Source of the DNA: Ruminococcus sp.
GTDB taxonomy: Bacteria > Bacillota > Clostridia > Oscillospirales > Ruminococcaceae
DNA: 64,000 nt
Direction of reading: 5' to 3'
Assembly (NCBI GenBank): GCA_017472145.1
Contig: JAFUQX010000044.1
Coordinates: forward strand, 36,648 to 100,647
This document shows, one piece after another, positions 1-64,000 of the stretch. Under the pieces are notes generated by a model that saw only the letters and a program-made list of their open reading frames with translations, was not told where the DNA came from and did no database searches. Position numbers and translations under genes: made by a program. How positions within the stretch are numbered: position 1 is the first letter of the stretch; every line of letters starts with the position of its first letter.

Positions 1-81
1 CATACGGCGGCTGCGCTTTTCACGGATGCAGTAGGCACAGTCCATGTTGCATTGCTCTGTCAGGTGAAATGTAAAATTCAT
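1..81 (-). CDS. Radical SAM enzyme, N-terminal 27 residues only
   Basis: The ATG at 81-79 opens a frame that runs off the left edge of the window. Residues 11-18 read CNMDCAYC, the CX3CX2C motif that binds the 4Fe-4S cluster and S-adenosylmethionine in radical SAM enzymes. The motif sits very near the N-terminus, as in radical SAM/SPASM peptide maturases. The start is supported by a GAGGG sequence just upstream and by its position 12 bases after the stop of the preceding lipoprotein gene, which points to a shared transcript. By context it may modify that lipoprotein, which carries repeated core-like units. The rest of the protein is outside the window, so a SPASM domain and a precise family cannot be checked. 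The radical SAM call is firm; the role as a peptide maturase is inference. Confidence 0.8.
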   Translation of the reverse strand, partial: MNFTFHLTEQCNMDCAYCIREKRSRRM

Positions 82-93
82 AGGCGGCCCTCA

Positions 94-717
94 TCAATAG
101 GATTCTTCTGTCGGCATCATGGGAACACCGTCTGTCTGCACCATCGTATCCAAAGGAATCACAGGCTCACCGGCCAATTCAAGGGGTGTCGTCGTCGTAG
201 CTGTAGTTATTCTGGGAATCGTAGTTGTGGTCGTTTCCTGGGGCGTTGTCAGAACACCGCCCAGTTCAAGGGGCGTCGTCGTTGTGGCTGTAGTTATTCT
301 TGGAATCGTAGTTGTGGTCGTTTCCTGGGGAACCGTTGCAATGCCATCCAGTACAATTTCATCTGTGAGCGTGCTTTCCTCTGTGTCCGGCATGATCTCG
401 CCGTCCAGCTGCACCTCAGGCGTTGTGGTGGTCTCCGGGAGAATGGCAACATCACCGCCCAGCTCCAGCTCCGCTGTGGTTGTGGTCTCCTCCGCTTTCA
501 CTGTTGTTTCTGCTGTGGTTTCCTCCGTGTCCATGACTACATCCCCGTCCAGAACAGCCTCTGTAGTGGCCGCTGCATCTATAGTCTCCTGCGGGGCCGA
601 GGTCTCTATAGAATCATACTCTGTACATCCGGCCAGTGTTCCGGCGGCTGCAAGAACGGAGGCGATCCGCATGGCATAATTGGGCTTTTTGTAGCTCTTT
701 ACGGGTTCAATTTTCAT
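94..717 (-). CDS. Thr-rich repeat lipoprotein, possible radical SAM substrate
   Basis: A 207-residue protein with a basic N-terminus, a hydrophobic stretch and a lipobox ending LAGC, so it should be anchored outside the membrane by lipid. The remainder is low-complexity Thr/Glu/Pro sequence built from about seven degenerate units of the form [VL]x[LT][DGA]G followed by 4-5 residues and usually Pro: VLDGDVVMD, LELGGDVAILP, VQLDGEIMP, IVLDGIATVP, LELGGVLTTP, LELAGEPVIP and TDGVPMMP. Two adjacent units share an identical TTTTTIPRITTATTTT spacer. No catalytic domain is visible. It follows an ECF sigma/anti-sigma pair and directly precedes a radical SAM gene, so it could be a multi-core substrate of that enzyme. 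Alternatively it is simply a surface stalk. I start it at the second ATG, because AAGGAAGG abuts the first one too closely. Confidence 0.7.
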   Translation of the reverse strand: MKIEPVKSYKKPNYAMRIASVLAAAGTLAGCTEYDSIETSAPQETIDAAATTEAVLDGDVVMDTEETTAETTVKAEETTTTAELELGGDVAILPETTTTPEVQLDGEIMPDTEESTLTDEIVLDGIATVPQETTTTTIPRITTATTTTPLELGGVLTTPQETTTTTIPRITTATTTTPLELAGEPVIPLDTMVQTDGVPMMPTEESY

Positions 718-756
718 AAAAATCATCCTTCCTTTAATCTTCTGTTCTGTTTCCGT

Positions 757-2163
757 TCACCACAGATATTCTGCAAGCTCCTCCTGTGTGAGCACATCCA
801 GATAGCTACTGATCGGAGAATAATATGTACCTCTGGGCCGGTACAGACTAAAGTAGTCTATAGAGCCCGGAAAATAGGCGCCGTCCGGGATACTATATCC
901 TCCGGAGCTGAGGAAAAACAGATACCGCATTCCAACAAAAGGCTCGAAACCTTCCGGGCTTGGCTCATATACCGTAGACACGGCGATCTCCTCCGGAGTC
1001 ATATCATCATAATATCCATTCAGATCATTTTCGCTGATATAATCCGTAAGGGACATGAATCCGCCGGGAATGTAGACAGAGATCCGGTCTGAGATGTTTA
1101 TATCGCCCTTCCACCATTCATCAACCAGAATGTCCATCTGTGTCCAGGGCTTACCATCCACACTGGTATAGTACACGGCTTCGATCTCACCGGAGACAAT
1201 GCACTCCGACCATTCTTCAAGATCCTTCCAGTCTATAAGGCCGTTTATATCATCCGCAGGCGGTGCATAGTCCGTTGAAAACCGCCCCTCCACAAGATTG
1301 TCCAAAATGGAATACTGATGCAGGGGCTGCACCGTCAGATCCCGGCCGATCTCATCTTCCGAAGCAGAAGACTCCGTTGTGGTCGTGATAACAACCGGCT
1401 CATCGGGCAGCGTTGGCTCGTACTGATTGCCTATCGTCGTTGCAAAAAAAGTTTGGGTATAAGCAGTGGCCGTTGTTGTTTGCGGTATTGTAATCACTGG
1501 CTCTGGTGCGTCATATTGTCTTGTCGTACTTACAGCCTGGGGGGTGGTCGATCTCCCGGTAGTGGTGACTTTGGTAGTGGCAGCGGCCCGGGTGGTGGTT
1601 GCAGTCCGGGTCACAACTGTGGTTGTGATCCGGGTCGTGCTGGCTATGGTCGTTTTGGTCTGCGTCTGCCAGGCCTCCGGGACGGTGGTTGTACGGGCCT
1701 GCTCCGGTATCTGCTCCGGGGCGGTAGTTATACGGGGCTGCTCCGGGGCGGTCGTAGTCAGGCCTACATCCAGCATATTTTCGCTTGCAGAGGTGGAGTC
1801 CGAAGCAGTTGTGCCGCTCTCACTTGTTAAAGATGTACCCTCCGGGACAGTACCTTCCGCCGCACTTGTTTCTGTCGTCTGTATCTCCTCATCTGCTGTG
1901 TGCTCCTCATATAAAGGTGCTGTGTGAACAGGTCTTTCTGTTACATATTCTGTTTTTACACCAGACAGAAGGCTGTAGCTGCCGTACATTCCCAGGAAAG
2001 CAAGCGCTGTCAACGGAACCGCAGCATACCGTACAAAAAACGGGAGCCATGGGCGCTTCTGCTCTGGCTGCATGCTTTCCAGCTTCTGGAGAAATTCGTC
2101 CTTATGAGACGGCTCGGGAATGTTATAGGCCTGCTTCAGCGCATCCTTGAATTTTCGGTTCAT
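757..2163 (-). CDS. Anti-sigma-like membrane protein with Thr-rich stalk
   Basis: A 468-residue protein. Residues 1-42 are polar and cytoplasmic, and about 43-66 form one membrane segment (AAVPLTALAFLGMYG). About 80-260 are a Thr/Ser/Pro/Glu-rich stalk, and about 270-468 are a folded outer domain rich in Trp, Tyr and acidic residues. The start overlaps the stop of the ECF sigma gene by four bases (ATGA), which is typical of a sigma/anti-sigma pair, and GAGGGG lies upstream. The N-terminus lacks an obvious zinc-type anti-sigma motif, so the role rests on context and topology. I do not recognise the outer domain; it does not resemble the outer domain of the second anti-sigma protein at 3425-4951. 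It probably senses something outside the cell and releases the sigma factor. Confidence 0.65.
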   Translation of the reverse strand: MNRKFKDALKQAYNIPEPSHKDEFLQKLESMQPEQKRPWLPFFVRYAAVPLTALAFLGMYGSYSLLSGVKTEYVTERPVHTAPLYEEHTADEEIQTTETSAAEGTVPEGTSLTSESGTTASDSTSASENMLDVGLTTTAPEQPRITTAPEQIPEQARTTTVPEAWQTQTKTTIASTTRITTTVVTRTATTTRAAATTKVTTTGRSTTPQAVSTTRQYDAPEPVITIPQTTTATAYTQTFFATTIGNQYEPTLPDEPVVITTTTESSASEDEIGRDLTVQPLHQYSILDNLVEGRFSTDYAPPADDINGLIDWKDLEEWSECIVSGEIEAVYYTSVDGKPWTQMDILVDEWWKGDINISDRISVYIPGGFMSLTDYISENDLNGYYDDMTPEEIAVSTVYEPSPEGFEPFVGMRYLFFLSSGGYSIPDGAYFPGSIDYFSLYRPRGTYYSPISSYLDVLTQEELAEYLW

Positions 2164-2621
2164 TCCGCTTCACCCCTCTCAAATTCCTTCCGCAAGACTG
2201 AAAGAATTTTCTTCAGCTTCCGGCTCAAGGCAAATCTCGACATGTTATACAGCTGGCTCAGTACGGATAAAGGCACTTCGTTGATATAGCGAAGCAGCAC
2301 CATTTCACGCTCCTGAGCCGTAAGGGAGGCTACGGCGTGCTGAAGCGCAATGTGCGTTATCCATTTATCCTCATAATCCGTTTCCTCCGGAAATTCCTCA
2401 GGAAGCGGCTCTGTCGGCTTTTTCCGATATTCATCTATACATAGATTCCCTGCAATCGTATAGAGATATTGCAGGGCTTTCGTCTGATCATGATATTGGG
2501 GATGTTCCAGGAATCGAAGGAAGGTTTCCTGCGTCAGATCCTCTGCAATTGCATGATTATGTACCCGAAGATAACAATATCGGTAAATTTTATCGTATTG
2601 ATCCTTCAAGTCTATTGACAC
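2160..2621 (-). CDS. ECF-family RNA polymerase sigma factor
   Basis: A 153-residue protein, typical ECF sigma length. Region 2 is visible as YCYLRVHNHAIAEDLTQETF followed by the LYTIAGNLCIDEYRKK core and promoter-melting segment. Region 4 follows at about residues 90-145 with the helix-turn-helix around VPLSVLSQLYNMSRFALSRK. The start is GTG (2621-2619), eight bases after GGGAGG. Its stop overlaps the start of the anti-sigma-like gene. The probable regulon includes this operon (anti-sigma, lipoprotein, radical SAM), since ECF factors commonly drive their own operon, but I could not assign its promoter. It is divergent from a second ECF gene starting 263 bases away. Confidence 0.88.
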   Translation of the reverse strand: MSIDLKDQYDKIYRYCYLRVHNHAIAEDLTQETFLRFLEHPQYHDQTKALQYLYTIAGNLCIDEYRKKPTEPLPEEFPEETDYEDKWITHIALQHAVASLTAQEREMVLLRYINEVPLSVLSQLYNMSRFALSRKLKKILSVLRKEFERGEAE

Positions 2622-2883
2622 ATGAAATACCTCCCTTCATTTACTATAACGTTTTTCCAGCACCTCATGTGCGGATCGCAAATGTAAATTTTATGTAAAC
2701 GCACAGCTTTTCCTCTGCTTAAATCGTACTACAAATCCTGGAAGATGTCAAGCGGCCTTTCCTTTCCGGCTGAGATCTGATAGAATAAAAATGGCATATT
2801 CTGAAAAAATCAAATCCAGTGAGAGAATCTGGAAAACATCTCGTCTAAGAAGTGAAAACAGATTCGCAGAAAGGGGGGCTGGG

Positions 2884-3438
2884 ATGGATACAGGCGCCGG
2901 CCACTATCGCCAATTCCTGGACGGAGAGGACGAAGGTCTTGTGGAGATCATCCGGGACTATAAAGACGGGCTGATCCTCTACCTTTACAGCTTCACCAAC
3001 GATATGAGTACAGCGGAGGATCTGATGGAGGACACCTTTGTGAAGCTGGCGATCAAGAAGCCAAGATTTTCAGGAAAAAGCTCATTCAAAACATGGCTTT
3101 ATGCAATCGCACGCAATACAGCGATTGATCATATAAGACGCAAACGCCGCATTTCAGAAGTACCCATTGAAGAATGCTATCACATTTCTGACGGAACAGA
3201 TATTGAAAAGGCTTACATAAAAGAAGAACAAAAGAGGATCATCGGACAGGCTTTATGCAAACTGAAATCAGAATATCAGCAGGTTCTGCATCTGGTCTAT
3301 ATAGAAGGGATCAGCAATGCCGAAGCCGCTCAGATCATGAGCAAAAACCGCCGGCAGATCGAAAATCTTATATACAGAGCGAAAAAAGCGCTCAAATCTG
3401 AGCTTCTGAAGGAGGGCTTTTGCTATGAGGAGCTATGA
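2884..3438 (+). CDS. ECF-family RNA polymerase sigma factor
   Basis: A 184-residue sigma factor when started at the ATG at 2884, which has AGGGGGG seven bases upstream. Upstream in-frame ATG codons lack a ribosome site and would add about 31 residues that do not look like the family. Region 2 includes LYSFTNDMSTAEDLMEDTF and TWLYAIARNTAIDHIRRKRR. Region 4 is at about residues 118-175 with ISNAEAAQIMSKNRRQIENL as the helix-turn-helix. The gene overlaps the next one by 14 bases, and that product is a membrane anti-sigma/sensor protein. The likely regulon is the following dockerin gene and perhaps other cellulosomal genes, by analogy with the SigI/RsgI pairs of clostridia, although this is an ECF factor and not SigI. 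Confidence 0.88.
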   Translation: MDTGAGHYRQFLDGEDEGLVEIIRDYKDGLILYLYSFTNDMSTAEDLMEDTFVKLAIKKPRFSGKSSFKTWLYAIARNTAIDHIRRKRRISEVPIEECYHISDGTDIEKAYIKEEQKRIIGQALCKLKSEYQQVLHLVYIEGISNAEAAQIMSKNRRQIENLIYRAKKALKSELLKEGFCYEEL

Positions 3439-4951
3439 AGAAATCGCAAAAAGCGTGTTCGAGCGCAGAGACGCCTATCTTCAGAAGAAGGAGAAGCGTT
3501 TGGCACTCGTTAAAAAAAGTGCATCTGCGGTAATGTGCATCAGCTTTGTAACCATACTCGGACTGGGGCTGTGGAGCAATGACATAAATCACTCTGAATC
3601 CCCTGAGCCGGGGGAAAAAAGTCTCATCCTTTACAGCCACGAAGCTGAGATCGCAGCCGTCACAAGCGTTACAGCTGCGTCCTCCTCCAAGAGCGGCCAG
3701 ACCCAACAGAATACGGCCGTTTCAGTTACAGAAGGCATCCATTCCACGGTAAATACAACAGCCACTGTCGTTCCGGTTCCGGAGATGTATCAGACCACGG
3801 CTGTACCTGCTGTAAGCCAGATTCAGGTATGGAGAGAAGCTCTGAATACACAGGCCTCCCAGGATACAGACGCAGCCGTAAAAACGACTCTGAGTACTGA
3901 TGAAAGCCGTATAGAACAGTCTACAGCAGCATTCACAGCGATATCCACTACAGCAGCCAAAGCAACAACAATAACAACAACGACTGCGGCGGCCACAGCC
4001 GCTGAAAGAGAAAAAGACCCATGCTGGCCGGAGGAAGGCTTCTCTTATATACTCCGTGCAAGCGGAAGCCGTTCGGATACGGTTTACATCGACCCTATAA
4101 CGCTTGAAAACGGCGACTATACATTCAATGCATCCCTGTATATTCTGAGTGATGAGCAGCTGCCTTCAGATGTGAATGACATATCTGCTGCCTGGGATGG
4201 ATACCTGGCGGACGGAACTGCGACAAAATATATCCGCTTCGAGAACCGATCCAGCTTTGAGGACGCTCCCACAGAGGAGGATCTGCTTGCTGTATCCGAA
4301 TTGCTGGAAAGCGGCGTCATCGACGCAGAGAATCTCATTGTTAACGATAAGCCCACCTGTCTCTCGTGGATCCAGCCGTCCCACAATAGGAGGCCTGAGC
4401 TGAGAAACAAATGGAATGGATATGAAAAAACATTTATAACGGTGCATAAAGGCGATATCTTTACAACACCCGGTTATACAGTTTATTCCGCAGGTATGAA
4501 TCAGATTTATATTGAAAACGAAGAAACAGGAGAAAGGGAATACTATAGCCTGTATGTAGATGAAATCACCGGCCAAGCGACCTGTGAAGAGCTGAATCTC
4601 ACCATCGACGGCTATAACCCGGACACACCAGAGGGTAACCTCTTGCTCAAGGAGATCCGTCACATATCAGCTTCGAGACAACAAGACACCGCCCCGGAAT
4701 GGTTCGGAGGGAGATCGGATACCTTCCCCCTCACAACCTTTGATGTTGTTATTGAAGAGGATACACCAGAGGGAATTTATTACGTCGCATTTGACTTAGC
4801 TAACAATAATATAAATAACAGAATCGCCTTCAGAAATAGAGCAGGTTCATCCCGCCCTGTGAATCTGCGTCCGCTCAATGAGAAATGTACAGAATTCGCC
4901 AACGACGAGCAGAACTGGCTCAAGATCGTTGTGGGAAAACCTGAGGAATAA
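3425..4951 (+). CDS. Anti-sigma/sensor protein with an outer domain shared with the next gene
   Basis: A 508-residue protein with a short basic cytoplasmic N-terminus (about 1-30), one membrane segment (about 33-52, VMCISFVTILGLGLW), an Ala/Ser/Thr-rich stalk (about 70-195) and an outer domain (about 200-508). The outer domain clearly matches the secreted protein encoded next. Shared landmarks in order are DTVYIDP, LENGDYTF, ITGQAT against KTGVAT, SAGMNQIYIE against SAGPNQIYIE, FDVVIEEDTPEGIYYV against FDVIVDEDTPEGTYYI, and a closing WLKIVVGKP against WLKIVVGRP. The gene starts within the ECF sigma gene, so it is the likely anti-sigma partner. No standard anti-sigma fold is recognisable in the very short inner part. 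I infer that it senses the same ligand or partner that the secreted paralogue binds. Confidence 0.75.
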   Translation: MRSYEEIAKSVFERRDAYLQKKEKRLALVKKSASAVMCISFVTILGLGLWSNDINHSESPEPGEKSLILYSHEAEIAAVTSVTAASSSKSGQTQQNTAVSVTEGIHSTVNTTATVVPVPEMYQTTAVPAVSQIQVWREALNTQASQDTDAAVKTTLSTDESRIEQSTAAFTAISTTAAKATTITTTTAAATAAEREKDPCWPEEGFSYILRASGSRSDTVYIDPITLENGDYTFNASLYILSDEQLPSDVNDISAAWDGYLADGTATKYIRFENRSSFEDAPTEEDLLAVSELLESGVIDAENLIVNDKPTCLSWIQPSHNRRPELRNKWNGYEKTFITVHKGDIFTTPGYTVYSAGMNQIYIENEETGEREYYSLYVDEITGQATCEELNLTIDGYNPDTPEGNLLLKEIRHISASRQQDTAPEWFGGRSDTFPLTTFDVVIEEDTPEGIYYVAFDLANNNINNRIAFRNRAGSSRPVNLRPLNEKCTEFANDEQNWLKIVVGKPEE

Positions 4952-4961
4952 ATTCATATAA

Positions 4962-5003
4962 AACAGGCGGCTTTTCTTCTGGCCGGCCGCATAACCGCCT
5001 GTT
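4962..5003 (+). terminator. Hairpin between the sensor gene and the dockerin gene
   Basis: AACAGGCGG and CCGCCTGTT form a nine-base perfect stem around a GC-rich loop that itself contains the palindrome GGCCGGCC. It is followed by CTATAAAAAAT and not by a T run on the plus strand. It could be a weak terminator or a processing site that sets the ratio of sensor to dockerin mRNA. Confidence 0.5.
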
Positions 5004-5059
5004 CTATAAAAAATCACAAAAGACAACCATAATGCATTCTAAAAAAGGAGGAACACCTT

Positions 5060-6280
5060 ATGAAAAAAACTTGCCTGAGGATAACAGCCGCTGCACTGGC
5101 TCTGACAATGACCGCTGGTTCGGTTTCTGTGAGTGCTTCTGCAAAAACGCTGAATCGTGAGTTCGAGATCTCCTTTGCGCTTCGTGAAAAGGATACGATG
5201 GCTGATACGGTTTATATTGACCCGGCCGATCTGGAAAACGGCGACTATGTCTTCAAGACCGCTCTGTATCTTGAAACCGAAGAAGAATCTCTTGAGGAGC
5301 TGCTGCATCTGCATGCCTCTTGGGACGCCTACAGCGAAAATGGAGATGTGACCAAGTACATCTATACAGAGGGCATCACCACCTATACCACGCAGTGGAA
5401 TGATGACAGGACCAATAAGATCCTGAAGGAAATTGAAGCAGCCAATGTACCCTACGTCCAGCTCGGTATGGGCGATAACACGATCCATTCCGCCGGACCA
5501 AACCAGATCTATATCGAAGATGCGGAAACACATGAAAAGGCCTTCTTCCCCCTCACTGTGGATGAGAAAACCGGTGTAGCCACAGCTGTTGTATCATACA
5601 CATACGGCAAAAGAACCTTAACTGAAGATTTAACGCTGGAGCACTATGATCCTAATACACCCTATGGCGACCAGTTTCTGAGGGAGTATCGTTCTCTGGA
5701 TCTCCACTGTCTCTCCGGATTCTCCAACGCATGGATCAACGAGGAAACAGGAAACTCCGAAATGGGCTGCTTTGATGTGATCGTTGATGAGGATACACCG
5801 GAGGGTACATACTACATCGGCTTTGACACAAATCGTTCCAACTACATGAGTGCCCTTAACTGGTCCGCATTCACAACCAATGTTTATCTCGCTAAGGTAT
5901 ATGAGCCGTGCACGGAGGAGCAGCTGAATGACCCGGATCATGTTCAGGAATATACCATCGAGGAATACAATGACAAAGCCTACTGGCTGAAGATCGTGGT
6001 CGGCCGTCCGGCAGAGGAAGAAGCGGAGAATGTACCCGTATCCGGCGATGTAACCGGGGATCACAGGGTCGATATCGCTGACGCAACAGAGATCCTTCAG
6101 ATGTATGCAAAATCTGCTGTAAGCGCAGAGTCCCTCATTCCCATCCAGCAGGCTGCAAATACCAATGCAGATGTAAACAGCGACGGCGTTGTGGATATCT
6201 CCGATGCAGCCGCCGTTCTGACCTACTATGCACAATATGCTGCTGGTCTGGATCCGGCCTGGGAGGATATCATAGGCTGA
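5060..6280 (+). CDS. Secreted dockerin protein with sensor-paralogue domain
   Basis: A 406-residue secreted protein: signal peptide about 1-28 (ALALTMTAGSVSVSASA), a domain of about 290 residues paralogous to the outer domain of the preceding anti-sigma protein, and a C-terminal dockerin (about 330-406). The dockerin has two calcium-loop repeats, GDVTGDHRVDIADATEILQ and ADVNSDGVVDISDAAAVL, and ends in AAGLDPAWEDIIG. AAAGGAGGAAC precedes the start. No catalytic motif is evident, so the shared domain is more likely a binding or scaffold module. The gene may be co-transcribed with the sigma/sensor pair, or started separately after the hairpin at 4962-5003. The dockerin should attach it to a cohesin-bearing scaffoldin encoded elsewhere. 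Confidence 0.85.
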   Translation: MKKTCLRITAAALALTMTAGSVSVSASAKTLNREFEISFALREKDTMADTVYIDPADLENGDYVFKTALYLETEEESLEELLHLHASWDAYSENGDVTKYIYTEGITTYTTQWNDDRTNKILKEIEAANVPYVQLGMGDNTIHSAGPNQIYIEDAETHEKAFFPLTVDEKTGVATAVVSYTYGKRTLTEDLTLEHYDPNTPYGDQFLREYRSLDLHCLSGFSNAWINEETGNSEMGCFDVIVDEDTPEGTYYIGFDTNRSNYMSALNWSAFTTNVYLAKVYEPCTEEQLNDPDHVQEYTIEEYNDKAYWLKIVVGRPAEEEAENVPVSGDVTGDHRVDIADATEILQMYAKSAVSAESLIPIQQAANTNADVNSDGVVDISDAAAVLTYYAQYAAGLDPAWEDIIG

Positions 6281-6285
6281 CAATC

Positions 6286-6600
6286 GATACCAGGATTTTT
6301 CTTCTTTTTCGACAGACTGGGCTCCCCTTACTAAGGGGAGCCTTATGCGGAAAATCCGACTTTTCCTACAGACTGAGGCTCTCCTTGCTAAGGGGAGCCT
6401 TTCACGATCCCTTAAGTTGATGACATGACCCACACTGTGGGAATCCCCCGAGCCTTAAGCGGAAAATTCTTATAAAGGCCGTCCGAATCCCCAGATTCCC
6501 CATAGATTCTCCGGAATCCCCATCCACAGCAAGGCCTTGTGCGGAAAATTCGACTTTTTCTACAGCCTGGGGGCCGCTCTTCGGAGCAGCCCTTTTATTG
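6286..6600. repeat. Non-coding cluster of dispersed repeat units
   Basis: This gene-free stretch carries several degenerate copies of one unit. Each has a TTTTTC-ACAGACTG core, a short hairpin of the GGCTCCCCTTACTAAGGGGAGCC type, and GCGGAAAATYCGACTTTTTC. Copies are visible near 6304, 6346, 6455 and 6539. The same unit recurs at 42541, 47601 and 54392. It looks like an array of nested or decayed copies of a small non-autonomous element, and its hairpins may also end transcription of the dockerin gene upstream. Confidence 0.65.
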
Positions 6601-6715
6601 TATATACAGGAAATGACAGGCAGTCTGGTTCCACGCAGTAGATCCAGACGCTGAACATATGTTCAAAAATCGCATTTTTTTCATAAAAGAAGCCATATAT
6701 GTGAATGATTCGGAG

Positions 6716-6744
6716 TTGCATTTTGCAGATGGATGTGGTATAAT
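6716..6744 (+). promoter_or_regulatory. Sigma-A type promoter of the acyl-CoA synthetase gene
   Basis: TTGCAT at 6716-6721 and a perfect TATAAT at 6739-6744 are separated by 17 bases. Transcription would begin near 6751, leaving a leader of about 105 bases before the chosen start codon. Confidence 0.75.
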
Positions 6745-6857
6745 ATCATGGGTGTAGGTTCACCTCTGCGTGCAGCTGCATGCAGATATCACAAAAAATG
6801 AACACATCAAAGGCTGCCTGCTGGGTTTATGCGGCCTTGGATAGCTGGAGGTATATG

Positions 6858-8474
6858 ATGAAGAACAAACCGTATCCGCTGTATTCGCTACCGTTGATCA
6901 GTGATTTAAAAGATATGGTGAAAAGCCGTGTGCTGAGAGCACCGGATGATGTTGCCTTTTCCTATACAATCGATAAGGAAAATAAGGTGATTGCAGAGAA
7001 AACCTGCCGTGAATTCGACGAGGATATCGATGCGCTGGGTACTTTCCTCTACGGAAAAGGCCTGAGAAATGCACATATCGCCATTATCGGCGAAAACTCC
7101 TATGAGTGGATCGTCGCATTTCTGGCCGCAGCCAATGGCGGCAATGTAGCGGTTCCCATCGGTAAGGATGAATCGGTGGAAAAGATCGCCTTTCTCATGA
7201 AGCAGAGCGATTGCAGAGCGGTTTTTGTTTCCAAAAACTATGTGCGCAATATAGAAAATATTGAAGGCGTTACTGTATTTACCATGGATCAATTTCCCGA
7301 ATATATTTCCGAAGGCCAGAAGCTGATTGAAAGCGGACGCACAGAATTCATCGACTATGAGATTGATAGGGAGCGTCTGGCGGCAATTTTCTTTACCTCC
7401 GGTACGACCGGAAGCGGCAAGGGCGTTATGCTCAGTCACAAGAATATGGCGGCCGATATCAATTCTGCTTCTAAGAATTTTGAACCCAACGGTAATACAC
7501 TGGCAGTTCTCCCCTTCCATCATACGTTCGGTCTGATTACCGCCGTTTTCAAGGTGTACAACTACAACGTTTCCACCTTTATCAATAAGAGCCTGAGAAC
7601 CATCCAGGAGGATCTGAAGGTTGTAAAGCCTCAGACGATGTTCCTCGTTCCCCTCTTTGTAGAGACCTTCTACAAGAATATTATGACAACAGCAAAGAAA
7701 ACCGGAAAGGAAAAGACACTGAATCAGGCCGCTAAAATCAGCAATGGCCTGATCAAGGTAGGCATTGATGTCAGAAACAAGCTTTTCAAGTCCGTACAGG
7801 CTGCATTCGGCGGCAATCTGGAATATGTCATCTGCGGCGGTGCGCCCCTTGACCCTATGTATGTCAAGGCCTTCCGCACCTGGGGTGTACACATCCTCAA
7901 CGGCTATGGCATCACCGAGTGCTCTCCCGTGGTTTCTGTAAACAGAAACCATCATTGGAGAGACGGCAGTGTGGGGCAGGTCATCAGCGGCTGCGAGGTA
8001 AAAATCGCAGAAGACGGCGAGATCCTTGTCAAGGGTGACAATGTCATGATAGGCTACTATAAGGATGAAGCTTCTACCCGGATCGTGCTCAATGACGGAT
8101 GGTACTCCACCGGTGACCTGGGACGGATTGATGAAGACGGCTTCCTGTTCATCACCGGACGCAAGAAGAATCTCATCATCCTGAGCAACGGCGAGAATGT
8201 TTCTCCGGAGGAAATTGAGGCACGGATCCTCATTGACAAGGCTGTAGCTGAGGTCGTGGTATACGGCGAGGATAAAAAAATCGTTGCTGAGATTTTCCCG
8301 GATGAGGATTATCTGAATAATCAACAGTATTTCGATGAACTGATCGCCAAGCTGAATCAGGGACAGCCTCTATTCAGACACATCCGCAAGGTAAGGCTCC
8401 GTGATACGGAATTTGAAAAAAACTCAGTCAAGAAAATCCTCCGATACAAGGTTACGGAGAATGTAAACGCATAA
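6858..8474 (+). CDS. AMP-forming long-chain acyl-CoA synthetase
   Basis: A 538-residue member of the AMP-binding superfamily, which activates a carboxylic acid to an acyl-adenylate and then to acyl-CoA. The P-loop is FFTSGTTGSGKGVMLSH, the A5 motif NGYGITECSP, the A7 motif YSTGDLG followed by GRKKNLIILSNGENVSP, and the catalytic A10 lysine region is NSVKKILRYK. I choose the ATG at 6858 because GGAGG lies six bases upstream and family members usually begin near YPLYSLPLISDLK; an in-frame start at 6780 would add 26 unlikely residues. The family resemblance is to fatty-acid CoA ligases, but the acid used cannot be read from the sequence. It is monocistronic, between its own promoter and a strong terminator. 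Confidence 0.88.
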   Translation: MKNKPYPLYSLPLISDLKDMVKSRVLRAPDDVAFSYTIDKENKVIAEKTCREFDEDIDALGTFLYGKGLRNAHIAIIGENSYEWIVAFLAAANGGNVAVPIGKDESVEKIAFLMKQSDCRAVFVSKNYVRNIENIEGVTVFTMDQFPEYISEGQKLIESGRTEFIDYEIDRERLAAIFFTSGTTGSGKGVMLSHKNMAADINSASKNFEPNGNTLAVLPFHHTFGLITAVFKVYNYNVSTFINKSLRTIQEDLKVVKPQTMFLVPLFVETFYKNIMTTAKKTGKEKTLNQAAKISNGLIKVGIDVRNKLFKSVQAAFGGNLEYVICGGAPLDPMYVKAFRTWGVHILNGYGITECSPVVSVNRNHHWRDGSVGQVISGCEVKIAEDGEILVKGDNVMIGYYKDEASTRIVLNDGWYSTGDLGRIDEDGFLFITGRKKNLIILSNGENVSPEEIEARILIDKAVAEVVVYGEDKKIVAEIFPDEDYLNNQQYFDELIAKLNQGQPLFRHIRKVRLRDTEFEKNSVKKILRYKVTENVNA

Positions 8475-8476
8475 AT

Positions 8477-8517
8477 AACAGGGCTGCTGCAAGTTTAAAA
8501 TTTGCAGCAGCCCTGTT
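8477..8517. terminator. Bidirectional intrinsic terminator
   Basis: A 16-base perfect stem (AACAGGGCTGCTGCAA with TTGCAGCAGCCCTGTT) around a 9-base loop is followed by CTTTTTCT on the plus strand. It separates the acyl-CoA synthetase from the convergent nitroreductase gene. Confidence 0.9.
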
Positions 8518-8537
8518 CTTTTTCTGTTCAGAAGGAT

Positions 8538-9071
8538 TTATCTCATATAATCTGTCCGGATGCGATCATCCTGAACCGCACGAAGCACATATTTCTCATC
8601 CATATGACCCAATGCAATAGCGCAGCACGGAACCATTTCATCAGGCAGATTCAGCTCCCTGATCAGCTCCGGACTTTCATTCAAGGCTCTGACAGCCCCC
8701 CAGATGTGGCATGCGCCGATTCCCAGCTCCACAGCAGCCAACGCCATATTCTGAACGATAATAGCAGCGTTGGAGTAGCTTACATTATCCTGAGGAGCCG
8801 GCGGAACGATAGAAGACACCAGAATCACTGTTGGTGCGCCATAAAAGGGATGCAGACCGGGCGCATCTGCAAAAACAGCTGTAGCCTCCTCCCATCGGCT
8901 GAGATAATCTGCATTGCTGATAACGGTCAGTGTCAGTGTTTCATACTTTGCACGTCCTACCGGAGCAGCGCAGGCGGCCTTCAGAATTTCCTTCAATTCG
9001 GCCTCTGTGATATTTTCACCGTTATAGGAGCGGATGGATTTCCGGCTGTAGAGATTTTCAAGAGTATTCAT
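8538..9071 (-). CDS. Nitroreductase-family flavoprotein
   Basis: A 177-residue FMN-dependent nitroreductase-like protein, a typical single-domain length. The N-terminal SRKSIRSY binds the FMN phosphate, PVGRAKYETL follows, and the centre has the conserved NAAIIVQNMALAAVELGIGACHIWG helix region, where the flavin ring is held. The C-terminus has a compact IALGHMDEK strand. It probably reduces quinones, nitro compounds or flavins with NAD(P)H in the cytoplasm; the substrate is unknown. An AAAGGGAG ribosome site precedes the start. It is convergent with the acyl-CoA synthetase and independent of the large dockerin gene behind it. Confidence 0.88.
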   Translation of the reverse strand: MNTLENLYSRKSIRSYNGENITEAELKEILKAACAAPVGRAKYETLTLTVISNADYLSRWEEATAVFADAPGLHPFYGAPTVILVSSIVPPAPQDNVSYSNAAIIVQNMALAAVELGIGACHIWGAVRALNESPELIRELNLPDEMVPCCAIALGHMDEKYVLRAVQDDRIRTDYMR

Positions 9072-9187
9072 AACAAGGACTCCCTTTCAGATTCAATTTT
9101 GCACATCAGTCAGAATCGACTATATCGCTTTTTTATTATACCACATCTTCTCAGCAGATTCAACCTGTAAAGCCACTTTCAAAAATG

Positions 9188-9225
9188 AAAAAGCAATCTT
9201 CGCTTCAGGACGCAGATTGCTTTTT
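9188..9225. terminator. Intrinsic terminator with A- and T-flanked stem
   Basis: AAAAAGCAATCT and AGATTGCTTTTT form a 12-base perfect stem with a T run at the end on either strand. It lies 13 bases past the stop of the giant dockerin gene and most likely ends that transcript. Confidence 0.85.
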
Positions 9226-9237
9226 CCATACCTCTGT

Positions 9238-12200
9238 TTATTTGTTCAGAATTGCATCCCAACCGCCGGGAAGACTCGCACCCGTTCTTGCATAATAGGT
9301 AAGAATCAGAGTCGCATCTGCAATGGTAATGACACCGTCCGAATTCACATCCGCATACGGGAAAATCTCCTCATGCTCCTCCTGGTTCTTTCCAAAGATG
9401 GGATTCAGACTGGCTCCATACTTTGCATAGTACGAAAGCACCTCTGTTGCATCTGCGATATCCACATCTCCGTCTCTGTCTACATCTCCCAGCAAGCCCT
9501 GGGATGTGGGTTCGGCCGTCGTGAGTGTGGTGGTGACCGTGGTAACTACAGGTGCAGTAGTGGTTGTAGTTGTAAGCACAGTCGTTGTTGCCGTTGTGGT
9601 TGTAGTCGTGGTAGTTGTAGTTGTAGTTGTAGTGGTCGTTACTGGTTCAGATGCTGCAGCCGCAGTGGTTGTTGCAGCGGCTGTTGTTGTGGTGGTTGTA
9701 GTTGTAGTTGTATTGGTCGGGCCGGCTGTAGACAGTGTTGTTGTGATTTTCGTAGATCGTAATGTGGTTGTCATCGTTGTAGTCGTGGTTGTAATGGTCG
9801 TTGTTGTAGTTGTGGTCACAGTCGTTACCGGCTCAGATTCCGTTATCACAGTGGTGGATGCAGCAGCCGAAGTCGCTGTTGTAGTAGTTGTTGTGGTTGT
9901 ATTGGTCGGGCCGGCTGTCGATAATGCAGATATCGTTGTTGTGGTTTCTGTAGGCCGTAATGTGGTCGTCATCGATGCAGTTGTGGTCATAGTTGTTATT
10001 GGCTCAGATGTTATTTCTGAAGCCGTTGTCGTTTGGGCAGTCGTTGTCGTTTGGGTCGTACTGATGATTGCAGCTGTAGTGGTAAGTGTAGTTGTCGTTG
10101 TTATCGGCTTGGCAGTACTTACTGTAGTTACTGCGGCCGGCACGGAGGTGGTTGTTGCAGCTGTTGTTTCTGTAGTAGTGGTTGTGACAACAGCTGAAGC
10201 CGTTGTCGTGATCATTGTTTCATCGGAACGACAGACAGTCACAGTACATTCCATCAATGTTCCGCTGCATATAGCAAATATCGTAGCTGTGCCTTCGCTC
10301 ACCGCCGTTACCACACCATTATCAACCAGAACAACACCTGTATGATCACTTGTCCACTGAACAGCAGCTCCATCCGGCGCATTCAGAACAAGAAGCGTAT
10401 TCACATCGCCCACATTCATTATGAGCGTACCCGGAATGATCACAGGCTTTTTTTCCGTTACTGTTGTTGTTTCTGTTGCAGTGACTGCGGCGGCCGCTGT
10501 TGTTGTGGTGGTGACCGCTGTGGTTGACCTTGCAGTGGTCGTTATAGTGGGAATCGTTGCGGCGGCCGTCGTTGTCGTATTGGTCGGGCCGGCTGTCGAT
10601 AATGCAGATATCGCCGTGGTGACTTCTGTAAACGTTGTAGTGGTTACAATGGCAGCAGCAGTGGTTGTGGTTGTGAGGACCGGCTCAGATGTTGTTGCCG
10701 CAGCAGTGAATGTTGTTGTCTGCTTTGCTGTCGTATCCGTTGTAACGGCAGCAGTGGCTGTACTGCTGGTAGTAGTGGCCGATGTTTCAGCCGGCGTCGT
10801 AGGGCCGATTGAAGACAATGTGGTTGAAGCTGTGGTCGTTTGGGTCGTCTTTGGAGCTGTAGTTGTGGATGCAGCTGTCGCTGTAGTGCTCACTGCAGTA
10901 GTTGACCCGGAGGTGGAGACCGCTGTTGAAGCAGTGCTTGTTGTCGTTGTTGTGGTTATGGTTGTTGTTGTTGTAGTTGTCGTGGTCGTGGTGGTTGTTG
11001 TTGTAGTCGTCGTGGTGGTTGTCGTTGTTGTAGTCGTCGTGGTGGTGGTTGTCGTGGTCGTTTCAGCTGCGATCACTGCGGTACCCGTCACCATGTTATA
11101 ATTCTCCGTATCATCCGGTGTGAACTGCCATGTAAGTATATTCTCCCCTGCTGTAAGCTTTTTTACGGTGCTGACCCATTCAAGCATACCGGAAACTGTA
11201 CTTCCATCGGCAAGGGTAATCTCCGGCAGCGGGTCATTTTCATAGAAGACCTTATCCTCGATGGCTGCCTTGATCTCAGGGTCTGCCTTTAAGATCTTAA
11301 CGGTACCGCACCAGTAATCCTCTGTATACGCAGTGTCATTATAAATTGTCTGCAAAACAAATGCAAAGAGCGTATAAGTACCGACTTCAGTGGGCGCTTC
11401 ATCCATTCGTGTTTTGTCGGAATACCACACAAATTCAATCATATCAGGATCACTGTTCGTTATAAAGTCCTCTGGCCTTGGAGTCACGTCCTCTCCATAT
11501 ACATATTCAAGAGCATATGTTCCATTTTCAATGGCAGCGTATTCATTTCCGAAAGAATAACGCCATGCATTCTCATCACTCATATCACCGAAATAGCTTG
11601 TATAATACTCTTTAGTTACTATTTCAAGTCCCTCAAAGCTTGGATATTGATCCGTACCGATCGTCTGATACCAGACCTTCTTGTAATCGCCATTGTAAAG
11701 ATAAACCGCACCATAAACGGAAAGATCTGATCTTTCCGTCAGCTTTGCACCTACTTCACCGGATGCAAACGCCTCCTGGGTCTTTGTCTCAACATTTTCA
11801 ATTTCATTGCCGTTGGAATAGCCAAACAGCTCGTTCCCTTCAAGGCCATAGCAGAGTTCGATCGCACAGTTGTCTGCATAGCCGCATATACAGCCTGCAT
11901 AACCGGTTTCCTCGCCCACAGCAGAAATCTCACCTATACTATAACAGCTTGCAATCGCCGAGGAGGATGCATGCCCCCATATACCGCCTGCATTTACGGA
12001 AGTACCCTCCGCTGAAACATCACCCAGATTATAGCAGTCCGATACACTGCTGTATATACCTTTACCGCAGATACCGCCGGCATTTGAGCCTTCTCCGTAA
12101 GAGCGGATGTCACTTACACAAATATCACCTGTATTCATGCAGACAAATATCTGACCCTGGTTATAGTTGTAACCGCAGATACCGCCGACTGAGGCGTCCT

Positions 12201-15200
12201 CGGCTGTTATTGTGCCGGTATTTGTACAGTATTCAATCAAAGCATCCTTGTCGTTTTCATAATCACTGTCATAGTTTATACCACAGATACCGCCGGCATT
12301 AGAGCCGCCCATACCTTCGCTCAGGATAATTTCTCCGCTGAAGCTGCAGCCTGTAACCACGCCATCTGCATTCATTCCGCAGATACCGCCTATATACTTG
12401 CTCGATGTACCGCTGCCAACTATATTTCCGCTGCTGGTACAGCTGCTGATCGTACCGCCACAGTTCTCAAGACATATACCGCCAGCATCATCATCTGTTA
12501 TGATCGTGCCGTCAAAGCTGCACCCCGTGATTTCTCCGCCGGAATTTTCTCCGCAGATGCTTCCGCTGTTCTCAATATAGGAGTCCTCAATGCTTATATT
12601 GCATATAACCGCTTCACTGCCAGTCAATCCAAAAAGTCCGTTCATCCACCATATATACTGTTTTGTTTTTCCCTGAGCGTCCTCTATGGAATAAAGGCCG
12701 CTTATGCTGTGTCCCTGACCATCAAAGGTCCCATTATAATGTATATTATAATTCGTGCCCTCCGTTTCGTAGGCCAGGCCTTCATGGAATGTGAAATAGG
12801 AACCAATCGGAATCCAGCTCCTGAAGTCACCCTCCGAGAGATTTTCATCTGAATCAAGTACATTTTTATTTATTACAATATCATCTGTCAGTACCGCATC
12901 ATAATCCGCATAGCCAACATATACACCATCTGTTTCCGTGCATTCGATGCTTCTGACAAGCTCTGAGAACCAGTACAGCTGACCTGCATTCCCGATTTCA
13001 TATACGCCCGCTTCATTCAATACAGCCGCCTCATAGAAATCACAGACCGTACAGAAGCCGTTTTCATATTCATCATGCGGACATTTATATCCACAGTCCA
13101 GGCATACACCGTCTTCGCTGTTCTTATGAGAGCACTCCCTTCCGCATTCGTCACATACGCTGTTCGTGTAGACCAGATGCTGACAGATCTCGCCGCAGTT
13201 GGTGCACACGCCCTCTGTGTAGGCATGCTCGGTTTCATCAGAGTTTGCATATTCGCCCTCATAGCAGTATACAGTCAAATGGCCAAGCACAGGATACAGG
13301 TCCGTACCGATATTCTGTCCCCATACGGAGCCATCATAAACACATTCATCCAGGTACGCATCTTTACCTTCACAGCCCTTTGCCAGAATATAGGCCATTT
13401 CACCGGACAGAAGCTGCTCCTCTGTAACCGTTCCTTCTGCTCCATCCTCTGACAGATACCAGCAGCTGAAAGGCCCCATGTTTATTTCTCCGCATATCTG
13501 CTCGGTGTATTCGTCACCTGTGATCGTTCCCACATTCAGGCAATTGGCAACTGCATTAAAACGAGAAGGACTGTTGGAGGCTGCAATACCCGCTGTGTAC
13601 TGAGAACCAGTCACATCACCGGCATTCAGACAATTTATGATGTCGCCGTTATTTTTTGCGCAGATTCCGGCCGTATTTTCCGTACCGGTTATTGCGCCTG
13701 TGTTATAGCATCCTGAAATCAGCGGGCCTTTATAAAAATACGTATCGCCGCAGATTCCGGCTGTACAGCTCTGACCCATTACACTTCCTGTATTCCAGCA
13801 GTTCGTAAAAGAGCCCACACACTCTTTATCCGTGCTGGAATAGCCTGAGCCATAGCCGCAGATTCCGCCCACACAATCCGTACCGCTTATCTTACCTGTA
13901 TTAGAACAGCCGGAAACATCAGCGGCACTAGAGCCAACGATTCCTCCCACTGTATTTTCTCCGCTGATATTGCCGGAGCTGCTGCAATCCGTGATCGAGC
14001 TTCCATACTCAGCACTTCCGCACAGGCCGCCGACACTGCTTGCTGATACCTGGAAGGAGCTGGCATTGATGCACTCTGAAAGGATGCCTGCGTTCCGTCC
14101 GCACAGACCGCCTATAGATGCACTGTAATTTTCATAAGGCTCATAGCTGATTTTTACATCACTTGTACATCCGCTGATCACGCCGTCATTATATCCTGCA
14201 ATGGCTCCGATAAAATGTGTTTCTCCATATTCATAAGCCTGCGCACTGCAATCACAATCGAGATAGGATTCCTTTATATGAAGATTGCTCACTGAGCCGG
14301 TTTCTCCGATATGACCAAACATACCGAAATACAGCTGAGACACATCGTTTATATACAGTCCGCTTATTGTATGCCCCTGGCCGTCAAAGCTGCCGCAATA
14401 TGCGATCCTTATGTCCCCTGCGCTCTCCCCTTTGCTGATCCGGCCACCGATAGGCTGCCATGCTCTGAAAGAGCCTTTCAGGAGATTTCCGTCCGCATCG
14501 AAAAGCGCTTCATTCATAGTGATATCATCTGTAAGGACGGCATCCAGATCCGCACCATCTCCGGTATTGTAAACAAGCTCCGAAAACCAATACAGCTGAC
14601 CTGCGTTTCCGATTTCATATACACCGTCCCCTCTGAGGGAGGCCGGCTCATATTGGTCACAATACACGCAAATGCCATTGCTGTAGGTACACTCCGGATG
14701 AGAATCAGGATCATTCAGATAAACCTCTCCCTCTCCCAGGTAAACAGTATCACCTCCCAGAACCGGAAAAAGATCAGTGCCTATTTTCTGTCCCCAGATC
14801 TCACCGGAATATTCCGTTCCATCCTCAAGGATAACGCCCTGGGACAGAAGATAGGCGACCTTTCCTCTTGAAAATATATATTTGCTGAATGTCTGTATAT
14901 CTGACGAATTCCCTGAATCTGAACCTATAGGAACTGAATTCTCCAGACAATAACTGTTAGCAAGTACAGCACCCGAAACATTGGCTCCGCATATACTGCC
15001 AGCTGATGTATCGCCTCCTTCTGCGGAAACAAAGCCTGTACTGTAGCAATTGGCTATTAAAGCATTCCCATCGCTTAGTCCGCATAGGCCGCCTGCACAT
15101 GGGTACTCCCCCTCTGTTATCACTGTACCTGTACTGAAGCAATTTACGATACTGCTTCCATTGTGGCCGCATATCCCCCCTATAAGCTCACCGCCATAAA

Positions 15201-15711
15201 AGTAAGAATCAACAACGCCCAGATTTTTAATCTCTCCCCCATTGTCCAGACGTCCGAAAAGACCGTTGCATTCATAGCCATAAACGGAAGAATCTGAATA
15301 CAATCCGCTTATCGTATGTCCTTTTCCGTCAAACACATCATAATACGGGGTTTCAACGCCAATCGGTGTCCATTCTCTGAATGTCCCCTCCGCCAGTGTG
15401 CCGTCCTCATTCAGCACATTTTCATTTACTACAATATCTGCCGTAAGAACGGCCGGCCCATTCAGTTGATTCCCATTCACCTGCTGAGCATACCAGTAAA
15501 GCTGACCGGCCTTTCCGATTTCATACCCATTTTCGCCCAGAACCGCTTCTTCGTAGCAGCCGCAGTCTATATCTGTACAAAAGCCGTTTTCATCATAAAC
15601 ACAGCCCTCAGCCGCATCCGTCAGCACAAGTCCCGGACTCGGCGTCGCCATGGACAAAGCGGTTGTCAGCGCCGATATAACAGCGGCGATTCTTTTGCCT
15701 ATACTTTTCAT
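9238..15711 (-). CDS. Giant secreted GLUG-repeat dockerin protein with poly-Thr linkers
   Basis: A 2157-residue secreted protein. A signal peptide spans about 1-33. Residues about 35-1400 are three blocks, each opening with YEIG-AGQLYWF and PIG...GQGHTISGLY and then carrying many GLUG-like units of the form GGICGxN-G-I-C, most with a Cys inside the repeat. Between blocks lie Cys-rich CxxCG-xxC-H units, four in succession at about 810-905. About 1400-1540 are MBG/Ig-like (TPEDF, TEVGTYTLFAF, TWQFTPDDTENY). Then come a poly-Thr linker (about 1543-1750), a BIG2-like Ig domain (about 1755-1830), a second Thr-rich linker (about 1835-2070) and a dockerin (about 2078-2157). No catalytic motif is visible; it is likely a surface adhesin or structural component attached through the dockerin. 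Confidence 0.88.
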   Translation of the reverse strand: MKSIGKRIAAVISALTTALSMATPSPGLVLTDAAEGCVYDENGFCTDIDCGCYEEAVLGENGYEIGKAGQLYWYAQQVNGNQLNGPAVLTADIVVNENVLNEDGTLAEGTFREWTPIGVETPYYDVFDGKGHTISGLYSDSSVYGYECNGLFGRLDNGGEIKNLGVVDSYFYGGELIGGICGHNGSSIVNCFSTGTVITEGEYPCAGGLCGLSDGNALIANCYSTGFVSAEGGDTSAGSICGANVSGAVLANSYCLENSVPIGSDSGNSSDIQTFSKYIFSRGKVAYLLSQGVILEDGTEYSGEIWGQKIGTDLFPVLGGDTVYLGEGEVYLNDPDSHPECTYSNGICVYCDQYEPASLRGDGVYEIGNAGQLYWFSELVYNTGDGADLDAVLTDDITMNEALFDADGNLLKGSFRAWQPIGGRISKGESAGDIRIAYCGSFDGQGHTISGLYINDVSQLYFGMFGHIGETGSVSNLHIKESYLDCDCSAQAYEYGETHFIGAIAGYNDGVISGCTSDVKISYEPYENYSASIGGLCGRNAGILSECINASSFQVSASSVGGLCGSAEYGSSITDCSSSGNISGENTVGGIVGSSAADVSGCSNTGKISGTDCVGGICGYGSGYSSTDKECVGSFTNCWNTGSVMGQSCTAGICGDTYFYKGPLISGCYNTGAITGTENTAGICAKNNGDIINCLNAGDVTGSQYTAGIAASNSPSRFNAVANCLNVGTITGDEYTEQICGEINMGPFSCWYLSEDGAEGTVTEEQLLSGEMAYILAKGCEGKDAYLDECVYDGSVWGQNIGTDLYPVLGHLTVYCYEGEYANSDETEHAYTEGVCTNCGEICQHLVYTNSVCDECGRECSHKNSEDGVCLDCGYKCPHDEYENGFCTVCDFYEAAVLNEAGVYEIGNAGQLYWFSELVRSIECTETDGVYVGYADYDAVLTDDIVINKNVLDSDENLSEGDFRSWIPIGSYFTFHEGLAYETEGTNYNIHYNGTFDGQGHSISGLYSIEDAQGKTKQYIWWMNGLFGLTGSEAVICNISIEDSYIENSGSICGENSGGEITGCSFDGTIITDDDAGGICLENCGGTISSCTSSGNIVGSGTSSKYIGGICGMNADGVVTGCSFSGEIILSEGMGGSNAGGICGINYDSDYENDKDALIEYCTNTGTITAEDASVGGICGYNYNQGQIFVCMNTGDICVSDIRSYGEGSNAGGICGKGIYSSVSDCYNLGDVSAEGTSVNAGGIWGHASSSAIASCYSIGEISAVGEETGYAGCICGYADNCAIELCYGLEGNELFGYSNGNEIENVETKTQEAFASGEVGAKLTERSDLSVYGAVYLYNGDYKKVWYQTIGTDQYPSFEGLEIVTKEYYTSYFGDMSDENAWRYSFGNEYAAIENGTYALEYVYGEDVTPRPEDFITNSDPDMIEFVWYSDKTRMDEAPTEVGTYTLFAFVLQTIYNDTAYTEDYWCGTVKILKADPEIKAAIEDKVFYENDPLPEITLADGSTVSGMLEWVSTVKKLTAGENILTWQFTPDDTENYNMVTGTAVIAAETTTTTTTTTTTTTTTTTTTTTTTTTTTTTTTTTTITTTTTTSTASTAVSTSGSTTAVSTTATAASTTTAPKTTQTTTASTTLSSIGPTTPAETSATTTSSTATAAVTTDTTAKQTTTFTAAATTSEPVLTTTTTAAAIVTTTTFTEVTTAISALSTAGPTNTTTTAAATIPTITTTARSTTAVTTTTTAAAAVTATETTTVTEKKPVIIPGTLIMNVGDVNTLLVLNAPDGAAVQWTSDHTGVVLVDNGVVTAVSEGTATIFAICSGTLMECTVTVCRSDETMITTTASAVVTTTTTETTAATTTSVPAAVTTVSTAKPITTTTTLTTTAAIISTTQTTTTAQTTTASEITSEPITTMTTTASMTTTLRPTETTTTISALSTAGPTNTTTTTTTTATSAAASTTVITESEPVTTVTTTTTTTITTTTTTMTTTLRSTKITTTLSTAGPTNTTTTTTTTTTAAATTTAAAASEPVTTTTTTTTTTTTTTTTATTTVLTTTTTTAPVVTTVTTTLTTAEPTSQGLLGDVDRDGDVDIADATEVLSYYAKYGASLNPIFGKNQEEHEEIFPYADVNSDGVITIADATLILTYYARTGASLPGGWDAILNK

Positions 15712-15764
15712 ATAGAAGCCTCCTTGTGTAATCTAACAAAGTACCATAAGCTATAAACAATATA

Positions 15765-15793
15765 ATTGTAGCATTTTCACCACAAACTGTCAA
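15765..15793 (-). promoter_or_regulatory. Promoter of the giant dockerin gene
   Basis: On the minus strand TTGACA (15793-15788), a 17-base spacer and TACAAT (15770-15765) lie about 55 bases before the start codon. The spacer shares AGTTTGTGGT with the promoter of the pectate lyase gene at 45966-45994. Confidence 0.75.
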
Positions 15794-15866
15794 GCATTCT
15801 GCATATTTTTACTGCATATTTACAGTCTGTTCTATCGGCGGCGGCTTTTTTATTCTCCGGAAAAGG

Positions 15867-15895
15867 TTTACTTTTTCATTCTCATTTGCTATAAT
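15867..15895 (+). promoter_or_regulatory. Promoter of the ThrE-type exporter genes
   Basis: TTTACT at 15867-15872, a 17-base spacer and TATAAT at 15890-15895 precede the exporter gene, with AAGGAG as its ribosome site. Confidence 0.65.
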
Positions 15896-15926
15896 GGATA
15901 CAGAATAATGCGAAGGAGACAATACA

Positions 15927-16682
15927 ATGAATGAATTGCTTGACTGCGGCCTGGATATCGGAGAGCAGATGCTCATCTGCGGCGGTGAGGTCCACAGAGT
16001 AGAGGACAGTCTGAAAAGAATCTTTCATGCGCTGGGAGCAAGCCGCATTGATGTTTTTATCATAACCAGCAGTATGATCGTAACCATCCATACGGCAAAC
16101 GGTGAAGCCTTCACACAGACAAGGCGGATCACAGACACTGGAATCGACTTTGAGCGGCTGCATAGACTCAATGCGCTGTCAAGAAAAATCTGCTGTACCA
16201 AAATGACAGCTGCTGACATAAAACGGGAGCTTTCCAGAATTATGGCCTGCAAAAGCTATCCCTTCTGGCTGGAGTGCATCTGTCATGCGGCCATTGCCGG
16301 CTGCTTTACGCTCTTTTTCGGCGGCGGTATCATTGAAGCAGCAGTTTCTCTGGCCGCCGGTATGATCGTACGTCTGCTTGTCATACTCAGTGACAGGACT
16401 GTGAAAAACAAGATCTTTTCAAAGTTTATAGCATCCTTTGCAGCAACTGCTCTTGCATGGATCGCCTTCAGGCTATGCATCATTCCGGATGTAAACAAGG
16501 TGATCATCGGCAGCATTATGGCACTTCTGCCCGGAATTGGTCTTACAAATGCCCTGCGTGATCTGCTTGTGGGCGACAGCATTGCCGGACTTCTCCGTAC
16601 GATCGAAGCCTGTATTACAGCTCTGGCCATTGCAGCCGGCTATTTCATTCTGGCTATGATTGCAGGAGGTATTGCCGTATGA
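15927..16682 (+). CDS. ThrE-type threonine/serine exporter, large half (YjjP-like)
   Basis: A 251-residue protein matching the DUF1212/YjjP half of split ThrE exporters. A soluble N-terminal part of about 110 residues contains GGEVHRVEDSLKRI and FIITSSMIVTIHT, followed by about five membrane segments including AAIAGCFTLFFGGG and AMLPGIG-like MALLPGIGLTNALRDLLVGD. It should work in the inner membrane with the product of the next gene, whose start overlaps its stop by four bases. The usual substrates of the family are threonine, serine or small dicarboxylates; the true substrate here is unknown. Confidence 0.85.
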   Translation: MNELLDCGLDIGEQMLICGGEVHRVEDSLKRIFHALGASRIDVFIITSSMIVTIHTANGEAFTQTRRITDTGIDFERLHRLNALSRKICCTKMTAADIKRELSRIMACKSYPFWLECICHAAIAGCFTLFFGGGIIEAAVSLAAGMIVRLLVILSDRTVKNKIFSKFIASFAATALAWIAFRLCIIPDVNKVIIGSIMALLPGIGLTNALRDLLVGDSIAGLLRTIEACITALAIAAGYFILAMIAGGIAV

Positions 16683-17140
16683 CCTCACATGAAATCATCC
16701 AGCTTGTCACCGGCTTTATCGGCTCATTATGCTTTGGTATTCTCTTTAATCTGCACGGCTGGCGTCTGGCTGTATCGGCTCTGGGCGGTCTGTTTACATG
16801 GGGACTTTTTCTCCTTTTCAGCTTTTTTATCAAAAACGATCCGCTCTGTTATTTTATTGTCGCAGCCATCATTTCCTTCTATTCTGAAATAATGGCAAGA
16901 GTGCTGAAAACACCTGCAACGCCAATCATCACGACTTCCCTTGTCCCTCTGATTCCTGGCAGCTCCCTTTATTATACCATGTCCTATGCCTTTCACAGCA
17001 ACTGGATTCAGTTCTGGGAAAAGGCAGTATCCACCCTGAAGCTTGCATCCGCTCTGGCTCTTGGCATCCTCTGTGTGACGGCTATGGTACAGCTATTCTT
17101 CAAAATCCTCGCCCGCAAAAATAAAAAATGCAGCAAATAA
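16679..17140 (+). CDS. ThrE-type exporter, small half (YjjB-like)
   Basis: A 153-residue hydrophobic protein with about four to five membrane segments, matching the DUF3815/YjjB half of split ThrE exporters. Landmarks are the FNLHGWRLAVSALGG region, the VLKTPATPIITTSLVPLIPG motif that is strongly conserved in the family, and the GSSLYYTM continuation. It overlaps the upstream YjjP-like gene by four bases, so the two halves are probably made together and form one transporter. Confidence 0.85.
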   Translation: MTSHEIIQLVTGFIGSLCFGILFNLHGWRLAVSALGGLFTWGLFLLFSFFIKNDPLCYFIVAAIISFYSEIMARVLKTPATPIITTSLVPLIPGSSLYYTMSYAFHSNWIQFWEKAVSTLKLASALALGILCVTAMVQLFFKILARKNKKCSK

Positions 17141-17193
17141 AAAACGGTTCAGACGCGGAGGAGATCCCATTCCATTCAATTGCAGTGCAAAAA

Positions 17194-17228
17194 TACGGAG
17201 CAGATTCTAGTAAAGAACCTGCTCCGTA
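17194..17228. terminator. Convergent intrinsic terminator
   Basis: TACGGAGCAG and CTGCTCCGTA form a 10-base stem, extended by TTCT/AGAA pairs, with TTTTC on the plus side. It serves the exporter genes and, from the other side, the end of the nitrogen operon at dapL. Confidence 0.8.
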
Positions 17229-17254
17229 TTTTCATATTCAGCCGCCGTATACCA

Positions 17255-18442
17255 CTACTTCTTTAACAGCTCCTTGATCCTTTCAGCAGCAATGCGAGTA
17301 TCCTCGGGGCGGCCGAAGGTGGAGAAACGGAAATAGCCCTCTCCGCAAGAACCAAAGCCTTCTCCGGGAGTGCCTACCACCTGAATCTCATGGAGCAGAT
17401 GATCAAAGAACTCCCAGCTTGTCATACCGTCCGGACACTTCATCCAGATATAGGGCGCATTCTTTCCGCCGCAGTACCATATTCCCAGCTCATCCAGTAC
17501 CTTCATCAGGCAGGCCGCATTTTCCTTGTATATTTTGATATTGTCATGGATCTGCTTCTGCCCCTCCGGAGTGAATACAGCCGCAGCCCCCTTCTGAATG
17601 ATATAGGACACACCGTTTGTTTTGGTTGTGCGGTTGCGGACCCACATTGCATTCAGATTCATGCCCTTTCTTTCAAGCTCCTTCGGGATGATCGTATAGC
17701 CCAGACGAGTGCCTGTAAAGCCTGCTGTTTTGGAGAGAGAGCAGATCTCAATCGCACAGGTACGTGCACCCTCTATTTCAAAAATGCTGTGCGGAAGTGA
17801 TTCATCCTCAATGAATGCTTCATATGCTGCATCGAAAAGAATCACAGAGCCGTTCTTGTTTGCATAATCGACCCATTCCTTCAGCTGTGTGCGGGTAAAT
17901 ACGGCACCTGTGGGATTGTTGGGGGAACAGATGTAAAGGATATCTGCCCTGAGGCCTTCATCCGGAGCAGGCCGGAAGCCATTTTCCCGCCCGGAAGCAA
18001 GATGTACGATTTTTCTGCCTCCCATCACATTGGCATCTACATAGGCCGGATAGGCCGGCTCAATGACCAGGGACGTGTTGCTGCGGTCGAACAGGTCCAG
18101 AATATCACCCAGCTCATCACTTGCACCGCTTGAAACAAATACCTCATCCGGTGAAAGCGCAACCCCTCTGGTCTTGTAATATTCCGAAATGGCATCACGC
18201 AGAAACGGTGCGCCGCACTCCGGCATATATCCGTGAAAGGTTTCAGGCACGGCCTGGTCATCAACGGCTTCGTGAAGCGCACGAATTACAGCGTCACACA
18301 GCGGAAGCGACACATCGCCAATGCCCATTCTGTAAAGACGGGCCTGCGGGTGCGCATTCAGATACGCCTTGGTTTTCTGGGCAATGTTGTAGAAAAGGTA
18401 GGAATCCTTCAGATCTGCATAAAAAAGGTTGGGTGTGATCAT
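17255..18442 (-). CDS. dapL: LL-diaminopimelate aminotransferase
   Basis: A 395-residue PLP enzyme that converts tetrahydrodipicolinate directly to LL-diaminopimelate with glutamate as amino donor, in lysine and cell-wall synthesis. Landmarks are YRMGIGDVSLPL near the N-terminus, the EPAYPAYVDANVM segment, the SPNNPTGA motif, and the PLP lysine in CSLSKTAGFTGTRLGY. Length and the GYMPECGAPFLRDAI segment fit DapL better than ordinary class I aminotransferases. The start overlaps the stop of dapF by four bases, pairing two consecutive steps of one pathway. It is the last gene of the long leftward nitrogen transcript. Confidence 0.9.
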   Translation of the reverse strand: MITPNLFYADLKDSYLFYNIAQKTKAYLNAHPQARLYRMGIGDVSLPLCDAVIRALHEAVDDQAVPETFHGYMPECGAPFLRDAISEYYKTRGVALSPDEVFVSSGASDELGDILDLFDRSNTSLVIEPAYPAYVDANVMGGRKIVHLASGRENGFRPAPDEGLRADILYICSPNNPTGAVFTRTQLKEWVDYANKNGSVILFDAAYEAFIEDESLPHSIFEIEGARTCAIEICSLSKTAGFTGTRLGYTIIPKELERKGMNLNAMWVRNRTTKTNGVSYIIQKGAAAVFTPEGQKQIHDNIKIYKENAACLMKVLDELGIWYCGGKNAPYIWMKCPDGMTSWEFFDHLLHEIQVVGTPGEGFGSCGEGYFRFSTFGRPEDTRIAAERIKELLKK

Positions 18443-19227
18443 ATCTCTGTCTCTCCTTCATAAATCGTTTCGGCCGGGCCGGTCATGGTTATTCTGAAAT
18501 CATCATCAACGTGGATCTTCAGCGTGCCTCCATCAAGAATTACGGATATCTCCTCCCCCGGACGGCAGAAATTCTTGCTGACAGCCGCAGCGGCCGAAGC
18601 ACACGCCCCTGTGCCGCATGCCATTGTGATCCCGCTGCCTCGTTCCCAGACTCTCATGCGCAGCGTGCTTTCGTCTATTACCTGGACAAATTCAACATTC
18701 ACTCCGCCTGGAAAAGCTTCGTGCTTTTCAATGGCCGGACCGATTTTTTCAAGCGCAGCTGTTTCTGCATCGGGAACAAATATTACTGCGTGCGGATTCC
18801 CCATGGATGCAGGTGTGCAGGTGATGTCCTCACCGCCTGCACGGAGCGTTCTGTCCCTGCTGACCTCGGCAATTCCCATATCAACCGATACGCTTTTTAC
18901 CCGTCCGTTTACGGTTCTCAGGTCAAGGGTCTTAAGGCCTGACAGTGTTTCGATGGTAAGGCGCTTCTTATCTGTATAGCCCTTGTCATAAACATATTTT
19001 CCAACACAGCGTATGCCGTTTCCGCACATTCTGGCTTCACTTCCGTCTGCGTTGAAAATACGCATTTTGAAATCCGCAGTGTCCGACGACGAGATCCAGA
19101 TCATACCGTCCGAGCCAGCGCCGAAGTGCCGATCGGAAAGCTTTATGGAAAGCTCCGATGGATTCTCCGGCTCGCCGTAAACATACAAGTAGTCATTTCC
19201 CAGACCGTGCATTTTTGTAAAGTGCAT
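18439..19227 (-). CDS. dapF: Diaminopimelate epimerase
   Basis: A 262-residue epimerase that interconverts LL- and meso-diaminopimelate, using two cysteines as acid and base. The first is in ARMCGNGIRCVGKYV and the second in MACGTGACASAAAA, both present and intact. The N-terminus MHFTKMHGLGNDYLYV is a family hallmark. It lies 11 bases after carB and overlaps dapL, so it should be co-transcribed with both. The product supplies meso-diaminopimelate for peptidoglycan and lysine. Confidence 0.95.
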   Translation of the reverse strand: MHFTKMHGLGNDYLYVYGEPENPSELSIKLSDRHFGAGSDGMIWISSSDTADFKMRIFNADGSEARMCGNGIRCVGKYVYDKGYTDKKRLTIETLSGLKTLDLRTVNGRVKSVSVDMGIAEVSRDRTLRAGGEDITCTPASMGNPHAVIFVPDAETAALEKIGPAIEKHEAFPGGVNVEFVQVIDESTLRMRVWERGSGITMACGTGACASAAAAVSKNFCRPGEEISVILDGGTLKIHVDDDFRITMTGPAETIYEGETEI

Positions 19228-19238
19228 AATAATCCCTC

Positions 19239-22200
19239 CTATGCGTCAATTGTAGAAATACCGATCGTAACTTCCTCAAGTACATCCAGCAAGACCTTTA
19301 CTGTATCCAATGAAGTCAGCATTGTGATGTTATTCTGCGCAGCGCAGCGGCGGATGGCAACACCATCCTCATAGTGAACACCCGACATAATCGCACGGGT
19401 ATTGATGACATAGCTGACATATCCAGCCCGGATCGACTCCAGAATTTCCTCACTTCCCTCGCTGAGCTTGCGACGGATCCTTGTGCGGATCCCATGCTCC
19501 TTCAGGAAATGGGCCGTACCTACAGTAGCTTCGATATTAAAGCCCATGTCATAGAACCGCCGAACCAGCGGCAGTGCTTCTTCTTTATCCTCATCCGCCA
19601 GTGTAACAAATACCGTACCATAATTCTGCACATGAATACCGGAAGCGATCAGCGCCTTGTACATGGCACGATGCAGCTTCCTGTCATAGCCGATGGCCTC
19701 TCCGGTGGATTTCATCTCCGGTGAAAGATAGGCATCCATTCCGCTGAGTTTTGAGAAGGAAAAGGCCGGGGCCTTGACATAAAAGCGCTTCTTTTCCTGC
19801 GGATAGATCTCATGAAGGCCCTGCTCTGCAAGACTCTTGCCAAGTATAGTCCGCGTGGCAATATCTGCAAGGCTGTATCCCGTTGCTTTTGAGAGAAATG
19901 GAACCGTTCGGGAGGAACGGGGGTTTACTTCAATAATATAGACATGTTCCTCCTCATCCACAATAAACTGGATATTGAACAAACCGATAATGCCAATACC
20001 CAGTCCCAGCTTTTCGGTATATTCCAGAATGGTTTTCTTTACCCTGTCTGAAATGCTGAAGGACGGATATACGCTGATGGAGTCGCCCGAATGGATACCG
20101 GTTCGCTCCACAAGCTCCATAATTCCCGGAACGAATACCTGCTTTCCATCGCAGATGGCGTCAACCTCGACCTCCTTGCCTCGGATATATTTATCAACCA
20201 GCACTGGCTTATCCTCATCAATTTCTACTGCGGTTTTCAGATAGTGCCGCAGAGCCTCCTCTTTGGCCACGATCTGCATCGCCCGGCCGCCCAGGACAAA
20301 GCTGGGGCGCACCAGTACAGGATAGCCAATTTCAGCAGCAGCCCGTATGCCATCCTCAATCGTGGTCACCGCCTGACCTTTGGGCTGGGGAATATCAAGT
20401 GAAAACAGCAGCTTTTCAAAGGCATCACGGTTCTCGGCCCGCTCGATAGCATCGCAGTCCGTGCCAATGATTTTCACGCCCCGTGCACGCAGCGGCTCAG
20501 CCAGATTGATGGCCGTCTGTCCGCCCAGCGTTGCAATCACACCCTCCGGCTGTTCCAGCTCGATGATATTCATGACATCCTCGGTGCAGAGCGGTTCAAA
20601 ATACAGCTTATCGGAGCAGGTATAGTCTGTGGAGACGGTTTCGGGGTTATTGTTGATGATGATGGCTTCATAGCCTGCATCCTTGATGGTTTTTACCGCA
20701 TGAACCGTGGAATAGTCGAATTCCACACCCTGACCAATTCGAATCGGGCCTGAGCCAAGCACGATGATCTTTTTCCTGTCTGATACAACGGACTCATTTT
20801 CCTCCTCATAGGTGGAGTAAAAATAAGGGATATAGCTGTCAAATTCGAAGGCACACGTGTCGATCATCTTGTATACAGGAAGGATCCCGTTCTGTTTTCT
20901 CATCCGGAATATGTCCATTTCCGTTCTGTTCCAGAGCAAGGCAATTTCCTTATCCGCAAAGCCCATACGCTTTGCCGCATACAGAAGCGTGCTGCTGCCA
21001 GGAGTTGATTGCAGCTTCCGCTCCATATCTACAATATTCCTGAGCTTTTGCAGGAAGAACCGGTCAATGGCAGTGATACGGGCAATTTCACTTATCTCAC
21101 AGCCCATTCTCAAAAGCTCTGCAATGGCATAGATACGGTCATCTGTTCCGATCTGGATATAATCCAGCAGCTCTGCCTTGTCCATACCTTCAAACCGGCT
21201 GCTGCGGAGATGGAAAATACCAATTTCCAGCGAACGAACTGCCTTGAGCAGACTTTCCTCTGCGGTCCGGCCAACGCTCATGACCTCACCTGTAGCCTTC
21301 ATCTGGGTGCTGAGAGAATTATTCGCATCGGTGAATTTATCAAATGGGAAGCGGGGCATTTTGGTCACCACATAGTCCAGAGTCGGCTCAAAGGAAGCTG
21401 GTGTATTTGCAATACGGATCTCGTCGAGCGTCAGGCCTACGCCGATTTTTGCAGATACTCTTGCAATGGGATAGCCGCTCGCCTTGGAAGCCAGAGCAGA
21501 AGAACGGGACACTCTTGGATTTACCTCAATGAGATAATACTGGAAGGATTTCGGATCAAGAGCAAACTGTACATTGCAGCCGCCTTCGATCTCCAGGGCC
21601 CGGATGATTTTCAGTGCACTGTCACGGAGCATATGATACTCCTTATTGGTCAGAGTCTGTGAGGGACATACAACAATAGAGTCGCCTGTATGAATGCCCA
21701 CAGGATCAAGATTTTCCATATTACAGATCGTGATCGCTGTATCATTGCTGTCCCGCATGACCTCATATTCAATTTCCTTGTAGCCCTTGATGCTCTTTTC
21801 GATCAGCACCTGGTGAACCGGAGAAAGTGCCAGGGCATTTTTCATAAGGGAAAGGAATTCTTCTTTGTTATCTGCAAAGCCGCCGCCTGTTCCGCCCAGT
21901 GTAAAGGCTGGACGAAGCACGACCGGATATCCGATCCTCTCTGCAGCCTTCAAGCCCTCCTCTACGGAATTGGCAATATCAGAGGGAAGCACCGGCTCCC
22001 CCAGCTCCTCACAAAGCTCCTTGAACCGCTCACGATCCTCTGCACGTTCAATGCTGCTGCTCCGGGTTCCCAGAAGCTCTGTGCGGCACTCGTTCAGAAT
22101 GCCCTTCTTCTCCAGCTGCATGGCAAGATTGAGTCCTGTCTGTCCGCCGATTCCGGGAAGAATGGCATCCGGACGCTCATAACGGATGATTTTTGCGATA

Positions 22201-22418
22201 TATTCCAGTGTAAGAGGCTCCATATATACCTTATCCGCAATAGAGGTATCTGTCATAATGGTGGCCGGGTTGGAGTTGCAAAGTACAACCTCATAGCCTT
22301 CCTCCTTCAGTGCAAGACAAGCCTGTGTTCCGGCATAGTCAAATTCCGCTGCCTGACCGATTACGATCGGGCCTGAACCAATGACAAGGATCTTCTTAAT
22401 ATCTGTTCTTTTCGGCAT
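19239..22418 (-). CDS. carB: Carbamoyl-phosphate synthase large subunit
   Basis: A 1059-residue synthetase subunit that makes carbamoyl phosphate from bicarbonate, two ATP and ammonia delivered from CarA. Two homologous ATP-grasp halves are visible. The first opens with [20 protein letters not shown] and the second, near residue 550, with [20 protein letters not shown]. Each is followed by an [16 protein letters not shown] or [16 protein letters not shown] catalytic motif. The C-terminal 130 residues form the MGS-like allosteric domain. It overlaps carA by 23 bases. The pathway supplies pyrimidines and arginine. Confidence 0.97.
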
Positions 22419-23508
22419 GGTTCTTCTCCTCCTTCATCAGCTTTATAAAACGATCAAACAGATATGCGCTGTCCTGAGGACCGGGTGCACTTTCAGGATG
22501 GTACTGTACACTGAACACCTTGTCCCTGTCACATTTCATGCCTTCGATCGTATCATCCAGCAGGTTGATATGCGTGGGCACAAGCGGTGTTCCTTTCAGG
22601 CTTTCTGCATCCACCGCATAGGAATGATTCTGTGAGGTGATTTCGATTTTGTTTGTTTCCAGATTCCGCACAGGATGATTTCCGCCGCGATGACCGAATT
22701 TCAGCTTGTAGGTTTCTGCGCCGTATGCAAGAGACAGGAGCTGATGTCCCAGACAGATCCCAAAGATCGGATGCTTTCCGATCAAAGCCTTAACAGTGGC
22801 GATGGTCTGCGGTACATCTGTAGGATCACCCGGCCCGTTTGAGATGAAAACACCATCCGGAGAGAGCTTTTCGATTTCCTTAGCTGCTGTGTTCCACGGT
22901 ACGACTGTAACCTTACAGCCCCTCTGATTCAAAGAACGGACAATGTTCAGCTTCAGGCCGCAGTCGATCGCCACAACATGATACAGCTCCGTCTCCGGCT
23001 GAGCGCACCATACTTCTTTGCAGCTCACCTTTGAAACAGCATCCGTGGAGATGCGGCTCTCTGCCAGAATTCTCAGTCCCTCCTCCAGCGGAGTGGAAGC
23101 GTCCGTTATCAGCACCTTCCGGCTGCCCCGATCACGGATGGAGCGTGTCAGCTTCCTTGTATCCACACCGTATATTCCGGGAATGCTGTATTTTTTCATT
23201 ACATCCGAAAGCGCAGCTGTGCTTCTGAAATTGGACGGCTCATCATTATACTCTCTGACGATCAAAGCGCCGATGGTGGGCGTTTCCGTCTCAAAATCAT
23301 CATCTGCCATGCCATAGTTTCCGATAAGCGGATAGGTCATCACTACAGCCTGATAGGTGTAGGACGGATCAGAAAGAATCTCCTGATAGCCGGCCATGGA
23401 TGTATTGAAAACGATTTCACATACCTTGTTATTGGTATCGCCGAATGCATAACCATAATATTCCTGTCCGTCTTCAAGAATGAGCTTTTTGTTATATTTC
23501 ATATTCAT
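22396..23508 (-). CDS. carA: Carbamoyl-phosphate synthase small (glutaminase) subunit
   Basis: A 370-residue class I glutamine amidotransferase subunit that releases ammonia from glutamine for CarB. The N-terminal CPSase domain starts [15 protein letters not shown]; the C-terminal triad glutaminase carries the nucleophile in [15 protein letters not shown] and the His-Glu pair in [11 protein letters not shown]. It lies nine bases after purF and overlaps carB. GAGGTG precedes the start. Confidence 0.97.
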
Positions 23509-23517
23509 ACCGACACC

Positions 23518-28149
<4,632 letters not shown>

Positions 28150-28167
28150 AAAAACTCCTCCATGCAC

Positions 28168-28208
28168 CACTTTAAGCCGGCGTTTTTATTCCGCCGGCAG
28201 AAAGTGAC
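28168..28208 (-). other. GC-rich hairpin in the amt-asnB gap
   Basis: CACTTT and GCCGGCG pair with CGCCGGC and AAAGTG to form an interrupted stem of about 13 pairs around an A-rich loop. No T run follows on either strand, so it is more likely an mRNA processing or stability element between amt-PII and asnB than a full terminator. Confidence 0.45.
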
Positions 28209-28216
28209 ATATTTAA

Positions 28217-29947
28217 TTATTCTACATCCAGAAGTGCATCAATACCTTCTTCACCGGTACGAACCTTAACCACATTCTCCACATCGTAAACGAATATCTT
28301 ACCGTCCCCGATATGACCCGTGTAAAGTACCTTCTTAGCAGTTTCAATCACTGTGCGTACAGGAACACTTCCTACTACGATATCAACCTGAATCTTCGGA
28401 AGCAGATTTGCTTCCACCTTAACGCCACGGTAATACTCAGGCTGACCCTTCTGAACACCGCATCCAAGAACATGAGATACAGTCATACCCGTAATACCAA
28501 TACTCATCATAGCGTTCTTCAGGGCTTCAAAGCGGGACTCCTTGCAGATGATCTCGATCTTTGTAAACTTCGGCGTTCCATCGTCAGCAGCATGCATCTT
28601 CTTTACAGGAACCGCATCTGTAACAGGTACATCACCCATAGGTTCGATCACACTGCCGTCCTCAGCATAATCAATACTTTCAACAGCCGGTGCAAAGTCA
28701 GGATATGCACGGTTGCCGTGTTCGCCGACATCAAGGCCGGCCATCTCTTCCTCACGCGTTACACGGATGCCGATGGTCTTCTTCAGCACCAGCCACAGAA
28801 TTGCAGATGCAGCGAATACAAATGCACCGACTGCAACAATACCCAGAAGCTGTGTACCGAGCAGTGCGAAACCGCCGCCGTAGAAGAGACCGTTTCTGGA
28901 AGAGAGCGTTGTTACGCCTTCCTTTGCAAACAGACCGATACAAATTGTGCCGAATACACCGCAGCAGAGATGAACAGAAGTCGCACCCACCGGATCATCA
29001 ACCTTGATGCGGTCAAAGAACAGTACCGCAAATACAACGATAACACCTGCAATCGCACCAATGATCAGAGAGTCAACGATGGAAATGTATGCACAGCCGC
29101 CGGTAATGGCAACCAGACCTGCAAGACAGCCGTTGATCGTCATGCCCAGATCCGGCTTGCCGATGAAGATCCAGGAAGCAATCGTCGATGTCAGTACAGC
29201 GGCAATTGCGGAAGTGTTGGTTGTCAGAAGGATATGCATTACATCTTCAGGGTTCTGGAAGCTCATTGTAGAGCCAGGGTTGAAACCGAACCAGCCGAGC
29301 CAGAGTACAAACAAACCGATCACGGCCAGAGACATGTTGTGTCCAGGAATGGCTCTGGGCTTGCCGTCCTTGCCATACTTACCAATACGAGGTCCAAGGA
29401 TCATTGCGCCTGCAAGCGCTGACCAGCCGCCGAGAGAATGAACAACAGTATCACCAGCAAAATCCATAAAGCCAAGATCGGCCAGCCAACCGCCGCCCCA
29501 AACCCAGTGACCAACGATCGGATAGATGAGCAATGTAAGTACAAATGAGAAAATGATGAAGGAAACATACTTGATCCTTTCAGCAACTGCACCGGAAACA
29601 ATGGTTGCAGCCGTTCCGCAGAACACCAGCTGGAAGAAGAACTTGCCCCAGAACGGTACGTTTGATGTAAGGGTTTCATCGTAGAACGAAAGATCTGCAT
29701 TTCCCAGAATGAACAGGTTCTCCGTACCGATGAAGGGATTGTCACCGCCGAACATCAGACCCCATCCCAGAAGCATGAAGCCCAGGGAGGAAACCGCAAA
29801 AACGATAAAGTTCTTTGAAAGAATGTTAACCGTATTCTTCGACCTTGCAAGGCCTGCTTCAAGAGACGCAAAGCCCAGGTTCATAAAGAATACCAGTATG
29901 GCTGCAAGAAACACCCATAGCGTATCAACGATCATCGTCAGTTCCAT
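28217..29947 (-). CDS. Ammonium transporter fused to a PII regulatory domain
   Basis: A 576-residue fusion. Residues 1-about 410 are an Amt channel with about eleven membrane segments; landmarks are LEAGLARSKNTVNIL, AERIKYVSF, DFAGDTVVHSLGGWSALAGA, FGFNPGS and DDPVGATSVHLCCGVFGT, which includes the pore histidines. After a charged linker of about 45 residues, residues about 460-576 form a PII (GlnK/GlnB) domain. Its T-loop is GCGVQKGQPEYYRGVKVEANLLPKI, split here only by its length, and it ends GHIGDGKIFVYDVENVVKVRTGEEG, both diagnostic of PII. In most bacteria GlnK is a separate protein that plugs Amt; here gate and channel are one chain. It lies 31 bases after glnN. Confidence 0.93.
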   Translation of the reverse strand: MELTMIVDTLWVFLAAILVFFMNLGFASLEAGLARSKNTVNILSKNFIVFAVSSLGFMLLGWGLMFGGDNPFIGTENLFILGNADLSFYDETLTSNVPFWGKFFFQLVFCGTAATIVSGAVAERIKYVSFIIFSFVLTLLIYPIVGHWVWGGGWLADLGFMDFAGDTVVHSLGGWSALAGAMILGPRIGKYGKDGKPRAIPGHNMSLAVIGLFVLWLGWFGFNPGSTMSFQNPEDVMHILLTTNTSAIAAVLTSTIASWIFIGKPDLGMTINGCLAGLVAITGGCAYISIVDSLIIGAIAGVIVVFAVLFFDRIKVDDPVGATSVHLCCGVFGTICIGLFAKEGVTTLSSRNGLFYGGGFALLGTQLLGIVAVGAFVFAASAILWLVLKKTIGIRVTREEEMAGLDVGEHGNRAYPDFAPAVESIDYAEDGSVIEPMGDVPVTDAVPVKKMHAADDGTPKFTKIEIICKESRFEALKNAMMSIGITGMTVSHVLGCGVQKGQPEYYRGVKVEANLLPKIQVDIVVGSVPVRTVIETAKKVLYTGHIGDGKIFVYDVENVVKVRTGEEGIDALLDVE

Positions 29948-29978
29948 AAAACATTTCTCCTTTCCTTATAAGGAACAT

Positions 29979-32075
29979 TTATTTCACGCCGAAAAGCAGG
30001 TCGCCGTATGTGGGGAACGGCCAGTACTTCTTGGCGGTAACAACTTCCGCTTCGTCACAGGCCGCACGCAGCTCACTCATCTTAGTCAGCAGCGTGTCAC
30101 GGATCGCATTGGCCTGTGCGCCGATGTTCTCAGCGGAATCCAGACTCCGCAAAGCCTGCTCAAGCTCATCGGTCTTTACAGCAATTCTGTCTGTCAGTGT
30201 GGACAGCTTCTTTACCAGACCACTTTCGTAGCTGCAGGCAAGACCTGCATCCAGTGCCTTCTTTGCAGCAGCCGTCTTTGCAACATCCAGAGCGTAGCTT
30301 TCCACGGCCGGTGCAATTTCGGTTCTTGCCATATCCACCATCGTGCCGGCTTCAATCATAACAGCCTTGCAGTAGTTATCCAGCATGATCTCATATCTGG
30401 ACTTCAGCTCCGCTTCGGAAAATACCTTCTGAGAGGTGAGCATATCCACATTCTTCTGATCCAGCAGATGCGGCATGCAGTCCGGTGTGGTGCGGTAGTT
30501 GAGAAGTCCTCTCTGCTCGGTAGCTTCCTTGATCCATGCATCATCATAGCCGTTTCCGTTGAAGATGATCCGCTTGTGATCCTTGATGGTCTTGCGGATC
30601 ATTTCATGCAGTGTGGTTTCAAAGTCCTCGGCCTGCTCCAGTCTGTCCGCATAGATCCGCAGGCTTTCTGCAACCGCGCTGTTCAGCATAATGTTTGCAC
30701 AGGCGATGCTGTTGGAGGAACCCAGCATACGGAACTCAAACTTGTTGCCTGTAAAGGCAAAGGGAGAGGTACGGTTACGATCTGTTGTATCACGGTTGAA
30801 CTTCGGCAGCACATCTACGCCAAGCTTCATCTTGGTCTTGGCCGCAGCACTGTAGGGCTCATCCTTTTGGATGGCTTCAATGACTGCATTCAGCTCATCG
30901 CCCAGGAAGATGGATACAACGGCCGGCGGTGCTTCGTTTGCGCCCAGTCGGTGGTCATTTCCGGCGGTTGCAACAGAAATGCGGAGCAGATCCTGATAAT
31001 CGTCCACGGCCTTGATGACGGCACAGAGGAAAAGCAGGAACTGTGCGTTTTCATAAGGCGTTTCGCCCGGGGACAGGAGGTTTACGCCTGCATCGGTTGA
31101 AATGGACCAGTTATTGTGCTTGCCGCTGCCGTTTACACCTGCAAATGGCTTTTCATGGAGCAGGCATACCAAACCATGCTTTGCGGCAACCTTCTGCATG
31201 ATCTCCATAGTCAGCTGGTTGTGATCCGTCGCAATGTTGGTCGTTGTATAGATCGGAGCCAGCTCATGCTGTGCAGGAGCAACCTCGTTATGTTCCGTCT
31301 TTGCAAGAATGCCCAGCTTCCATAGCTCTTCATTCAGCTCCTGCATGTAGGCTTCTACCCGCGGCTTGATGACCCCGAAGTAATGATCATCCAGCTCCTG
31401 ACCCTTGGGCGGCTTTGCACCGAACAATGTACGTCCTGTGAAACGCAGGTCTCTGCGCTGGTCATACATTTCCTTGTCAACAAGGAAGTATTCCTGCTCC
31501 GGGCCAACAGATGTACGAACACACTTTACCGTGTCGTTTCCGAACAGCCGCAGAATTCGGATGGCCTGCTTGCTGAGCGCTTCCATAGAGCGGAGCAGAG
31601 GTGTCTTTTTATCCAGGGCCTCGCCGCCGTAGGAGCAGAATGCAGTAGGAATACACAGTGTCTTACCCTTGATGAATGCATATGAGGTGGGATCCCATGC
31701 GGTATATCCTCTGGCCTCGAATGTTGCTCTCAGTCCGCCGGAGGGGAAGGAGGAAGCATCCGGTTCGCCCTTGATCAGTTCCTTTCCCGAAAACTCCATG
31801 ATCACGCCGCCGTCCGGTGAGGGAGCAATAAAGCTGTCATGCTTTTCAGCCGTAATGCCTGTCAGGGGCTGAAACCAATGCGTGTAATGCGTCGCACCAT
31901 TTGCAATAGCCCAGTCCTTCATAGCCGTTGCTACGGCATTGGCCACGCTGATGTCCAGCTTTGCGCCTTCATCAATCGTCTTTTTCAGCGACTGATAGAC
32001 CTTTGCAGACAGATTTGCTTTCATCACTCTGTCGTCAAAGACCAGCTTTCCGAAATACGCAGATACAGTTCCCAT
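29979..32075 (-). CDS. glnN: Type III glutamine synthetase
   Basis: A 698-residue enzyme, the length of the GSIII class of Bacteroides and ruminococci and far longer than GlnA. Landmarks are [31 protein letters not shown], spanned here as [10 protein letters not shown] and [12 protein letters not shown], with [10 protein letters not shown], the [14 protein letters not shown] substrate region and the ATP-side NWSISTD and LGANEAPPA. It assimilates ammonia into glutamine. I start at the ATG at 32075 with AAAGGAG eight bases upstream, not at the overlapping GTG nine bases earlier. It is the first gene of the leftward nitrogen operon and sits behind a leader with two putative antiterminator/terminator units. 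Confidence 0.95.
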
Positions 32076-32100
32076 AATAAACACTCCTTTGGGGATTGAT

Positions 32101-32155
32101 AAATAAAAAAGGCAAGGGGACCCCGATGAAAAAACACCAAAGACGCCCTTGCCTT
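32101..32155 (-). promoter_or_regulatory. glnN-proximal ANTAR-type hexaloop/terminator switch
   Basis: Read on the minus strand, AAGGC and GTCTT (32155-32151 and 32144-32140) form a stem around the hexaloop AAGGGC, with A at position 1 and G at position 4 as in ANTAR-bound RNA hairpins. The same 5' bases, AAGGCAAGGG, can instead pair with CCCTTGCCTT (32117-32108) followed by a T run, making an intrinsic terminator. The two folds exclude each other. A second A1/G4 hexaloop, present in characterised ANTAR targets, is not clear here; the loop interior offers only a weak GGTG-T6-CATC hairpin. Confidence 0.7.
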
Positions 32156-32177
32156 ATTATTATATTGAATGATTCTG

Positions 32178-32220
32178 CTGCTGAATATCCATACAACATT
32201 GCTGTCCTTCAGCAGGATAT
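32178..32220 (-). other. Alternative inverted repeats in the glnN leader
   Basis: Between the two switch units lie nested dyads: CTGCTGAA at 32178-32185 with TTCAGCAG at 32208-32215, ATATCC at 32185-32190 with GGATAT at 32215-32220, and a small TGCTG/CAGCA hairpin at 32200-32214. They overlap and cannot all form at once. I know of no RNA family that fits. Confidence 0.45.
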
Positions 32221-32243
32221 GCTTTTATCCGTCTTTACCGGAT

Positions 32244-32302
32244 AAAAAAGAAAAGACAAAAACTCCTTCAAGGATTCACCTCAAAGACGCCTTTGCCTTT
32301 TC
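32244..32302 (-). promoter_or_regulatory. Promoter-proximal ANTAR-type hexaloop/terminator switch
   Basis: On the minus strand AAAGGC and GTCTTT (32300-32295 and 32288-32283) enclose the hexaloop AAAGGC, again with A1 and G4. The overlapping 5' arm GAAAAGGCAAAGG (32302-32290) can pair with TTTTTGTCTTTTC (32262-32250), which is followed by a run of six T. The unit begins only a few bases after the predicted transcription start, so it would be the first decision point on the glnN transcript. Confidence 0.7.
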
Positions 32303-32310
32303 TGATTTGC

Positions 32311-32339
32311 ATTATACACCCTCCGAATCGATTTGTCAA
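32311..32339 (-). promoter_or_regulatory. Promoter of the glnN operon
   Basis: On the minus strand a perfect TTGACA (32339-32334), 17 bases and a perfect TATAAT (32316-32311). It is back to back with the equally strong promoter of the glutamate synthase arm. Such a consensus promoter ahead of terminators suggests control mainly after initiation. Confidence 0.88.
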
Positions 32340-32389
32340 CCCCTTTTTCCAATTTTTCCAAAAAAAATTTGAAACCATGAATTTTGGTA

Positions 32390-32418
32390 TTGACAAATGA
32401 GGAAATGCGTAGTATAAT
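32390..32418 (+). promoter_or_regulatory. Promoter of the glutamate synthase-glnA-ANTAR arm
   Basis: A perfect TTGACA at 32390-32395, 17 bases and a perfect TATAAT at 32413-32418. Transcription should begin near 32425, exactly where the first leader hairpin starts. Confidence 0.88.
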
Positions 32419-32424
32419 ACAGAC

Positions 32425-32492
32425 AAATGAGCAAGGGCGTTCATTTCAAAGCAGATCTTATGTCTGTTCTGAAATGAGCGCTCTTCTTTTTT
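32425..32492 (+). promoter_or_regulatory. ANTAR-type hexaloop/terminator switch of the glutamate synthase arm
   Basis: AAATGAGC and GTTCATTT (32425-32432 and 32439-32446) form an eight-pair stem around the hexaloop AAGGGC, which has A1 and G4. Its 3' arm is also the 5' arm of an intrinsic terminator: GGGCGTTCATTTCA (32435-32448) pairs with TGAAATGAGCGCTC (32470-32483) through 14 pairs including two G-T wobbles, then TTCTTTTTT. Formation of the first hairpin must break the terminator. The loop interior holds only a short CAGA/TCTG hairpin, so the second hexaloop known from other ANTAR targets is not evident. The last gene of this same transcript encodes an ANTAR protein. Confidence 0.78.
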
Positions 32493-32567
32493 ACATACCG
32501 GCAGAAGTATATGCAGTTTTTTCTATCGGTATGCGCTTTAAAATTTTCCGAAAGGAAGGAAACCCAT

Positions 32568-33659
32568 ATGAAATTAGAAGGTCAGGTGCGAATCCCATCC
32601 GGATGTGCCATTGCAGCCGTTATTTCAAAAGACGGAAACAGGATGTCCGGCGAAATGATTACCAAGGCCATGAGGCCCATGCACGACCGCTCCAACGGAC
32701 TGGGCGGCGGATTTGCAGGTTACGGTATCTATCCGGAATACAAGGACTTTTATGCCTTGCACTTATTCTATGACAGCCGGGACACCCGCAAAAGCTGTGA
32801 GGTATTCTTAAAAGAACGTTTCGAAATCGTGAAATCCGAAATGATTCCCACCCGGAAGATTCCGGCTATCACAGATGAGCCGATGATCTGGAGATATTTT
32901 GTAGCTCCCCTGAGATCCGTTTTGGCCTCTCTCCAGCTGGATGAAAAGGAATTCGTTGCAAGAACGGTTATGAAGATCAACACCGAAATGCATGGGGCCT
33001 ATGTATTCTCCAGCGGAAAGAATATGGGCTCATTCAAGGCTGTGGGCTTCCCGGAGGATGTAGGCGTCTTTTATAAATTAGAAGAATACCAGGGCTATTC
33101 CTGGACGGCTCATGGACGCTATCCTACCAATACACCCGGCTGGTGGGGCGGTGCACATCCGTTCACACTTCTGGACTATTCCATTGTTCATAACGGTGAG
33201 ATTTCCTCCTATGATGCAAACCGCCGTTTCATGGAGATGTTTGGTTATAAATGCACCCTCCAGACCGATACAGAGGTAATTACTTATATTATGGATTACC
33301 TGATCCGTGTGCAGGGCCTTACACTGGAGGAAGCTGCAAGCGTCATTGCCGCCCCCTTCTGGAGCACCATTGCGGCCAAGGATGAGGAGGAGCGCAAAAA
33401 GCTCACCTATCTTCGCACGGTATACTCAAGCTTGCTGGTAACCGGTCCGTTTTCCATTGTGCTCGGATTCAGCGGCGGACTCATGGCCCTGAATGACCGT
33501 CTGAAGCTGAGATCTATGGTTGTGGGTGAAAAGGCGGATCAGGTATTTATCGCCAGTGAGGAAGCGGCCATCCGGACAATGGAGCCGGATGCAGAAAATA
33601 TCTATGCTCCGGCCGGCGGCGAACCGGTAATTATCAGAGTAAAGGACGGTGCATACTGA
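32568..33659 (+). CDS. Glutamate synthase-type class II glutamine amidotransferase subunit
   Basis: A 363-residue Ntn-type glutaminase domain corresponding to the N-terminal domain of GltB in split, archaeal-type glutamate synthases. It should release ammonia from glutamine for the FMN subunit encoded next. Landmarks are SGCAIAAVIS near the N-terminus, GRYPTNTPGWWGGAHPFTLLDYSIVHNGEISSYDANR (read as separate pieces GRYPTNTPGWWGGAHPF and SIVHNGEISSYDANR) and QTDTEVITYIMDYL. The ATG at 32568 has AAGGAAGGA eight bases upstream. The catalytic Cys is internal to the encoded N-terminus, as in this subfamily, not residue 2. The stop overlaps the next start by one base (TGATG). Confidence 0.88.
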   Translation: MKLEGQVRIPSGCAIAAVISKDGNRMSGEMITKAMRPMHDRSNGLGGGFAGYGIYPEYKDFYALHLFYDSRDTRKSCEVFLKERFEIVKSEMIPTRKIPAITDEPMIWRYFVAPLRSVLASLQLDEKEFVARTVMKINTEMHGAYVFSSGKNMGSFKAVGFPEDVGVFYKLEEYQGYSWTAHGRYPTNTPGWWGGAHPFTLLDYSIVHNGEISSYDANRRFMEMFGYKCTLQTDTEVITYIMDYLIRVQGLTLEEAASVIAAPFWSTIAAKDEEERKKLTYLRTVYSSLLVTGPFSIVLGFSGGLMALNDRLKLRSMVVGEKADQVFIASEEAAIRTMEPDAENIYAPAGGEPVIIRVKDGAY

Positions 33660-35164
33660 TGAGTATAGAATTTGTATACCCTGAATTTGAAGTTATCAGA
33701 AACGACAGCCGCTGTATTGGATGCAGAGTTTGTGAGCGGCAGTGTGCAAATGAAGTACACAGCTTTGATGCACAGTGCGGCCTGATGCAGAGCGATGAAG
33801 CCAGATGTGTAAACTGTCAGCGGTGTGTTTCTCTTTGTCCCACCAGAGCCATTAAGATCGTAAAGAGCGATTGTGTGCTTCGTGAAAATGCCAACTGGAA
33901 AAATGATACCATCAAGGAAATCTACAAGCAGGCTGGCAGCGGCGGTGTTCTTCTTTCTTCCATGGGCAATCCCAATCCCCTTCCTGTGTACTGGGATAAA
34001 ATCCTGATCAATGCATCACAGGTAACCAATCCGCCCATCGATCCCCTGAGAGAGCCGATGGAAACCAAGGTTTTCCTGGGAAAGAAGCCGGAAAGACTCA
34101 GCCGGGATGAAAATGGAAATCTGAAATGTGATCTCTCCCCTCAGCTGGAGCTTTCCATGCCGGTGATGTTTTCCGCTATGAGCTATGGCTCTATCAGCTA
34201 TAACGCTCATGAATCCCTGGCCAGAGCGGCCACAGAGCTGGGTATTTTCTACAACACCGGCGAAGGCGGACTTCACGAGGACTTCTACTGCTACGGTGAA
34301 AATACCATCGTTCAGGTGGCATCGGGACGATTCGGTGTTTATAAGGATTATCTGGAAGCAGGCGCAGCAGTGGAAATCAAAATGGGTCAGGGCGCAAAGC
34401 CCGGTATCGGCGGACATCTGCCCGGTGCAAAAATCGTAGGTGACGTTTCCCGTACACGAATGATTCCGAAAGGCTCGGATGCGATCTCACCTGCACCTCA
34501 TCATGATATTTACTCCATCGAGGATCTTCGTCAGCTGGTATTCTCTTTGAAGGAAGCAACCGAATATAAGAAGCCTGTGATCGTAAAGGTCGCTGCTGTC
34601 CATAACATTGCTGCGATCGCAAGCGGTATTGCACGAAGCGGAGCGGATATTATTGCCATTGACGGCTTCAGGGGCGGCACAGGTGCAGCACCCACCAGAA
34701 TCCGTGACAATGTGGGCATTCCGATCGAGCTTGCGCTCGCATCCGTTGATCAGCGGCTTCGTGATGAAGGGATCCGAAACAATGTTTCACTCGTAGCAGG
34801 CGGCAGTATCCGGAGTGCAGCAGATGTGGTAAAGGCCATTGCACTGGGCGCAGATGCCTGCTATATAGCAACGGCGGCCCTGCTGGCTATGGGCTGTCAT
34901 CTCTGCCGTACCTGCCAGAGCGGCAAGTGCAACTGGGGTATTGCGACTCAGCGTCCGGAGCTGGTAAAGCGTCTCAATCCGGATGTGGGCTGTGAGCGTC
35001 TTGTGAATCTGATGAATGCATGGCGGCATGAAATCAAGGAGCTGATGGGTGGAATGGGTATCAATTCCATTGAATCCCTCAGAGGAAACCGTCTGATGCT
35101 GCGTGGAATCGGGCTGAGTGAAAAAGAGCTTGAGATTCTGGGGATATCTCATGCCGGTGAATAA
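33659..35164 (+). CDS. Glutamate synthase FMN/Fe-S subunit
   Basis: A 501-residue protein. Residues about 15-75 carry two 4Fe-4S ferredoxin motifs (CIGCRVCERQC and CVNCQRCVSLC). Residues about 90-500 are the FMN-binding TIM barrel of GltB, with FSAMSYGSISYNAHESLARA, YNTGEGGLHEDF, EIKMGQGAKPGIGGHLPG, IDGFRGGTGAAPTRI, and the 3Fe-4S-type cysteine segment MGCHLCRTCQSGKCNWGI. It joins ammonia to 2-oxoglutarate and reduces the imine to glutamate. The architecture is that of archaeal-type split glutamate synthase, with electrons arriving through ferredoxin-like centres. Confidence 0.92.
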   Translation: MSIEFVYPEFEVIRNDSRCIGCRVCERQCANEVHSFDAQCGLMQSDEARCVNCQRCVSLCPTRAIKIVKSDCVLRENANWKNDTIKEIYKQAGSGGVLLSSMGNPNPLPVYWDKILINASQVTNPPIDPLREPMETKVFLGKKPERLSRDENGNLKCDLSPQLELSMPVMFSAMSYGSISYNAHESLARAATELGIFYNTGEGGLHEDFYCYGENTIVQVASGRFGVYKDYLEAGAAVEIKMGQGAKPGIGGHLPGAKIVGDVSRTRMIPKGSDAISPAPHHDIYSIEDLRQLVFSLKEATEYKKPVIVKVAAVHNIAAIASGIARSGADIIAIDGFRGGTGAAPTRIRDNVGIPIELALASVDQRLRDEGIRNNVSLVAGGSIRSAADVVKAIALGADACYIATAALLAMGCHLCRTCQSGKCNWGIATQRPELVKRLNPDVGCERLVNLMNAWRHEIKELMGGMGINSIESLRGNRLMLRGIGLSEKELEILGISHAGE

Positions 35165-35175
35165 GGAGGCGTCGT

Positions 35176-35604
35176 ATGAAACGAATATACGTGAATGAGC
35201 AGTGGTGTCTGGGCTGTCATCTGTGCGAATATAACTGTGCCTTTGCAAACTCCGGAGAGACAAATATGGCAAAGGCCCTCAAGGGTAAGCCGATTTTCCC
35301 AAGAATCCGCGTGGATGGAGACGAAAGCATAAATTTTGCCGTTTCCTGCCGCCACTGCAAGGAGCCTCTCTGTGTGAAAAGCTGTATTTCCGGTGCGTTA
35401 TCCTCCAAGGACGGTGCGATATGCATCGACCATAACAAGTGTGTGGGATGTCTGACCTGTATTCTGGTTTGTCCCTATGGTGCACTTTCTCAGGGAGAAC
35501 ACGGCGCTGTACAGAAATGTGAGCTGTGTCTGGAGAATTCCTGCGGCGAACCGGCTTGTGTAAAGGGATGTCCCAACAGGGCCATTGTATATGAGGAGAG
35601 GTGA
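35176..35604 (+). CDS. Four-cluster ferredoxin-type electron transfer subunit
   Basis: A 142-residue iron-sulphur protein of the HycB/DmsB type with four cysteine groups: CLGCHLCEYNC, CRHCKEPLCVKSC, CVGCLTCILVC and CELCLENSCGEPACVKGC. It has no signal peptide, so it should be cytoplasmic. It lies between the FMN subunit and the FAD oxidoreductase of the glutamate synthase cluster, so it most likely wires reductant to the synthase. GGAGG precedes the start. Confidence 0.88.
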   Translation: MKRIYVNEQWCLGCHLCEYNCAFANSGETNMAKALKGKPIFPRIRVDGDESINFAVSCRHCKEPLCVKSCISGALSSKDGAICIDHNKCVGCLTCILVCPYGALSQGEHGAVQKCELCLENSCGEPACVKGCPNRAIVYEER

Positions 35605-35611
35605 GCATTTC

Positions 35612-36859
35612 ATGAAACAGTATGTGATTATCGGAAACGGTGTGGCAGCGGCTGGATGCATTGAAGGCATCCGCAGTGCAGACAGTGAAAGCAGGATCGT
35701 TGTTATATCAGAGGAAAAGCATCCGGTCTACTGCCGCCCGCTGATTTCCTATTATCTGGAAGGAAAGACTGATCTCCAGAAAATGAAATACCGCAGGGAT
35801 GACTATTATGAGAAAATGGGCTGTGAAGTACTTTATGGGAAAAAAGCTGTGAAGATCGATAAGGATGCCAAAACCGTCATTCTGGAGGACGGCCCGGCGA
35901 TTCCGTATGATGCGGTATGTGTTGCAGCAGGCTCCGCTCCCTTTGTTCCGCCCCTGGCCGGATTGGAAAGCGTGAAAAACAAATTTTCCTTTATGACGAT
36001 CGATGATACGCTGGCGCTCGAAGCAGCGGTCACTCCGGATTCAAGCGTGCTGATCATCGGGGCCGGTCTGATCGGTCTGAAGTGTGCTGAAGGACTGAAG
36101 GAAAGAGTGGCGGACATCACAGTCTGTGATCTTGCGGACCGTGTGCTGTCCAGCATTCTGGATACCGAATGCGCATCCATGATGCAGAAGCATCTGGAAC
36201 AAAATGGAATCCGGTTTCTGCTGGGAGACAGCGCAGAGCGATTTGAAGGCAATACGGCCTTTATGAAAAGCGGCAGAACCGTTTCATTCGATGTCCTTGT
36301 ACTGGCGGTAGGCGTGCGGGCCAATACGACTCTGGTCAGCGATGCAGGCGGACAGGTAAATCGCGGCATCCTTGTCAGCGAGCACATGGAAACCACCATT
36401 CCCGATGTATATGCGGCCGGGGACTGCACGGAGGGAGAGGATATCTCTTTTGGACAGAAAAGAGTGCTGGCCATCCTGCCGAATGCGTATATGCAGGGTC
36501 AATGTGCAGGCGTCAATATGGCCGGCGGTGAAGCGGCTTTTGACAAAGCCATCCCTATGAACTCCATCGGATTCTTTGGTATGCATGCAATGACGGCTGG
36601 CAGCTATTTCGGTGAAAACGAGGGCGGTGCGCTGTATGAGGAGAAAACGGAGAACACGCTGAAAAGATTGTTTACCCGAAACGGTCTGCTCACTGGATTC
36701 ATTCTGATCGGCCATACCGATCGGGCCGGTATCTATACCGCTCTCATCCGGGAAAAAACGCCGCTCGATGCTGTGAATTTTGAGCTGCTGAAGAAAAATA
36801 CGACCCTTGCAGCTTTTTCTCGTGAAAGCCGCATAAATAAGCTTGGAGGTGCAGTATAA
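35612..36859 (+). CDS. FAD-dependent NAD(P)H oxidoreductase of the glutamate synthase cluster
   Basis: A 415-residue pyridine nucleotide-disulphide oxidoreductase of the NirB/rubredoxin reductase type. The FAD site is YVIIGNGVAAAGCIEGI, the NAD(P)H site VLIIGAGLIGLKCAEGL, and the second FAD motif PDVYAAGDCTEG. I start at the ATG at 35612 with GAGGAGAGG upstream, eight bases after the ferredoxin stop. It takes the place of GltD as the entry point for reducing power. No redox-active CxxC is evident in the expected position. Confidence 0.85.
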   Translation: MKQYVIIGNGVAAAGCIEGIRSADSESRIVVISEEKHPVYCRPLISYYLEGKTDLQKMKYRRDDYYEKMGCEVLYGKKAVKIDKDAKTVILEDGPAIPYDAVCVAAGSAPFVPPLAGLESVKNKFSFMTIDDTLALEAAVTPDSSVLIIGAGLIGLKCAEGLKERVADITVCDLADRVLSSILDTECASMMQKHLEQNGIRFLLGDSAERFEGNTAFMKSGRTVSFDVLVLAVGVRANTTLVSDAGGQVNRGILVSEHMETTIPDVYAAGDCTEGEDISFGQKRVLAILPNAYMQGQCAGVNMAGGEAAFDKAIPMNSIGFFGMHAMTAGSYFGENEGGALYEEKTENTLKRLFTRNGLLTGFILIGHTDRAGIYTALIREKTPLDAVNFELLKKNTTLAAFSRESRINKLGGAV

Positions 36860-36863
36860 TATT

Positions 36864-37583
36864 ATGTTGATCGATGTAAGCAGTCTTGATTACAAGACTT
36901 TGAATGATTTGCTCCGTGAAACGAAGGAGGACTGTATCCTTAGCGGATGCTGCGGCCAGCGGTTTATTGCTGCTGGCATGTCTGAGCGTTCCATCACCAT
37001 TGATGGTGTTCCTGGGAATGCGCTGGGAGCCTATCTGAACGGAGCTTCCATCACAGTCCGTGCCAATACACAGGATGCTGTAGGCGATACCATGAACGAA
37101 GGTGAGATCATCATTCATGGAAACATCGGAGATGCCGCCGGATACGCCATGCGCGGCGGAAAAATTTATGTCAAGGGAAACGCAGGCTATCGAGCCGGGA
37201 TCCACATGAAGCAGTATAAGGAAAAGATCCCGGTTCTCGTGATCGGCGGCACAGCCGGCAGCTTTCTCGGAGAATATCAGGCCGGCGGTGTCATTGTCGT
37301 TCTCGGACTGGAGTCCAATGGACAGCGCATTGTGGGAAATTTCCCCTGCACCGGCATGCATGGCGGCAAAATGTTCCTGAGAGGAGATTGCAGCCACATA
37401 GAATTCCCCTGCCAGGTCACTGCAAGAGCGGCAGCAGCAGAGGATATTGAGGAAATCAGAAAATATGTATCGGAATACTGCGCACGGTTCGGATATGATA
37501 CAGAAGAAGTGATGCATGCACCTTTCACGGTGGTGACTCCCGACAGCAAAAATCCATACAAGCAGATGTATGTGGCGAACTGA
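36864..37583 (+). CDS. Glutamate synthase GXGXG-domain subunit
   Basis: A 239-residue protein made of the GltB C-terminal right-handed beta-helix with the repeated G-x-G pattern: GVPGNALGAYLNGASITV, NTQDAVGDTMNEGEIIIHG, GNIGDAAGYAMRGGKIYVKG and GGTAGSFLGEYQAGGVIVVLG. In GltB this domain positions the other modules. The ATG at 36864 is chosen, although GGAGG lies about 14 bases upstream, so a GTG at 36849 is possible. It is the last part of the split glutamate synthase. Confidence 0.85.
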   Translation: MLIDVSSLDYKTLNDLLRETKEDCILSGCCGQRFIAAGMSERSITIDGVPGNALGAYLNGASITVRANTQDAVGDTMNEGEIIIHGNIGDAAGYAMRGGKIYVKGNAGYRAGIHMKQYKEKIPVLVIGGTAGSFLGEYQAGGVIVVLGLESNGQRIVGNFPCTGMHGGKMFLRGDCSHIEFPCQVTARAAAAEDIEEIRKYVSEYCARFGYDTEEVMHAPFTVVTPDSKNPYKQMYVAN

Positions 37584-37596
37584 AAGAAGGTGAATT

Positions 37597-38808
37597 ATGA
37601 AATACTCAAAAGAGGAGGTCAAGCAGTTCATTCAGGAGGCGGATGTCAAGTTTATCCGCCTGGCCTTCTGTGACGTATTCGGCCGGCAGAAGAATATATC
37701 CATTATGCCGGAGGAGCTTTCACGTGCTTTTCAGGAAGGCATTGCCATTGATGGCTCTGCAATCGTGGGCTTCGGGGACGAAACACATTCCGATCTGCTG
37801 CTGCATCCGGATGCAGAAACGATCATGCTGCTCCCATGGAGACCGGAGCACGGCCGTGTCGTTCGCATGTTCTGCAATATCACCTACCCCGATGGTTCCC
37901 CGTTTGAATGCGATACGCGCAGCCTTCTGAAAAAAGCGATCAAAGACGCAGAAAGGGCAGGCCTGCATTTTTCCTTCGGCGCAGAACAGGAGTTTTATCT
38001 TTTCAAGCTCGATGCAGAGGGCGAGCCTACCTGTGTCCCCTATGATAAAGCGGGCTATATGGACATTGCACCGGAGGACAAAGGGGAAAACATTCGCCGT
38101 GAAATCTGCCTGACACTTGAACAGATGGGCATCTCCCCTGAAAGCTCCCATCATGAGGAAGGCCCGGGGCAGAACGAGATCGATTTTCGCTATTCCGATC
38201 CGCTTACAGCCGCCGATAATGCAGTCACTTTCCAGACCGTTGTAAAAACAGTCGCGCAGCGGAACGGACTTCATGCAGATTTCAGCCCCAAGCCCCTGAA
38301 GGATAAGCCCGGAAACGGCTTCCATATCAATATGTCCGTAAAAGCAGCAGATGGCGGCGATCATCTCTATTGCATGATCGCAGGAATTCTCGACAAAATT
38401 CAGGACATGACAGCATTCCTGAATCCGACAGACAGCTCCTATGAGCGATTCGGAAGCAACAAAGCACCAGGATATGTTTCCTGGTCAAGCCAGAACCGCT
38501 CTCAGCTTGTGCGCATTCCTGCGGCCGAGGGGAAGTACCGTCGTGCAGAGCTTCGGTCTCCTGATCCAACGGCCAATCCCTATCTTGCATTCACCCTCAT
38601 GATTTATGCGGGACTGTACGGAATTCAGAGCAAGCCGGAATTGCCTCCGGCCGCAGATATAAATCTTTACAAAGCAGATAAGGAAACGCTTGCAGGCTTC
38701 CGGAAACTTCCGCAAAATCTGAAAGAAGCATGCGCAATTGCAGCTGAAAGCAGCTTCATCAAAGAGCATATACCGGATGCGATCCTTGACATCTACTGTA
38801 ACCAATAA
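37597..38808 (+). CDS. glnA: Glutamine synthetase, GlnA type
   Basis: A 403-residue class I-like glutamine synthetase, shorter than the usual 440-470 residues. Landmarks are VKFIRLAFCDVFGRQKNISI, the metal/ATP segment FGAEQEFYLF, GPGQNEIDFRYSDPLTAADN, GNGFHINMS, the NPTDSSYERFGSNKAPGY flap, and the substrate site RAELRSPDPTANPYLAF. The Tyr adenylylation site of enteric enzymes is not apparent. The window thus encodes two unrelated glutamine synthetases, this one and GlnN, under linked control. It lies 13 bases after the glutamate synthase genes. Confidence 0.94.
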   Translation: MKYSKEEVKQFIQEADVKFIRLAFCDVFGRQKNISIMPEELSRAFQEGIAIDGSAIVGFGDETHSDLLLHPDAETIMLLPWRPEHGRVVRMFCNITYPDGSPFECDTRSLLKKAIKDAERAGLHFSFGAEQEFYLFKLDAEGEPTCVPYDKAGYMDIAPEDKGENIRREICLTLEQMGISPESSHHEEGPGQNEIDFRYSDPLTAADNAVTFQTVVKTVAQRNGLHADFSPKPLKDKPGNGFHINMSVKAADGGDHLYCMIAGILDKIQDMTAFLNPTDSSYERFGSNKAPGYVSWSSQNRSQLVRIPAAEGKYRRAELRSPDPTANPYLAFTLMIYAGLYGIQSKPELPPAADINLYKADKETLAGFRKLPQNLKEACAIAAESSFIKEHIPDAILDIYCNQ

Positions 38809-38840
38809 ATCATTTTACGGCCAAAAGGAGGGGGAGAAAA

Positions 38841-39425
38841 ATGAGCCTGAAAGAACAGGTATACAGCATTCTTGTTGTATCTGCAGCAGACAGCTTTAAC
38901 TCCGCTTTGACAGCAATGCTCCCCAGATCAAAATATGACCCGATCCAGACGGTTTCCAATGTCAGTACAGCCAAAAGAGCCCTGGCCGACAGAGTCTATG
39001 ATTTTATTCTTATCAATTCTCCCCTGCCGGATGACTCTGGTACACATTTTGCTATAGATACCTCGGTCTCCAAAGAAACCGTGGTTCTGCTCTTTGTAAG
39101 AAACGATGTGCAGGATGAGATTTTTGACAGAGTAGCAGAATATGGCGTATTCACTCTGCCCAAGCCTGTACCCAAGCAGACCATGAGCCAGGCCCTTCGC
39201 TGGATGACCACAGCCAGAGAACGGCTTCGCAAATCTGAAAAGAAAACGCTGTCCATTGAAGAAAAAATGGAGGAGATCCGTCTTGTAAACCGTGCAAAGC
39301 TGCTGCTGATCAGTGAACTGAAAATGAGTGAGCCGGACGCTCATCGTTACATACAAAAGGAAGCGATGGACAGATGTATCTCCCGCAAAGAAGCAGCAGA
39401 GCACATTATTATCACCTACTCATAA
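38841..39425 (+). CDS. ANTAR-domain RNA-binding response regulator
   Basis: A 194-residue protein. Residues about 8-115 are a degenerate receiver domain: YSILVVSAADSFNSAL, VYDFILINSPLPDDSG and the LPKPV strand are present, but the acidic pocket is incomplete. Residues about 130-190 are an ANTAR domain of three helices (EIRLVNRAKLLLISELKMSE, then DAHRYIQKEAMDRCISRKEA). ANTAR domains bind hexaloop hairpins in nascent RNA and prevent terminator formation. Such hairpins occur in the leader of this same operon and twice in the divergent glnN leader, so the protein is a strong candidate controller of both. The signal it reads is unknown; no partner kinase is encoded here. Confidence 0.9.
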   Translation: MSLKEQVYSILVVSAADSFNSALTAMLPRSKYDPIQTVSNVSTAKRALADRVYDFILINSPLPDDSGTHFAIDTSVSKETVVLLFVRNDVQDEIFDRVAEYGVFTLPKPVPKQTMSQALRWMTTARERLRKSEKKTLSIEEKMEEIRLVNRAKLLLISELKMSEPDAHRYIQKEAMDRCISRKEAAEHIIITYS

Positions 39426-39474
39426 GCATCTGAAGCTGCATGAAGTCCCTTCTCTGTGCAGCCTTGCTGAAAAC

Positions 39475-39516
39475 AAAAGCACGCAATTGCGCTTTCCAGC
39501 GTAACTGCGTGCTTTT
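39475..39516. terminator. Convergent intrinsic terminator
   Basis: AAAAGCACGCA and TGCGTGCTTTT form an 11-base stem with an inner TTGCGC/GCGTAA extension and T runs on both sides. It ends the glnA-ANTAR transcript and the leftward beta-helix transcript. Confidence 0.88.
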
Positions 39517-39529
39517 TCATATATACCTC

Positions 39530-41077
39530 TTATTCGGTAACGGCCTTTATCAGCTCTGCCTGATCCTTGTCAAGATCGCCGCTGTCATTCATATAATCAT
39601 AGACCTGCAAGGCCACACTTGTAACTGCATCAGGCAGCTCTACTGTAATACTTGTCTGGCCGTTTTCATCCAGTGTAAACTCGCCCAGTGAAAGCTGATT
39701 CCATTTTCCGGTCGTTCCATCCTCATTTACTGCGCTTGGATCCCAATATCCCCAACCCATATTCAGACGGCTTCCCGGCTCAGCACCCAGCAGGAAGGTC
39801 AGCGTCCGGCCGCCAAGACCGTTGCACATGCGCCATTTTCCAGCAGCCTCCTTTGTATAGCTTACAGATATTCTGGGGGATTCGGATTCTCCGGACCGCA
39901 GTTGCTGCTTTAGAAGGCACAAATCAAATACATTCAGCTGACCATCTGCATTCATGTCGGCATTTGCATTTGAAATATGGGGCACCTCCCTGTTAACCAG
40001 ATGATCCTGTGAAGTCTGAACATCTGCGCTCTCCAGCAGGCCGTCCTCATTCACATCTCCGGCCATTTCAAAGCCAAGCACCTGAAGTGTTTTGTTTCCG
40101 GAGTAGGTCACCCCTTCCGGTTCAGCGGTGTTGCGGAAAACCTGCGTGGCGCAGTTCCACTCCTTGAAAATAAAGCAGTCTGTGGTATCCAGATAAACCG
40201 TGTTGTCATAAATCTTGTTATCCTGTCCCCATCCTTCAAGCTGCACGTTGGCATCAAATGCATACAGCACATACTCACAGCCGTTGCGGTAACCGGTGTT
40301 ATTTCGGATTATCGCCTGATTTCCTTTTACCTCCACAAAGCTGTTGCCGCCGTTTTCGCCCTTCATGCCTGTACCGTCAAAGGTGCATTCCTCCACAACA
40401 TTGCCGATCGTATACTCTTTGATATCTACATGGTCTGCCGCAATATTCGGCCCGAGACGACAACCTCTGACCGTGTTGTAATGACATTCATAGCCATACC
40501 CTTCTGTGTTTTTTGAACTGCCGATATAGATCCCCTCGCCGTATTCCGGAGTAACTGTACCCGCATCATGAACATAGCAATTTTCCACAAGATTATAGCT
40601 GCTGTTGTCTATGATATGAATGGCCTCTGCGCCGACATTGTATACCTCGCATCCTGAAATCACACTGTGCTCCGACTGCTGAAGGAAAATCCCCTTCTGG
40701 GCCTGACACACCTTCAGGTCACGGATCTCCCAATAGCTGCCGATGATCTTCAGCGCAGCCTTGTTATCCTGTGCAGCACCGCTGATGGTAGCCGGGTTTT
40801 CAGGATCCTCACTGCGTATGATGATATGCTCCTCAGGCGTTCCGTCTGCAATCGCATAGAATGCGGCCCATTCCCCGAGCCACTCATCATTCTGATAGAG
40901 ACCTTCTCTGAGTATGATCTCATCACCGGCCTGCACTTCTGCAAGTGCTGCGATCAGCTCCTCTGTGTTGGTGACCAGTACCGAACGTGAGCCATCGGCC
41001 TGGGTCATAGTCGGAATCACACTGCATGTCAGTGCCGCTGACAATATTGCAGCAGTAAGCTTCCCTGCTTTTTTCAT
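39530..41077 (-). CDS. Secreted parallel beta-helix protein with internal dockerin
   Basis: A 515-residue protein from the ATG at 41077 (GGAGGGG upstream). A signal peptide spans about 1-27. About 30-335 form a right-handed beta-helix of the pectate lyase-like/PbH1 type (GDEIILREGLY, GIFLQQSEHSVISGCEVYN, IIDNSSYNLVENCYVHDAG, GNVVEECTFDG), a fold usual in polyuronate lyases and related enzymes. A dockerin follows at about 337-396 (GDVNEDGLLESADVQTS, NADMNADGQLNVFDLCLLK). It is internal: a C-terminal beta-rich module of about 115 residues comes after it. The start overlaps the stop of the deacetylase gene (TAATG). Catalytic residues cannot be assigned by eye. Confidence 0.85.
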   Translation of the reverse strand: MKKAGKLTAAILSAALTCSVIPTMTQADGSRSVLVTNTEELIAALAEVQAGDEIILREGLYQNDEWLGEWAAFYAIADGTPEEHIIIRSEDPENPATISGAAQDNKAALKIIGSYWEIRDLKVCQAQKGIFLQQSEHSVISGCEVYNVGAEAIHIIDNSSYNLVENCYVHDAGTVTPEYGEGIYIGSSKNTEGYGYECHYNTVRGCRLGPNIAADHVDIKEYTIGNVVEECTFDGTGMKGENGGNSFVEVKGNQAIIRNNTGYRNGCEYVLYAFDANVQLEGWGQDNKIYDNTVYLDTTDCFIFKEWNCATQVFRNTAEPEGVTYSGNKTLQVLGFEMAGDVNEDGLLESADVQTSQDHLVNREVPHISNANADMNADGQLNVFDLCLLKQQLRSGESESPRISVSYTKEAAGKWRMCNGLGGRTLTFLLGAEPGSRLNMGWGYWDPSAVNEDGTTGKWNQLSLGEFTLDENGQTSITVELPDAVTSVALQVYDYMNDSGDLDKDQAELIKAVTE

Positions 41078-42378
41078 TATACATCCCCTCCTGACAGCAA
41101 TTCTTGTTTCATCATGCACAGATCAAATACATCCAGCCGGCCATCCCCGCCGAGGTCCCCGTTCTCACCGCATGGCAGCTCCTGCTCCGAAGCAGCCAGC
41201 AGCCACTTCTGCAATGCAGCTGCATCGGCCATGCTAAATCTTCCGTCCAGATTTACATCTCCCATGATCGGACCTGTACTTTCCCGAACAAGCAGATCGG
41301 CCTTTGTGATCGTCATTTCCGTTACGAAGGTTCTGAGCATGATCAGGCTCATATCTGTATAGGTCATACCATATTCATCCAGCACAGCCAGAAGATCCTT
41401 TGCAAGAAAGCAAGCCGTTACGCCATTGTAATAAGCAGGCTGAACCGCTTCCCACAGGTTATCCTCCGCACTTTTCCATCTGTGCAGTACAATAACCGGA
41501 GGCCGTGTGCTCTCATAAGCCACCTCAATGGCATAGGTATCCCCAAGGGCTTCCAGCTTTTCGCCGTCAAGGAGGATGGCCTCCTTCCAGCCAGCCCAGT
41601 CCTTGTCCCCACTTACAGAGCCAGTGAAAAGATTCTCTGACAAAATATAGTCCTCGCAGGGATATTTCTGAACCTCCGTGTAGCAGATCCCGTGCACAGG
41701 CGTTTCCCCTCTGCGCTCGAACAGCTCGGTTACCGTTACAAATTCATAGCCCTGAGACTGAAGCTCCGGCAGAATGGTTCTGAGGGCCTCTACGGTCTTG
41801 TCATTTCCATAGAAATCGTGCATCAGAATGATCGCCCCGTCCTTCGCAGAAGCCAGAACAGAATCCACAACATCCTGAGCCGTCTTTTCTGCATTGGAAT
41901 CTCCGCTGGAATAACCGGTGATAAACGTCTGATCGATCGAGTCAAACATCGTCTGACTGACACTGAGATACGGCGGACGGAAGACCTTCGGATAAGTTCC
42001 GATGAGAGAATACACATATTCATCTACATATTCCATCTCCGCCTGGATCTCCTCGGCCGTCATTCCGGCCATATCAGAATGCGTTCTGGAGTGACTGCCT
42101 ATTTCACAGCCCATATGATAGGCCCTTTTTACAACCTCCGCACTCTCCTCGCTGATCTTGTCTCCAACCAGAAAAAAGGTGGCCTGTGCATCATATTCCT
42201 CCAGAAGATCCAGCACCTGCGGAGTCGTATATGTATTCGGCCCATCATCAAAGGTCAGAGCGATCAGCTTTGAATCTGCTTCCGTTTCTGCGCCTGCGCC
42301 TGCAATTGAGGTCATGCTAAGGCTGAGACTCATCAGCCACACAACAGAAAGCAGCATGATCATACGTATCGTTTTCAT
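41077..42378 (-). CDS. Secreted CE4 polysaccharide deacetylase with dockerin
   Basis: A 433-residue protein. A signal peptide spans about 1-28. A CE4 (NodB homology) deacetylase domain spans about 35-225, with motif 1 LTFDDGPNTY, motif 2 HSRTH, motif 3 RPPYLS and motif 5 IILMHDFYG, all key metal and catalytic residues present. About 230-365 form a beta-rich module that may bind carbohydrate (TGSVSGDKDWAGWKEA). The C-terminal dockerin (about 370-433) reads GDVNLDGRFSMADAAALQ and GDLGGDGRLDVFDLCMMK. It removes acetyl groups from xylan, chitin-like or peptidoglycan sugars; the substrate is not determined. It is the first gene of a two-gene operon with the beta-helix protein. Confidence 0.92.
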   Translation of the reverse strand: MKTIRMIMLLSVVWLMSLSLSMTSIAGAGAETEADSKLIALTFDDGPNTYTTPQVLDLLEEYDAQATFFLVGDKISEESAEVVKRAYHMGCEIGSHSRTHSDMAGMTAEEIQAEMEYVDEYVYSLIGTYPKVFRPPYLSVSQTMFDSIDQTFITGYSSGDSNAEKTAQDVVDSVLASAKDGAIILMHDFYGNDKTVEALRTILPELQSQGYEFVTVTELFERRGETPVHGICYTEVQKYPCEDYILSENLFTGSVSGDKDWAGWKEAILLDGEKLEALGDTYAIEVAYESTRPPVIVLHRWKSAEDNLWEAVQPAYYNGVTACFLAKDLLAVLDEYGMTYTDMSLIMLRTFVTEMTITKADLLVRESTGPIMGDVNLDGRFSMADAAALQKWLLAASEQELPCGENGDLGGDGRLDVFDLCMMKQELLSGGDV

Positions 42379-42405
42379 GATACACACCTCCCATTTAACT
42401 GTTTT

Positions 42406-42434
42406 ATTATATCACACTTTCCAATATAAAGCAA
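42406..42434 (-). promoter_or_regulatory. Promoter of the deacetylase/beta-helix operon
   Basis: On the minus strand TTGCTT (42434-42429), a 17-base spacer and a perfect TATAAT (42411-42406). Confidence 0.75.
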
Positions 42435-42502
42435 GCGCTTTTTGTGCGATTTGTCATAAAGTTTCATCATGCGGAGCGGGATTCTATACGATTGCAACAC
42501 AT

Positions 42503-42539
42503 AAAAAAGCACTGTACCCGAATATACAGGTACAGTGCT
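42503..42539 (-). terminator. Leftward intrinsic terminator
   Basis: On the minus strand AGCACTGTACC pairs with GGTACAGTGCT and is followed by TTTTTTAT. It lies 400 bases past the pectate lyase stop and is the first good terminator for that transcript. Confidence 0.8.
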
Positions 42540-42540
42540 C

Positions 42541-42885
42541 AGTCTGTCTAAAAAGTCAGATTTTCCCTTCCTCCCGGGAAGGCCTTCGCAGCTTGGTGCA
42601 TTTGGTGCATCTATGGTGCAGCTATTTTAATTTGATGCACCATGCAAATATCACGCAATTTGGCCATATTTCGCTATTTGGCGCATCTGTGGCACGAAAT
42701 AGAAAAAGTCTTATATACTATAATATATGTTGTTATGTTGTTTTGTTTTTTACGTGCTATATGATATTATAATTAAAACCCTACGTGCCCCAAAAACACG
42801 AATATCACGCAATTTCGGGATTTTTCATGGTGCATCTGGTGGCGCATCCATGGTGCATTTGGTGCACGTAATTATTTTGGCAATC
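42541..42885. repeat. Gene-free repeat patch with TGGTGCA motifs
   Basis: The patch begins with a half copy of the dispersed element (TGTCTAAAAAGTCAGATTTTC). From 42594 on, the heptamer-like TGGTGCA/TGGCGCA recurs about eight times in two clusters (42594-42620 and 42828-42868), each including the near-identical TGGTGCATTTGGTGCA. AATATCACGCAATTT occurs twice, at about 42647 and 42801. The centre is very AT-rich (42700-42780). I see no gene. Confidence 0.6.
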
Positions 42886-42941
42886 ATTTCATGACCGATA
42901 GATTACACCACCCGGAACAGATCTCACTTTACAGAATCCCT

Positions 42942-45893
42942 TTACCCTGCAAGCTCCTTCTTTATCAGACACAGATCAAATATATCGATCCGGCCATTGC
43001 TGTTGATATCCGCAGCCTGCATATCAGCCAAAGTTACACCCGGTACAGCGGCCAGCCATTTCTGAATCAACACCAGATCCAGAATCGTCAGGCGGCCGTC
43101 TTCATTGACATCCCCCACAACCTCAGCAGGTGTGGTTTCTGTAGTCGTAACAGTGGTGGTAACAGGAGTCGTGGTTGTGGTTGTCGTAGTCGTTGTGGCC
43201 TCAGGCGTTGTGGAGGTTGTAGTCGTTGTTGTAGTCGTTGTTGTGGTAGTGGTGGTAGTCGTAGTCGTTGTTGTTGTGGTGGTTGTGGTGGTCGTGGTGG
43301 TCGTGGTGGTCGTGGTGGTCGTGGTTGTCTCCGTCTGAATATTCCACTTCTGACAGTTATTGTTGGTAGGCTCCCACTGCTGAACATTTGCGCCAGCCTC
43401 TAACGATGCATAACCGACTTCAACAAGGCCTGCATCCTTGGAGGCATGGGTAATGATGCTGTATGAACCATCCAGGTTCTTGCTGAAACGGAAAAGCTGT
43501 GCGCTGTCCTTGGAGCTATATGCTACAATATCAATATTGCTGCCATTTTGGCTGCCCTCGGCCTTGAGTGCATAGGCCGGATCCAGATAGGAGCGGATCC
43601 AGTAGTAGTTGCCTGAACCAAAGGCCTTGAGCGTCCACTTCTGACAACTATGACCGCTGAAGCCCCACTGCTGTACATTGGAGTTATCCTCCATAACAGC
43701 ACCGGCTACCTCCATTACAAGGCCGGAATTTACATTCTCAAAGGTATAGATAACGCTCAGATCCATAGCCGTACCAGGATCTGTTACAGGCTCCAGGATC
43801 CAGTCCTGACAGTTTGCACCATTGATCTCCCACTGCTGTACATTTGCACCGGACGCTGCGGAAGCATCGGCCACCTCTACAGCAGAGGCCTCCCCGCTGA
43901 TCCTTGTACGGATCTTGTAGCTGCCGTCCCCATTAGAAGTCAGCATAAACTGCTGATTTGTACCTCCGTTGTACTGATAAATATCGATATTGGTACCGTT
44001 GGCTGTCTTTTTGCCCGCTACATCCAATACATATGTACCGCCGTCCCCTACGCAGGACGCAATATAATAGTAGCCGTCCCCTGCGCTGTAGAGCTTCCAG
44101 ATATCATGAACAGAAGTGCCGTCTGTGCCCCACTGCTGTACGTTTGCACCGTTTTCAGCCGCTGCACTGGCCACCTGCATATACAGACCAGAATTTACAT
44201 TCTTAATGCGATAAGCCGAACCCTCTGTAAAGGTGGCAGCAACAGGAGCGCTGGGCCCTTCTGTATAGCCTGCACTGGGCACGCCCTTGTTTGCATAGCG
44301 CAGATACATCCAGTTACCGCCGGAGGTCTGACGGCCGCTGTAATTGGAACAGTATGTCTTTGCATTTGCAGCGGTCAGTGAAACATAGGTGTAGTTGTTC
44401 TTCGGTCTCCATGAGCTTGCGCTTGAAGTGGCATTGGAATCAGCACCTTGCTGAGTTCTTCCGCAGCCTGAGAAGGTCGAACCGGATTCCGCATATGCAC
44501 CGGGATATGTTACACTATTCCAGTCACAGATCACATTTCCGCCGTTTTCATAGACACAGTTCTCAGCATAAACATCACATCCGCTGTGAACGGTATAAGC
44601 CATACTGAAATCGTTTACATAGTTATTGAGAGAATGGAAATAACCCCAGCGCATAAGTCCCGGGCCGCGCGTTTCTGTCTGATAGAATTTGTTGCCGATA
44701 ATAGACATGCGCGGGAAACCGTCATAGCCATTCTTTGAATTTGCATCGTCTGCCGGATAACCCAGGATCAGACCGTACTTGTGTGCGCCAAAGGAGCTGT
44801 CAGAAACGGTACAGTAATCGGCATCATAACAGCAGGCCAGGAACTTATCCTCGTCTACCTGTCCGGTCTGAGGAGCATATCCGAAATTATCATGACCCGT
44901 GAATGTAACATGGTCTACCCAGATATTCTGACCAGAGCCAAAATAGCATACGATGGAGTCATTGTTGTTGGATTCCGCATCATGCTGCATATCAAAGTTC
45001 TTGATGATGATGTTGTTCCCTGTGCCGCTGTTGGATGATGTACAGAACTGTACATTGAACAGGGTATTGGCAGAATAGCTGCCGATGATGGTCTTGTTGC
45101 TGTGGACATAGATACGGCCTGCTGTACACATATAACGTGTGCCGTTCATGTTCAGCTCTGTTACGCTGATATTCTTTGTTACAACAATGGTATAAGGGGT
45201 ATCGGAGGTCGCATACTTCTTCAGATCATCAAAAGTAGAGACCTCTACAACCTCACCAAACAGACCGCCGATATCAGCCGCTTTAACGCTGCCGGTGTTA
45301 TCATCCTTACAATAGCCTGCAAAGCCCTGTAAACCGTCTGCATTCAGCAGCCAGAGCTGATTATCTGCACCGGTGTAGCTTTCAAGGGTCATACCCGATG
45401 CGCTCTGGGTCAGTGCAAGAGATGTATTGGAATAGTTTACGATCTTGTAGTGAAGAGAATTGCCCAAACGATCGGTAGATACCGGAACAACATACCAATG
45501 CTGGGACTGCGCCGACTCACTGCCGTACATGATCACACTGGCTCCGGCTGATACATTGTAATTCAGCGGCGTAAGAAGACGTCCGGACTGAGCGTTGACA
45601 AGCTTGAAGAAGGTGCCTTTTGAGTCTGAACCGACACGATCAAACCGCCATGAAGGGGAAAGATCATTGCCAAGGGCCTTCACAGACAGCGAAGCGCCAT
45701 CGGTTGTTCCGTTCTCAGTCAACACCTTTGAATTATCCTTGGTTGCAATGTTCATCAGCTGCACCGGATAGTCCACAGAGGCCGCTGCTGCGGAAAGAGT
45801 CATACTACTGCTGCCGAACAATGGGAGCATCCATGTGGTCAGCAAAACAAGGGACAGGATGATCGCCTGTCGAATGCGCTTGAAATGTTTCAT
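42942..45893 (-). CDS. Secreted pectate lyase (PL1-like) with ricin-type modules and dockerin
   Basis: A 983-residue secreted enzyme. A signal peptide spans about 1-38 and a ricin/CBM13-like module about 40-185 (QSQHWYVVPVS, DNQLWLLNADG). A PL1-like beta-helix spans about 215-520, with the lyase hallmark IWVDHVTFTGH, the acidic calcium region and RGPGLMRWGYFHSLNNY near the expected catalytic arginine. Two further ricin-type modules at about 555-695 and 705-845 each show NSGL-M-V and QQW repeats. A nearly pure poly-Thr linker (about 853-905) and a dockerin (about 922-983; GDVNEDGRLTILDLVLIQ, ADINSNGRIDIFDLCLIK) follow. It should cleave pectate by beta-elimination while attached to a scaffoldin. 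Confidence 0.9.
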   Translation of the reverse strand: MKHFKRIRQAIILSLVLLTTWMLPLFGSSSMTLSAAAASVDYPVQLMNIATKDNSKVLTENGTTDGASLSVKALGNDLSPSWRFDRVGSDSKGTFFKLVNAQSGRLLTPLNYNVSAGASVIMYGSESAQSQHWYVVPVSTDRLGNSLHYKIVNYSNTSLALTQSASGMTLESYTGADNQLWLLNADGLQGFAGYCKDDNTGSVKAADIGGLFGEVVEVSTFDDLKKYATSDTPYTIVVTKNISVTELNMNGTRYMCTAGRIYVHSNKTIIGSYSANTLFNVQFCTSSNSGTGNNIIIKNFDMQHDAESNNNDSIVCYFGSGQNIWVDHVTFTGHDNFGYAPQTGQVDEDKFLACCYDADYCTVSDSSFGAHKYGLILGYPADDANSKNGYDGFPRMSIIGNKFYQTETRGPGLMRWGYFHSLNNYVNDFSMAYTVHSGCDVYAENCVYENGGNVICDWNSVTYPGAYAESGSTFSGCGRTQQGADSNATSSASSWRPKNNYTYVSLTAANAKTYCSNYSGRQTSGGNWMYLRYANKGVPSAGYTEGPSAPVAATFTEGSAYRIKNVNSGLYMQVASAAAENGANVQQWGTDGTSVHDIWKLYSAGDGYYYIASCVGDGGTYVLDVAGKKTANGTNIDIYQYNGGTNQQFMLTSNGDGSYKIRTRISGEASAVEVADASAASGANVQQWEINGANCQDWILEPVTDPGTAMDLSVIYTFENVNSGLVMEVAGAVMEDNSNVQQWGFSGHSCQKWTLKAFGSGNYYWIRSYLDPAYALKAEGSQNGSNIDIVAYSSKDSAQLFRFSKNLDGSYSIITHASKDAGLVEVGYASLEAGANVQQWEPTNNNCQKWNIQTETTTTTTTTTTTTTTTTTTTTTTTTTTTTTTTTTTTTTTSTTPEATTTTTTTTTTPVTTTVTTTETTPAEVVGDVNEDGRLTILDLVLIQKWLAAVPGVTLADMQAADINSNGRIDIFDLCLIKKELAG

Positions 45894-45965
45894 TTCAGAT
45901 TGCCTCCTTAAATTATATTAATGATAACGATGAGCCGATGGGGCACATCAGAACATATCAACAAT

Positions 45966-45994
45966 ATTATACCACAAACTGTAAAAAACGTCAA
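45966..45994 (-). promoter_or_regulatory. Promoter of the pectate lyase gene
   Basis: On the minus strand TTGACG (45994-45989), 17 bases and a perfect TATAAT (45971-45966). The spacer ends ACAGTTTGTGG, shared with the promoter of the giant dockerin gene. Confidence 0.8.
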
Positions 45995-46040
45995 TTGCAA
46001 ATTCTGCTGATAACATTGCATAAACGCTCAAAATACACAC

Positions 46041-46139
46041 AATCAAGACAGTGACCTCATCAAGGGTGCTGCCATCCTGATCGATTATGCTCGGTATGCA
46101 GCTGGATTGAATCCTACATGGGAGAAGATCCTCTCATAA
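46041..46139 (+). pseudogene. Remnant of a dockerin C-terminus
   Basis: Read on the plus strand, 46041-46139 gives NQDSDLIKGAAILIDYARYAAGLNPTWEKILS and a stop, shown here as NQDSDLIKGAAIL then IDYARYAAGLNPTWEKILS. This is the last calcium loop and helix of a dockerin. The AAGLNPTW ending is the same as in the Tp47-like protein at 54683-56353. The loop is damaged (DSDLIKG where DGDIDISD is expected) and no upstream reading frame, start or signal peptide precedes it. It is a leftover of a lost cellulosomal gene. Confidence 0.8.
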
Positions 46140-46162
46140 ACCGATAAAATCCTTATCAAGCC

Positions 46163-46191
46163 AAAAAGCCACGGAAATCCCGTGGCTTTTT
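46163..46191. terminator. Intrinsic terminator
   Basis: AAAAGCCACGG and CCGTGGCTTTTT form an 11-base stem with a 5-base loop and T run on both strands. It may be the original terminator of the lost dockerin gene and now also ends the leftward gene at 46250-47374. Confidence 0.85.
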
Positions 46192-46249
46192 GCATGCACT
46201 CTGTTTTACAGATATCCGCGATATAAAATCAAAAAAATATAACAACAAA

Positions 46250-47374
46250 TCATGTATAGAAATATATGCAGTCTCCCTCAATATCAATGATCCGGTCAAA
46301 ATAAAAAGCCTGCATCGTATCCAGATGAAGGACAAAAAAACAGAAATCGTCCAGTTCCGCTTCCAGCCAATGATCATGGAAGAAAAAAATAGACGGAAAA
46401 GGCTCTATTTCACTGAACGCAGGAAGGTTCAGGCCTTGAAATGCATGCATTATTGCATCGATTGTGACAGCCTTACCATCGGACATACGCCGAACTCCGG
46501 TACTGCTGTAAAGATACAGGTCTGTTTCAGAAGGCACGCTCCATTGTTTCTCACCTATAGGCACAACAGTATGTGTACCTCGGACCAGATCATATTTCAC
46601 CAGCATTCTTTTCTCATTTTCAATGGTCTCATAGTATATGCAGGTGTCCATCCTTGCAGCATAATCCAGATCCGACTCACTAAGGCCAGAAGCGATTCGG
46701 TCAAAGCCCGTACTGCTATACCGGATGATCGCTTTGTACGCATTCAATTTTTGAAAAAGCTTACTGCTTCCGTTCTGGATCTCAAGATCGTATCCGGATA
46801 CCTGAAAGACACATTCCCTTTGAGAAGAAGCGATCGGTTGAAATTCCGTCACGTTTCCTTTCAGGAAGGAAATTGGCTTCAGGTGCAGCTCGGCCTGCGT
46901 TTGAATCACTTCAAAAAACTGCCAGAATTCAGTTTTCCTATTCTGAATGCCCACATAAACGGTCGTTCCATCACACCGTATTTGTATCCTTGGATCTGAG
47001 ATGTCATTGCATGACCAATCCACAGGGATACAGCCGCTTTTCCACAAGTGATCCTTCATATCCATACATGTGAGAAAGCATTTCCCATCAGATATACCAA
47101 GTGAAAAAATGCAGGAGCCTACAGGATATATATCAAAAATCCGGAACTGTTTTTCATATTCTGTCCAGTCCTGCATCCAGGCAAGCTCTGCTTTTTCTAA
47201 GTCATAGAAAAGAAGAGAGGTTACAGCCTGATGATCCTGCATGCTTCTGTCCATCAAAAGAATCAGGCTTCGATACTGATGGAGATAGCGATATAAAATC
47301 CCATTGCTGTTTTTATAGGACGGAAGTGCAATTACCGAATTCAGTTTATATGTGCTTTCACCGATCTCACGCAA
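46250..47374 (-). CDS. Protein of unknown function
   Basis: A 374-residue protein that I do not recognise. It has no signal peptide or membrane segment. It is rich in aromatic residues and short beta-strand-like stretches with repeated DxxD/GxxVY patterns, suggesting a beta-propeller-like intracellular fold. The start is TTG at 47374 with AAAGGAG nine bases upstream; no ATG fits the ribosome site. It is monocistronic, with its own promoter at 47460-47488 and a terminator behind it. The only context clue is that its promoter core is nearly identical to that of the AAA/PD-(D/E)XK gene at 47792-49363. Confidence 0.6.
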   Translation of the reverse strand: MREIGESTYKLNSVIALPSYKNSNGILYRYLHQYRSLILLMDRSMQDHQAVTSLLFYDLEKAELAWMQDWTEYEKQFRIFDIYPVGSCIFSLGISDGKCFLTCMDMKDHLWKSGCIPVDWSCNDISDPRIQIRCDGTTVYVGIQNRKTEFWQFFEVIQTQAELHLKPISFLKGNVTEFQPIASSQRECVFQVSGYDLEIQNGSSKLFQKLNAYKAIIRYSSTGFDRIASGLSESDLDYAARMDTCIYYETIENEKRMLVKYDLVRGTHTVVPIGEKQWSVPSETDLYLYSSTGVRRMSDGKAVTIDAIMHAFQGLNLPAFSEIEPFPSIFFFHDHWLEAELDDFCFFVLHLDTMQAFYFDRIIDIEGDCIYFYT

Positions 47375-47459
47375 AAAAACGCACTCCTTTCCGCTGTTCT
47401 ATAGCATTTCAGCTTTGGCTGGGCCATATATGCAATAACCCATGTGCAGCATATAAACA

Positions 47460-47488
47460 AGTATACCATCTTCCAATGAGAAAATCAA
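47460..47488 (-). promoter_or_regulatory. Promoter of the unknown gene, same core as at 49412
   Basis: On the minus strand TTGATT (47488-47483), 17 bases and TATACT (47465-47460). The spacer end GGAAGATGG and both boxes match the promoter at 49412-49440. Confidence 0.65.
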
Positions 47489-47600
47489 GTGTAAGCGATG
47501 CGAAGCCGCCGAAGCTTCCGGCATCCAGGTCGGGCTGCGCTCCCATAGCACCCTCTCCTCTCGGAAAACAAAAAAGCGATCTTCTCAGATTCACATCAGC

Positions 47601-47670
47601 TTGTCAAAAAGTCAGATTTTCTGCACAAGGCCCCCTTAGCAAGGGAAGGCTTTCAGAGGTTTTTTGACAA
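47601..47670. repeat. 70-bp inverted-repeat mini-element
   Basis: The segment opens TTGTCAAAAA and closes TTTTTGACAA, a perfect 10-base terminal inverted repeat. Inside are AGTCAGATTTTCTGCACAAG and AAGGGAAGGCTTTCAGAGG, which are the reverse complement of the two ends of the longer element at 54392-54636. It looks like an internally deleted copy in opposite orientation. Confidence 0.65.
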
Positions 47671-47674
47671 ACTG

Positions 47675-47707
47675 AAACGCCATCTGAGCTTCCGTCAAAT
47701 GGCGTTT
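47675..47707. terminator. Hairpin downstream of the AAA/PD-(D/E)XK gene
   Basis: AAACGCCAT and ATGGCGTTT form a nine-base stem extended by TGA/TCA. It lies 85 bases past the stop at 47792 and can end that leftward transcript. Confidence 0.6.
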
Positions 47708-47791
47708 ATGATTATAGAGTCTGAAATAGTATGGCTTGTATATTGTGTTTTATCCGGTGTTTTTCAATAAAATGATATACGTTTTTGCTTT

Positions 47792-49363
47792 CTATTTTGT
47801 CACTCTCTCGATCACGCAGGTATGCCTTTTCTCCGCATCCTTATCATAACTCAATCCCACCAGCAGGATCTCACCGGAATAATCCTTGAGGCTTTCGGTA
47901 TACTTCTTCTGCTTGATCTGATCGATCGCAGCTTCGGCGGATTTGTTCCATTTCAGCTCTACAATAAATGCAGGGGCCTGGCACTCCTTTCTCGGGATGA
48001 AAACCAGATCCGCAAAGCCTTTTCCTCCTGCAAGCTCACGATACATGACATAGCTTTTCTTGGCGGAATAATATGCCAGTGACAGGATACAGGAGAGTGA
48101 GTTTTCATCATTGTATTTCAGGATGGATGTATTTTCATCGTGGACCTGTTCGATCATTTCGGCTACAATGTCAGCTTCGCCGTTTATTGTAGCTTCAAGG
48201 AGTTCATCGGACTTACGAATGGATTTCATGATATGCTCCCAGCCGCCATCCTCAATAGAGTTGATGAATTCTCTCTGTACTTCGTTATTGGGAATCCATG
48301 CTGTCTCAGTACCAAAGTCGTAGGTTAAATATCCCAGATGAATCAGCAGCGTCAAAACGTCATCTGCACTATTGAAAGTGACCATATCATTCTGGAATTT
48401 ATCCGGATTCACAGGATAACGTTCTCCGCTAATCAGCCTTGTCACGATTTCTCTCAATCCAAAGCTATCCATCTGAATATACTTTTTCAAGGATTCATAT
48501 GTTTCTGTTTTTGTCCAGTAGCTGTCAAAATCATGACCTAACATCGACATTACTACAGAACGTGGGTTGTAAATAGATAAGCCTTTCAGGTCATATCCGT
48601 CATACCAACGTTTTGTTTCTTCAAATGGCATATCGTATTGTTCGCATAAGTCCTTGACTTCCTGTTCTGTAAATCCTGTAAATTCGGCTAAGTCTCGCTG
48701 ATTTGTCATGGAATACTCATCAAACATATTCAGTGCGGAATGCTCGCCGTATTTTTTGATGGGCAGGATTCCTGTCATGTAGGCGAGGACGACATATGGC
48801 TGATCCTTTAAAACATCCCTTAAGAAATCAAGATATTCCTTCTGTGCATTCAAGTCTGATTTTCGCACACGGAATATACAGTCCCATTCATCTATTATGA
48901 ATACAAATTGCCCACCGTTTTGTGCATATATTTCCTCCAAAATGGATACAAGATGTTCTTCATAAAAATCAGTATCAGAAAATTCACGTTTCAATTCACG
49001 GATCACACTACGTTCTAATGCTGCGATCATATCATGAATTGAATCCGCACGATTCATAAACCGCTGTACATTCAGATGAATCACGTTATACTTATTCAGA
49101 TGCTTCTCAAAACTCGGATGCTGTGCAATCTTCAGATCCTTGAAAAACTCTCTGGAATCGCATCCTCGACTGTAATATGCCACCAGCATATTGGCTGCCA
49201 TAGACTTACCAAATCGTCTCGGACGGCTTACACAGATATTTCTCTGCTCACCGTATAAAACAGAATTGGCATAAGCGATCAGTTCTGTTTTATCTACGTA
49301 GATTTTTGAATGATTGACTGCATTATAAAATTCCGTATTATTGGGATTCAGATAAATGCCCAT
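47792..49363 (-). CDS. AAA-ATPase-like protein with PD-(D/E)XK nuclease-like domain
   Basis: A 523-residue protein of a family common in gut Firmicutes and Bacteroidetes, with an N-terminal AAA-like module and a C-terminal DUF1703/PD-(D/E)XK nuclease-like module. The ATPase part shows VDKTELI, the P-loop-like SRPRRFGKSMAANML, and FVFIIDEWDCIFR as Walker B. The C-terminal part (about 410-523) contains GFADLVFIPRK, AFIVELKWNKSAEAAIDQI and KYTESLKDYSGEILLVGLSY; the D, ExK and Q residues of the nuclease core are present. The physiological role is unknown. I start at the ATG at 49363, six bases after GAGGTG. A second copy begins to the right at the window edge (63715-64000). Confidence 0.82.
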   Translation of the reverse strand: MGIYLNPNNTEFYNAVNHSKIYVDKTELIAYANSVLYGEQRNICVSRPRRFGKSMAANMLVAYYSRGCDSREFFKDLKIAQHPSFEKHLNKYNVIHLNVQRFMNRADSIHDMIAALERSVIRELKREFSDTDFYEEHLVSILEEIYAQNGGQFVFIIDEWDCIFRVRKSDLNAQKEYLDFLRDVLKDQPYVVLAYMTGILPIKKYGEHSALNMFDEYSMTNQRDLAEFTGFTEQEVKDLCEQYDMPFEETKRWYDGYDLKGLSIYNPRSVVMSMLGHDFDSYWTKTETYESLKKYIQMDSFGLREIVTRLISGERYPVNPDKFQNDMVTFNSADDVLTLLIHLGYLTYDFGTETAWIPNNEVQREFINSIEDGGWEHIMKSIRKSDELLEATINGEADIVAEMIEQVHDENTSILKYNDENSLSCILSLAYYSAKKSYVMYRELAGGKGFADLVFIPRKECQAPAFIVELKWNKSAEAAIDQIKQKKYTESLKDYSGEILLVGLSYDKDAEKRHTCVIERVTK

Positions 49364-49411
49364 ACTCGTCACCTCATTTCGTGCTTATGATCGTTTCATG
49401 TGTGTATAAAT

Positions 49412-49440
49412 AGTATACCATCTTCCGGCACAAAAATCAA
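49412..49440 (-). promoter_or_regulatory. Promoter of the AAA/PD-(D/E)XK gene
   Basis: On the minus strand TTGATT (49440-49435), 17 bases and TATACT (49417-49412), nearly identical to the promoter at 47460-47488. Confidence 0.65.
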
Positions 49441-49478
49441 GTATGAATAGAGTGAACAATGACAATGTCCATTTCAGT

Positions 49479-50150
49479 TTACTCCTTTACAATCTTTCCG
49501 TCCTCAATCCGCACGATATGATCGGCCTGTGATGCGATATCTGCATCATGCGTTACCATAATAACAGTCTGTCCCATGTCCTGCTGCATACGGCGCAGAA
49601 GATTGAGTACCTCCTGACCCGATTTTGAATCAAGATTGCCCGTTGGTTCATCACAGAGCAGTACCTTCGGCTTATGAATCAAAGCTCGGGCGATCGCTGT
49701 GCGCTGCTGCTGACCCCCGGAAAGCTGAGATGGATAATGACTGAGACGATTGGAAATCCCCAGCGTTTCTGTCAGACCTTTAAAATAGGTTCTGTCGGGT
49801 TTCACTTTGTCTATCATAAGCGGCAGCAAAACGTTTTCTTCTGCCGTCAGCTCGGGAATCAGGTTGAAAAACTGGAACACAAAGCCGATATTCCGGCGGC
49901 GGAATTGGGAAAGCTCTGTATCATTCATTTTCAGAATGCTGGTTTCCCCATAGCAAACCTCCCCCGATGAAGCTGTATCCAGACCGCCCAGCAAATGCAG
50001 AAGCGTAGACTTGCCGCTGCCGGAGGTTCCCACAATTGCAATGAATTTTCCCTCCTCAAAAGACACATTACAATCACAGAGCGCATGAACCGCAGCTTCA
50101 CCGCTGCCATAGGTCTTTGTCAAATGATGGGTTGTGATGACATTTTTCAT
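49479..50150 (-). CDS. ABC transporter ATP-binding protein, MacB/LolD type
   Basis: A 223-residue ATPase when started at MKNVITTHHLTKTYGSGEAA, the usual beginning of the family; the ATG overlaps the permease stop by four bases. Walker A is GTSGSGKSTLL, the Q-loop FVFQFFNLIPELT, the signature LSGGQQQRTAIARAL, Walker B VLLCDEPTGNLDS and the H-loop VTHD. LDS after Walker B and the length place it with ATPases of FtsX-type mechanotransmission systems, not classical importers. With the permease it may export or act on lipids, peptides or drugs; the cargo is unknown. Confidence 0.93.
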   Translation of the reverse strand: MKNVITTHHLTKTYGSGEAAVHALCDCNVSFEEGKFIAIVGTSGSGKSTLLHLLGGLDTASSGEVCYGETSILKMNDTELSQFRRRNIGFVFQFFNLIPELTAEENVLLPLMIDKVKPDRTYFKGLTETLGISNRLSHYPSQLSGGQQQRTAIARALIHKPKVLLCDEPTGNLDSKSGQEVLNLLRRMQQDMGQTVIMVTHDADIASQADHIVRIEDGKIVKE

Positions 50151-52918
50151 AAAATTTCCTCCTTCTTCTCCATGCGTTCTCTGATTCTGTGCACAGACAG
50201 GATTGCAGCCACTGCAACCAAAATCAGAATCACACTTCCGAACAGCACCCATGCGCCCCACGGCCTGGGCAGCCACAGCTCGTATTCAAGCATCCAACTT
50301 TCCTTCAGCTCCTCCATGCGTATCGTGATATCATAAAGCGCATCGGATTTATCAAATTCCTCTACCGCATAATAGAAAAAGCCATCCGGAAATTCTGTGT
50401 TACCAACGCCCTCTTGCTGCTGTCGAAGCAGGGATGCGTATGTATCATACCGATTTTTCATAAAGGTCTGAAAGCTCCATACCAATCCTCCGGTAATACC
50501 GATTGCCCAGAAGGGAATCTGCAGCACTGACCAGATGAGTCTGCGTTTGATCTCGAAGACAGACATGCCGATATCATGAAGCCGCCGCAGGTTCTGGATA
50601 TTCTGATTCATTTTCATTCGGATGGTATTGCAGTAGCCTATAAAGCAGATCACAAAGAACAGCAGGAACAGCACAAGAATTCCGGCCATACTGGAATAAC
50701 GGAGGATTCTTTGCTCCTTCTGTAAATCAGACAGGGTGACATAGGAAACCGTATCCGTCAGAAGCGGCTTTACCAGTGCTTCGATCTCCTCATTCGTTAT
50801 ATCTTCCGTAAATTTCAGTTGTGCGGATGTGTAGCAGGGAGCATAGAATCCAAGCTCCTCAGCGTAGGAAACCGTCATAACAATCGCACAGGAATCCAGA
50901 CTGCCGAATACAGCATTCAGAAAAGCGTCTGTATCCAGCTGCTCCTGTGTGATCGAAACGGACCGGTCAACTGTAACAGGAATGTTCTTTATGGAATCAA
51001 AAGGCACGGTATCCTGCGCTGCATCGTAAAGGGCTGTGATCATCGGAATGCTGTCTCCGACCTCATAGGGAGATGTGCCGCTTTTTGAAACCACAATCGT
51101 TTCATGGGCAACAGGTGTTCCGCAAAGCTTTTCCATCATTGTATCATTCAGAAAAATCAGAGGAATACGGTAAAGTGCCAAATCCTTAAAGTGTTCGTAA
51201 TGCTCCCAGTCAGAATTCAGTTCGGAACGATAGGATGAAATCGCTTTCGGTGCATCCTTCCAGCTATCATAGCAAACTACATGATCTGTTGCATAAACAC
51301 CCCATGCAAAGACCTTACTCTGTCCGGAAAGCGTTTTGACAGCATCCTCGGAAATGCCACTGGATGTATCTGCAATTCCAATACCGACATTCGTCTGGGG
51401 ACGAAGTCCTGTCAGAGCACAGTCAATCTCATTTTCCTCCAGATTTACATTATCTACTACATAAAAATTCGTCTCTGTGTCGGCCTGACCAAGTGTCAGA
51501 TAGGATGTACCTTTTCCCGAATCGGTATAGTAGAGATATCCGAACATGGAAGCAGACAATACCAATACCAGCGATACACATTGCAGCATCGCAATTGTCT
51601 TTCCGCCCAGTATCCGTGAAAACAGTCCGCCGAGTCTTCGGGAAGCAGTACGTCTGGCAAAGCGCTTCTGCGCAGCCTGAATACTCTGTAATTTCGCAAC
51701 ATGCATAATGGGATAGATCATAACCAGCAGGGAAATCAACGCAGAAAGCATCAACGGCAGCAAAAACGGCGATGCCGTCCTTTGGGTGACCAGCCACTCT
51801 GCAAAGTAGCCTCTATACCTTGGTTCTCCCAGCACGCTCTGAATTGCAAGCAGAATCTCATGCACGCCGCAGGCGATCAGAATGCCTGCGATGCTGCCGA
51901 TCAGCCAGAAGATAAAAAACTCCAGCAGAAAAATTCCGGTTAAGGAACGATTGCTCATACCGACGCACTTCAGCAGCCGTAGAGACCGAATTCGCTCGGG
52001 CATCACAGAGACAACACCAGAAAACAGTGCAATCGCAGAAATAACCGCCATAATCACAAACAGCATTCGCAGCACCTTCATATTGTCCGTGGATTCTACC
52101 GTGTATACTTCACTGCCTGTAGTCTGCTGACTCATTGTACTGATAATAAAAGCCTGCCGTCCCAATGTAATGGGATTTCCAAGACTATAGAGAGGCTCTA
52201 CCGTTTCAGTCCCCCATTGCTCGCTTTGCTCATCAGACGTATACAAGGAATCATGGGGTGCAAGAAGCAAATTGATATAATGAGTCTGCGCTCCGGCTTC
52301 TTCTTTTGAGAAAAGCACACAGGGACTTGCATATTCTACCGACTGTCCTTCTACACCTGAAACAGCAGTGTAGCTATAGTCCAGATTCAGCCGTGAAATT
52401 TCATTTGAAAGAATTCCACACAGTGTCCAGGACTGCTGCGACTGAGAGCCATCCAAATCAGTGAAGGAAAAGCAGACAGTATCACCGATCTCCGCATTTG
52501 TATTTTTGCCTGTCAGCATAAATTCCGGCACAGCGATTTCCCCCGTTTGCTCTGGAAATTCACCTGATAAAAGCGGATAATGAGACATGGCTTCTCCGTT
52601 TTCATCCGCAAACGCTCCGCAAGTATAGCTGCTGCGGCCTATAGCAATACGGCCGCAGGAAATGGTTGTTCCCGATTTTTCAATCAAAGGAAGGTCTGAA
52701 ATTTCCTGCCACTGCTGCTCTGTTACATTATGAATTGTAAAGGAATAGTTTCCATAGCGATCGTAAAGCGCATGAAGCTGACGGCGCACTTCCGTTCGTT
52801 CACTGAACATCATGCATACAGTGGATATCGTAAACAGCAAAATAGATAAGATGAGGGATAGTGCTTTTCCCTTATGCTTGCTCCAATACCGAAGCAGAAG
52901 AAAACTCTGGAATTTCAT
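50147..52918 (-). CDS. FtsX/MacB-type ABC transporter permease
   Basis: A 923-residue membrane protein. The first membrane segment (about 18-38) is followed by a large extracytoplasmic domain (about 40-280) and three membrane segments in the FtsX pattern (about 285-405; IMAVISAIALFSGVV, then FLLEFFIFWLIGSIAGILIA). After a fourth segment near 450 comes a second extracytoplasmic domain (about 475-755), and the three last segments are at about 765-910. This is the duplicated layout of peptide-resistance type permeases. The ATPase gene overlaps its end. A possible role is export or sensing of antimicrobial peptides, but no two-component system lies beside it. Confidence 0.87.
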   Translation of the reverse strand: MKFQSFLLLRYWSKHKGKALSLILSILLFTISTVCMMFSERTEVRRQLHALYDRYGNYSFTIHNVTEQQWQEISDLPLIEKSGTTISCGRIAIGRSSYTCGAFADENGEAMSHYPLLSGEFPEQTGEIAVPEFMLTGKNTNAEIGDTVCFSFTDLDGSQSQQSWTLCGILSNEISRLNLDYSYTAVSGVEGQSVEYASPCVLFSKEEAGAQTHYINLLLAPHDSLYTSDEQSEQWGTETVEPLYSLGNPITLGRQAFIISTMSQQTTGSEVYTVESTDNMKVLRMLFVIMAVISAIALFSGVVSVMPERIRSLRLLKCVGMSNRSLTGIFLLEFFIFWLIGSIAGILIACGVHEILLAIQSVLGEPRYRGYFAEWLVTQRTASPFLLPLMLSALISLLVMIYPIMHVAKLQSIQAAQKRFARRTASRRLGGLFSRILGGKTIAMLQCVSLVLVLSASMFGYLYYTDSGKGTSYLTLGQADTETNFYVVDNVNLEENEIDCALTGLRPQTNVGIGIADTSSGISEDAVKTLSGQSKVFAWGVYATDHVVCYDSWKDAPKAISSYRSELNSDWEHYEHFKDLALYRIPLIFLNDTMMEKLCGTPVAHETIVVSKSGTSPYEVGDSIPMITALYDAAQDTVPFDSIKNIPVTVDRSVSITQEQLDTDAFLNAVFGSLDSCAIVMTVSYAEELGFYAPCYTSAQLKFTEDITNEEIEALVKPLLTDTVSYVTLSDLQKEQRILRYSSMAGILVLFLLFFVICFIGYCNTIRMKMNQNIQNLRRLHDIGMSVFEIKRRLIWSVLQIPFWAIGITGGLVWSFQTFMKNRYDTYASLLRQQQEGVGNTEFPDGFFYYAVEEFDKSDALYDITIRMEELKESWMLEYELWLPRPWGAWVLFGSVILILVAVAAILSVHRIRERMEKKEEIL

Positions 52919-52993
52919 ATGTGCGCCTCCTATACAGTGGTATAATTCAATAGCGGTTACTTATATAGACACAATTTTTGGAAGACTGGTTTC

Positions 52994-53035
52994 AAAAAAA
53001 GGAGCTGTAGAGTTTTTTATTTTCTCTGCAGCCCC
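52994..53035 (-). terminator. Terminator of the agrB-agrD transcript
   Basis: On the minus strand GGGGCTGCAGAG pairs with CTCTACAGCTCC (two G-T or mismatch positions) and is followed by seven T. It lies 150 bases past the agrD stop. The stretch between holds a run of seven G/C at about 53094 but no further gene that I can see. Confidence 0.8.
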
Positions 53036-53184
53036 ATCTTTTTTCTTACGCAGTAATAGCTATAATCAGCTGTATTCTTCAAAGAATCAACTGTCCCCCC
53101 CCTTACCCACTGGTTCAAGATCTTGTACGTACACAATCAGCTTTCAAAGAAACAATTGCTTCTATGTAGAATTTGTAGTTGCTC

Positions 53185-53325
53185 TTACTTCTTGAGATTC
53201 TTCAGAGCCTTGGGTTCCTTGGGCTGGTGATAGCCAGCGCAAGAAGCTGAGCCTGCTGCCTTTACAGCTGCAAACTGGCCGAGAGCTGCAAGCTTGTCCA
53301 GCATAACCTTCTGAACCTTGTTCAT
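53185..53325 (-). CDS. agrD: AgrD-type cyclic autoinducer peptide precursor
   Basis: A 46-residue peptide: an amphipathic N-terminus (MNKVQKVMLDKLAALGQFAA), then VKAAGSASCAGYHQPKEPKALKNLKK, given here as VKAAGSASCAGYHQ and PKEPKALKNLKK. The single Cys29 lies before a Pro/Glu/Lys-rich tail, the layout of AgrD precursors in which AgrB cuts after the ring residues. A five-residue thiolactone from Cys29 to His33 (CAGYH) with a short tail is the most likely product; the exact ends cannot be read. GGAGG lies nine bases upstream and the ATG is one base after the agrB stop. Confidence 0.85.
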   Translation of the reverse strand: MNKVQKVMLDKLAALGQFAAVKAAGSASCAGYHQPKEPKALKNLKK

Positions 53326-53326
53326 G

Positions 53327-53911
53327 TCACTCTACCTCCTTTCTTTTTGGTGTAGCAATTACAGTCATCACTGCTACTACGAACAATGTGAACGCAATTA
53401 AAGCCGCTATTAATACAGCTCTTTTATACAGGAACTCGCTGATCACTGCAAGCACCATTGCTGTAATTACGCTGAACCAGTGATTCCTGGTTTTCTGTTT
53501 TTCTGATAAAGGCTTATTTTCGTTCTCAACGGGTGCTTTAATCCATATTACCATAATTGAAAAAACAAGCATTAGCATATGAAAGCCTATTGTATATATA
53601 TCGCCTATAGCAGCCATTTTTGACATACCAAAAATAAATACTGTTGTGGCTGCAAATATCAAATTGCATTTCAAGTATGTATCGGCATGATAGCCTCCGG
53701 TAAACTGTCTCAGTATTACAAATATAAAGTAATAAAGAAGCGCCAGAAGCGTCATTCGAAATGCAATACCGATAATAACTGTAATAAAAAATCCGAGGAG
53801 AGTAGAAATAATGGTCTCAAATCCATATTGATACACTTCTATCAGTTCCTCAGCTATGATATTTTTCCGGCATAAAAAAAGCGATATTCGTTCACTCAGT
53901 TCAGTGATCAT
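53327..53911 (-). CDS. agrB: AgrB-type autoinducer processing membrane protease
   Basis: A 194-residue membrane protein from the ATG at 53911. The family hallmark RQFTGGYHADTYLKC gives the catalytic His and Cys seven residues apart. Several membrane segments follow (TVFIFGMSKM, MLMLVFSIMVIWI, VLIAALIAFTLFVVAVM), together with a KQKTRNHWFS cytoplasmic loop. AgrB removes the C-terminal tail of AgrD and forms the thiolactone. The gene is directly followed by agrD. No intact agrC or agrA gene is next to it. Confidence 0.92.
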   Translation of the reverse strand: MITELSERISLFLCRKNIIAEELIEVYQYGFETIISTLLGFFITVIIGIAFRMTLLALLYYFIFVILRQFTGGYHADTYLKCNLIFAATTVFIFGMSKMAAIGDIYTIGFHMLMLVFSIMVIWIKAPVENENKPLSEKQKTRNHWFSVITAMVLAVISEFLYKRAVLIAALIAFTLFVVAVMTVIATPKRKEVE

Positions 53912-54063
53912 TTCTGTTCCACCTTCCAAGTAAAGAATATCGCATTTTTTGTCGGAAGTCAATTATTTTGCCCCCAACGTCACTTTTTCTGTCCCCATGT
54001 TACCGATCCTACTTTTTGTCAGCAGCGCACTTGCTACGAACATTCCGTTCTTTTCATAAATAT

Positions 54064-54390
54064 CTATTGATGTTCCAATTGCTCGATTTCATTCTGCTGA
54101 TGTGACAGCTGCGTCTGAAGCTTTTGTTTCTCCATCTCTTTTTGATTCACACGATTTATCTTCCCCATAAATACAAAAATTATAACATCCAGCAACGATA
54201 ACAAAACGGCTATGATTACATAGATATATTCCTCAAGTGTATTTCCAATAACTAGCGTGTAGATACTGAACCCAATTGTCAGGGTAATTATAAATGCCGA
54301 CGCAATAATAATCCATTCATTTATTTTGAATTGATAATTCTCTTTTTTTCGGATTGTAAGAATGATCTGAGTGGCTATAAAATAAACAGT
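54064..54390 (-). pseudogene. Truncated AgrC-like sensor kinase fragment
   Basis: Upstream of agrB a frame on the minus strand reads, from about 54390, two to three membrane segments (INEWIIIASAFIITLTIGFS, YVIIAVLLSLLDVIIFVFMG) and then a charged coiled coil (EKQKLQTQLSHQQNEIEQLEHQ, split as EKQKLQTQLSHQQ and NEIEQLEHQ) ending in a stop. This is the last membrane part and linker of an AgrC-like kinase, ending just where the phospho-acceptor HDxxNH motif should follow. The 5' side abuts the inverted-repeat element at 54392. The open frame continues into that element, which is not part of the original gene. The kinase assignment is inference from layout and neighbours. Confidence 0.6.
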
Positions 54391-54391
54391 C

Positions 54392-54636
54392 TGTCGAAAA
54401 GCCTCTGAAAGCCTCCCCTTAGTAAGGGGAGGTGGCACGCCGAAGGCGTGACGGAGGGGATTGTAAGGCATGAGAAAACTTACGATTTTGCGTACTTTTT
54501 TCAATCCCCTCAGTCGTCACTTCGTGCCGACAGGCTCCACGAGCCGGTCCCCTTTGTCCTTCAGACATTTCCCCGCACTGCGGGGATCACCCCTTGCTAA
54601 GGGGAGCCTTGTGCGGAAAATCTGACTTTTTCGACA
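54392..54636. mobile_element. 245-bp inverted-repeat element (MITE-like)
   Basis: The segment opens TGTCGAAAA and closes TTTTCGACA. Just inside are GCCTCTGAAAGCCTCCCCTT on the left and CTTGTGCGGAAAATCTGACT on the right; the centre holds CGCCGAAGGCG and several other small hairpins. No transposase is encoded. The ends match the 70-bp element at 47601-47670 and parts of the array at 6286-6600, so it is a dispersed non-autonomous family. Its left end joins the agrC-like fragment. Confidence 0.65.
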
Positions 54637-54640
54637 AGCT

Positions 54641-54668
54641 AAGCGATGCGGCTCAAGCTGCATCGCTT
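54641..54668. terminator. Hairpin after the Tp47-like gene
   Basis: AAGCGATGC and GCATCGCTT form a nine-base stem with inner AGCT pairs. TTTTTG follows on the plus strand; on the minus strand the T run is poor, so leftward termination may be partial. Confidence 0.5.
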
Positions 54669-54682
54669 TTTGTTCTGTAGAT

Positions 54683-56353
54683 TTAACTGATGATTGCGTC
54701 CCATGTAGGATTCAATCCAGCTGCATGCCGTGCATAATAGGTCAGGATTGCAGTGGCATCGCTGATGTCAATATCGCCGTCTTCATCTACATCAGCGATC
54801 CTGAGCTGCTCTTCTGTATACTGATCAACAGAGAGAGAAGCGGCCGTTTTTGCATAAATAGTCAGAGTTTCTGTTGCATCAGAAACATCTACATCTCCGT
54901 CCATGTCAACATCTCCTGCTGTGCTTTCTGCAACTGTCACATCCACGCTGAATACCAGGTCGGTTGTATAGCCTGTTGCGCTGACTGTGATCTCGTAAGT
55001 GCCGGTCTCACCAAATACGAGTGCATCACCGCTGGTGACTGTCAGATCCATTGCGCCTGTTGCGGTGTCGAAAATCTTGGTAGATTTTCTGCCGGACAGC
55101 GTATAGGATGTACCATTTACAGTTGCCATTGACATCTTAGACAGGTAGTTGGCAAATGCTGTCTCATCTGTGCCCTCTGCTGCAACAATAGCATTCGTTT
55201 CGCTGTCAAATACAACCGGAAGTTCATCTGTTGTCAGAATTACAGAGGTAGAAATGGACGCATATACACCGCTTTCATCAGTGATCTCTACTGCATAGCT
55301 GCCCGGCTGAACGCCTGCCGGATCATAGGTCAGAACACCTGCACTGTAGGTAGTGTTCAAATCAGCTGCCGCTGCTGTCACTGCATAATCCTCCGGCAGA
55401 TCTGTCAGTGTTACCGCAAACGTACCAGAGGTCACCGGTACGCTTTCTGCTGCGGCTGTACCCTCATGCAGAACCGGCAGATAGGATTCCGTTGTGAAGC
55501 TCACGTCCGAACCGCCGCGAACGATGTAACGTACTTCTGTAATTGTCTTTCCGATTGTATCCTCGAAGCTCTTATACTTCAGCGTGTTTACACTATGCAC
55601 GACATAGCCGTCCTCAACTGCAAAGGCGATTTCGCCAGTTCTCAGCCACAGATTATCTACATGCAGCATTGCATAGCTTACACCGTCTGAGGTTGTAATT
55701 ACCACGCCCTCCATGGTATCAGAATCCGGAAGCAAACCGGCATCATCGCTGATGCTCAGCTGATAGTTGCCGTACTTTGTATTGGTTGTGATCTCAATCG
55801 CTGCATCTGCAACTGTAACAGCTTCATTGACATCGACCATGGCGGTCAGTGTGCCATCTCCATTGAGTACCTTGTACTCATCCGGAATCACTGTCTGATC
55901 CTCGTTTACAGTCATACCTCCAACAATGGTCAGAAGCTGATTGTTGCAGGTACTGCCTGCCTCAATGGCTGCTGTCGCTTCGTCATACAGACTCTGCGGT
56001 ACTGCAATGGCTACGTCCTTGATGCCCTCAACAGTTACACTTCCATCCTCATTTTCTGTATAGTAGGTTGCACCGTACTTTACAGACTTCGTACTGGTTG
56101 CGCTGGTTACCGCATCAACATAACCCTCTGCGCGGATTGCAGCTGCCGGATCCTCAGCCTCCAGATTCATCTCTGCATCCTCTGCTACTACGTTCAGCTC
56201 ACCGTAATAATAGTCTGCATACGGCAGATTTACTGAGCCGTATACATAAGCCTCATCCGCAGCAAATGCAGGTATTGCGGAAAGCACCTGTGTTGCCGCA
56301 AAAACCGCAGCTGATACAGCGCAGGTCATGCGTTTCCAATTGTTCTTTTGCAT
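54683..56353 (-). CDS. Secreted Tp47-like protein with dockerin
   Basis: A 556-residue secreted protein: signal peptide about 1-31 (AVFAATQVLSAIPAFA), a Tp47-like region about 34-480 and a dockerin about 483-556. The opening YVYGSVNLPYADYYYGELN and the following EGYVDAVTSATSTKS resemble the N-terminal part of the Treponema 47-kDa lipoprotein (YGYATLSYADYWAGELG, FDAVSRAT). Several Ig-like beta domains follow (VLTYDPAGVQPGSYAVEI, FGETGTYEITVSA). The dockerin reads GDVDMDGDVDVSDATETL and ADVDEDGDIDISDATAIL. DAVTSATST also resembles the flavin attachment motif D-x-x-S-G-A-T-x-S/T, with Ser for Gly. It is last in an operon with a Gx transporter and a NusG-II protein. Its biochemical role is unknown. 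Confidence 0.78.
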   Translation of the reverse strand: MQKNNWKRMTCAVSAAVFAATQVLSAIPAFAADEAYVYGSVNLPYADYYYGELNVVAEDAEMNLEAEDPAAAIRAEGYVDAVTSATSTKSVKYGATYYTENEDGSVTVEGIKDVAIAVPQSLYDEATAAIEAGSTCNNQLLTIVGGMTVNEDQTVIPDEYKVLNGDGTLTAMVDVNEAVTVADAAIEITTNTKYGNYQLSISDDAGLLPDSDTMEGVVITTSDGVSYAMLHVDNLWLRTGEIAFAVEDGYVVHSVNTLKYKSFEDTIGKTITEVRYIVRGGSDVSFTTESYLPVLHEGTAAAESVPVTSGTFAVTLTDLPEDYAVTAAAADLNTTYSAGVLTYDPAGVQPGSYAVEITDESGVYASISTSVILTTDELPVVFDSETNAIVAAEGTDETAFANYLSKMSMATVNGTSYTLSGRKSTKIFDTATGAMDLTVTSGDALVFGETGTYEITVSATGYTTDLVFSVDVTVAESTAGDVDMDGDVDVSDATETLTIYAKTAASLSVDQYTEEQLRIADVDEDGDIDISDATAILTYYARHAAGLNPTWDAIIS

Positions 56354-56418
56354 GTAAGCACCTCCATAAAATTTGTGTATGTTGAATTCTGCACGCAGCG
56401 CAGAATAGAACTACCCTA

Positions 56419-56952
56419 TCATTGCTCTGCCTGGGAATATCCCTTTGCAGATGCTGTTGCTGCCGACAGACAGCGTGCGGTGCGGTCTGCTACAAGACCG
56501 GTAAACAATCCTGTGATGCAGCCTGTAACCAGCAGAAAAGGCAGATATGAAAATATATGCACCGTCTGCATCACGATCGTTGCTGCAAGAATCTGTCCCA
56601 CATTATGCAGAACAGCGCCAATCATACTGATAAACCATAAGTGCTTCCCTTTCAGCAGAGAGCAAAGGAGTGCCATACCAACGAGACACAGCAATCCGCC
56701 GCAAAGAGAATAGATCATACCCACAAGCATTCCTGTAAAAACGGAACCCAGCATAATCCGCAGAAATAAAACTGCCGCAGCATCACGGGCACGATATTTT
56801 ACAAGCACAATCAACGTGATGACATTGGCAAGTCCCAGCTTGACACCCGGAATCGGAACCGGTACCGGAATCTGCGCCTCTATCACAAAAATGGTCAATG
56901 CAATTGTTGTAAAAAGTGCCATCGTCACAAGATGTTTAGCAGACCTCTGCAT
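56419..56952 (-). CDS. Gx-type membrane transporter
   Basis: A 177-residue membrane protein with five to six segments. The start MQRSAKHLVTMALFTTIALT and the PGVKLGLANVITLIVL and RIMLGSVFTGM motifs identify the Gx transporter family (once called heptaprenyl diphosphate synthase component I). These proteins often accompany FMN-binding and ApbE genes in extracytoplasmic flavin loci. I start at the ATG at 56952, which has GAGGAGG eight bases upstream and overlaps the NusG-II gene by 17 bases. The cargo is not known. Confidence 0.85.
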   Translation of the reverse strand: MQRSAKHLVTMALFTTIALTIFVIEAQIPVPVPIPGVKLGLANVITLIVLVKYRARDAAAVLFLRIMLGSVFTGMLVGMIYSLCGGLLCLVGMALLCSLLKGKHLWFISMIGAVLHNVGQILAATIVMQTVHIFSYLPFLLVTGCITGLFTGLVADRTARCLSAATASAKGYSQAEQ

Positions 56953-57319
56953 CGATCGATTCCTCCTCTGCTCCGGATACAATGGATATTCGAATGTGAT
57001 TCGGCAAACAGATAATCGGCAGAATACCGTTTGAAATACTGCCCTGATGTACACAAAGTCCGTCAGGACATGTGGCAGATTTCATAAAAACTGCATCCGG
57101 TTCAATTTGTATTACATTCTGCATTCCATTCTCGCCGTCAACTGTGATCGTGTACGCTTCCTTTACCTCAGACAGATCGATCCGGTGCAGGAGCCTGTCA
57201 TTCTGGTAGATCTCTGCCATTTTCTGCGGCTGCCTGTGATTCAGCACATACAGACTGCCCGCTATGCCGGCTGCAAGCAGGATGGCAGTGATTCCTGCCA
57301 AAACAGCTGTGCGTTTCAT
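56936..57319 (-). CDS. NusG domain II-containing membrane-anchored protein
   Basis: A 127-residue protein with one N-terminal membrane segment (about 5-26) and a NusG-II domain outside the membrane. Landmarks are the CPDGLCVHQGSIS motif with its two Cys and the closing ICLPNHIRISI, both typical. Such proteins are usually encoded next to Gx transporters, as here, and in flavin redox clusters. Function is not established; a redox or heme/flavin-handling role is plausible. It is first in the leftward operon, facing the ApbE operon across the operator region. Confidence 0.82.
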   Translation of the reverse strand: MKRTAVLAGITAILLAAGIAGSLYVLNHRQPQKMAEIYQNDRLLHRIDLSEVKEAYTITVDGENGMQNVIQIEPDAVFMKSATCPDGLCVHQGSISNGILPIICLPNHIRISIVSGAEEESIDAEVC

Positions 57320-57365
57320 TCGGATGCTCCCCTTTCTTTTATCCGGAAACAGAACTTATAAACAC

Positions 57366-57381
57366 GCTAGTTTAGACTAAC
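57366..57381. promoter_or_regulatory. Operator-like dyad 1
   Basis: GCTAG-TTTAGA-CTAAC, a one-mismatch version of the GTTAG-N6-CTAAC dyad found twice more in this gap. It lies 47 bases upstream of the NusG-II gene. Confidence 0.5.
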
Positions 57382-57447
57382 TACAAACCTAAAAATAACA
57401 AGAATGCAGATTGCATTCCTGTGCTCTCACATTGGTTGAATTTTCAA

Positions 57448-57463
57448 GTTAGTTTATCCTAAC
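57448..57463. promoter_or_regulatory. Operator-like dyad 2
   Basis: A perfect GTTAG-TTTATC-CTAAC dyad in the gap between the two redox operons. The half-site TTAG/CTAA resembles iron-dependent DtxR/IdeR-family boxes; that assignment is inference. Confidence 0.55.
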
Positions 57464-57686
57464 GCAAATTCAGTATAGCACTTCAGAGGCGTTCTGTCAA
57501 GTCCGGCATTGGAATTCTCGAAACGTGACAAAAAAATATGCGCTGCGTGGAAAAAAATGCCGTTTTATAAGAATTCGGCTTCCCAGAGAACTGCATTCTC
57601 TCTTCCGTATAGATAAAATACCAGAATATGCGGTATTTCTGTACTTTTGCTTCTTTTTCGATTTACAGAATATACATGTTTTATAC

Positions 57687-57715
57687 TTGAATTTCAATCA
57701 GATGTATGCTAAACT
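57687..57715 (+). promoter_or_regulatory. Probable promoter of the apbE operon
   Basis: TTGAAT at 57687-57692, 17 bases and TAAACT at 57710-57715. The -10 box runs directly into an ACTAA-TCGAG-TTAGT dyad (57713-57727), so a bound regulator would block initiation. Confidence 0.55.
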
Positions 57716-57756
57716 AATCGAGTTAGTCGTAACAAACTGCAAGTTTATTGTGACTG

Positions 57757-57772
57757 GTTAGTTATCGCTAAC
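57757..57772. promoter_or_regulatory. Operator-like dyad 3
   Basis: A perfect GTTAG-TTATCG-CTAAC dyad 30 bases before the apbE start codon, downstream of the predicted promoter and in the leader. It has the same spacing as dyad 2. Confidence 0.55.
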
Positions 57773-57802
57773 AATAAAACAGGAAAGCAGGTTAAAACGC
57801 TC

Positions 57803-58870
57803 ATGAGAAAACGAACTTTCATTGCATTGCTCCTGCCATTGGGACTACTTGGCGGTTGTTCAGAGATCAATTTCGCCGATGAACCGATAAGCAGCACTGC
57901 GGTTTCAACTGACAGCAGCGAAAATTCAGCTACAAAAGATATATTTGCAATGGATACATACATGCGCCTGACGGCTTACGGTTCAGCAGCGGAAGATGCT
58001 GTGGAAGCGGCGGCTTCTTATATTGAAAATATGGATGCACTGATGTCAACCGGTCTGGAAACCAGCGAGATTGCTCAGCTCAACGCCACCGGAACCATGA
58101 TGTTATCTGCGGATTCTGCTGCTGTTATGCAGCGTGCTATTGAGATCTGCCATGATACAGACGGTGCTTTCAATCCGCTTATGTACCCTGTTATGGAGGC
58201 GTGGGGATTTCCCTCAAAGGAGTATCGTGTGCCGATGCAGGATGAGCTGGAAGAGCTGCTTACACTAACTGATATTTCGCAGGTGCAGTTTCATGAAGCT
58301 GACGGACAGGTATCCTTCGGCATTGACGGAATGAAAGCAGATCTGGGCGGAATTGCAAAAGGCTATACCTCCTCTCAGATCAAAGAGATTTTCAATTCCT
58401 TCGGAGTGACAAGCGGATTGGTTACCCTGGGCGGCAATGTACAGGCAGTAGGCAGCAAAACGGATGGAAGTCCATGGCGTGTAGCTGTTCAGAATCCCGA
58501 AAGCGAGGGAGAATATCTGGGTGTTCTGGAGGTCAGTGACAAAGCTGTTATCACATCGGGCGGATATGAGCGGTATTTTGAAGAGGACGGAAAGAAATAT
58601 CATCATATTATGGATCCTGATTCAGGCTATCCTGCGGAGAACGGTCTGACTTCTGTAACGATCGTCAGCGAGGACGGAACATTGGCAGATGCACTTTCTA
58701 CCGCGCTGTTTGTCATGGGACTTGAGAACGCATCTGATTACTGGCAGGAACACAGTCAGCAGTTTGATGCGGTTTTCCTGACCGAAACCGGAACGATTCT
58801 GGTAACAGAAGGCATTGAGGATATTTTCTCCTCAGGATATGCATGGACTGTAATTGAAAAGGAGAGCTGA
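57803..58870 (+). CDS. apbE: FAD:protein FMN transferase, lipoprotein
   Basis: A 355-residue ApbE-type flavinyltransferase anchored as a lipoprotein (lipobox LLGGC at about 15-19). It moves FMN from FAD onto Thr of target proteins outside the membrane. Landmarks are FAMDTYMRLTAYG, DGAFNPLMYPVMEAWGF, DLGGIAKGYTSSQI, the GLVTLGGNVQAVG loop and the metal-binding YHHIMDPDSGYPA with SEDGTLADALSTALFVMG. All key parts are intact. The ribosome site is weak. Its likely substrates are the FMN-binding proteins encoded immediately downstream, which contain five modification motifs in total. Confidence 0.93.
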   Translation: MRKRTFIALLLPLGLLGGCSEINFADEPISSTAVSTDSSENSATKDIFAMDTYMRLTAYGSAAEDAVEAAASYIENMDALMSTGLETSEIAQLNATGTMMLSADSAAVMQRAIEICHDTDGAFNPLMYPVMEAWGFPSKEYRVPMQDELEELLTLTDISQVQFHEADGQVSFGIDGMKADLGGIAKGYTSSQIKEIFNSFGVTSGLVTLGGNVQAVGSKTDGSPWRVAVQNPESEGEYLGVLEVSDKAVITSGGYERYFEEDGKKYHHIMDPDSGYPAENGLTSVTIVSEDGTLADALSTALFVMGLENASDYWQEHSQQFDAVFLTETGTILVTEGIEDIFSSGYAWTVIEKES

Positions 58871-58874
58871 GACG

Positions 58875-60557
58875 ATGAAGGATTGGGGTAAATTCAAAAA
58901 ATGTCTGCCGGTTTTCGGATTGATTCCGGCAGCAGTTCTGGCAATGTGTACGGCGGTTTCACTGAGCGGCTATACAGCTCCGGTTCTGACAATAGAACTG
59001 ACTCCTGCGGCGACAACAGTGACATCAGAAATTACTGCTGCCAGTGATAATAAGAAAGAAACCACAAAAACGCAAACAACCGCCACAGCTTCTGCGCTAA
59101 CAGTTGAGAAGATCGCTGATGCGGATTCCTATAAGAACGGTACATATACCGGAACGGGAACCGGTTTCGCAGGCCCGATTCAGGTTCAGGTCGTTATCAA
59201 ACAAGGGAAAATCGCTGATATTTCCATTGTCAGCACAACGGACGACAAGCCTTTTATTGATTCTGCCGCTTCACTGCTGGACACAATTATTTCCAGACAG
59301 ACTTCAAATGTAGATACGATATCCGGCGCAACCTATAGCTCTGTCGGATTGATTGAAGCTGTGCGTGATGCTTTGCAGCAGGCTGGCGGCGATGAATCCT
59401 CCTATTCCGCACTGCCTGTCCTTTCTGCGTCCGGCAGCAGCAATACACAAGCACCATCCGTTCAAAAGGTGACAGAGCCGTCAGCATACCGTGACGGTAC
59501 CTACATTGGAACCGGTACTGGGTTTGCAGGCCCTATTACAGTCGAGGTAGCTGTTGCAGGCGGAAAAATCTCCGGCATAACAATGATCAGTCATTCGGAT
59601 GACAGTCCATATATAGATTCTGCATCTGCACTGCTGAATACAATCATCGCCAGACAGACTACCAATGTAGATACGGTATCCGGCGCGACCTTTAGTTCTG
59701 CTGGACTAATCGAAGCGGTACGAAATGCTCTTAGCGATGCATCCGCCGCAGCTGCGACCACGGTTGTGACTGAACAGAATCAGGAGCCGAACGGAACGGT
59801 CACAGGTACTTTTCCCTGCCCTGACGGCGTATATCTGGGAACCGGAGAGGGATACCGCAGTGAGATCACCGTTGCTGTCTCCCTGAAAGGCGGTACAATT
59901 GATACGATCCTGGTTCTGGACGAAGACGAGGATGAACCCTTTTTCCAGAAGGCAGAGGTGATTGTTGACGCTGTGCTGAAAAAGCAGACCACGGATGTGG
60001 ATACAGTATCCGGCGCAACCTTCAGTTCAGAAGGAATTCTGGAAGCCATCAGCAATGCATTGAACGCTGCTTCCAGCGGAATCACAACAACGACGACAAC
60101 TGCAACCTCACAGGCAACCGAAACAACAACCTCCGGCCGTACCGAAACCGTAACAACTGCACCTGCTGGGGAAACAACCGCTGCTCCAGAAACAACTGTA
60201 TCAACCAGCACTACACAGACAATCTATGCAGATGGAGAATATGCGGTCAATGTAACCTGTTATCCGGACGATGCTGAGGATTTTGCACCCTATACGCTTT
60301 CTGTTATTGTCCGAATTGAAAATGATTCCATCGTTGAGATCAGGAATATTGAAGGAAGCGGCTCGGATTATGATCCGGAAAATGACTGGTATATCAGCCG
60401 TGCGATCAACGGAACAAGCAAATATCCGGGAACAATAGAACAGATTCTGGAAAAGCAGACAACCCAGGGAATCGATGCAGTTTCCGGAGCCACCTGTACA
60501 TCGGATGCAATCATTGAAGCCGCAGCAAAAGCGCTCAGTGCTGCGCTTAAATCATAA
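58875..60557 (+). CDS. Secreted protein with four FMN-binding domains
   Basis: A 560-residue protein with an N-terminal signal or anchor (about 9-32) and four FMN_bind domains. Each ends in a flavin attachment motif: DTISGATYSS (about 150), DTVSGATFSS (about 270), DTVSGATFSS (about 375) and DAVSGATCTS (about 540). The Thr of SGAT is the predicted site of covalent FMN. Domains one to three are close repeats (GTYTGTGTGFAGPI, GTYIGTGTGFAGPI, GVYLGTGEGYRSEI); the fourth is divergent and follows a Thr-rich linker (about 395-450). I start at the ATG at 58875, nine bases after GGAGAG. It could pass electrons along a chain of flavins outside the membrane. Confidence 0.9.
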   Translation: MKDWGKFKKCLPVFGLIPAAVLAMCTAVSLSGYTAPVLTIELTPAATTVTSEITAASDNKKETTKTQTTATASALTVEKIADADSYKNGTYTGTGTGFAGPIQVQVVIKQGKIADISIVSTTDDKPFIDSAASLLDTIISRQTSNVDTISGATYSSVGLIEAVRDALQQAGGDESSYSALPVLSASGSSNTQAPSVQKVTEPSAYRDGTYIGTGTGFAGPITVEVAVAGGKISGITMISHSDDSPYIDSASALLNTIIARQTTNVDTVSGATFSSAGLIEAVRNALSDASAAAATTVVTEQNQEPNGTVTGTFPCPDGVYLGTGEGYRSEITVAVSLKGGTIDTILVLDEDEDEPFFQKAEVIVDAVLKKQTTDVDTVSGATFSSEGILEAISNALNAASSGITTTTTTATSQATETTTSGRTETVTTAPAGETTAAPETTVSTSTTQTIYADGEYAVNVTCYPDDAEDFAPYTLSVIVRIENDSIVEIRNIEGSGSDYDPENDWYISRAINGTSKYPGTIEQILEKQTTQGIDAVSGATCTSDAIIEAAAKALSAALKS

Positions 60558-60574
60558 ACTACAGAAAGGAAAAA

Positions 60575-61033
60575 ATGCATATGGGCACCTTTGGAATAAA
60601 ACTGCTTAATCTTCTTATGGCTGTTGCAGTCATTCTGGGATACAACGTCACGCTCCGGAACAGAGAGCAGACAGAAACCATTGCGGAGCTGGAATTTGAA
60701 CTGGAAAATCAGAAGTTTCTGACCAGCCAGAATCAGGAACAGGGAGAGACGGAATCAAAATATCAGGACGGCGTCTATGAAGGTCAGGCAGAAGGCTTTG
60801 GCGGAATGATTGCCGTTCAGGCTGTCATTGAAAACAACATGATTGCAGAACTGAATATTGTTTCAGCAGAACACGAGGATGAAGCATATCTGAAGGCCGC
60901 AGCAGCTGTTATTGACAGTATGCTGGAGGCACAGTCGGCAGAGGCAGATATAGTCAGCGGAGCCACATTCAGCTCGAATGGAATCATTCATGCAGCTGAA
61001 GAAGCGCTCAGAAAGGCAGAAGAAGCAAAATGA
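60575..61033 (+). CDS. Membrane-anchored single-domain FMN-binding protein
   Basis: A 152-residue protein with one N-terminal membrane anchor (about 7-24), a short coiled segment (about 27-50) and one FMN_bind domain ending DIVSGATFSSNGIIHAAEEAL, whose SGAT Thr is the predicted flavin site. It lies between the four-domain protein and the polyferredoxin and overlaps the latter by four bases. A likely role is to bridge the membrane polyferredoxin and the multi-flavin protein. Confidence 0.9.
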   Translation: MHMGTFGIKLLNLLMAVAVILGYNVTLRNREQTETIAELEFELENQKFLTSQNQEQGETESKYQDGVYEGQAEGFGGMIAVQAVIENNMIAELNIVSAEHEDEAYLKAAAAVIDSMLEAQSAEADIVSGATFSSNGIIHAAEEALRKAEEAK

Positions 61034-61884
61034 AAAAAATCACATTCAACCCCAAAAAGACACATACATATGTGCGTGCTGCGATTCAGCTTCTGTTTTT
61101 CCTTTTTCTGCCGTCGGCTTTTACTACTGCATTTTCCGGAATCAAGTACATCTTTACGCAGATCGGCAGCAAAAATCCTATTGCATGGACAACCTTTCTT
61201 ACAGTTCTGCTTGCATTGTGCGCATATACAATTCTGTTCGGCAGATTTTTCTGCGGCTATGCATGTGCATTCGGCAGTTTAGGCGATGCGGTTCATGGAC
61301 TGTATATCTGGATCTGTAAAAAATGTAAAAAGAAACCGGTTCAGATGAAAAAGGGCTGGAAGAAACCGCTCTCCTTTCTGAAATACGGAATTCTTCTTGT
61401 AATTGCTCTGCTCTGCTTCACAGGCGTATACGGCAGTATGACCGGCTGGAGTCCATGGGATGTTTTTTCTATGATACAGGCAGGCAATTTCAAGCTGGGC
61501 GGATATATCCTTGGCTGTGTTTTACTGCTTCTTATTCTTGCAGGCATGGCATTTTGTGAACGCTTTTTCTGCCGATTTTTATGTCCCATGGGCGCGGTAT
61601 TCAATCTGCTGCCGATTTTCCCGTTATTTTCTATACGCAGAAATAAAGAAAGCTGTATAAAAGGCTGTTCCGCGTGCCAGCGCTGCTGTCCGTCAGACAT
61701 CGAACTGCCGGAGAATGGAAGCTGGATGGTTAAGAACGATTGCTTTCAGTGTCAGAAATGTATTCAGATCTGTCCGAAGAAAAATGCCAAAAGCGGCAGA
61801 CTCTTTTTCAGAGGAAACGAGATCTGGTTTACAGTGCTGCGTGCAGCTGTTCTTGCCATTGTACTCATTCTTGCTGGAATTTAA
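61030..61884 (+). CDS. NapH/NosR-like membrane polyferredoxin
   Basis: A 284-residue membrane protein with about five segments. The paired motifs RFFCGYACAFGSLGD and RFFCRFLCPMGAVFN are typical of the NapH/CcoG/NosR-C family. Two 4Fe-4S motifs follow on the cytoplasmic side (CSACQRCCPSD with an upstream CIKGC, and CFQCQKCIQICPKK). A final membrane segment ends the protein. It should carry electrons from cytoplasmic ferredoxin or quinol to the external FMN proteins encoded upstream. The gene is last in the operon. Confidence 0.9.
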   Translation: MKKITFNPKKTHTYVRAAIQLLFFLFLPSAFTTAFSGIKYIFTQIGSKNPIAWTTFLTVLLALCAYTILFGRFFCGYACAFGSLGDAVHGLYIWICKKCKKKPVQMKKGWKKPLSFLKYGILLVIALLCFTGVYGSMTGWSPWDVFSMIQAGNFKLGGYILGCVLLLLILAGMAFCERFFCRFLCPMGAVFNLLPIFPLFSIRRNKESCIKGCSACQRCCPSDIELPENGSWMVKNDCFQCQKCIQICPKKNAKSGRLFFRGNEIWFTVLRAAVLAIVLILAGI

Positions 61885-61945
61885 AACAGATTTGCCTTTC
61901 TATTGACATTTCCTGATAAACGCATTATCATAATAAAAGAACCTC

Positions 61946-61976
61946 TTGACTCTCCCCTTAACTGTAATGATAGAAT
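61946..61976 (+). promoter_or_regulatory. MerR-type promoter with 19-base spacer
   Basis: TTGACT at 61946-61951 and TAGAAT at 61971-61976 are 19 bases apart. The CTCCCCTTAACTG sequence after the -35 box is typical of MerR-regulated promoters. It precedes the frameshifted merR-like gene and probably once served autoregulation. Confidence 0.75.
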
Positions 61977-62018
61977 AAAACTGCAAAGGACTTTGCAATA
62001 CAGAAATGGAGTGATAGA

Positions 62019-62688
62019 ATGTACAAAATCGGTGAACTTTCGAAGCTTTGCAGAATTCCTGTGAAAACACTGCGCTACTATGACAGCATGGGGCTTCTGC
62101 CGCCCGATCAAATCGACAAATTCACGGGATATCGCTACTACAGTGCCGCCAAGCTGTCCGACTGCTATCGGATTCTGGCACTCAAGGAGCCGGGTTTTAT
62201 CCTTGAGGAGATCAAGGCGCATTTTTCTCTGCCAAAGGACAGATTGTCCGCACTTATTACTGCAAAGGAACAGGAGCTTTGTAGGCTGAAAACACAGACC
62301 GAACAGCACATTCATGTCCTCCGGGAATTACAGTCAGCCTTAAAGGAGGATGCGTCTATGTTTGATATTGTTGTGAGAAAATCAGATGAAATTCGTCTGA
62401 CATTTTCGCAGGATCATTTCTAACAGAGCGGATTGCGCAGATATTCTGGAAGAAATCCGCAGTAAGCTGCCGCATGAAATCATTGGCGACAGAACAGTGA
62501 TTATTGACTATGAAATCAAATTTCAAAGTAATAGCTTTGATACAGGCTTCGGTGTTGAGATTACCGGCAGACTGCCGAAAGCCTGCGGACTTTCGGAGAA
62601 AATCATTTGTTTCGCAGAGGAAACTGCCAGCCTGATCTGTACAGAGGCGGACTATGAGAAAGCAGCACTTGCACTGCATTGGTATTGA
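62019..62688 (+). pseudogene. MerR-family regulator, frameshifted and truncated
   Basis: The first 134 codons encode an intact MerR DNA-binding part (YKIGELSKLCRIPVKTLRYYDSMGLLPP, shown as IGELSKLCRIPVKTLRYYD and MGLLPP) and the dimer helix. The frame stops at 62421-62423. Shifted by one base, it continues from about 62415 as SNRADCADILEEIRSKLPHE through YEIKFQSNSFDTGFGVEI to 62688, the first half of a GyrI-like effector-binding domain. The end of that domain is missing and the sequence runs into a Dam fragment. This is one frameshift plus a 3' truncation, so the gene is unlikely to make a full regulator, although the DNA-binding part could still be made. Confidence 0.78.
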
Positions 62689-62929
62689 GACAATATCTCA
62701 GCTTCTCTTTCAACAGGTAAGGCTGTTCTCTCACACAGCGGTACAGGTTGATGAGGTTACTGTTGCGGTCGTTCCAGACCTCCATGTCTAAACCCATAGG
62801 TTTGCGGAACAAAACCCATCCAGCACCGCCAAATACCTCGATGTAACGCTCATAGTACAGGGGAAAGCGGTCGATGATGGCGTCACGCAGTGCCTTCTTG
62901 CCGCCTACCCAGCTCATGAAACTATCCAT
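62603..62929 (-). pseudogene. DNA adenine methylase, 5' fragment
   Basis: From the ATG at 62929 the frame gives MSWVGGKKALRDAIIDRFP (from residue 5), YIEVFGGAGWVLF and EVWNDRNSNLINLYR, the N-terminal SAM-binding part of a phage-type D12 class N6-adenine methylase. Similarity ends near 62690, where the frame crosses into the merR-like remnant on the other strand; the DPPY catalytic motif is absent. It is a truncated gene with a good ribosome site. Confidence 0.75.
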
Positions 62930-63041
62930 TCAAGTCCTCCTTTCTTGTCATTTCATCGCCACGTTTTGCGGCGAACATCAGTGATGCGGTCATAAGTCCC
63001 ACCGTCCCTCCCAAGAGTGTGCCTATTACGAATACAGCCAT
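62922..63041 (-). CDS. Small DUF3789-like membrane peptide
   Basis: A 39-residue peptide, MAVFVIGTLLGGTVGLMTAS followed by LMFAAKRGDEMTRKEDLNG, with one membrane helix and a charged tail. It resembles the DUF3789 peptides seen in Firmicute prophages and integrative elements. AAAGGAGG precedes the start, and the stop overlaps the start of the Dam fragment, a gene pair usual in such elements. No function is known. Confidence 0.65.
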   Translation of the reverse strand: MAVFVIGTLLGGTVGLMTASLMFAAKRGDEMTRKEDLNG

Positions 63042-63143
63042 TTTACATACCTCCTTTCTGTTTCTGGGCATAAAAAAAGCCGTTCGGGTGTGGCTGAACG
63101 GCTGGATGTGATATTCAATTTTAAGGTATAAGAAAACTGAAAT

Positions 63144-63542
63144 TCAATCATGCAAGATATAGCGTGTAGGAGTACCGGCGCATTGTTCGCTTTCCACAAT
63201 AGCCATAGTATCAGAAACAATAATTGCAGCCATACCATTTCCCAAAACAAGGTCTAATGCTTCACTCAACTTACAGGATATTCCGTCCATGTTTTTATTA
63301 AATGCGATAATATGCCATTGTTCTGATACTTTATATTGCTCTATGATTTTGATAATTTCATCATAATGCAAATGATTTTCAAATACTATTATTTTCTCTT
63401 TCAATAACATTTCGTCAGCATAATGACAAAAACGTCCAATTCCGATAACCCGTTTCTTACCGCACAACTCAAACAATAACCTATCACGCTTATCTTTGAC
63501 AATGAATTTTTCCACAAAATTTCTTTCAATCTTACTTCTCAT
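63144..63542 (-). CDS. Protein of unknown function
   Basis: A 132-residue soluble protein that I do not recognise. The first third is basic and contains RLLFELCGKKRVIGIGRFCH; the rest alternates strands and helices (KIIVFENHLHYDEIIKIIEQ, DLVLGNGMAAIIVSDTMAIV), suggesting a small alpha/beta fold. It has no signal peptide or membrane segment. It sits in decayed accessory DNA beside phage-type remnants and is more AT-rich than the housekeeping genes, consistent with transfer. Confidence 0.5.
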   Translation of the reverse strand: MRSKIERNFVEKFIVKDKRDRLLFELCGKKRVIGIGRFCHYADEMLLKEKIIVFENHLHYDEIIKIIEQYKVSEQWHIIAFNKNMDGISCKLSEALDLVLGNGMAAIIVSDTMAIVESEQCAGTPTRYILHD

Positions 63543-63714
63543 ATTTATTCTCCAAAAAAACTAATTTGATGGTTAGTTCATTATACCACACCTATTCCCG
63601 CTTTTCAATATATAAATCAGCAGATTACACCCCATAGTCATCACCTTCTCTCCGGAAAACAAAATAGATGACATACTTTTTGAGGTTAAATCATCCCGTC
63701 TGAAGAACAATCTC
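63543..63714. other. Short gap without a recognisable gene
   Basis: AT-rich sequence between the unknown protein and the second AAA/PD-(D/E)XK gene. I see no convincing terminator or gene in it. Confidence 0.4.
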
Positions 63715-64000
63715 TTATTTTATAACCCTCTCGATCACACAAGTATGCTTCTTGGTATCATCCTTTGCATCCTTATCATAATTAAGTCCCACCAGCAGAA
63801 TCTCACCGGAATAGTCTTTAAGAGATTCCGTATACTTCTTCTGCCTGATCTGATCAATGGCAGCTTCGGCGGACTTGTTCCATTTGAGTTCTACGATGAA
63901 CGCAGGGGCCTGACATTCCTTTCTCGGAATGAACACCAGATCCGCAAAGTCTTTTCCTCCTGCCAGTTCACGATACATGACGTAGCTTTTCTTTGCGGAA
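63715..64000 (-). CDS. AAA/PD-(D/E)XK protein, C-terminal 94 residues (second copy)
   Basis: The frame enters from the right edge of the window and ends at 63715. Its residues are nearly identical to the C-terminus of the protein at 47792-49363: KDFADLVFIPRK against KGFADLVFIPRK, AFIVELKWNKSAEAAIDQI identical, and LVGLNYDKDAKDDTKKHTCV against LVGLSYDKDAEKRHTCV, where a four-residue insertion is visible. The nuclease-core ExK is intact. The N-terminal ATPase part is outside the window. Confidence 0.85.
   Translation of the reverse strand, partial: SAKKSYVMYRELAGGKDFADLVFIPRKECQAPAFIVELKWNKSAEAAIDQIRQKKYTESLKDYSGEILLVGLNYDKDAKDDTKKHTCVIERVIK

Follow-up and report, generated by a model that had tools for sequence, protein, structure and literature searches.

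We found that glnN and the glutamate synthase (glt) operon of a Ruminococcus genome diverge from two promoters, and that each promoter is followed by a hairpin with a six-base A1/G4 loop that shares bases with an intrinsic terminator. Each arm is very likely a transcription attenuator with one ANTAR hexaloop, the predicted target of the ANTAR protein whose gene closes the glt operon. That one such hexaloop at the 5' end of a transcript is enough for ANTAR antitermination, with a code between residue 179 of the protein and the second closing pair of the stem that insulates two circuits in one cell, we judge to be an even call.

The window, the whole 64,000-nucleotide stretch that we analyzed, is part of contig C13 of a 2.5-Mb draft genome. 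In the intergenic region, glnN on the minus strand diverges from a split glutamate synthase-glnA-ANTAR operon on the plus strand, and the two promoters stand back to back (Table 1). As the first-pass annotation had said, an ANTAR gene is the final gene of the rightward operon. N-terminal to its ANTAR domain is a receiver-like domain that scored under the Pfam cut-off. We set the start of the first rightward gene at the ATG after GAAAGGAAGG. The glutamate synthase (32568-37583) is spread over five genes, with a separate ferredoxin and NAD-dependent oxidoreductase, and the same order occurs in many related loci. The ammonium transporter-PII fusion beside glnN could be the system's nitrogen sensor. 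Elsewhere in the window, 42942-45893 encodes a predicted 983-residue protein with a run of about 40 threonines before a dockerin-like C-terminal end (seen by eye), and it adjoins two more proteins with similar C-terminal ends.

Table 1. Features of the glnN-glt region in window coordinates
Feature	Position	Strand	Details
Ammonium transporter fused to PII domain, single reading frame beside glnN	28217..29947	minus	Ammonium_transp + P-II
glnN, type III glutamine synthetase (GSIII)	29979..32084	minus	GSIII_N + Gln-synt_C; true start probably near 32075
Second glnN-leader terminator, overlaps second hairpin	32103..32155	minus	-27.2 kcal/mol, z -5.8; CCTTTTTTAT tail
Second, internal glnN-leader hexaloop hairpin AAGGC[AAGGGC]GTCTT	32140..32155	minus	loop 32150-32145
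First glnN-leader terminator, overlaps first hairpin	32244..32302	minus	-28.2 kcal/mol, z -6.1; U-tract 32249-32244
First glnN-leader hexaloop hairpin AAAGGC[AAAGGC]GTCTTT	32283..32300	minus	loop 32294-32289
Sigma-A type promoter of glnN operon	32311..32339	minus	TTGACA-17-TATAAT, 12/12 consensus
Sigma-A type promoter of glt-glnA-ANTAR operon	32390..32418	plus	TTGACA-17-TATAAT, 12/12 consensus
glt-leader hexaloop hairpin AAATGAGC[AAGGGC]GTTCATTT	32425..32446	plus	loop 32433-32438, second closing pair G.U
glt-leader intrinsic terminator with U-tract, overlaps hairpin	32429..32493	plus	fold -32.9 kcal/mol, z -7.7
Glutamate synthase amidotransferase-type subunit, rightward operon gene 1	32568..33659	plus	GATase_2
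Split glutamate synthase: FMN/4Fe-4S core, ferredoxin, NAD-oxidoreductase, C-terminal-type subunit	33659..37583	plus	
glnA, type I glutamine synthetase	37597..38808	plus	Gln-synt_C E 2.7e-89
ANTAR regulator with pseudo-receiver, Asn59 at phospho-Asp site, Cys179	38841..39425	plus	Pfam ANTAR E 2.2e-14; alignment to 6wsh

The first-pass annotation had described two perfect sigma-A promoters firing in opposite directions and three A1/G4 hexaloop hairpins that share bases with overlapping terminators. Both promoters match the consensus at every position, and the hairpins lie where it had placed them. We computed the folds and found that each hairpin and a strong terminator (-27 to -33 kcal/mol) exclude one another; for all three terminators, 0 of 200 shuffles were as stable in full-leader folds. 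It had also claimed that a hairpin opens each transcript. This fits the predicted transcript starts for glt and for the first glnN hairpin, but the third hairpin is internal, 144 nt beyond the first one of the glnN leader. A search of the window against Rfam gave 0 matches above gathering score; the four sub-threshold matches in 32040-32580 were all far below their cut-offs.

We propose the following model. Polymerase would start at the strong promoter, and the first 18 to 22 nt of RNA would fold into a hairpin whose loop, AANGRN, is closed by C-G and then by G.U. Left unbound, the hairpin would lose the 3' half of its loop and its 3' arm to invading downstream sequence, which would form a strong intrinsic terminator. 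Under nitrogen scarcity, the presumed signal, the ANTAR protein from the end of the glt operon would bind and clamp the hexaloop, and the terminator would be blocked. Blocking would let polymerase read through into glt-glnA-ANTAR and glnN; on the glnN side, there would be two such gates in series.

We used 20 aligned ANTAR proteins to scan species genomes and took the best 80 loci. Among these best 80, the named loci closest by ANTAR protein carry the labels Ruminococcus, Lachnospiraceae, Oscillospiraceae, and other Clostridia. When L113 was added, there were 49 loci in which the GSIII start was intact and faced the start of glt or glnA, which with the window made 50 regions. We found at least one glnN-side hexaloop in 50/50 regions. 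Two lay no more than 150 nt apart in 32/50 (62 to 144 nt, the window's 144 being the longest), which bears out the two stacked switches that had been described on this side; in 4 of the remaining regions, two hexaloops are separated by about 1.4 kb, and the other 14 regions have a single one. A right-side hexaloop within 250 nt of the gene was present in 39/50 regions overall. Where glt is the right gene, the count was 37/41, with L036, L058, L061, and L111 lacking one by this rule; the elements of L058 and L061 are 2.6 kb from glt and were excluded as glt leaders. Where glnA is the right gene, it was 2/9. In L044, L049, L065, L068, L071, L078, and L110, the right arm starts directly with glnA-ANTAR, and the right-arm hexaloop is usually missing from such arms; therefore, the regulator there is not gated by its own switch. 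We also counted A1/G4 six-base-loop hairpins in 41 homologous intergenic regions shorter than 700 nt, window included, and in 20 shuffles. The glnN strand had 60 (shuffle mean, 1.15; maximum, 3) and the glt strand had 32 (shuffle mean, 0.8; maximum, 3), that is, about 40 to 50 times more than in shuffles.

The leaders appear from their sequences to be single-hexaloop attenuators, unlike the dual motif needed by EutV, whose antitermination is described as requiring both hexaloops (PMC3369931, PMC8934654). On the glt side, 33/41 elements have a promoter scoring at least 10/12 whose -10 ends 13 to 15 nt before the loop. The same holds for 33/36 first glnN elements, at 14 to 18 nt. Transcription generally starts about 7 nt after the -10, and the 5' arm of the stem would therefore be the first RNA made, so that no upstream hairpin fits. 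A promoter of this score was found for 7/14 single glnN elements and for 0/38 second elements. Because of this last count, we took a TATAAT that abuts the window's second glnN hairpin as chance and rejected it as a promoter. Downstream, the columns up to the terminator arm have a mean majority of 0.64 to 0.68, versus 0.93 to 0.97 within the hairpin; they are conserved as pairs, not as sequence, and the glt apical part has no invariant column. Within 40 nt on either side of the elements, a further ANNGNN hexaloop with three Watson-Crick pairs occurred in 5/258 flanks, compared with about 7.5 in shuffles. The first-pass remark that a clear second hexaloop is lacking thus agrees with both the flank counts and the poor conservation downstream.

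These leaders might instead hold the usual dual-hexaloop ANTAR motif, with a second loop that drifted past recognition. Two hairpins are the published rule, and EutV is described as needing both (PMC3369931, PMC8934654). A strict rule for a dual hexaloop with a U-tract found 0 in the 50 intergenic regions, but it also found no clean pair in its positive control, the eut operon of the distant relative G242, and therefore a degenerate second loop would be missed. In that eut-like operon (named by eye), L221 1865-2165 and 5230-5450 have A1/G4 hexaloops and no clean second one. A degenerate second loop is argued against by the promoter-loop geometry, which leaves no room upstream, and also by the weakly conserved downstream columns and the chance-level flank loops. 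We consider a drifted dual motif improbable and favor the single hexaloop.

We carried out the covariance analysis of homologous regions that the first-pass annotation had proposed, and found that the stems are conserved and that both hairpin and terminator covary. The 129 elements used (107 distinct) were chosen for their loop and closing pair and, for glnN-side elements, also for GTC, and they are constant at these places by construction. When stems were instead picked by letters alone (GAGC/GTTC or GGC/GTC), A1, A2, and G4 were present in 125/126 loops. With no more than A1, G4, stem length, and terminator fixed, elements of the close group, defined by ANTAR proteins close to the window's, had A2 in 137/139 and a C-G closing pair in 135/139, and elements of the diverged group had C-G in 29/33. 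Three stem pairs swap whole (AU/GC/UA) from ATGAGC/GTTCAT in the glt class to AAAGGC/GTCTTT in the glnN class. Cells with a double change numbered 141 in the stems of the 129 elements versus 63 in shuffles, 51 versus 14.1 in the glnN-type terminator (36 rows), and 92 versus 28.5 in the 24-pair helix of the glt terminator (31 rows), with shuffles that do not correct for relatedness. Sliding the terminator partner by 1 to 3 columns lowered the paired cells from 96 or 91% to 34 to 62%. Stems of the diverged group covary fully, with 100% pairing over 27 rows. By a strict U-tract rule, 107/129 elements have an overlapping terminator, 9 have no tract, and 13 have no overlap. At least the window's second glnN element fails this rule through a mis-set tract, because direct folding shows the overlap.

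The loop itself bears on whether these are plain terminators, of which the hexaloop is merely a part, or sites of leader-peptide attenuation. The 3' arm of the terminator and loop positions 3, 5, and 6 vary together, and positions 1, 2, and 4 do not follow that arm; therefore, what the terminator needs can be separated from what the loop reader needs. Terminator pairing leaves the constancy of A1, A2, and G4 unexplained, and a plain terminator does not account for the link to an ANTAR residue described below. An ATG does occur within the first 20 nt of 37/41 glt-side elements. However, it has no room for a ribosome site, its frames run from 1 to 48 codons with little Gln or Glu, and it is missing from most glnN elements (present in 10/36, 7/38, and 3/14). 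We rejected leader-peptide attenuation on these grounds and regard either explanation as very improbable beside a loop read by an ANTAR protein.

We aligned the window's ANTAR protein with EutV (6wsh) and found that His168 corresponds to Tyr164, Met176 to Met172, Arg147 to Lys143, Arg151 to Lys147, and position 179 to Arg175. In 35/35 aligned close proteins, window included, the phospho-Asp site at position 59 is Asn and position 14 is Ser, and the domain is therefore a pseudo-receiver, like that of AmiR. The phospho-acceptor Asp of an EutV-type receiver was absent from all 35. A receiver without this Asp makes it probable that a partner protein controls the window's ANTAR, as AmiC does AmiR. 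Our guess at a candidate partner is the PII domain or a glutamine synthetase.

As a planned negative control, we used 25 relatives without an ANTAR match of at least 160 bits to the window's protein, in which no hexaloop upstream of GSIII was expected. GSIII was present in 25/25. We read 30 of their GSIII upstream regions (gene starts are approximate) and found a hexaloop in 10 by a strict rule and in 15 by eye, with none by eye in the other 15. These elements have the same loop on other stems, for example, ACAGC/GCTGT or GAAAC/GTTTC. R1, our search for the G.U type, had matched in 17/20 genomes with a window-type ANTAR of at least 160 bits and in 4/128 others. We withdrew this as presence/absence proof; it reflects stem class, because other genomes have the same loop on another stem. 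Diverged ANTARs mostly retain this gene neighborhood: in stretches fetched for them, GSIII and ANTAR occurred together in 20/40.

The difference between the two groups lies in the second closing pair. In a scan of 81 close-group loci that set no filter on this pair, 60 of them with elements, the second pair was G.U in 131/135 elements. The other four were two that resemble opposite-strand terminator images, one unrelated loop, and one real A-U, in L071. In contrast, G.U was found in 0/26 diverged-group elements, which had 13 A-U and 13 G-C pairs (40 stretches scanned, 20 with elements and 20 with none). The glt hairpins of the two groups are typically one base apart, ATGAGC versus ATGAAC. The proteins differ correspondingly at residue 179, which is Cys in 80/81 close proteins and Arg in 35/35 diverged ones. 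Position 179 was picked beforehand from sequence alone, and it corresponds to EutV Arg175, a published stem contact. The close group was gathered partly through peptide patterns that cover around 146-154 and 167-175; residues 150 and 154 were left out as evidence for this reason, and residue 179 is outside the patterns.

A later test set comprised stretches of 16 further genomes (G043, G113, and 14 from other families of the class), together with G228 and G237. Arg179 occurred with A-U or G-C in G043, G244, and G259, and Cys or Ser179 occurred with G.U in G187, G215, G260, G261, G150, G228, and G154. With Gly179, G237 had G.U in 2/3 elements and G-C in the other, and G113 and G223 were mixed. 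The ANTAR loci of G153, G247, G240, G158, and G245 had no element by the scan rule. G150, G244, and G259 contributed one element each, with promoter scores of 8, 11, and 9 of 12. On a tree with 93 element-bearing tips, we compared Arg or non-Arg at residue 179 with a Watson-Crick or G.U majority at the second pair. The two agreed in 89/89 untied tips; the four ties were L071 (Ser179), L109, G113, and G223. We computed three changes each for residue and pair, on the same branches: a 63-tip clade, G150 plus G228, and G237. When labels were shuffled on the tree 500 times, at least 14 changes were needed, versus the 3 observed. Of all 194 positions, 179 alone sorts the tips without error, and the next best misses 1. 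Elements far from an ANTAR gene obey the same rule (L154, L155, and L172 to L174), as does G140, in which the glnN and glt elements are on another contig than glnA-ANTAR. We had also entertained a dimer that bridges two divergent nascent RNAs; this is not needed, because the elements of G140 are on two contigs.

Shared ancestry rather than recognition might produce such a match, which we think possible but unlikely. The tree is approximate, only three co-changes were inferred on it, and 63/66 G.U tips belong to one clade. Against this, the three branches coincide and include that of the G237 protein, which is only 26% identical. In addition, G043 and G259 lie inside the smallest clade that holds all Cys179 proteins and have Arg with Watson-Crick pairs, and a residue chosen by sequence alone turned out to be a published stem contact. 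In EutV, Arg175 is described as bonding to hexaloop-stem riboses, and a protein with the three changes N173A/R175A/R177A no longer binds (PMC8934654). The closing pairs of eutP are given as A27-U36 and C28-G35 (PMC3369931); Arg175 with these pairs is as the residue-179 rule predicts. The authors read the Arg175 stem contact as independent of stem sequence (PMC8934654). Our comparisons suggest that the contact at residue 179 may sense pair geometry.

The window's own genome encodes two ANTAR-domain proteins, and the assignment of elements to the window's ANTAR is for this reason inferred. At E of 5 or less, R1 gave nine matches in this genome: the three window elements (E of 5.1e-5 or less), five in or overlapping reading frames, and one before asnA (13.8 bits). 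Several R1 matches were dropped because they lie inside reading frames or have no promoter or terminator, judged by context with no preset rule. The pattern GCAARGGCG was too unspecific as an own-genome search (95 matches versus 58 reversed). For R2, a search derived from 27 elements found in other genomes, the asnA element was the best match in this genome (25.7 bits, E 0.012). This element (L122 1454-1557; G000:C24 near 16450) comes with a perfect promoter and a terminator that folds at -26.7 kcal/mol, and its second pair is A-U; asnA encodes aspartate-ammonia ligase. The second ANTAR (G000:C33; L113 9671-11768) has Arg179 and is encoded behind its own diverged glnA-like gene, whose leader has a promoter-like sequence; no hexaloop was found in this leader. 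From these features, the second ANTAR may serve asnA.

That the window's hexaloops are read by this second ANTAR or by another RNA-binding protein seems to us quite unlikely. The cell does encode the second ANTAR, and G035, G079, and G184 have elements although no ANTAR was found there. However, the second ANTAR has Arg179, which goes with Watson-Crick stems, and the window's elements are G.U. The contigs of G035 and G184 end within or just before the operon expected to hold the ANTAR; G079, which is 88% complete and has two elements, has no such explanation. The operon's own ANTAR thus remains the favored reader. In relatives, we found a hexaloop and terminator, mostly with a promoter (by eye), before pyrG (L155, L173, and L174), carA (L154), glutamate dehydrogenase (L172), a class IV aminotransferase (L166), and the glnA-ANTAR operons L160, L175, and L176. 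The first-pass annotation had proposed a hub in which one regulator, made from one arm, opens both arms through a one-hairpin rule. Covariation, constant A1/G4, the kept divergent layout, and the residue-179 co-change speak for it. Two parts have to be amended: the regulon exceeds two arms, and autoregulation is not universal, because so few glnA-first regions have a right-arm hexaloop.

Previous work described NitR, an ANTAR protein of Clostridium saccharobutylicum that antiterminates GS/GOGAT under nitrogen limitation (Stutz et al. 2007, as described in PMC6316151). In the gene order of the loci that we compared, an ANTAR gene stands next to glnA/glt, the synteny expected of a NitR regulon. 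A similar cluster is reported for C. thermocellum (PMC4676874). Beside the NitR cluster as described in PMC6316151, we report here the glnN arm with its stacked gates, the single hexaloop at the predicted transcript start, and the residue/pair rule. That an ANTAR protein controls GS/GOGAT in clostridia is already known; the one-hairpin form and the residue-179/pair rule appear to be new. In a literature search with subscription papers mostly outside its coverage, we found no report of single-hexaloop ANTAR attenuators in Clostridia or of a residue/pair rule. PAL, a light-regulated ANTAR protein, reportedly binds a single selected hairpin in vitro.

The EutV/EutW-controlled eut leaders of Enterococcus faecalis are described with the same A1/G4 hexaloop, C-G closing pair, and exclusion of hairpin and terminator (PMC3369931, PMC8934654), and the EutV contact positions reported in PMC8934654 match the window's ANTAR (Met172 at 176 and Arg175 at 179). 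In contrast to the window's one 5'-end hexaloop and pseudo-receiver, the EutV system is described with two hexaloops, a short linker, and a phosphorylated receiver (PMC3369931, PMC8934654). AmiR of Pseudomonas aeruginosa (1qo0) is, like the window's protein, described as a pseudo-receiver joined to ANTAR (PMC8934654), and our alignment shows His at its Tyr164 position as well. AmiR acts on the amidase operon with AmiC, whereas the window's protein would act on nitrogen assimilation with another partner. Two-hairpin searches have already listed ANTAR RNAs in front of nitrogen genes (PMC3369931, PMC8164766). In Desulfotomaculum and others, such RNAs precede genes for glutamate/glutamine synthase, PII, and ammonium transporters; they come from a two-hairpin model that was not built to list single hexaloops (PMC3369931). 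The role of single-hexaloop sites is left open in PMC8934654.

These leaders would be a large natural family of apparent single-hexaloop attenuators overlapping the terminators in front of the main genes for ammonia assimilation in gut Clostridia, under a current model that requires two hexaloops and with two-hairpin search models not built to list such sites. The match between residue 179 and the second pair offers a simple hypothesis for how ANTAR proteins discriminate targets, with contrasting natural pairs, two of them within one genome. If the code is true, Arg with a Watson-Crick second pair and Cys, Ser, or Gly with G.U would keep ANTAR regulons apart. In this Ruminococcus, the Cys179 protein would then serve the G.U gates of glt and glnN, and the Arg179 protein would serve the A-U gate of asnA.
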